Shown piece by piece: positions 1 through 26,367 of a stretch of DNA of 26,367 nucleotides. The position numbers and the translations under genes are program-made. The notes below the pieces were generated by a model, which did no database searches, was not told the origin of the DNA, and was given only the letters and a program-made list of their open reading frames with translations. Location: the IMG/VR virus record IMGVR_UViG_3300030109_004498, positions 1 through 26,367 of that record; one strand, 5' to 3'. The stretch comes from a virus. The stretch's first letter is position 1. The number at the start of each line of letters is the position of its first letter.

Positions 1-1
1 T

Positions 2-889
2 GGTGCTGGATACTCACCAGGAACTGCTTCAGACCAAGTTATTATTGGTCATGATGCTGGTTATTATGCCCGTAATAATGATGTTGTAATAATCGGTGAG
101 TCTGCTGGATACTACGCAACCGGTAGTTCAAACACATTTGTAGGAAAAGAAGCTGGAAAAGGTGGAACAACTTCTGCTCCGTTTAGTTCAGGTATAAATA
201 ATGTTGCTGTTGGGGGTGAAGCTCTTACTGGATTTACAACTAGTAATAGCAATGTAGCACTTGGGTATAGAGCTCTTAAAGCAGTAACAACTGGTGGGGG
301 TAATATAGGAATTGGCCAACAAGCAGGTGATACATTAACAACTGGTGCTAATAATATTGTTATTGGAAATGCTGCAGATGTTGCTAGTGACGATAATCAA
401 TATAATGTTATATTGGGAAGTAGTTTAACTGCAACAGATAAGAATAACGCTGTATTTATTGGTAATGGTACAAACCATATTGAAAATGATTTTAATGCAG
501 ATGCTACTTGGAATTACTCATCAGATGTGAGACAAAAGACTGATATAGAGGATGATACTTTAGGGTTGGACTTTATAAATAAGATAAGGCCAGTAGTATA
601 CAAACACAAATCCCCAAGTGAGTTTCCAAAGGAATGGAGTTCTTATGACGAAAATAATACAGAACCAATGGGTGGCGATAAAAGGATTCATGGACTAATT
701 GCTCAAGAAGTAAAAGAAGCGTTAGATGAAGTTGGTGCAGACTCTTTTGGTGGTTGGTCTAAAGGTGATGACGGAAGACAGAGGGTTTCAAGAGAAATGT
801 TCGTAACACCATTGATAAAAGCTGTCCAAGAACTAACAGAAATCGTAAAATCTCAACAAAAAGAGATAGAAGAACTGAAAAATCAATAA
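2..889 (+). CDS. Tail-fibre-like protein with C-terminal S74 self-cleaving chaperone (5' end missing)
   Basis: The reading frame is open from base 2 with no start, so the gene begins outside the window. The visible N-terminal half (roughly bases 60-480) carries about seven short repeats of the form N-(V/I)-x-(V/I/L)-G followed by small residues (NNVAVG, SNVALG, GNIGIG, NNIVIG, YNVILG, NAVFIG). This resembles the trimeric left-handed beta-roll of YadA-type head domains. The C-terminal part matches the peptidase S74 intramolecular chaperone of phage fibres and endosialidases. It has SDVRQKTDI, with a Ser (codon 521-523) and a Lys five residues later (536-538) in the catalytic-dyad spacing, then GLDFINKIRPVVYK, HGLIAQEVKEAL and a terminal coiled coil. 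By family knowledge the domain helps the fibre trimerise and then cleaves itself off just before the Ser. It probably forms a receptor-binding fibre. A TTG at 413 lies inside the frame and is not taken as the start. Confidence 0.85.
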   Translation, partial: GAGYSPGTASDQVIIGHDAGYYARNNDVVIIGESAGYYATGSSNTFVGKEAGKGGTTSAPFSSGINNVAVGGEALTGFTTSNSNVALGYRALKAVTTGGGNIGIGQQAGDTLTTGANNIVIGNAADVASDDNQYNVILGSSLTATDKNNAVFIGNGTNHIENDFNADATWNYSSDVRQKTDIEDDTLGLDFINKIRPVVYKHKSPSEFPKEWSSYDENNTEPMGGDKRIHGLIAQEVKEALDEVGADSFGGWSKGDDGRQRVSREMFVTPLIKAVQELTEIVKSQQKEIEELKNQ

Positions 890-958
890 AAAAATCGTAT
901 TTCGTATAATTATATGATATATATTACTATTAATAAACAAAACTAAGGAGTTATTAAA

Positions 959-1267
959 ATGGCTGATGAAATTAAATTTACAGATGAAGAGTTAAAGTCT
1001 CTTCAGGAATTAAGTCAGAATTATCAAAACATTCAAGCTTCTTTTGGACAAATGAAAGTTCAAAAGATTCTTAATCAACAACAAGCTGATGCTTTAGAAG
1101 AAGCTGAAGTAAAAATGGATGCGGATTATAAAGATATTCAAGATAAAGAGCGTGAGTTAGTTCAACAATTGAATGAAAAGTACGGACCAGGTCAATTAGA
1201 TCCACAAACAGGCGTATTTACACCAGTTCCACAAGAAGAACCTGCTGAAGAAGTAGAAGAATCTTAA
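959..1267 (+). CDS. Small acidic coiled-coil protein, function unknown
   Basis: A 102-aa protein of unknown function. It starts at an ATG eight bases after a good AAGGAG (945-950). The sequence is rich in Glu, Gln, Asp and Lys. Residues about 8-75 look like one long amphipathic helix or coiled coil (TDEELKSLQEL, QQADALEEAEVKM, DKERELVQQL). The last 25 residues form an acidic, proline-containing tail (PVPQEEPAEEVEES). There are no cysteines, no membrane segment and no catalytic motif. It stands alone between the fibre gene and the sheath gene, with an AT-rich promoter-like gap on each side. Its place among tail genes suggests a structural or assembly role, but this is only inference from position. 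Confidence 0.75.
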   Translation: MADEIKFTDEELKSLQELSQNYQNIQASFGQMKVQKILNQQQADALEEAEVKMDADYKDIQDKERELVQQLNEKYGPGQLDPQTGVFTPVPQEEPAEEVEES

Positions 1268-1290
1268 ATAAATCCTTAATCGGTTGTATT

Positions 1291-1320
1291 TTGAAAATTT
1301 TCGTTATATTTATATATAAG
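1291..1320 (+). promoter_or_regulatory. Candidate promoter upstream of tail sheath gene
   Basis: TTGAAA (1291-1296) is followed after 16 bases by TATATA (1313-1318), a plausible -35/-10 pair. The 14-mer TTATATTTATATAT (1304-1317) recurs exactly before the tail tube gene (3973-3986). The site lies 43-72 bases upstream of the sheath ATG. In such AT-rich DNA chance matches are common, so the exact recurrence before two major tail genes is the main support. The core contains the reverse complement of the T4 late box TATAAATA rather than the box itself. Confidence 0.35.
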
Positions 1321-1362
1321 AATTTTCATATTAATTTTTAAAACCTTTAAAGGAGAAAACGC

Positions 1363-3852
1363 ATGGCAGAGAGAATAGTCAGTCCAGGTGTATTTACTCG
1401 TGAGAAAGATTTATCTTTTTTACCTCAAGGAATTTCAGAAATAGGTGCAGCAATTATAGGACCAACTCAAAAGGGTCCTTCTTTTGTACCTACTATAATC
1501 AGAAATTTTGAAGAGTTTGAAAGAACTTTTGGTTCTTACGATACTAATTACTATACACCTTATGCTGTAAAAGAGTATTTACGTTCCGCTGGAACAGTAA
1601 CAATAGTTAGAGTTGGATATCTTGGTGGATATAAAGTCGCAGGATTTAATATTTTAGCAAGTGGTTCATCAACATATTGGGGAGAAGGTGGTAAACGTGT
1701 TGTTGCAACGATTATGCCTGGAGTTGAAAATAACGAAGGTGCGACAGGAATAAGTGGTTCACTTGGTGGAAGTGTTCAATTTGGTTCTTTTTCACTAAGT
1801 ATAGTTGGTGATACAACAAACACAGTAACAGGTGTAACTTTAGTTGAAAAAGGTAGTGCGGCTGGTAATTTATCTGCTGCTGATGCTTCTTTTCTTCATA
1901 AAGCTTTACCATCAGATGCTTCTGCTAGGTTAATAGGTTCAACCGCTGCTGCTGGATATATTTACAAGTCTTTTAGAACTAATATTAGTGCTTCTTTTTC
2001 TTCAGGAATCATATCAAGTGACAATCCTTTAAGTTTAGAAGTTGTATCACAATCTTTTAATGAAGGTGTAGAAACAGTAGATACTTCAGATGGAAATTAC
2101 ATTGTATCTAATACAGGTAATAAAGACGCCGCTGCTGCAAGAACACCTTTTATACAATCACAAACTCCTGTAACAAATCTATTTAGAATTTATACAAGAG
2201 CTGATGGTAATGCTACAAACAATCATTATGTAGTGATTAGAGATGTTAAGAGACCACAAAATTCTAACTCTAGTCCAGATTACGCTCAATTTAGCTTATT
2301 TTTGTATGAAGTTGGTAATCCAAGTTCTATAGAAAGCTATTCTGGTCTTAATATGGATCCAGATTCATCTAACTATATAGTCAAAGTTATTGGAGACCAA
2401 TTCTCAACTGTAAATAATGATGGTGAGATTACTACTTATGGTGATTATCCTAATTTATCACCTCGTATTCGTGTCGGTGATTATAAAGAAGATGTGTTTA
2501 GAAGTAATAAATCTATGCAACCTATGGGATTTGCTGCTATAAACAATCCAATTGTAGCTGGTTCTGCAACTAATGTTCCAAGTGCTTCATTTAATTTGAG
2601 ACAGACATTGGATGGTGGTAGTACTGTTTCTTCAACTTACAGATCAGAGTTACCATATGGATTCAAAATTGATTCTGATTTTAACAATCATGAAATTGCT
2701 ACAAATTTAGAATATTTAGCACCAGTTCCTTATCCAGTAGCTACTGGAAATAATGTTGCTTTTAGTTTAGAAAATATGTTTGGATATGGTACAGCATCAG
2801 ATTCTGAATTTAGTAGATATACTAATTTTGCTATAGCTTCACAGACATTGAACATATCTTCGTCTGTGGAACAGTTAAAGTTCTCTGTACCATTTCAGTT
2901 TGGCTTTGATGGTATAAATCCTGGAAAAGCAAAGAAAACTGGTACTTCAATGTCAGCAACTAACACAAGTGGATTTGATTGTAGTACGGCTACAAAGAGT
3001 GGTTCGGTTGCTTATAAGAGAGCTATAAACGCTGTTAGTAATCCTGATGAGTATGATATCAATATGTTGGTAACTCCAGGCATTATTCACAAACATCATT
3101 CTGTTGTTAGTAATCATGCAATCGATAAAGTTGAAGATAGAGCAGATACTTTTTTTGTATTAGATGGTAATGATATAGATGATAATGTTGCTACTGCAGT
3201 AGATAATGTTGCTACATTAGATACTAACTATGTTGCTACATATTATCCTTGGGTTAAGATGGACAATCCTGCTGGTAATGGACAAATATTTGTACCACCA
3301 TCAGTAGTAGTTGCTGGTGTAATATCATTTACAGATAGTGTAGCTCACGAATGGTTTGCTCCTGCTGGATTAAACAGAGGTGGATTAGATAATGTTAGAA
3401 TGACTAAGAAGAAACTTACTCATACTGATAGAGATACTCTTTATGAGGGTAGAGTTAATCCAATTGCTTCTTTTCCAGGTCAAGGAGTTGTGGTATTTGG
3501 ACAAAAAACACTACAAGCTAAACCATCTGCACTTGATAGAATCAATGTTCGTAGACTATTAATTAGATTGAAGAAATTTATTGCTTCTTCAAGCAGATTC
3601 TTAGTATTTGAACAAAATGATTCATCTACAAGAAGTAGATTCTTAAATATAGTTAATCCGTTCTTAGAATCAGTTCAAGCCAATAGTGGTTTGAGTGCTT
3701 TTAAAGTTGTAATGGATGATTCCAACAATACACCTGATGTTATCGATAGAAATCAGTTGATTGGACAGATATTCATACAACCTACGAGAACTGCTGAGTT
3801 TATTGTATTAGACTTTACAGTTCTACCAACGGGTGCTGCATTTCCTGAATAA
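1363..3852 (+). CDS. Contractile tail sheath protein (T4 gp18-like)
   Basis: This 829-aa protein is the main subunit of the contractile tail sheath. The N-terminus is characteristic of gp18-like sheaths: IVSPGVFTREKD near residue 5, then GISEIGAAIIGPTQKGP and a FEEFERTFGSYD segment. The C-terminus also fits the family, with SALDRINVRRLLIRLKKFI, FLESVQANSGLSAFKVVMDD and a final strand region FIQPTRTAEFIVLDF. These ends build the inter-subunit mesh in known sheaths. It is longer than T4 gp18 (659 aa). The extra length lies in the variable middle (about residues 85-650), which is rich in Ser, Thr, Asn and Gly and probably forms surface domains. A short in-frame repetition of DNVAT-like words occurs near bases 3179-3240. 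The start is set by AAAGGAG at 1350-1356. It is followed by a strong terminator. Confidence 0.93.
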   Translation: MAERIVSPGVFTREKDLSFLPQGISEIGAAIIGPTQKGPSFVPTIIRNFEEFERTFGSYDTNYYTPYAVKEYLRSAGTVTIVRVGYLGGYKVAGFNILASGSSTYWGEGGKRVVATIMPGVENNEGATGISGSLGGSVQFGSFSLSIVGDTTNTVTGVTLVEKGSAAGNLSAADASFLHKALPSDASARLIGSTAAAGYIYKSFRTNISASFSSGIISSDNPLSLEVVSQSFNEGVETVDTSDGNYIVSNTGNKDAAAARTPFIQSQTPVTNLFRIYTRADGNATNNHYVVIRDVKRPQNSNSSPDYAQFSLFLYEVGNPSSIESYSGLNMDPDSSNYIVKVIGDQFSTVNNDGEITTYGDYPNLSPRIRVGDYKEDVFRSNKSMQPMGFAAINNPIVAGSATNVPSASFNLRQTLDGGSTVSSTYRSELPYGFKIDSDFNNHEIATNLEYLAPVPYPVATGNNVAFSLENMFGYGTASDSEFSRYTNFAIASQTLNISSSVEQLKFSVPFQFGFDGINPGKAKKTGTSMSATNTSGFDCSTATKSGSVAYKRAINAVSNPDEYDINMLVTPGIIHKHHSVVSNHAIDKVEDRADTFFVLDGNDIDDNVATAVDNVATLDTNYVATYYPWVKMDNPAGNGQIFVPPSVVVAGVISFTDSVAHEWFAPAGLNRGGLDNVRMTKKKLTHTDRDTLYEGRVNPIASFPGQGVVVFGQKTLQAKPSALDRINVRRLLIRLKKFIASSSRFLVFEQNDSSTRSRFLNIVNPFLESVQANSGLSAFKVVMDDSNNTPDVIDRNQLIGQIFIQPTRTAEFIVLDFTVLPTGAAFPE

Positions 3853-3869
3853 CAGGGAGGTGTAAAACA

Positions 3870-3938
3870 ATGAGAAAGGGGAACAATTTAGTTCCCCTTT
3901 TTTATTACCTTAAAAACTATGAAAAAACTATGAAATAA
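3870..3938 (+). CDS. Possible 22-codon mini-ORF lying across the terminator
   Basis: An ATG at 3870 opens a 22-codon frame ending at TAA 3936-3938. It is preceded at good spacing by AGGGAGGTG (3854-3862), one of the most purine-rich ribosome-binding sites in the window. The frame runs through both arms of the intrinsic terminator and through a direct repeat. The peptide has no recognisable motif. It could be a translated leader-type peptide, a remnant of a deleted gene, or chance. The strong Shine-Dalgarno sequence is the only positive evidence. Confidence 0.25.
   Translation: MRKGNNLVPLFYYLKNYEKTMK
3875..3903 (+). terminator. Intrinsic (rho-independent) terminator after the sheath gene
   Basis: The segment AAAGGGGAAC (3875-3884) and GTTCCCCTTT (3891-3900) form a perfect 10-bp hairpin with a six-base AATTTA loop, running into a short T-tract (3898-3903). 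It lies 22 bases after the sheath stop codon. It would end or thin out sheath transcription before the separate promoter-like region in front of the tail tube gene. Confidence 0.85.
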
Positions 3939-3948
3939 TAAGGTAATA
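3903..3948. repeat. Inverted repeat enclosing a tandem direct repeat
   Basis: TATTACCTTA (3903-3912) is the exact reverse complement of TAAGGTAATA (3939-3948). The 26-base interior holds two near-tandem copies of AAAAACTATGAAA (about 3912-3934). It starts inside the T-tract of the preceding terminator, so the two hairpins sit end to end. The role is unknown. It may be a second transcript-stabilising hairpin or the scar of a small rearrangement. Confidence 0.5.
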
Positions 3949-3972
3949 TTCTGTATCGATTTTTCAGTTTGT

Positions 3973-3988
3973 TTATATTTATATATGA
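3973..3988 (+). promoter_or_regulatory. Candidate promoter upstream of tail tube gene
   Basis: TTATATTTATATAT (3973-3986) is identical to the 14-mer before the sheath gene and lies 33-46 bases upstream of the tube ATG. It follows directly after the sheath terminator, as expected if the tube gene is transcribed from its own start. No clear -35 box is seen, which would fit a phage-specific promoter recognised mainly through one box. This is inference from recurrence and position. Confidence 0.35.
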
Positions 3989-4018
3989 AAGAATTAAACA
4001 CTTAATAGGAGAACTGAA

Positions 4019-4507
4019 ATGGCAGATTTAATCGATCCTTCAGAAATTATGTTTACACCATTTGAGCCGAAAGTTAAAAATCGGTTTATTATGTACATAG
4101 AAGGAATACCTGCGTATCTTATTAGAGCAGCCGCAAGACCACAAATCTCATTTGAAGAGATTGAGCTCGATCACATTAACACAAAAAGATATGTAAAAGG
4201 TAAAGGTACTTGGGAACAATTAGAAGTAACTCTTTACGATCCTATTGTACCATCTGGTGCACAAGCTGTTATGGAGTGGGTAAGATTACATAAAGAGTCT
4301 GTTACTGGTAGAGATGGATATTCAGACTTCTATAAGAAAGATATTACATTTAATGTTTTAGGACCAGTTGGAGATAAAGTTGAAGAATGGACACTAAAAG
4401 GTGCTTTTATTCAAACAGCTAACTTTGGTGATATGAACTTCGAAACTAATGAACCTAATGACATTACATTAACACTAAGATACGATTACGCTATCTTACA
4501 ATTCTAA
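4019..4507 (+). CDS. Tail tube protein (T4 gp19-like)
   Basis: This 162-aa protein matches the length of T4 gp19 (163 aa), which stacks as hexameric rings to form the inner tail tube through which DNA passes. The motifs fit the family: an N-terminal FTPFEPKVKNRFIMYIEGIP, a middle region ARPQISFEEIELDHIN, KGKGTWEQLEVTLYDPIVPSG and AVMEWVRLH, and a C-terminal LKGAFIQTANFGDMNF ending in a beta-strand region (ITLTLRYDYAILQF). The gene follows the sheath gene in the usual myovirus order, but a terminator and a promoter-like gap separate the two. TAATAGGAGAA supplies the ribosome-binding site. Confidence 0.95.
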   Translation: MADLIDPSEIMFTPFEPKVKNRFIMYIEGIPAYLIRAAARPQISFEEIELDHINTKRYVKGKGTWEQLEVTLYDPIVPSGAQAVMEWVRLHKESVTGRDGYSDFYKKDITFNVLGPVGDKVEEWTLKGAFIQTANFGDMNFETNEPNDITLTLRYDYAILQF

Positions 4508-4516
4508 GAGGATAAT

Positions 4517-4726
4517 ATGAGTTTTTTAAGAGAAATGCTTTCTAGCGATGCTAAAATCTCTAGTAAAAGATTTGTTGGTTTTATGGCATTCTTTATGTTG
4601 ATTTGTAGTTGGGGTGCTGACACCTTTTCTGCATTTGAAGTTAAGGATAAGATATTAGAATGCTTTATGTACATTTCAGTCGTTGGACTAGGTGTTACAG
4701 CAGCCGAAAAATTCGGTAAAAAATAG
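4517..4726 (+). CDS. Small two-helix membrane protein (holin candidate)
   Basis: A 69-aa protein starting nine bases after the tube stop, with AAGAGGA as ribosome-binding site. After a short polar N-terminus (MSFLREMLSSDAKISSKR) there are two hydrophobic segments: about residues 19-36 (FVGFMAFFMLICSWGAD) and 47-63 (ILECFMYISVVGLGVTAA). It ends in a basic tail, EKFGKK. Size and layout (two transmembrane helices, charged tail) resemble small phage holins, which perforate the inner membrane at lysis. Similar small SSKRF-type two-helix proteins occur near tail genes in other phages and are often annotated as holins. No endolysin gene is visible nearby, so the function stays tentative. A weak AT-only hairpin (4728-4749) lies between it and the next gene. 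Confidence 0.6.
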   Translation: MSFLREMLSSDAKISSKRFVGFMAFFMLICSWGADTFSAFEVKDKILECFMYISVVGLGVTAAEKFGKK

Positions 4727-4759
4727 TTATAATTCTAAGTTAAATTATAGGAGTCAATT

Positions 4760-5506
4760 ATGGCAGAAGTCAAGTTCCCTACGGAAGTAGTGGATTTGCC
4801 GTCACAGGGATTATTATATCCAAAAGATAGCCCCCTATCTAGTGGTACAATAGAAGTCAAGTATATGACGGCAAGAGAAGAGGATATCCTCACATCAGCT
4901 AACCTTATTAAGAGAGGTATAGTTGTTGAAAAGTTATTGGAAGCTTTAATAGTAGATAAATCAATCAAAGTAGATGACTTATTGGTAGGTGATAAGAATG
5001 CTATTCTTATTGCTGCTCGTATTCTCGCATATGGTAAGATATATGAATTAGAATATGCTGGTCAAAAATTAGAGGTAGATTTAACTCAACTTAAAGAAAA
5101 TAAGTTAGATGAAAGTATAGTATCGAATGGAGCTAATGAGTTTGAGTTTGAATTACCTGCTACAAAAAGAAAATTAACATTTAAACTACTTACATCAGGC
5201 GATGAAAAAGAAATTGATAAAGAAATTGCTGGTTATGAAAAAGTTGGAGATGGTGTGGGTTACGATTTAACTACACGTTTAAAACATCAAATAATTTCTA
5301 TAGATGGAGATACTAAAAGAGCTAGTATAAATTCATTCGTAGATAATGAGTTTTTGTCAAGAGATTCAATTGCTTTTAGAATACATTCAGCTGAAATTAT
5401 GCCAGATGTAGATATGACATCAACATATACAGATGAAGATGGAAACGAAAAGGAGTTCACGGTCCCTATGACCGTTACGTTTCTTTGGCCTTCCGTTGGA
5501 GTATAA
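4760..5506 (+). CDS. Baseplate hub assembly / tail chaperone-like protein (T4 gp26-like)
   Basis: This 248-aa protein resembles the T4 baseplate protein family that includes gp26. The N-terminal DLPSQGLLYPKDSPLSSG and the following VKYMTAREEDILTSANLIKRG and LLEALI segments are hallmark features of this family across myoviruses. The C-terminus ends in TVPMTVTFLWPSVGV. It has no membrane segment or signal peptide. In T4, gp26 acts in assembly of the baseplate hub. Its position here, between tail tube and tape measure and overlapping a second small frame, is also that of the tail assembly chaperone pair (gpG/gpT type) in other phages. A chaperone role is therefore possible. TATAGGAG precedes the ATG. 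Confidence 0.8.
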   Translation: MAEVKFPTEVVDLPSQGLLYPKDSPLSSGTIEVKYMTAREEDILTSANLIKRGIVVEKLLEALIVDKSIKVDDLLVGDKNAILIAARILAYGKIYELEYAGQKLEVDLTQLKENKLDESIVSNGANEFEFELPATKRKLTFKLLTSGDEKEIDKEIAGYEKVGDGVGYDLTTRLKHQIISIDGDTKRASINSFVDNEFLSRDSIAFRIHSAEIMPDVDMTSTYTDEDGNEKEFTVPMTVTFLWPSVGV

Positions 5507-5705
5507 GACTCAGTTACACGAACAAATATTTCAGATAAGTTTTAATTCACAAGGTATGTTCTCCTTTACAGAGGTATACAACATGCCTGTATATCTCCGT
5601 ACATTTTACTTTAAACGATTACAGAAACATTTTAAAGAAGAGGCTGATGAGATTAAGAAAGCTCGGCGGAAGAATAAATCTACCATGCCATCATTCAAAA
5701 AATGA
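5496..5705 (+). CDS. Small baseplate/tail-assembly protein overlapping the gp26-like gene
   Basis: A 69-aa frame overlapping the preceding gene by 11 bases in the +1 frame. No ATG is available near the N-terminus. The assumed start is TTG at 5496, without a clear Shine-Dalgarno sequence, and the frame is already open from 5472, after a TGA at 5469. The protein carries LHEQIFQISFNSQG, then FSFTEVYNMPVYLRTFYFKRL, then a basic tail. The pattern Y-N-M-P-(V/L)-x-L-R-x-F-Y is common in short proteins next to gp26-like genes in T4-like phages. It may be made by translational coupling or as a C-terminal extension of the upstream protein through a +1 frameshift. The next ATG (5556) would remove the first 20 conserved-looking residues. 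Confidence 0.65.
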   Translation: MEYKTQLHEQIFQISFNSQGMFSFTEVYNMPVYLRTFYFKRLQKHFKEEADEIKKARRKNKSTMPSFKK

Positions 5706-5713
5706 TAAATGTG

Positions 5714-5726
5714 ATATTTATTATTG
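5714..5726 (+). promoter_or_regulatory. Weak candidate promoter box
   Basis: ATATTTATTATTG shares the ATATTTAT core found before the sheath, tube and thyX genes and lies about 40-50 bases before the next ATG (5764). The gap is only 58 bases and AT-rich, so this is weak evidence. Confidence 0.2.
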
Positions 5727-5763
5727 AATAATTCCACACAAAAATAATTTATGGAGAAACACA

Positions 5764-5934
5764 ATGGCTGGTAGAGAAGGTATGTTATTTAAATTCTTTG
5801 AGAAATGGAAAGATAGAAAACTTAATAGTCTTGCTAAATCCATGCTTAAAAAAAATCCACAACTTGAAAAAGATTTGAAAAAACTAGGTGATAGTTTTGA
5901 AAAACTTGAAAAAGAATTTGCTAAGAAGAAGTAA
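5764..5934 (+). CDS. Small basic helical protein, 56 aa, function unknown
   Basis: A short gene with a clear ribosome-binding site (TGGAGAA, 5751-5757) and an ATG at 5764. It ends at TAA 5932-5934, two bases before the tape-measure ATG. The product begins MAGREGMLFKFFEKWKDRK and continues as a Lys/Glu-rich amphipathic helix (LEKDLKKLGDSFEKLEKEF), ending in KKK. No membrane segment is present; the FKFF stretch is too short. The tight packing, good ribosome-binding site and helical periodicity support a real gene. Its place directly before the tape measure suggests an assembly partner, but no family is recognised. Confidence 0.7.
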   Translation: MAGREGMLFKFFEKWKDRKLNSLAKSMLKKNPQLEKDLKKLGDSFEKLEKEFAKKK

Positions 5935-5936
5935 TA

Positions 5937-7646
5937 ATGGCTAAAAGAAACGATTTAATGAAACAAGAAGAACTTCTTAAAAAAATCTTAGATTTAGAAA
6001 AAAAGATAGAAGAGAAGGGTAAAGCTACATCTGCGCAACAGAATCAACTTAATAAAGCGTATCAAGAAAGTTTTAAAGCCAAGTCAGCGTCATATGATTT
6101 AGAGAAAAAAATAAATGATTTTAATAAATCAGCCCTTGGTCGTGCTGGTAAAAAGCTAGGAATAGATAAACAAATGAATAACCTAGCTGCTCTAAGAGAA
6201 AATGGAAGTAAAAAAGATATAAAAAACGCAGATAAACTATTTGATATTATGGAACAAGTATCAAGTGGTACAAAATCATTTAGTGAAGCTTTAAGTGATA
6301 TAGGTGAAGGTGATTTTGGAAAACTACAAGATCAAGCAGTTATTTTTGGACAACTTCTTGACAATAATCGTGGATCATTAGAAAAACAAATAAAAGTAGG
6401 AGTGGGTATTAAAAAAGGTTTTGAATCAATTTCAGAAACACTTCTTGGAATAAATGTTGCTGAAACACTTTCTGCTGCTGGTGCATTAGCAGCTATAACC
6501 TCATTTTTAGGAAAAGCTTTAGAGGTTAAACAAACATTAGGAACTACAGCGGTAGAGTCTGCTAGAGTAGCTGGTAATATGACAGCAGCCGGCGTTGCTG
6601 CCAGAATGATGGGTGGTAACGCACAAGAAGCTGAAGCGGCTGTATCTGCTATGGTAGATGAGTTTGGTACTTTAAATGTATTGAGTTTACAAACATCTCT
6701 TAGTTTAGGTGCTTTAGTAGCTGATACTGGTTTAACTGGAGCCAATGCCGCTAAACTATTAAAATCAATGGAAGCAATTGGTACTTCTTCTATTGAAACC
6801 AATATGAATATAATATCTGCTACTGCAGAATTAGCTAGAGCAGAAGGAGTTGCTCCAGCACAAGTATTAAATGATATAGCTGAGAGTACAGAAACATTTG
6901 CTTTATTTGCAAAAGATGGTGGGGATAATATAGCGAAAGCGGCTATAGAAGCTAGAAAGTTAGGATTAAATTTAGGAACAGTTGCTGGTATAGCTGAAAG
7001 TTTATTAGATTTTGAATCATCTATTGGTCAAGAAATGGAAGCCTCAGTATTATTGGGTAGACAACTTAATTTAGATAAAGCAAGAGAATTAGCGTTATCA
7101 GGAAATTTAGCTGGATTGTCTGAAGAGATTAAAAATCAGGTTGGTAGTCAATCAGAGTTTGAAGCTATGAATGTAGTTCAGAGAAAAGCTTTGGCTCAAG
7201 CAATAGGAGTTAGCGCTTCAGATTTAGGTAAGATAGTAGCTGGAGAAAAAACATCAGCTGAATTAGCAGAAGAGAAGAATAGGAAAGAAAGGGAATTTAT
7301 AGGTTTACAGAAACTAGCTGCGAATGCGCAGATAATAACAGCAGTTGCTTCAATAGCATCTGGTTGGGGTAAATTTGGTCCTTTAGGAGCAGCAGGCGCT
7401 GCAGCAGCTATAATGGGTTTATATAGTGCTATCTCTTCAGCTCCAAAACTAGAAAAAGGTGGAGTTGTAAAAGAAACTGGTATGGCTGTAGTTCACAAAG
7501 GTGAGGTATTCTCAGGCACTAGAAATGAAATGGGAATGGGTAGTGGACAAACTAATAAGTTACTAAGAGAATTAATTGCCCAAAATGAATTTTTAATGAA
7601 TAGACTAACAAACAGAGTAACTGATATAACATTATCAAAAACTTAG
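5937..7646 (+). CDS. Tail tape-measure-like protein (gp29-like position)
   Basis: At 569 aa this protein is close in size to T4 gp29 (590 aa), the hub-bound tape measure that sets tail length. The first 65 residues form a charged coiled coil (KQEELLKKILDLEKKIEEKG). The middle is Ala/Gly/Leu-rich and helical, with hydrophobic stretches near residues 172-190 and 470-500 (AAGAAAAIMGLYSAISS), typical of tape measures that must enter the membrane or unfold in the tube. Residues about 506-528 (EKGGVVKETGMAVVHKGEVF) match the Gly-Gly-Val / Gly-Glu motif near the C-terminus of many tape-measure proteins. The gene starts two bases after the preceding stop. Assignment rests on composition, C-terminal motif and gene order, not on close similarity to gp29. 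Confidence 0.75.
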   Translation: MAKRNDLMKQEELLKKILDLEKKIEEKGKATSAQQNQLNKAYQESFKAKSASYDLEKKINDFNKSALGRAGKKLGIDKQMNNLAALRENGSKKDIKNADKLFDIMEQVSSGTKSFSEALSDIGEGDFGKLQDQAVIFGQLLDNNRGSLEKQIKVGVGIKKGFESISETLLGINVAETLSAAGALAAITSFLGKALEVKQTLGTTAVESARVAGNMTAAGVAARMMGGNAQEAEAAVSAMVDEFGTLNVLSLQTSLSLGALVADTGLTGANAAKLLKSMEAIGTSSIETNMNIISATAELARAEGVAPAQVLNDIAESTETFALFAKDGGDNIAKAAIEARKLGLNLGTVAGIAESLLDFESSIGQEMEASVLLGRQLNLDKARELALSGNLAGLSEEIKNQVGSQSEFEAMNVVQRKALAQAIGVSASDLGKIVAGEKTSAELAEEKNRKEREFIGLQKLAANAQIITAVASIASGWGKFGPLGAAGAAAAIMGLYSAISSAPKLEKGGVVKETGMAVVHKGEVFSGTRNEMGMGSGQTNKLLRELIAQNEFLMNRLTNRVTDITLSKT

Positions 7647-7655
7647 GAGATAAAA

Positions 7656-9896
7656 GTGAGTGTAATCAGAAAATATGTCCTATCAGAATTTAGAGGACAA
7701 ACCACTCGTGATAGTATTGACAATCAGATAGAAAATGGGGTAGATTTTTTCCCAAATACTGATGCTCCTGGTTTTACACCTAAAACAGATTTAGAATCTC
7801 TATATGATAAGGTTAAAGATGGTAACTTAGGACCAGTTGGTGGAAATGTTAGTAAGTATGCTAGTCTCTTAGCTGGACAACATAGTTCTCAGTTTTCTTT
7901 TCCAAATGCTGATAGAGAGAATAATATTAATATAAATCCTGAAGGATTTTCAGGTTTAAAAACTACATTTGATTTACCAAGAGAAAGTTTTAGGTTTACA
8001 ACATTAGGTCCTGAAAATGATACATTCAAACCTACTTTTTCATCTACTTTGGGATTAGGTAGTTCTAAATTTACAGATACTATTGATTTATTTCATAGAT
8101 ACGAAAGTTCAGAGTTTACAAATCTTCCTGGAATTAGTTCGGATAATCTTTTTTTCAATCGTTCTTTAGGAGAAGGTGGTAGTTTTAGAAAAGCTGCTGA
8201 TCCTGTTGGTTTAACCCATCCTATTATTTTAAGACCATTTGGTTCTAATTGGAAAAATGCATACACAGATTTACAAATAGCTAATTTAAAAATTCCTCAA
8301 GTAGAACTAAAATTTGGTCAAACATTAGCTACAGAAGGAGTTAGTCTCGCTGATATGGCTTCTAGAAATATTGCTGATTACGCAAGAATACTTAGATGGT
8401 CATTAACTCCACAGGGTGCAAGTTTTATTACAAAACAACACTCACTTCAAAACATGAATCCAACAATAGAAACCAAAAAATTTAATCCAGATTCTATTCT
8501 TGGTGTTGCTGGTGGTTTAGATAAAACTGTTTTACCTATATATCATCCTGAAAGACATGTTGGTGGGTTAGCTAGTAGGTATGAGAATGTGTTAGGTTTA
8601 ACAGGATTTAATCCTACGCCTGGTATACAATTGACTGGTGGTAGTAGATTGGCTTATCAAGCAAAAGCTTTTTCAATACCTATTCCGATACCAACTGTAA
8701 ATACTAAGAGTAAATTACTTAACACTATTGCTAATTTTGCTATCAATACTGCTAATACTGTATATGACGCTTTGCAGATTCCAATAGATATTGGTTTATC
8801 GAATCCAAATAAATACAACCTATTTCCCTCAGCTGCTCCAGTATCAACTCATTTAGGTTATGTGGCATTCGGAACGGGAGCTGCTCAAGTTGTTATAGAC
8901 TCTTTGTTAGTAAGATTTAAAAAAGGTGGAACTTTTAATAAAGCCACAGCTAAAAAGGGTGAACCTGGTGATTTAGTTAGACATAAAACTTTATTCTACG
9001 GAGAGTTACATGTAAATAATTCTTATGAAAAAATTAAAACTAATCAGAAGATGGTTAAAGACATAGGAAGTCCAGGTGCTTTGGGGTTATCGGTAAAAAA
9101 TGATTCAAAACTAGGTTTATATAAAGGTAATTTGAAATCCTCAAATGTTGATAAAGTAAATGCACTACATTATCCTTTTAATTATGATTTGTCCGATAGT
9201 CCAGATTTAAAAGATTTTATAAAGTTTAGATTTAAGGATGTAATTTCAAACAGATATATAATTTTCAGAGCCATTCTTGATGGAATAACAGATTCTATAA
9301 CTCCTGAATATGGAGAAGAAAGGTATATAGGTAGGCCTGATAAAGTTTATGTATATCAAGGTGCTGATAGAACTGTAAGTTTTAATTTTAGTATTTACCC
9401 AAAAACTAAACAAGAATTTCCTATATTAATGAATAAGTTAAATCATTTAATAGGTCTTTGTTATCCAAGTTATACCAAACAAGAAATGATGGTGACTCCT
9501 TTTATTGAATTGACTCTTGGTGATATGTTTGTAGATACATCTGGAATTTTAACAGGACTTACAGTTACAGTAGAAGATACTAGTACTTGGGAAATAGATG
9601 ATGGATTACAATTCCCACACTTTATAAAAGCGGCTTGTGAGTTTAAATACATTGGGAATAATAAACTTTCTTCTGTTTCAACAAATCATTACAATGGATT
9701 AAGATATCAACCACCAACCACTCAAGATTCTTTTGAAAATGCTAGACGAACAGATACTATTAGTGACCAACGAACACCTCTTAATATTTCTATAGAACCA
9801 GTGGAAGTACCTTACTTACCACAAGATTTTATAGATGTAGATGAAGATGGTAATGTCACTAATTTTAATAATGCATTAGAAGGAGTATCAGCATAA
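7656..9896 (+). CDS. Tube-baseplate junction protein (gp48/gp54-like C-terminal region)
   Basis: A 746-aa protein starting at GTG 7656, seven bases after AGGAG (7644-7648, overlapping the tape-measure stop). The C-terminal third resembles the family of T4 gp48, which caps the hub and begins tube growth: FRFKDVISNRYIIFRAILDG near residue 525, RYIGRPDKVYVYQGADRTVS near 556, LMNKLNHLIGLCYPSY, and TLGDMF at 620-625, followed by TGLTVTVEDTSTWEIDDG. The N-terminal 500 residues are rich in Phe, Asn, Pro and Ser, and I recognise no domain there. This makes it about twice the length of T4 gp48 (364 aa). Its position after the tape measure and before a gp53/gpX-like gene agrees with a baseplate role. 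Confidence 0.65.
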   Translation: MSVIRKYVLSEFRGQTTRDSIDNQIENGVDFFPNTDAPGFTPKTDLESLYDKVKDGNLGPVGGNVSKYASLLAGQHSSQFSFPNADRENNININPEGFSGLKTTFDLPRESFRFTTLGPENDTFKPTFSSTLGLGSSKFTDTIDLFHRYESSEFTNLPGISSDNLFFNRSLGEGGSFRKAADPVGLTHPIILRPFGSNWKNAYTDLQIANLKIPQVELKFGQTLATEGVSLADMASRNIADYARILRWSLTPQGASFITKQHSLQNMNPTIETKKFNPDSILGVAGGLDKTVLPIYHPERHVGGLASRYENVLGLTGFNPTPGIQLTGGSRLAYQAKAFSIPIPIPTVNTKSKLLNTIANFAINTANTVYDALQIPIDIGLSNPNKYNLFPSAAPVSTHLGYVAFGTGAAQVVIDSLLVRFKKGGTFNKATAKKGEPGDLVRHKTLFYGELHVNNSYEKIKTNQKMVKDIGSPGALGLSVKNDSKLGLYKGNLKSSNVDKVNALHYPFNYDLSDSPDLKDFIKFRFKDVISNRYIIFRAILDGITDSITPEYGEERYIGRPDKVYVYQGADRTVSFNFSIYPKTKQEFPILMNKLNHLIGLCYPSYTKQEMMVTPFIELTLGDMFVDTSGILTGLTVTVEDTSTWEIDDGLQFPHFIKAACEFKYIGNNKLSSVSTNHYNGLRYQPPTTQDSFENARRTDTISDQRTPLNISIEPVEVPYLPQDFIDVDEDGNVTNFNNALEGVSA

Positions 9897-10189
9897 TGAG
9901 ATATAAAAGCGCAAAACTAAAAATTGACAAAAATGGTAAAAGATACTATAAGCCAACAATAGTGCCTAATATTCCTATAAAAGATTCAGATGTATTTGTT
10001 TATCCGAGATATGGCGATAGATTCGATACAATAGCTCATAGATACTATGGAGATTCTAATCTATGGTGGATTATTGCAAAAGCTAATGAAATGAGTAAAG
10101 GGCAAATATCACCTAATCCTGAAATAAAGTTGAGAATCCCAACAATAATAGATGATATTTTGGAAGCTGTAAATATAAGTAATAGTTAG
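9896..10189 (+). CDS. LysM-like small baseplate protein (gp53 / gpX-like)
   Basis: A 97-aa protein whose ATG shares one base with the preceding stop codon; AAGGAG lies about ten bases upstream. Residues 40-64 read GDRFDTIAHRYYGDSNLWWI then IAKAN. This is the LysM-like signature of P2 gpX and T4 gp53 baseplate wedge proteins (G-D-x-x-D-x-I-A-x-x-Y-Y-G-x-x-x-L-W-W-x-I). It is followed by the usual INPE-like NPEIKLRIPT loop, which in LysM folds closes the domain. By family knowledge it probably binds another baseplate component or helps peptidoglycan contact. It is shorter than T4 gp53 (196 aa) and close to gpX-type proteins. Confidence 0.8.
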   Translation: MRYKSAKLKIDKNGKRYYKPTIVPNIPIKDSDVFVYPRYGDRFDTIAHRYYGDSNLWWIIAKANEMSKGQISPNPEIKLRIPTIIDDILEAVNISNS

Positions 10190-10190
10190 C

Positions 10191-13100
10191 ATGTATTCAA
10201 AGTTTATACCAAAAAATATTCAAGAAAAGCTTAAAGCAAAAGAAAGAGCTCTTGCTTGGAAAGAATCAAATGCTAATCAATCAGCTTTACCTGAAGGTGC
10301 ATTAAAACCAGTTGATATTCAAAGTAGAACAACTTTCGTTAGAATGTGTTCTAATAAAGTAGATTCTGTAACGAATATTCTTATTTCTGGAGGAAAACAT
10401 AATCCAGATGCGAGCACTTCACGTCCCTCTGGTAGAACTATGAGACATGGTTTGGATGTAGAAGGGGATTATGGTTCTGATTTTAATACATTTCTTTATC
10501 AACAAACATTACGAAACGGTATCAGGCCAATTGCTGGAATTAAAGATATTAATGTGGAATATAAGGGTTCTTACAAAGCTATAAGAGAAGCTACAGTGAA
10601 TTGGACTATTGGTTCTCTCGAAGAGTTAGATGAACTTACTCCTTACTTTTTAACGTTAGGAAAAACAGTGGTAGTAGACTTTGGATGGGTTAATCCAAAT
10701 GTAAAAAGCTTTACTCAAATGTTTGGTGAAGGAGTAGACCCATTCATAACATTTCAAAACGAAAATGTAGATTTTGAAAATCCTGAAGCAGACGTATATG
10801 CAAACTTTAAAGTAAGTCAAGAAATATTTACAAACGCACAAGTTCGTATTCAAAAAATGGGTGGTGATTATGATGCTATAGGTGGAAAAGTTTCTAATTT
10901 TGAAATATCAATGAGAACTGATGGTGGATTCGATTGCGTTACTCAAATAACTGCTCTTGGCTCTACACTTTTTTCAAAACCTATAGATAAACCAACTGAC
11001 CAGATAACCGCTATTGGAATAGGAACTTCAAAAGATTTAGAAGAAAATAAATCACAAATTGTTAAAGCTGCTGGTTCAAATGACAATATTATAAATGCTC
11101 TTGTAAATCTAAAATCAACCATTGTAAGAAGTGTCTTTAGAGTAATTACAGAAGACGATACATTACCTACTTTGAAATACAGTCAAATGAAGAGTAATAA
11201 ATCTATCTATTGGGATCACGCTGCTGAAAATTACGCTATAGCTTTAGATGATGAGTTTAACCCTCAAGTTTGTTGGATGAATTTAAATGGTAGACAACAT
11301 TTTTTTGTGAAATGGGGTTGGATGGAAGACCAACTAATGAATAGATATTTATCATATGAGGCGGGAGAAGGAACTTCAGAGGGAATAAAAATTAGTTTTA
11401 GAAGTATAAGAACTGCTGTTGATGGCGATGGCCAACCAATTCTTAATCCTGAAGACACCTCTGAGGAACAAAAACAACAATCGGCAAAAAAAGCTAAAAG
11501 GAAAAAAAGCAGAGATATAAATAAATTTTATGGTGGACAAATGTATACAATTGTATCTGGAGATACCCTCTTCGGTATAGCTCAGAAATATCAAGTTTCC
11601 CAAAGTGAAATATTAGAACTAAATGATATAGAAAATCCCAATCAAATATCCGTAGGACAAGAGATAATGTTACCTACCTCTGCTGTCATACCGTTACAAG
11701 AGATGACACAAGAACAATTACAACAAATGACTTCTTTTGAGGATGATAGCACGCTTTATAATCAAGGAGGTGCTGATATAAGAAATGCCGGAACATATCG
11801 ACAAGCAAAAAATGGAGCAGAGTACGATGATTATGGTAATTCTATAGTTAATACATCTAATGAAGAACTTATTGAAGAAAAAACACAAATTCGTAATCCA
11901 AATATTACTTTGAGTAGTCTACCTTACAAAGACAGAATACCCTCACAACATATGTTCAAATTTAGAAAAGAATCAACCTTAATCAGAAATAAACCATCTC
12001 AGTATTTTATGCCTATAGATATGTTTAAATTTTGGTCTACTGAACTGATGCCTAATGTTGATAGAATTGATGGTAGTACGTTTAAATTTACTAATAGTAA
12101 GGGAACGAATATCAAAAATTGGTATAAAGCATGGAAAGGTTCTTCAAGTTTAAAAAGAGAACAATTTACAGTAAATTCTGAACAAGGAATATTAAGAAAT
12201 ATGTGGGTAAATGTAGAGCAGATACAGAAATCTTTTAACATAACCAATGCAGATTCTGATAAACCAAAAGCAAATCCTCCTGGAACTTTTGAAACAGCGA
12301 TAAAAAATTTGCTAAACGCTTTAAACTCTAACTTTTATAATGTATGGGATTTTGAATTAGCAGTAGATCCTTACGATAGCACTAATATGGGAGTTATGGA
12401 TAGAAAAGTGGCTTCTTTAGATACACAATCTTTAAAATATACGAGATATAAAACAGATGTGGTTGATGCGGAGGGAAAAAATGTAGAAGATAAAGAGGGT
12501 GCTGATAGTCACAAGGTTCAAGATACAGGAATTTATAAGTTTCCGTCTTTTAAAGTAGGTAGTATAGTAAAATCTCAAAATTTGACTTTCAAAATACCAG
12601 ATTCTATGGCTTTAACTATTCTTTATGGCTCAAATAAAGAAGTAAAGGGAGCTGATAATCAAAATAATTTCAATAATCCTGAGTTAATGAGAATGTTTAA
12701 CAGTGATAGCTCTATAGAATATGATGATAAATTTTTGAAATCTATGATGACGGCTCATATAAAAAAAGGAGCTGGAAGTGGGTCTGCAGTTCAAAATATT
12801 GGAAGTTTTAAAACAAGTCCTAATTCAAAATTAGTTAAAGGTAATGAACATAGAGGTTTGCGTATAAATCCTGAAACACCTGGATATAAAATATGGTCAG
12901 GTAATGCTGATGATGAAATTGAACCACAATCACAAGGTAATACATTTGCTAAAACTAAATTCGTGTTTAGTTCAGATGGTGAAGTGATAGAGTTAAGAGA
13001 AAAAACTGAAGATATTCCAACTGGTCAAACTAGAGAAGAACTTGAACCTATATATATGAGTATGGTTACAGATAAAACTAGAGGGAAATTTGATGTAAAA

Positions 13101-14351
13101 AGTACATCTCCAAAGTTATATAATTACGGAAAAGAAGGTGACGGGAAAAAAAGAACATTAAAACTAAAAGATGGTATTTCAAAATTGATAAGAAGTAGAG
13201 TAAATGGTACTATTGAAACAGAAGATGAAAAAGAATTATCATCTCAGTTAGATCCAATAATACCAGCAGAGCTAACTTTAGAAGTGGATGGTATTGGTGG
13301 ATTAGTTCCAGGTGATATAATTCATACTGATTACATACAAGAAAAGTATAGAGTAGAGATAAAAGATACTGAAAAGACTTACGGTCCTTACACTTATTTT
13401 ATGATTAAAGGGGTAAATCAAAAAGTTAGTTCTGATAGTTGGACTACTGAATTAAATACTGTTATGAAACTTAATCGCATTCCTTTAACAAATTCTGGTT
13501 CAAATTTGTCTTTAGATCGTGAACCAATAGATCAAACTGTAGAAGAACCACCAGCAAGGCCTTCCATACCAGTGCCAACTGATGATGAAAATATCGCAGA
13601 TGAGGTAACTTTAGATGACCTAGATTTTGATGATTTTGAAGAATGGGAAGCTCCACCTAAACCAGAGCCGGTTACAAAACAAGTACAATATGAACTTGGT
13701 ATTGGTCATAGCATTCCAAATATGGATTTTGAAACAGGCACAGTAAATATATCACAGATATTATATAATGCAGGAGTACAAAGAAGTTCTTACTATTACG
13801 ATAGAGATACTGAAGTGGTAGAGTTTGAGTCGCCGAAAATAGGTGGTATGCCTGTAAGACCATCCATACCAGTGCCAACCGATGATGAGGACATAGCAGA
13901 TGATGTGAAATTAGACAAATTAGAGTTTGATACTTTTGAACCTTGGACTCCACCACCAGTTCCAAAGAAAAAAGAGCAACAAGAGCAAAAGGAAGCAAAA
14001 ACAATGAAAAGTCCAAAAAAGAGAGGAGAACAAAAATCAACTTACAGAGGACATTATTGGCAAAACGATGAATATCTATATTCAAATGAATATTATGGTA
14101 AGCCTGAATGGAGACCTATATTTGAATTTCAAGATGGCTTTAGAGCATCCTTTGACAGATTTCCATATGACCACCCAACAAGACCATCGGAAGCAGCTGT
14201 GAAAACGATAAGAGAACAACAGCTATATTCTGTGAGAAAAGCACATTGGGATAGAGAAATAGAAGGACCGAATGTAAAAGGTAAAAGTGTACTAGATCAT
14301 GATGGTGGTGATAGAAGAGCTGGTTCAATTTTAGGTGCGAGGTATAGATAA
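10191..14351 (+). CDS. Giant baseplate hub-like protein with internal LysM domain
   Basis: This is the largest gene here, 1386 aa, starting one base after the previous stop without a clear Shine-Dalgarno sequence. Residues about 112-170 (RPIAGIKDINVEY, REATVNWTIGSLEELDELTP, KTVVVDFGW) match the N-terminal domain of large hub proteins in several myoviruses, where a Pro-Gly-Ile segment and an E/D-W/F-G-W segment recur. A canonical LysM domain spans residues 452-495 (YTIVSGDTLFGIAQKYQVSQ, ending QEIMLP) and would bind peptidoglycan during cell-wall passage. Residues about 1050-1110 (IGGLVPGDIIHTDYI, YFMIKGVNQKVSSDSWTTEL) resemble the C-terminal beta-domain of hub proteins. After that come two acidic Pro-rich repeats (from residues 1123 and 1223) and a Tyr/Trp/Arg-rich tail. 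No lysozyme active site is seen. Confidence 0.65.
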   Translation: MYSKFIPKNIQEKLKAKERALAWKESNANQSALPEGALKPVDIQSRTTFVRMCSNKVDSVTNILISGGKHNPDASTSRPSGRTMRHGLDVEGDYGSDFNTFLYQQTLRNGIRPIAGIKDINVEYKGSYKAIREATVNWTIGSLEELDELTPYFLTLGKTVVVDFGWVNPNVKSFTQMFGEGVDPFITFQNENVDFENPEADVYANFKVSQEIFTNAQVRIQKMGGDYDAIGGKVSNFEISMRTDGGFDCVTQITALGSTLFSKPIDKPTDQITAIGIGTSKDLEENKSQIVKAAGSNDNIINALVNLKSTIVRSVFRVITEDDTLPTLKYSQMKSNKSIYWDHAAENYAIALDDEFNPQVCWMNLNGRQHFFVKWGWMEDQLMNRYLSYEAGEGTSEGIKISFRSIRTAVDGDGQPILNPEDTSEEQKQQSAKKAKRKKSRDINKFYGGQMYTIVSGDTLFGIAQKYQVSQSEILELNDIENPNQISVGQEIMLPTSAVIPLQEMTQEQLQQMTSFEDDSTLYNQGGADIRNAGTYRQAKNGAEYDDYGNSIVNTSNEELIEEKTQIRNPNITLSSLPYKDRIPSQHMFKFRKESTLIRNKPSQYFMPIDMFKFWSTELMPNVDRIDGSTFKFTNSKGTNIKNWYKAWKGSSSLKREQFTVNSEQGILRNMWVNVEQIQKSFNITNADSDKPKANPPGTFETAIKNLLNALNSNFYNVWDFELAVDPYDSTNMGVMDRKVASLDTQSLKYTRYKTDVVDAEGKNVEDKEGADSHKVQDTGIYKFPSFKVGSIVKSQNLTFKIPDSMALTILYGSNKEVKGADNQNNFNNPELMRMFNSDSSIEYDDKFLKSMMTAHIKKGAGSGSAVQNIGSFKTSPNSKLVKGNEHRGLRINPETPGYKIWSGNADDEIEPQSQGNTFAKTKFVFSSDGEVIELREKTEDIPTGQTREELEPIYMSMVTDKTRGKFDVKSTSPKLYNYGKEGDGKKRTLKLKDGISKLIRSRVNGTIETEDEKELSSQLDPIIPAELTLEVDGIGGLVPGDIIHTDYIQEKYRVEIKDTEKTYGPYTYFMIKGVNQKVSSDSWTTELNTVMKLNRIPLTNSGSNLSLDREPIDQTVEEPPARPSIPVPTDDENIADEVTLDDLDFDDFEEWEAPPKPEPVTKQVQYELGIGHSIPNMDFETGTVNISQILYNAGVQRSSYYYDRDTEVVEFESPKIGGMPVRPSIPVPTDDEDIADDVKLDKLEFDTFEPWTPPPVPKKKEQQEQKEAKTMKSPKKRGEQKSTYRGHYWQNDEYLYSNEYYGKPEWRPIFEFQDGFRASFDRFPYDHPTRPSEAAVKTIREQQLYSVRKAHWDREIEGPNVKGKSVLDHDGGDRRAGSILGARYR
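13557..13968 (+). repeat. Two acidic/proline repeats in the hub protein, spaced exactly 300 bases
   Basis: Copy 1 starts at 13557 and copy 2 at 13857, each about 112 bases. Both encode RPSIPVPTDDE, then I-A-D, then an acidic stretch with aromatic residues (L-x-F-D-x-F-E-x-W), ending in a Pro-rich PPxP region. Near-identity is highest over the first 33 bases. Being exactly 100 codons apart suggests duplication of a roughly 100-aa unit that has since diverged between the conserved parts. Confidence 0.85.
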
Positions 14352-15409
14352 TGGCTACATATGGTTCAACATCAGGTGGTGTAACAGAAGCAACCACAAC
14401 ACAACAAACTTCAGGAGACAGTTCCCCTTATGTAATGGTAAATTTACAATTACAAAAGCTGATACGTGGTGAGGAAACCTACTACATCGATCCAATGATA
14501 GAAGCTATACACTCTGTGACTGAAAGAAAGGTAGAAAATCTTACAGCAGAAAAAAATCAATTTAGATTTGCAAATGGTAGAATATTAGGTGAGGGGCTTT
14601 CTTATCACATACACTACACAAAAAACTTAGATGAGTTTTTTATGTCAGGACCACAACATAGTTCCACTAGTCAATTACTATTTCCAATGGGTTTAGATGT
14701 TTCTAATTTTACTTATTTCAATATTTTAAATAAACAATCCCCATTAAAATTAAATAACAAAGTAACTATTCCAACAGAGCAAAATTATTCTAAAGGAAGC
14801 TATAAAAGGTATTTTGCTAAACAAGTTAACGATGAAAATCAATCACCAATTGAAGTTAGTAAAGAAGATTACCAATCATCTCCTTTGTATAATTATGTTG
14901 AACTAAGATGGTACATATCAGGACCTCGTAATTATGTTTACGCTGAAAATATAAAATCTATAAATATAGCATCTATCTCAATTTCAGATATAAGAAGATT
15001 GCTAACACCTTTTCAGTTCTATGTATTTGAAGAAAATTTAAGTGATGCTGAACGGATAAGAAGAAAACTACAAGGTTCATGTTCACTTGGCCCACAATAC
15101 AAATCAAAAGCAGCTTGTGAAGCAGCAGGCGGTGTTTGGTCATATGGTATGATGTCTTTATCTAACTATGGTACAACTACATTAAGTGATACTACAACTG
15201 GAGCTGGTAACGCGTGGGCAAATGGGGGTTCGTGTTCACTTGGCCCGCAATACACAACAAAAGCAGCTTGTGAAGCAGCAGGTGGTGTTTGGACAGATGG
15301 AACTACAGGACTTTCAACAGATGGAAATGGTAACTATGAGAGTAATTCTGAAAATGATGGCAAGATAGATGCTGCTGGTGATTTTCTAGATCCAAACAGA
15401 CTCTGTTAA
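14351..15409 (+). CDS. Tail/baseplate-associated protein with two Cys-Trp repeats
   Basis: A 352-aa protein starting at an ATG that shares one base with the hub stop codon; GAGG lies upstream. No family is recognised for residues 1-240, a mixed beta-rich region without signal peptide. The C-terminal 110 residues carry two nearly identical 22-residue repeats (residues 242-263 and 293-314). Each has Cys, eleven residues, a second Cys, then EAAGGVW. The four repeat cysteines plus a final Cys352 are the only cysteines in the protein. Similar short C-x(n)-C-EAAGG-x-W modules recur in marine phage and bacterial surface proteins as far as I can recall, but their function is not known to me. The position, last in the tail cluster, suggests a virion surface or baseplate accessory protein. 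Confidence 0.65.
   Translation: MATYGSTSGGVTEATTTQQTSGDSSPYVMVNLQLQKLIRGEETYYIDPMIEAIHSVTERKVENLTAEKNQFRFANGRILGEGLSYHIHYTKNLDEFFMSGPQHSSTSQLLFPMGLDVSNFTYFNILNKQSPLKLNNKVTIPTEQNYSKGSYKRYFAKQVNDENQSPIEVSKEDYQSSPLYNYVELRWYISGPRNYVYAENIKSINIASISISDIRRLLTPFQFYVFEENLSDAERIRRKLQGSCSLGPQYKSKAACEAAGGVWSYGMMSLSNYGTTTLSDTTTGAGNAWANGGSCSLGPQYTTKAACEAAGGVWTDGTTGLSTDGNGNYESNSENDGKIDAAGDFLDPNRLC
15074..15292 (+). repeat. Pair of 66-base direct repeats encoding the Cys-Trp module
   Basis: Copy 1 is 15074-15139 and copy 2 is 15227-15292, offset 153 bases (51 codons). I count 61 of 66 identical bases, with two of the five differences changing amino acids. The repeats are richer in G and C than the flanking coding DNA. 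The high nucleotide identity points to a recent duplication or ongoing gene conversion. Confidence 0.9.
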
Positions 15410-15423
15410 AAATAATTTACATT

Positions 15424-15450
15424 TTGAAAGTTCTATTTAATATTTATTTT
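15424..15450 (+). promoter_or_regulatory. Candidate promoter upstream of thyX
   Basis: TTGAAA (15424-15429) is followed by an ATATTTAT box at 15440-15447. This resembles the arrangement before the sheath gene (TTGAAA, then ATATTTAT at a similar distance). It lies 21-44 bases before the thyX ATG, at the boundary between the tail and replication modules, where a new transcript would be expected. Confidence 0.3.
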
Positions 15451-15467
15451 AAATTAGAGGTTATATT

Positions 15468-16175
15468 ATGTTAAAAGGTGAAGTCTTAGATAAAGGCTTT
15501 ATTGAGGTTGTTGATTCGTTGGGAAACGATTTGACTGTAGTCAATTCAGCTAGAGTATCATTCGGTAAAAGAAAAGAAAAGTGGGATAAATCAGACGAAA
15601 GATTAGTTCGTTATCTGGCAAAATACAAACACTATTCTCCATTCAGACACTTACAAGTACAATTCCACATTAAAGCACCTGAGTTCGTAATGAGACAATG
15701 GTATAAACACGTTGTTGGTATAGAGACTACATCTAATTCTGCTATAAAAGATCATGCTTGGAATGAGATAAGTGGTAGATATGTTCCAGTGGAAGATTTT
15801 TATGTACCATCCGTTTGGAGAAAACAATCCGATGATAACAAACAAGCATCAGAGGGTGTGTTGGATGACTTACAACAAAAAAGAATGAGTAGTGCTTACG
15901 ATGAGTATATGAGACAAGTAGAGATGATATACGATCGTATGATTAGTGCGGGTACAGCTAAAGAACAAGCAAGAATTATATTACCTTTATCACAATACAC
16001 AGAAGTTTATTGGACTGCTTCATTCCAAGCGATAATGAACTTCATTGAACTACGAAATGAGAAAACATCACAATGGGAGATTCAGGAGTATGCTAAGGTT
16101 ATGTTGGATTTGATGAAAGATGTATATCCACAAACAACTAAACTTTGGTCAGAGGCTCACAATTGGTTATTGTAG
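15468..16175 (+). CDS. thyX: Flavin-dependent thymidylate synthase
   Basis: ThyX makes dTMP from dUMP using methylene-tetrahydrofolate and FAD/NADPH. The 235-aa length is typical. Visible family motifs are VNSARVSFGK (residues 25-34), YSPFRH (56-61), MRQWYKHVVG (75-84), NEISGRYVP (99-107), ARIILPLSQYTEVYWTAS (168-185) and NFIELR...QWEIQEYAKVM. In classical ThyX the signature is R-H-R-x7-S. Here the RHR region reads YKHVVG and is separated from NEISGRY by a 14-residue insert, a form known from phage enzymes, so activity is still expected. AGAGG lies eight bases before the ATG. The last bases overlap the polymerase-like gene. With nrdJ downstream it supplies dTTP for phage replication. Confidence 0.95.
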   Translation: MLKGEVLDKGFIEVVDSLGNDLTVVNSARVSFGKRKEKWDKSDERLVRYLAKYKHYSPFRHLQVQFHIKAPEFVMRQWYKHVVGIETTSNSAIKDHAWNEISGRYVPVEDFYVPSVWRKQSDDNKQASEGVLDDLQQKRMSSAYDEYMRQVEMIYDRMISAGTAKEQARIILPLSQYTEVYWTASFQAIMNFIELRNEKTSQWEIQEYAKVMLDLMKDVYPQTTKLWSEAHNWLL

Positions 16176-17467
16176 AAAATAAAAAAGAGTTTTTAGAATT
16201 TGCTGAAACTTTTAGTAATTTCGACTCTGTTGTAATTCCAATAGAATGTGATTTCAATAAACATCCTAAAGATACTAAGCTATGTATGTTGTATGCTAGG
16301 ATTCTTTCTGATAAGAAAAAAGAATATATACTACCATTCAGACATTCTGATACTTTAAATTTAGATACACAAAGAATAGATGACCTTTGGACACCAAAGA
16401 ATGTTTACACTTATGATAAGAAAAAACTATTACACTTTTTTGATTGGAAAAACACACATGATGTTCAGATGAATTATTATTTAGAGAAAAATGAACCATT
16501 GGTTATAGAACACATAGTTACAAATGCACACGAATACTTTTACAGAAAATATTATGGTAACTCTAATATAAATTGTGTTATACCTATTATGAAACATTTA
16601 GAGTGGTGTAGGAAAATAGTAGACATTTTAAAAACAGCTGGTGTTATCGGATTGAAGGAAACGGAATCGGTATATAATATTTATAATGAGAATGTACTAG
16701 AGAACCTACAGAAGATAGAGTCAAATGGATTACAAACTACAGATGGTATGGTATATTCGGAGTATAATCCTTACACCGCTACTGGTCGCCCATCAAATAG
16801 ATTCGGTGGTTTGAACTTTGCTGCTCTTAACAAAAAGGATGGTAGTAGAAAGAAGTTTATAAGTAGATATGGTAAAGAGGGAATGTTGGTAGAGATGGAT
16901 TATGATGCTTATCATCTTCGCTTAATCGGGGATGTTGTAGATTATAAATTCCCAAAGGGTTCAGTTCACAAACACATGGCTAAGTTTTATGGTGTTGATT
17001 ATGAGGAAGCAAAGTCTTTATCATTTCAGTATTTATATGGTAACATTCCATACGAAGTATCACAAATCAACCCTTTTTTCTGTAAAGTAGAGGATTATGT
17101 AAATGGTGTTTGGGAGTCATATAAATCAAAGAATTTCATAGAATCTGATATTTATAATAAGAGAATATATAGAAAAAATCTATCTGATATGAATAAGAAC
17201 AAAGTTTTTAACTATCTTATTCAGCTGATGGAAACAGAAAGTAATATGAGAATACTTACAGAACTCTTACCTAAAATAGAAGGTTATAAGAGTAAATTAG
17301 TTCTGTATAGTTATGATTCATTTTTGTTTGACTTTTACTTACCAGATGGATTGGATTTTCTCAAAAAAGTAAAGGATATAATTGAACAGAGTGGTAAATT
17401 TCCAGTCAAGGTTGGTAAGGGGTGGAATTATCACGAAATGGAAGATATTACGAGGAAGTTTAAATGA
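16163..17467 (+). CDS. Short divergent family A DNA polymerase
   Basis: I place the start at TTG 16163, seven bases after AGAGG and overlapping thyX by 13 bases; a TTG at 16145 is the alternative. The 434-aa product has the family A order of motifs. TATGR (205-209) is in the place of the T/RLSS region. Motif A is DYDAYHLR (D246). Motif B has K284, F288 and Y292-G293 in the K-x3-F-x3-Y-G spacing. Motif C is YSYDS (D385). Both metal-binding Asp residues are present. Several usual residues differ: the motif A steric-gate Glu is His251, the motif B Arg is Tyr280, and HDE is YDS. The N-terminal 150 residues may be a worn-down 3'-5' exonuclease domain (IPIECDF near the start); I see no complete exonuclease motifs. 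It is far shorter than T7 gp5 (704 aa) or the Klenow fragment (about 605 aa). It is probably the phage replicative polymerase. Confidence 0.75.
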   Translation: MVIVENKKEFLEFAETFSNFDSVVIPIECDFNKHPKDTKLCMLYARILSDKKKEYILPFRHSDTLNLDTQRIDDLWTPKNVYTYDKKKLLHFFDWKNTHDVQMNYYLEKNEPLVIEHIVTNAHEYFYRKYYGNSNINCVIPIMKHLEWCRKIVDILKTAGVIGLKETESVYNIYNENVLENLQKIESNGLQTTDGMVYSEYNPYTATGRPSNRFGGLNFAALNKKDGSRKKFISRYGKEGMLVEMDYDAYHLRLIGDVVDYKFPKGSVHKHMAKFYGVDYEEAKSLSFQYLYGNIPYEVSQINPFFCKVEDYVNGVWESYKSKNFIESDIYNKRIYRKNLSDMNKNKVFNYLIQLMETESNMRILTELLPKIEGYKSKLVLYSYDSFLFDFYLPDGLDFLKKVKDIIEQSGKFPVKVGKGWNYHEMEDITRKFK

Positions 17468-19155
17468 TTACAGACTTAAATGAAATACTAGTAGAATGGG
17501 CGTACCGAACAAACGATGGTAAGCCTGATGTAAATAATAGTGCTAAGTTATTGACATTAGAAACAGTGTTGAAAGACTTTGGTTGGACTAGAGAAGCTAG
17601 AGCTGAGTTGTTGAGTACATTGATGGAAGCTGATATCGTTAAGAATAGAGATAGTGGTAACATTTATACAGTACAGAAACATAATCCAGACACTCAAGAT
17701 TTAGTAAAGAAAGATGCTTCTGATGCTGAGATTGCTAAAGTTACAAAGAAAAAGGTAGATAAAGAAAAAGGTGATAAAGAACCAAAAGATAATCAAAAAA
17801 GAGTTATTAATGGTAAAGATAAAACATTAAAGAAAGTAAATACTTCTGATACCGAAACTTTTTCTCAAGATATAGAACCAGATGACGATGATTACAGTAA
17901 CGATTTAGAAATTGGAGAGCCACCACCTAAGTTTGAAATACCTGAAGAATTGAATAAAGGTAAATTTCCAAAGAAATATGTTAAGTTAATAAATAGAATG
18001 ATGAATAGTAAGAGAGTTGGTACTAAACCTGAAATTTCTACGTTGATTTCAAAAGGTGGTGCTGGTGCTATATCCGCACAAGCAGGTGAAGTGCTAACGC
18101 TTATGGCTACTTCTATGTCTGATGATGAATGGGAAAGCTTACAAAATTCTATGTTAGAACATGAAAAAGCAATTATAGAAAATAATCCTGATTTAAAAGC
18201 TCCTGGTAAAAGAGTGATAAACAAAGGTTGGATTGTTGCTTCTGGTAAGAGTAGAAAAGCTATTAGAGACAGAATAAGTAAAAAGTATGGTGAAGGTGTT
18301 CAAATTTCAAATACTGGTTGGGATACAGAAGAAGATGTTAATGCTATGGGTTGGGATGACTATGCTGGTTCAAAAGGATTCTCAACAGATATGTATGTTA
18401 AGGTAAAAACAAAAGATGGTCAAGAGATAATGGATGAGGTTTCTCTCAAAAAGAATGAAAATATTAACTTCCTAAACTCATCCACTGGAAAATTCAGAGA
18501 GTGGGATGAAGATAGTGTTGGTAGCGAAATAGATGCTAAAGAGTATGCTAATACAGAAAGAGATAGTCTTAATGAAGCTATTAAGGAATTTGATTTAGAT
18601 TTACCTAATCCAACAAGTAGAAAATCAGCTAAAGCTGTTTGGTTGGCTATGGTTGAAAAAACCGATTATAATACAAAAACAGGTAAAATGACAACAAGTA
18701 ATCCTCCAACTAAAGAAGAGCTGTGGGTTCAATCTCATGTAAAACAAATTCGTGACTACACTACAACATCTACAAGAGCAATAGTTGATAATCCTAAATT
18801 GAAAGCAGGAATGTTAAAAGAAATTAGAAAAGAGTTTCCTTTAAAATCTGTTGGTGAAGGTGAGGAGACTATGGCTATAGGAGACTTGAGTTTAGATCCC
18901 GATACTATGACAGAATTATTCGGAACTTCTGATTTTGAAAAAATAAAAGAAAACTTAGTTGTAAATGAAAGTGTAGACCCACCAGCTCTTGCTTACAGAG
19001 CAGGAACAGATGAAGAAATGTTTAATGTTGCTAGTATTGTGATAAGACAAGATGGTGTTGGATATGGTGGTAGCTCTATGAAATTTGAAATGCAAATGGA
19101 AAAGGAGTTTGCTAGTAAATTAAGAGAGTCTCATAATAAGGTTTACAATAAATGA
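17464..19155 (+). CDS. Unknown protein with possible PD-(D/E)xK nuclease motif
   Basis: This 563-aa protein starts with an ATGA overlap on the polymerase stop. Residues 1-70 look like a small helical, possibly winged-helix, domain (LNEILVEWAYRTNDGKPDV, then LLTLETVLKDFGW). Residues 80-150 form a Lys- then Asp-rich linker that is probably disordered. Residues about 195-345 contain GAISAQAGEVLTLMA (E209), STDMYVKVK (D309) and EVSLKKN (E325, K329). These match the acid-helix, D, (E/x)-x-K order of PD-(D/E)xK nucleases of the SLK type. The C-terminal 200 residues are unassigned. Position between polymerase and SSB genes supports a DNA-processing role. The nuclease reading is inference from motif spacing and should not be taken as established. 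Confidence 0.55.
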   Translation: MITDLNEILVEWAYRTNDGKPDVNNSAKLLTLETVLKDFGWTREARAELLSTLMEADIVKNRDSGNIYTVQKHNPDTQDLVKKDASDAEIAKVTKKKVDKEKGDKEPKDNQKRVINGKDKTLKKVNTSDTETFSQDIEPDDDDYSNDLEIGEPPPKFEIPEELNKGKFPKKYVKLINRMMNSKRVGTKPEISTLISKGGAGAISAQAGEVLTLMATSMSDDEWESLQNSMLEHEKAIIENNPDLKAPGKRVINKGWIVASGKSRKAIRDRISKKYGEGVQISNTGWDTEEDVNAMGWDDYAGSKGFSTDMYVKVKTKDGQEIMDEVSLKKNENINFLNSSTGKFREWDEDSVGSEIDAKEYANTERDSLNEAIKEFDLDLPNPTSRKSAKAVWLAMVEKTDYNTKTGKMTTSNPPTKEELWVQSHVKQIRDYTTTSTRAIVDNPKLKAGMLKEIRKEFPLKSVGEGEETMAIGDLSLDPDTMTELFGTSDFEKIKENLVVNESVDPPALAYRAGTDEEMFNVASIVIRQDGVGYGGSSMKFEMQMEKEFASKLRESHNKVYNK

Positions 19156-19565
19156 AAACTCAACTACTCTGCACATTCACTCAAAAAGAAAATCTAAACG
19201 ATATTCTTGACCTAATCATTTTATGTAATGATATACTCTACGATAAGATATATGTATTTCAGAATGGTAAAGACCACAACCAACTAATCTGTACCTACAA
19301 TGTTGAGTACGATGGTGATAATCATCCTGAAGATATTCCAAATACTATATCACTACATAGAAAGAAACAAAGCAACACACTATACACAATCAATGCTCTG
19401 AACGAAGTCATCAGAGAACTCAATGGTGGTGTGCTTGATAAAAGATTTCCTATACCTTGGGATGATTACTATAATAGTTTATTACTAACAAATGACAACG
19501 GACTAAATAAAATACCAACAAAAATACACAGTATAGTTGATACAAAAAATTATAAAGAAAAGTAA
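19152..19565 (+). CDS. Conserved-looking 137-aa protein, function unknown
   Basis: The ATG overlaps the preceding stop by four bases (ATGA), so translation is probably coupled. The protein starts KTQLLCTFTQKENLNDILD and contains a regular alternation of strands and helices: IYVFQNGKDHNQLICTYNVE, NTISLHRKKQSNTLYTINAL, and NEVIRELNGGVLDKRF. There is no membrane segment and no catalytic motif that I recognise. The ISLHRK-x(5)-LYTINALN-x(n)-LNGG pattern looks like something under constraint and, to my recollection, occurs in other T4-like phages without assigned function. It is the last gene of the thyX-polymerase run, with a 96-base gap after it. Confidence 0.7.
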   Translation: MKTQLLCTFTQKENLNDILDLIILCNDILYDKIYVFQNGKDHNQLICTYNVEYDGDNHPEDIPNTISLHRKKQSNTLYTINALNEVIRELNGGVLDKRFPIPWDDYYNSLLLTNDNGLNKIPTKIHSIVDTKNYKEK

Positions 19566-19661
19566 AAAAATATTTGTATTTGGTTTTATAACCTTATACT
19601 TATTATCAAATGGTTACTATTGTAACTTAAAAATGCTAATTAAATAATAGGAGAATAAATA

Positions 19662-20420
19662 ATGGATATTAATTCAATTCGTAAGCGTCTTAATCAACTT
19701 CAAACAACAAACAATAGGACTTCAAACCTATGGAAACCTCAACCAGGAAAACAAGTAATTAGAGTGTTACCTTATAAACATAATAAGGATAATCCTTTCA
19801 TTGAATTGTTCTTTCATTTTGGTTTGAATAATAAAACCTATCTTTCACCAATCACATATGGTCGTCCTGACCCAATTGAAGAGTTTGCTCAAAAACTTAA
19901 AACAAGTGGGAACAGAGAAGAGTATCAGATGGCTCGTAAGCTGGAATCCAAAATGAGAACTTTTGCTCCAGTCATCGTTCGTGGTGAAGAAAGTCAAGGT
20001 GTTCGTTTTTGGGGATTTGGTAAGACGGTCTATCAAGAATTACTTTCTGTAATAGCAGATCCAGACTATGGTGATATCACAGACGCTGTTAGTGGTCGTG
20101 ATGTATCAGTAGAATTTATTACTGCTGAAGAAAGTGGTGCTTCATTTCCTAAGACTACTATTCGTGTTAAACCTAATCAGACTCCAATCTCAGAGGATAA
20201 AGCACAATTAGAAGGTCTCTTAGAAAATCAAAAAGACATAAATGAATTATATCAGGAACTATCGTATGAAGAACTTACAGATGTTCTGAACCAATGGTTA
20301 AATCCAGAGGCTTCAGATGATGAAGAAAAGAGTTCTGATACTTCAGTTTCCGCAGTTGTTGCTGAATCAGCGAAAGTTGAAGATGCAAGTGCTGCATTTG
20401 ATGAGTTATTCAATAAGTAA
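19662..20420 (+). CDS. Single-stranded DNA-binding protein (T4 gp32-like)
   Basis: This 252-aa protein coats single-stranded DNA during replication and recombination. It shows the gp32 layout: a short basic N-terminal segment (IRKRLNQLQ) for cooperative binding; a core starting LWKPQPGKQVIRVLPYKHN with ELFFHFGLNNKTYLSP and RFWGFGKTVYQELLSV; and an acidic, Ser/Ala-rich C-terminal tail from about residue 215 that ends FDELFNK, where partner proteins bind. It contains no cysteine, so the zinc site of T4 gp32 (one His and three Cys) is absent; the loop reads YGRPDPIEEF instead. It has its own strong ribosome-binding site (AATAGGAG). The 96-base gap upstream is AT-rich and may hold a promoter. A structured element follows it. 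Confidence 0.88.
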   Translation: MDINSIRKRLNQLQTTNNRTSNLWKPQPGKQVIRVLPYKHNKDNPFIELFFHFGLNNKTYLSPITYGRPDPIEEFAQKLKTSGNREEYQMARKLESKMRTFAPVIVRGEESQGVRFWGFGKTVYQELLSVIADPDYGDITDAVSGRDVSVEFITAEESGASFPKTTIRVKPNQTPISEDKAQLEGLLENQKDINELYQELSYEELTDVLNQWLNPEASDDEEKSSDTSVSAVVAESAKVEDASAAFDELFNK

Positions 20421-20428
20421 ATAAAGTG

Positions 20429-20515
20429 TAGTGGGTGTTGAAGCCAACACTAATAAAACCGAGTGTGTGCATCCAGTATAGGAATAAAAGCCGGACACAC
20501 CCACTATTTAAATAG
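20429..20515 (+). promoter_or_regulatory. Structured RNA element between SSB and RecA genes with two exclusive folds
   Basis: Four segments are mutually complementary. A is TAGTGGGTGTTG (20429-20440), B is CAACACT (20445-20451), C is AGTGTGT (20462-20468) and D is ACACACCCACTA (20495-20506). Fold 1 pairs A with D in a perfect 10-bp stem (20429-20438 with 20497-20506) and lets B pair with C (20447-20451 with 20462-20466). Fold 2 pairs A with B (20435-20440 with 20445-20450, AAGC loop) and C with D (20463-20468 with 20495-20500). Directly after D comes a 12-base palindrome CTATTTAAATAG (20504-20515) that overlaps the recombinase ribosome-binding site AGGAG (20514-20518). No long T-tract follows, so translational control or RNA processing fits better than termination. 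I recognise no known riboswitch family. Confidence 0.55.
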
Positions 20516-20524
20516 GAGAATTAT

Positions 20525-21622
20525 ATGTCAGTTAAAGAAGATTTAGCTGGAGTTCTTGCCGATTCTTTAAATAAGAAATTTAAAGATTATAAGGTTGCGT
20601 ACTTCTTAGATGGTGCTAATCCAACACCCACCGATATAAAAGAATTTATCTCTACCGGTTCAACAATGTTGGACTTAGCTATTTCAAACAAAGCTAATGG
20701 TGGTATTGCTGTCGGTAGGATTACAGAATTAAATGGATTAGAGAGTAGTGGTAAATCATTAGTGGGTGCACATCTACTTGCAGAGACACAGAAAAAAGGT
20801 GGTGTCGCTGTTTATATAGATACTGAAACTGCTGTTAGTGAAGATTTTCTTGAAGTGATAGGTGTGGATATAAGTAAAATGTTATATCTACACTTAGAAA
20901 CCGTAGAGGATATATTCGAAGCTATCGAAGAGATTGTAACAAAGGTGAGAGAATCAGATAAGGATAGGTTAGTAACTATCTTAGTTGATTCATTAGCTGC
21001 TGCTACAACGAAAGTTGAGTTAAATGCCGACTATGATAAAGATGGTTGGGCTACATCAAAAGCTATTGTAATATCTAAAGCTATGAGAAAGATTACTCAG
21101 ATGATTGGTAGACAAAGAATAGGTTTAGTATTTACAAATCAGTTAAGACAAAAATTAGGTGTAATGTTTGGAGACCCTTGGACAACAAGTGGTGGAAAAG
21201 CATTACCATTTCATGCTTCTACTCGTATCCGTCTGAAGAATAAAGGACAGATAAAAGATAGTAAGAAAAATGTCATCGGAATGACTATTCTCGCACAGGT
21301 TATAAAGAATAGATTGGGTCCTCCGCTGAGAAAAGCGGAGTTCCCTCTCTACTTCGAAAGTGGTATTGATGATGAGGGTAGTTGGTTGCAAGTTATGAAA
21401 GATCACGGATTAGTAAAAGTAGGTGGTGCTTGGTATACTATGACAGACCATAATGGAAATGAAATGAAGTTTCAATCTAAAGATTGGTCTGAAAAGTTAG
21501 AAGATAAAGAGTTTAAATCATATTGTTACCAACTCATTTGTGATAAAGTGATACTAAAATATAACAAAGCTGAAATCGGCATCGATGATGTAGAAATAGA
21601 TGATGAGAGTATGGATGAGTAA
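20525..21622 (+). CDS. recA: RecA/UvsX-like recombinase
   Basis: A 365-aa ATPase that forms filaments on single-stranded DNA and drives strand exchange; in T4-like phages this also starts recombination-dependent replication. Walker A is GLESSGKS (71-78). The IDTE segment (98-101) carries the Glu matching the catalytic Glu of RecA, and Walker B is VTILVD (150-155). The DNA-binding loop region TNQLRQKLGVMFGDPWTTSG (204-223) is clearly RecA-type. It has Trp219 where RecA has Glu (GDPE/N-x-T). The C-terminus, with GAWYTM and QSKDWSEKL, is more UvsX-like and ends in an acidic tail (VEIDDESMDE). AGGAG lies seven bases before the ATG, next to the structured element. The last bases overlap the nuclease gene. 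Confidence 0.93.
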   Translation: MSVKEDLAGVLADSLNKKFKDYKVAYFLDGANPTPTDIKEFISTGSTMLDLAISNKANGGIAVGRITELNGLESSGKSLVGAHLLAETQKKGGVAVYIDTETAVSEDFLEVIGVDISKMLYLHLETVEDIFEAIEEIVTKVRESDKDRLVTILVDSLAAATTKVELNADYDKDGWATSKAIVISKAMRKITQMIGRQRIGLVFTNQLRQKLGVMFGDPWTTSGGKALPFHASTRIRLKNKGQIKDSKKNVIGMTILAQVIKNRLGPPLRKAEFPLYFESGIDDEGSWLQVMKDHGLVKVGGAWYTMTDHNGNEMKFQSKDWSEKLEDKEFKSYCYQLICDKVILKYNKAEIGIDDVEIDDESMDE

Positions 21623-22649
21623 TGCAAAGTATTTGTCTATACTTGAGGAAATAAAAAATAAAGGCGGTAAATTAGACTCAGAAGAACCTGATGATAAGGT
21701 ATTGATTATAGATGGTCTGAATACTTTTATAAGATGTTTCAGCGCTATACCAACTCTCAATGATGACGGTGCTCATGTTGGGGGAATAGTTGGTTTTCTT
21801 AGGTCAATAGGATACGCTATAAGGACAATTAGACCTACCCGAACTGTCATAGTATTTGATGGTAAAGGTGGGTCTAACCGCCGTAAAAAAATATTTCCAG
21901 AGTATAAGGCTGGTAGAAATATGTCTGAAAGACTAAATCGGTCTTATGATTTTAATACTAAGGAAGATGAGCATCAATCTATGGTTATGCAATTAACTAG
22001 AGTAATTGATTATTTAGATTATCTTCCACTTACTACTATTACAATTGAGAACATAGAAGCTGATGACACAATGGCTTATGTCACTAAACAGATTCTAAAA
22101 ACATCTAATATAATTTTGATGTCAACAGACAAAGACTTTCTTCAATTAGTAAATCATAGAGTATCAGTTTGGTCACCAACAAAAAAGAAGATGTACGATC
22201 CTCCTAAAGTTTTAGAAGACTATGGTATACCTTCACATAACTTTGCTGTTTACAGGTCAATCGATGGCGACAAGTCTGATAACATAGATGGAGTTCGTGG
22301 GTGGGGTTTGAAAACTATTCAAAAAAAAATACCACTTTTACTCGAAGATAAGATACTTAATATTGCAGATATTATTAAAGAAGATGAAAAGCTCAAAGAG
22401 AGTGAGGAGTTATTGAAAAGAAACTATATGTTGATGCAATTAGATGAAGTAGATATCAGCGCTTCTGCTAAAACTAAAATCTTAGATAAAATCAGAGAGC
22501 CTATTAATAGGTTAAATAAAATGCAATTTCAAAAAAGATTTATTGAGGATAGATTATTTGCTACACTACCAAATATGGATAGTTGGTTAGTTCAATGTTT
22601 TGCTAAACTCAATCAAATGGCTGAGAAAACTCATGGGAAGAAAACGTAA
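21615..22649 (+). CDS. 5'-3' exonuclease / flap endonuclease (T4 RNase H-like, FEN family)
   Basis: This nuclease would remove RNA primers and 5' flaps. I chose ATG 21615 (344 aa), five bases after GAGAG and overlapping recA by 8 bases; ATGs at 21600 and 21603 are alternatives that add up to five residues. Metal-binding acidic motifs are in order: IIDGLNTFIR (D33), VIVFDGKGGSNRRKKIFPEY (D82), ENIEADDTMAY (E148, D150, D151), LMSTDKDFLQL (D172, D174), and GDKSDNIDGVRGWGLKT (D219, D222), which also gives the helix-3-turn-helix DNA-binding element. All expected catalytic groups are present, so an active enzyme is likely. It lies between recombinase and helicase, consistent with lagging-strand processing. 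Confidence 0.92.
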   Translation: MSNAKYLSILEEIKNKGGKLDSEEPDDKVLIIDGLNTFIRCFSAIPTLNDDGAHVGGIVGFLRSIGYAIRTIRPTRTVIVFDGKGGSNRRKKIFPEYKAGRNMSERLNRSYDFNTKEDEHQSMVMQLTRVIDYLDYLPLTTITIENIEADDTMAYVTKQILKTSNIILMSTDKDFLQLVNHRVSVWSPTKKKMYDPPKVLEDYGIPSHNFAVYRSIDGDKSDNIDGVRGWGLKTIQKKIPLLLEDKILNIADIIKEDEKLKESEELLKRNYMLMQLDEVDISASAKTKILDKIREPINRLNKMQFQKRFIEDRLFATLPNMDSWLVQCFAKLNQMAEKTHGKKT

Positions 22650-22812
22650 ATACAATACAGAAACAGAAAGAAAGGAAGCACAACGAAAGTGGTCTATGGA
22701 CTACTATTATAAGAATAGATCGACTCTACAAGCAAAAGCTAGAGAGCGTTATCGTAGGAAGAAGCAAATGGAATTAATGGAGCAACAAAGAAAAGAATTA
22801 TATGGCGAATGA
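22633..22812 (+). CDS. Small very basic protein, 59 aa, function unknown
   Basis: The frame is open from TTG 22600, but ATG 22633 (MGRKRKYNTETERKEAQRKW) is the likely start, inside the end of the exonuclease gene. The protein is almost wholly charged: Arg/Lys about a third, with Glu and Tyr. It is predicted helical, with the repeated theme of basic-aromatic segments (WSMDYYYKNRSTLQAKARER). Composition suggests nucleic-acid binding, like the basic leader segments found before HNH or GIY-YIG domains, but no nuclease core is present. It overlaps the helicase start by 11 bases, so it may couple helicase translation. Whether it acts with the helicase or the exonuclease is unknown. Confidence 0.65.
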   Translation: MGRKRKYNTETERKEAQRKWSMDYYYKNRSTLQAKARERYRRKKQMELMEQQRKELYGE

Positions 22813-24160
22813 AAATTTTAATCAATTCGGTCCGACATTTCAATCAAAGATAATCTCATCTTTACTATCGGATAATAAGTTTATACAAACTATAAGTGAT
22901 ATATTAGAACCAGCATACTTCGATTCAGATGCTAATAAATGGTTGTCTACAAAGATAAGTAAATATTTTATGGAGTTTAGAAAAGCTCCTACATTAGAAG
23001 TTCTTAAAGTTAAAATCAATCAGATGGATGATGAGATTCTAAAAGTATCTGTTGTTGAGAATCTTAAAGAGGCTTGGAGAAATATAGAATCTACAGATTT
23101 AGAATTTGTAAAGCAGGAAACATTGGGGTTCTGTAAAAATCAGGTTATTAAAACTTCTATTATGGAGTCAGTTGATTTGTTAGAACAAAAGAAATATGAT
23201 GAAATAAAAGTATTAATAGATGCAGCTATGAAAGCTGGTAGTGAAAGAGATTTAGGACATGACTATATTATATCTCTAAATGATAGACTTACAGAATCAG
23301 TAAGAGCTACCTTACCAACACCTTGGGATTCTGTGAGTGGTGTGATGGATGGTGGATTAGCTGGTGGTGAGTTAGGTGTGTTAGTTGCACCTGCTGGTAT
23401 TGGTAAGACTTGGTGTTTACAATCGTTGGGTGCTCATTTAGTAAGACAAGGTAAGACTGTAGTTCATTATACTTTGGAGTTGAATGAGGCTTATGTTGGA
23501 TTAAGGTATGATACAGTATTTAGTGGAACACCAACTGCTAATATAAAATACTATCAAGAAGATGTTCAAAAAGCTATAGACAAACTAAAAGGTAAGTTGA
23601 TTATAAAATATTACCCAACTCGTTCAGCATCAGTAAACACATTAGCTTCTCATCTAAAACAGATGGAGATACAAGAAATCAAACCTGATGTGGTTATAGT
23701 TGATTATGCTGACATCCTAAAACCAACTACATTCTATAAAGAGAAGAGACATGCTACAGGTGAAACTTATGAGAATCTTCGTGGTATGGCTGGTGAGTTT
23801 GATATTCCTATATGGACTGCTTCACAGGCTAATCGTAGTTCGTTGGAAGAAGATGTTATTGATGCTAGTAAAGTAGCTGAAGATTATAGTAAGGTAATGA
23901 CTGCTGACTTTGTTATGTCTGTAAGTCGTAAGGTAGAAGATAAGATAGCTAATACAGGTAGATTTCATGTCATTAAAAATAGATTTGGTATTGATGGAAT
24001 TACGTTTCCAGCAAACATTAATACCAATACAGGCTTCATAGAAGTGTATGAAGCTTCAACGCAGGGTGGTAAAGAGGCTCAAGGTAAGATGGATAATTCA
24101 GAAGAGTACCTAAGAAAAACTTTATCAAAAAAATATAAAGATATGGGTGGATTTGAGTAA
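22802..24160 (+). CDS. Replicative DNA helicase (DnaB / T4 gp41-like)
   Basis: A 452-aa hexameric helicase of the DnaB/RecA-fold group, comparable to T4 gp41 (475 aa), which unwinds DNA 5'-3' ahead of the polymerase. The N-terminal 150 residues are helical, as in the DnaB N-domain. PTPWDSVSGVMDGGLAGGEL (172-191) precedes Walker A APAGIGKT (196-203). HYTLELNE is the usual catalytic-Glu segment. VVIVDYADIL (297-306) is Walker B, and TASQANR (339-345) is motif H3 with the sensor Gln. A C-terminal KNRFGIDG region carries the Arg-finger-like KNR. No primase domain is fused to it and no separate primase is in the window. There is no strong Shine-Dalgarno sequence. The start lies within the previous gene, so coupled translation is likely. 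Confidence 0.93.
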   Translation: MANENFNQFGPTFQSKIISSLLSDNKFIQTISDILEPAYFDSDANKWLSTKISKYFMEFRKAPTLEVLKVKINQMDDEILKVSVVENLKEAWRNIESTDLEFVKQETLGFCKNQVIKTSIMESVDLLEQKKYDEIKVLIDAAMKAGSERDLGHDYIISLNDRLTESVRATLPTPWDSVSGVMDGGLAGGELGVLVAPAGIGKTWCLQSLGAHLVRQGKTVVHYTLELNEAYVGLRYDTVFSGTPTANIKYYQEDVQKAIDKLKGKLIIKYYPTRSASVNTLASHLKQMEIQEIKPDVVIVDYADILKPTTFYKEKRHATGETYENLRGMAGEFDIPIWTASQANRSSLEEDVIDASKVAEDYSKVMTADFVMSVSRKVEDKIANTGRFHVIKNRFGIDGITFPANINTNTGFIEVYEASTQGGKEAQGKMDNSEEYLRKTLSKKYKDMGGFE

Positions 24161-24179
24161 ATAAGAATTGGTATATATT

Positions 24180-24192
24180 ATATTTAATAATG
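24180..24192 (+). promoter_or_regulatory. Weak candidate promoter box before nrdJ
   Basis: ATATTTAATAATG lies 27-39 bases before the nrdJ start and differs at two of 13 positions from the box at 5714-5726. The 55-base gap is AT-rich. No cobalamin-riboswitch features were seen in it. Confidence 0.2.
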
Positions 24193-24218
24193 TACGAAAA
24201 AAGTAAATAGGAGTTATG

Positions 24219-26228
24219 ATGGAAAAATTTCAGTTGTCGGAAAATTTTATAAATAAATATAAAAGAAAAAAGCCACCATTCGGCTTTAATGGTTTGGGTG
24301 AATTAGTTTATATGAGAACCTATTCAAGAATAAAAGAAGATGGTAAAAACGAAAGATGGTGGGAGACAGTACAAAGGGTTGTAGAAGGAACTTATTCAAT
24401 GCAAAAGAATTGGATTGAATCACATCAGTTAGGTTGGAATGCATGGCAAGCACAAAAGAGTGCTCAAGATATGTATGAAAGAATTTTTACAATGAAGTTC
24501 CTACCACCAGGTAGAGGACTTTGGGCTATGGGAACGGCTATCACAGAAGACAAAGGTTTATATGCAGCTCTTAATAATTGTGCATTTGTCTCAACAAAAA
24601 CTCTTAAAGAAGATTACTCAAAACCATTCTGTTTCCTTATGGATGCCAGTATGTTAGGTGTTGGTGTAGGGTTTGATACAAAAGGTGCTGGTGAAATAGT
24701 TGTAAAGGGTATAGATAATAATAGGGATGAACAAATATATGAAATACCAGATACTCGTGAGGGTTGGGTAGAATCACTTAAATTATTATTAGAAAGTTAT
24801 TTTCACGGACAAGCACCTGTAGAATTTGACTATAGAAAAATAAGAGGAGCTGGAGAACCAATATCAGGTTTTGGTGGTGTAGCTAGTGGTTATGAACCAT
24901 TAGAAGAAGTGCATGAAGATATCAGAAAGGTATTAGAAAAGAATAGTGGAGAACCAATCACAATCACTACAATTGTTGATATTATGAATCTTATAGGAAA
25001 ATGTGTAGTAGCTGGTAACGTAAGAAGAACCGCTGAGATTGTCTTTGGAGATCCTGATTCAGAAGAATATTTAGATTTAAAAAACTATGAAGTAAACCCA
25101 CACAGAGACCAATATGGATGGACAAGTAATAATAGTGTGTTTGCAGAACTTGGTATGGATTATACTGAAGCTGCTAAACGAATAGTGGATAATGGTGAAC
25201 CAGGTTTTGCTTGGTTAGATAATATGAGAAAATATTCTCGTATGAAGAATGGTGGAGATAATAAAGACCATAGAGCTGCTGGTGGTAATCCTTGTTTAGA
25301 ACAAACATTGGAGTCATACGAGTTATGCTGTTTAGTTGAAACTTTTCCTGATAATCATGATGACTTTGAAGATTATGCGAGGACACTAAAGTATGCTTAT
25401 CTATATGCAAAAACAGTAACACTTGGTAGAACTCATTGGTCAGAAACCAATAGAGTTATGTTAAGAAACAGACGTATAGGTTGTAGTGTAAGTGGTGTCG
25501 CACAATTCATTACTCATAGAGGATTGGGAACATTAAAGGAGTGGTTAAATGATGGATACGATGTCATACAGGAATGGGATGATATGTACTCTGATTGGTT
25601 TGCTGTACCAAACTCAATTAAAACTACTTCGGTTAAACCAAGTGGAACAGTTTCATTGTTGGCTGGCGCTACTCCAGGTTTACATTATCCCGAAAGTAGA
25701 TTTTATATTAGAAGAATTAGAGTTTCTAAACATTCAGAATTATTAGAACCTATGAAAAAATCAGGTTATAAAATAGAGCCCGCTTTTGGTTCAGAAGATA
25801 CAACAATGGTTGTAGAAGTGCCGGTGGACGTAGGAGAGGGAATAAGAACAGCAGCTGAACTTTCGATTTGGGAACAATTCAGTTTAGCTGCTTTTCTTCA
25901 ACGTCATTGGGCAGACAATCAAGTAAGTTGTACGGTTACATTCAATCCAGAAACAGAGGGTGAACAAATCGCACCCGCTTTGAATTATTATCAATATCAT
26001 CTAAAAGGTATTTCCCTTTTACCAAGACATGATTACGGAGCATATCCACAAATGCCGTATGAAGCTATAGATGAGAAAGAATACAATAAACAAGTTAAAA
26101 AACTTAGTAAACTTTCATTTGGTGTAATCAAACACGAAGAAGCAGAAGTAGATAAGTTCTGTAACAATGATTCGTGTGAGATAATCCCAACGACAGGAGA
26201 TAATGATGATCAAGATTTTGCTAATTAA
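24219..26228 (+). CDS. nrdJ: Adenosylcobalamin-dependent (class II) ribonucleotide reductase
   Basis: This enzyme reduces ribonucleotides to deoxyribonucleotides using a B12-generated thiyl radical, without a second subunit. ATG 24219 is preferred because AGGAG (24209-24213) lies five bases upstream; ATG 24216 is only two bases away. The layout follows the monomeric Lactobacillus leichmannii type: NNCAFVS (C121), NPCLEQ (N357, C359 as radical Cys, E361) and ELCC (C370). The spacing C359-E361-C370 equals that of C408-E410-C419 in the Lactobacillus enzyme. A C-terminal Cys pair, FCNNDSCE (C648, C653), serves re-reduction. At 669 aa it is somewhat shorter than the 739-aa Lactobacillus protein. 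It pairs with thyX for dNTP supply. It implies a host that makes or takes up cobalamin. Confidence 0.95.
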   Translation: MEKFQLSENFINKYKRKKPPFGFNGLGELVYMRTYSRIKEDGKNERWWETVQRVVEGTYSMQKNWIESHQLGWNAWQAQKSAQDMYERIFTMKFLPPGRGLWAMGTAITEDKGLYAALNNCAFVSTKTLKEDYSKPFCFLMDASMLGVGVGFDTKGAGEIVVKGIDNNRDEQIYEIPDTREGWVESLKLLLESYFHGQAPVEFDYRKIRGAGEPISGFGGVASGYEPLEEVHEDIRKVLEKNSGEPITITTIVDIMNLIGKCVVAGNVRRTAEIVFGDPDSEEYLDLKNYEVNPHRDQYGWTSNNSVFAELGMDYTEAAKRIVDNGEPGFAWLDNMRKYSRMKNGGDNKDHRAAGGNPCLEQTLESYELCCLVETFPDNHDDFEDYARTLKYAYLYAKTVTLGRTHWSETNRVMLRNRRIGCSVSGVAQFITHRGLGTLKEWLNDGYDVIQEWDDMYSDWFAVPNSIKTTSVKPSGTVSLLAGATPGLHYPESRFYIRRIRVSKHSELLEPMKKSGYKIEPAFGSEDTTMVVEVPVDVGEGIRTAAELSIWEQFSLAAFLQRHWADNQVSCTVTFNPETEGEQIAPALNYYQYHLKGISLLPRHDYGAYPQMPYEAIDEKEYNKQVKKLSKLSFGVIKHEEAEVDKFCNNDSCEIIPTTGDNDDQDFAN

Positions 26229-26236
26229 AATTGCGG

Positions 26237-26270
26237 ACAGGCAGATGGCGCACCTGTGGAAAAATGCGTC
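26237..26270 (+). promoter_or_regulatory. H-type RNA pseudoknot just after the nrdJ stop codon
   Basis: Stem 1 pairs ACAGG (26237-26241) with CCTGT (26253-26257). Stem 2 pairs GGCGCA (26247-26252) with TGCGTC (26265-26270), six pairs including one G-U. The crossing order is that of a classical H-type pseudoknot: loop 1 CAGAT, no bases between the stems, loop 3 GGAAAAA. It starts eight bases after the TAA at 26226-26228 and ends 25 bases before the AAGGAG of the next gene. A 12-base palindrome TTCGTTAACGAA (26276-26287) follows. The segment is clearly richer in G and C than its surroundings. It could be a regulatory RNA for the next gene, an mRNA-end structure, or a recoding signal. Confidence 0.5.
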
Positions 26271-26307
26271 TTAACTTCGTTAACGAAACAAAACAAGGAG
26301 ACGTTTT

Positions 26308-26367
26308 ATGAATAAACGTAATCTATTATCTTCGTTGTTAGTATTTCTAATGCCGATTTTCCTAGTT
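26308..26367 (+). CDS. Start of a gene with signal-peptide-like N-terminus (3' end missing)
   Basis: Only the first 20 codons are in the window. AAGGAG (26295-26300) lies seven bases before the ATG, a strong ribosome-binding site. The residues MNKRNLLSSLLVFLMPIFLV show a short basic head followed by a hydrophobic core, typical of a signal peptide, lipoprotein signal or membrane anchor. The function cannot be judged from this piece. It follows the pseudoknot region. Confidence 0.6.
   Translation, partial: MNKRNLLSSLLVFLMPIFLV

Follow-up and report, generated by a model that had tools for sequence, protein, structure and literature searches.

To our knowledge, phages have yielded only a few kinds of small structured RNA in which an unpaired core is conserved; several of these have proved functional, namely ribozymes, cage RNAs, and antitoxin-like RNAs. 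The ToxI RNAs, the antitoxins of type III systems, consist of short tandem repeats beside a toxin gene; they form H-type pseudoknots and have phage counterparts. The RNA characterized here, designated class 1, resembles ToxI in being a small H-type pseudoknot RNA but differs in that it is single-copy and closed by a stem (P1). A single unit is present in the window (the whole 26,367-nucleotide stretch analyzed, part of a 27.6-kb virus record) and in 40 of the 41 positive records, the remaining record containing two copies. The nearest neighbors of the window copy encode a single-strand DNA-binding protein (SSB) and RecA, and no toxin gene was noticed there.

Autoregulation of T4 gp32 involves a pseudoknot located in the 5′ leader of its own gene (gene 32), and the operator pseudoknot of T4 and RB69 gene 32 is followed by UUAAA repeats (PMC535899). 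The window locus is similar in combining a phage SSB gene with a pseudoknot RNA. However, class 1 RNA lies behind the SSB stop codon (7 nt downstream of it in the window) rather than in a 5′ leader, contains a different pseudoknot, and also occurs beside unrelated genes. Because of this position, and because most distinct contexts lack SSB, SSB autoregulation was rejected for the window element.

GOLLD (RF02032) is a phage non-coding RNA located downstream of Met-tRNA (PMC12286853). Several phages have class 1 positioned after tmRNA/tRNA-Met and before GOLLD; nevertheless, GOLLD often exceeds 800 nt, whereas class 1 is a separate RNA of approximately 55–110 nt across the family. A promoter usually separates the two, and class 1 also occurs without GOLLD.

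Theta ribozymes are small, pseudoknotted, HDV-like ribozymes found beside phage tRNA genes, and they feature a nested double pseudoknot with the cleavage site at G1 (PMC10879173). Class 1 is comparable as a small pseudoknotted RNA adjoining phage tRNA genes, but it has one 3-bp pseudoknot within a closing stem instead of a nested double pseudoknot. Given this difference in topology and the lack of an Rfam match, an HDV-like or other Rfam ribozyme identity was rejected.

Locus organization and conserved fold

The element occupies the gap at 20421–20524 within a phage replication block, between the SSB gene and a recombinase gene (recA) (Table 1). Covariance model R1 matches the window at 20431–20504 with 83.3 bits and an E-value of 1.9e-20, the window sequence being one of the 33 used to build R1. 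Upstream of SSB, at 19575–19630 of the window and in relatives, a conserved promoter-like sequence (TTGTATTT...GATACTTATTAT) is followed by a conserved GGTTAC...GTAAC, possibly representing a phage-specific promoter and leader hairpin.

Table 1. Features of the SSB-recA locus in the window and tRNA-Ala genes in the corresponding gap of relatives (A–D, segments named in the initial annotation; A1, alignment of class 1 sequences)
Feature	Position	Strand	Basis
SSB gene	19662..20420	+	phrog_1192, E 5.7e-22
UvsX/RecA-like recombinase gene (recA)	20525..21622	+	phrog_97, E 3.2e-68
Whole class 1 RNA element, 80 nt	20428..20507	+	covariance model R1; P1 extends outward to 20428/20507
P1 5′ strand (A)	20429..20438	+	two-sided compensatory changes at 8/8 modelled P1 pairs
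Junction TGAAGCCA, near-invariant	20439..20446	+	alignment A1
P2 5′ strand (B)	20447..20451	+	two-sided changes at 5/5 P2 pairs
P2 loop AATAAAACCG, last three bases forming the pseudoknot 5′ strand	20452..20461	+	invariant in A1, partly by search design
P2 3′ strand (C)	20462..20466	+	compensatory changes
Conserved GTG following P2	20467..20469	+	alignment A1
Variable insert, short optional hairpin P3	20470..20486	+	alignment A1
AAAGCCGGAC, with CGG at 20492-20494 as pseudoknot 3′ strand	20487..20496	+	alignment A1 and compensated variant L664
P1 3′ strand (D)	20497..20506	+	compensatory changes
recA Shine-Dalgarno AGGAG, unpaired in the conserved fold	20514..20518	+	sequence
tRNA-Ala (TGC) in the SSB-recA gap of close relatives	L087 4126-4199; L089 4958-5031; L024 1276-1349; L025 4905-4978		

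The initial annotation had described four segments (A–D) that could pair in two mutually exclusive ways, and had taken this arrangement for the 1-2-3-4 topology of an attenuator or riboswitch. All four segments are present in the window, where A:D forms a perfect 10-bp helix and B:C also pairs, and the alternative A:B (6 bp) plus C:D (6 bp) can likewise be drawn, sharing bases with A:D plus B:C. The window fold energy of A:D plus B:C (−18.9) is narrowly ahead of that of A:B plus C:D (−17.7), and folding of the window sequence compared with shuffles gave a z of −2.26, with 2 of 200 shuffles at least as good.

Comparison of homologous gaps, the covariance check that had been recommended, was based on alignment A1, which comprises 33 diverse class 1 sequences. 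P1 (A:D) and P2 (B:C) displayed two-sided compensatory changes at all 13 pairs. Cells of P1, P2, and the pseudoknot were paired in 98.8% of cases versus 68.1% in shuffles, and the covariation score of A:D plus B:C was 0.766 versus 0.166, none of 500 shuffles being as good; this signal was lost when the partner strands were slid out of register. In total, more than 140 cells provide compensatory support for the RNA. By contrast, the alternative A:B plus C:D was paired in 69.3% of cells, barely over shuffle level, and it fails in most class 1 members outside the SSB-recA group. Only GTGT-rich members form it well, and energies favor A:D plus B:C save in a few of these (e.g., L095, L020, and L439), exceptions obtained with nested-fold energies that leave the pseudoknot uncounted. 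The two-state attenuator reading thus fails because A:B plus C:D is not maintained beyond that group of members; for this half of the proposal, pairing was lost in homologous gaps, an outcome that the initial annotation itself had named as refuting. Judging from these comparisons, the fold consisting of A:D and B:C is under strong selection.

A pseudoknot had been overlooked. The CCG at the end of the P2 loop faces the CGG preceding the 3′ strand of P1, and the resulting 3-bp helix forms an H-type pseudoknot with P2. CCG:CGG is invariant across A1, partly because the search patterns demanded it. In a scan for non-CCG loop endings, the sole structured variant was L423/L664, in which CCU faces AGG as a compensated pair; only one such variant emerged because the core is nearly invariant. 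This core contains approximately 25 near-invariant bases, while P1 varies freely and the hairpin is optional, the P3 insert being missing from L020, L194, and L404. On the evidence of its conserved sequence and covarying pairs, class 1 is a new RNA family with a predicted H-type pseudoknot closed by P1.

In the Rfam search that had been proposed, no Rfam 15 family reached the gathering cut-off over the element, either in the window or in relatives; at a relaxed E-value, the element yielded only sub-threshold chance matches, such as mir-1473 and PsrR1. No Rfam ribozyme family matched class 1 RNA in the window or relatives, and no description of class 1 RNA was found in the literature.

Genomic distribution and contexts

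Many viral contigs, some of them large, were found to carry class 1 by sequence patterns and model R1. Every positive record of at least 40 kb (up to 289 kb) carries exactly one copy; because many contigs are fragments, the copy number is a lower bound. The exact core had 0 matches in 395 Bacteroidota and 398 Proteobacteria genomes (793 in total), and searching 296 Bacteroidota genomes with the model, a weak test in which only 16 candidates were scored per genome, returned nothing. A core pattern scan of genome contigs combined with a pairing filter produced no convincing class 1 member among the matches listed. Similarly, blastn in INPHARED detected no class 1, and no cultured carrier was found; a weak match in Flavobacterium phage immuto was discarded as false.

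The contexts of class 1 are diverse, gene names outside the window being our reading of the sequences rather than database matches. In mRNA contexts, the RNA is usually located 2–25 nt behind a stop codon. It lies between an exonuclease gene and DnaB (L427 and L439), between a ubiquitin-like (UBL-like) gene and an E2-like gene (L388, L393, L419, and L434), downstream of a JAB/JAMM-like gene with a 294–298-aa product (L389, L395, and L398), or behind a gene for a small cysteine-rich protein (L214). The ubiquitin/ThiS-like protein of the second group has 77–98 aa, most copies ending in ...VTSGC, and the downstream E2-like protein of 500–650 aa contains the E2-like cysteine motif HPHI(x)4GEPCLGxW and had no INPHARED match. 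In L200, class 1 forms part of a 5′ leader, with a promoter upstream and an ORF starting downstream, and on inspection the copies in L162 and L662 may belong to longer non-coding RNAs.

In tRNA-island phages, class 1 follows tmRNA and/or tRNA-Met and in several of them precedes GOLLD. The cassette tmRNA/tRNA-Met/class 1/promoter/GOLLD recurs in L194, L219, L250, L660, L663, and similar records, which represent large phages with Bacteroidetes-type promoters. Among 29 non-mRNA members, P1 starts approximately 5 nt after tRNA-Met in 8 loci. The Bacteroidetes promoter consensus is TTTG-N19-TAnnTTTG, and a promoter of this type (TTTG-19/20-TAnnTTT) is found upstream of P1 in 14 of the 29, its −7 box ending 4–17 nt before P1, while 1 of 33 mRNA-embedded members scores as high; the control was a simple composition shuffle and promoters scoring 8 are indecisive by themselves, their fixed spacing and position being the stronger argument. 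Most own-promoter copies have a second promoter behind the class 1 RNA. The window copy indeed lacks a T-tract, as had been stated, and no consistent T-run follows P1 across members; an ordinary intrinsic terminator was dropped on this ground.

The SSB-recA slot in relatives

Among viral-contig relatives of both proteins, 148 distinct SSB-recA junctions were collected. Class 1 was present in 46, a class 2 pseudoknot RNA (GGCTGT..TTGTAYGCC core) in 35, a class 3 RNA (ACTGYTNG...TCTGG core) in 8, class 2 and class 1 in tandem in 2, and a tRNA-Ala gene in 4; in a further 38, the gap was 40 nt or longer and lacked classes 1–3 and tRNA-Ala, many having simple GC-rich hairpins, and 15 had a short or unusual gap without an element. 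These counts are not natural frequencies, since classes were assigned by simple patterns and loci were partly picked by class 1/class 2 pattern scans. The hairpins in some relatives are followed by TTTT, and Mel-JY01 and immuto possess the same gene pair without an element.

Class 2 has a P1 of 8 bp with 6 compensated pairs and a pseudoknot with one compensated pair, and in class 3 compensated pairs occur in P1 and in an inner hairpin (nine sequences). Models R2 and R3 detected single copies only. No tested record combined two classes, the tandem class 2 plus class 1 gaps being the only break in exclusivity; as the slot holds a single RNA, this exclusivity carries little weight by itself. In L853 (about 1350–1900) and L620 (about 1200–1600), class 3 lies inside an apparent longer non-coding RNA with no Rfam match, and a tRNA-like T-arm (GGTTCGAATCC) was observed near the end of the L853 non-coding region. 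Additionally, a manA RNA (RF01745, 73 bits) is located at 4597–4797 of L143, just upstream of a relative's SSB gene.

A candidate RNA gene and alternative explanations

On balance, and with moderate confidence, the most likely reading of class 1 is that of an RNA gene; its folded product would function as a free molecule, probably acting in trans. This reading is based on its single copy, its unrelated neighbors, its own promoters, and its position in RNA-gene clusters, in addition to the covarying structure; the promoter or cluster position was observed at the 14 promoter-linked and 8 tRNA-linked loci but not at the window locus, where the copy occupies the SSB-recA gap. In the predicted fold, P1 closes the structure and encloses an H-type pseudoknot whose unpaired core is strongly conserved. 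Genome organization suggests that the RNA would be released as a separate molecule and may act in trans, partnered by a protein or another RNA. Its transcript would in some phages start at a promoter of its own or immediately after tRNA-Met; in the window phage, the RNA would be carried in the SSB transcript, like the tRNA-Ala gene in some relatives.

Certain features count against an RNA gene: plain hairpins fill the same slot in close relatives, one copy resides in a 5′ leader, two may lie within longer non-coding RNAs, and closeness to stop codons also suits a 3′-end element. It is possible, although doubtful, that class 1 acts in cis at the 3′ end of the upstream transcript as a highly stable cap, which would block 3′ exonucleases or partly terminate transcription, such that SSB mRNA stays abundant relative to recA. 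Its location a few nucleotides behind stop codons and its replacement by plain hairpins keep this explanation alive, and the frequent second promoter behind class 1, together with the GC-rich hairpins (some with TTTT) and tRNA in the slot of relatives, is also consistent with it. However, a signal acting in cis should recur, so one copy per genome argues against it; loci with a promoter directly before P1 have no upstream message to protect, the U-tract behind P1 is not consistent, and a stem barrier needs no conserved unpaired core of approximately 25 bases.

A role of the element in RNA processing is possible. That class 1 is a self-cleaving ribozyme cutting a tRNA trailer or the SSB-recA transcript, on the model of the HDV-like theta ribozymes located at the 3′ ends of phage tRNAs, is unlikely. 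The compact pseudoknot with an invariant core and variable stems would suit such an activity, as would the restriction to phages, the unrelated neighbors, and the copies directly behind tRNA-Met, for which theta ribozymes provide a precedent (PMC10879173); yet no Rfam ribozyme family matches, and own-promoter copies have little or nothing upstream to cut.

It is very improbable that class 1 is an attenuator or riboswitch-like recombinase leader sensing SSB, RecA, or a metabolite, despite its position 17–18 nt before the recA start and the two folds drawable in the window, since the alternative fold is unconserved, the same gene pair lacks the element in Mel-JY01, immuto, and other short gaps, and recA is missing from most other contexts. 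The palindrome CTATTTAAATAG that had been reported to reach the Shine-Dalgarno sequence does so in the window but is not conserved, close relatives having CTATTTAACAG, CTATCTAACAG, or CTTTTAATTGG, and a switch sequestering this sequence was dropped for that reason. Control of recA initiation is unsupported because neither the palindrome nor any sequestration is conserved, because a plain hairpin, a tRNA, or no element at all is found at this gene pair in relatives, and because the same RNA elsewhere precedes unrelated genes, promoters, or no gene. The suggestion that SSB or the recombinase binds here is likewise given no particular support, because most distinct contexts contain neither gene.

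Significance

The comparison replaces an attenuator interpretation that was plausible but incorrect. Class 1 is a single-copy RNA outside Rfam, backed by more than 140 compensatory cells, and it appears in SSB-recA gaps, other protein operons, and tmRNA/tRNA-Met/GOLLD cassettes. As a tentative extension of the RNA-gene reading, phages might exchange at least three structurally unrelated pseudoknot RNA families (classes 1–3), one per genome, in the same slot; these would act in trans, for example by decoying or inhibiting a host factor or defense, and would have diversified like other phage counter-defense genes. The two other pseudoknot families at the same site offer a ready allele set for testing how phages use such RNAs.
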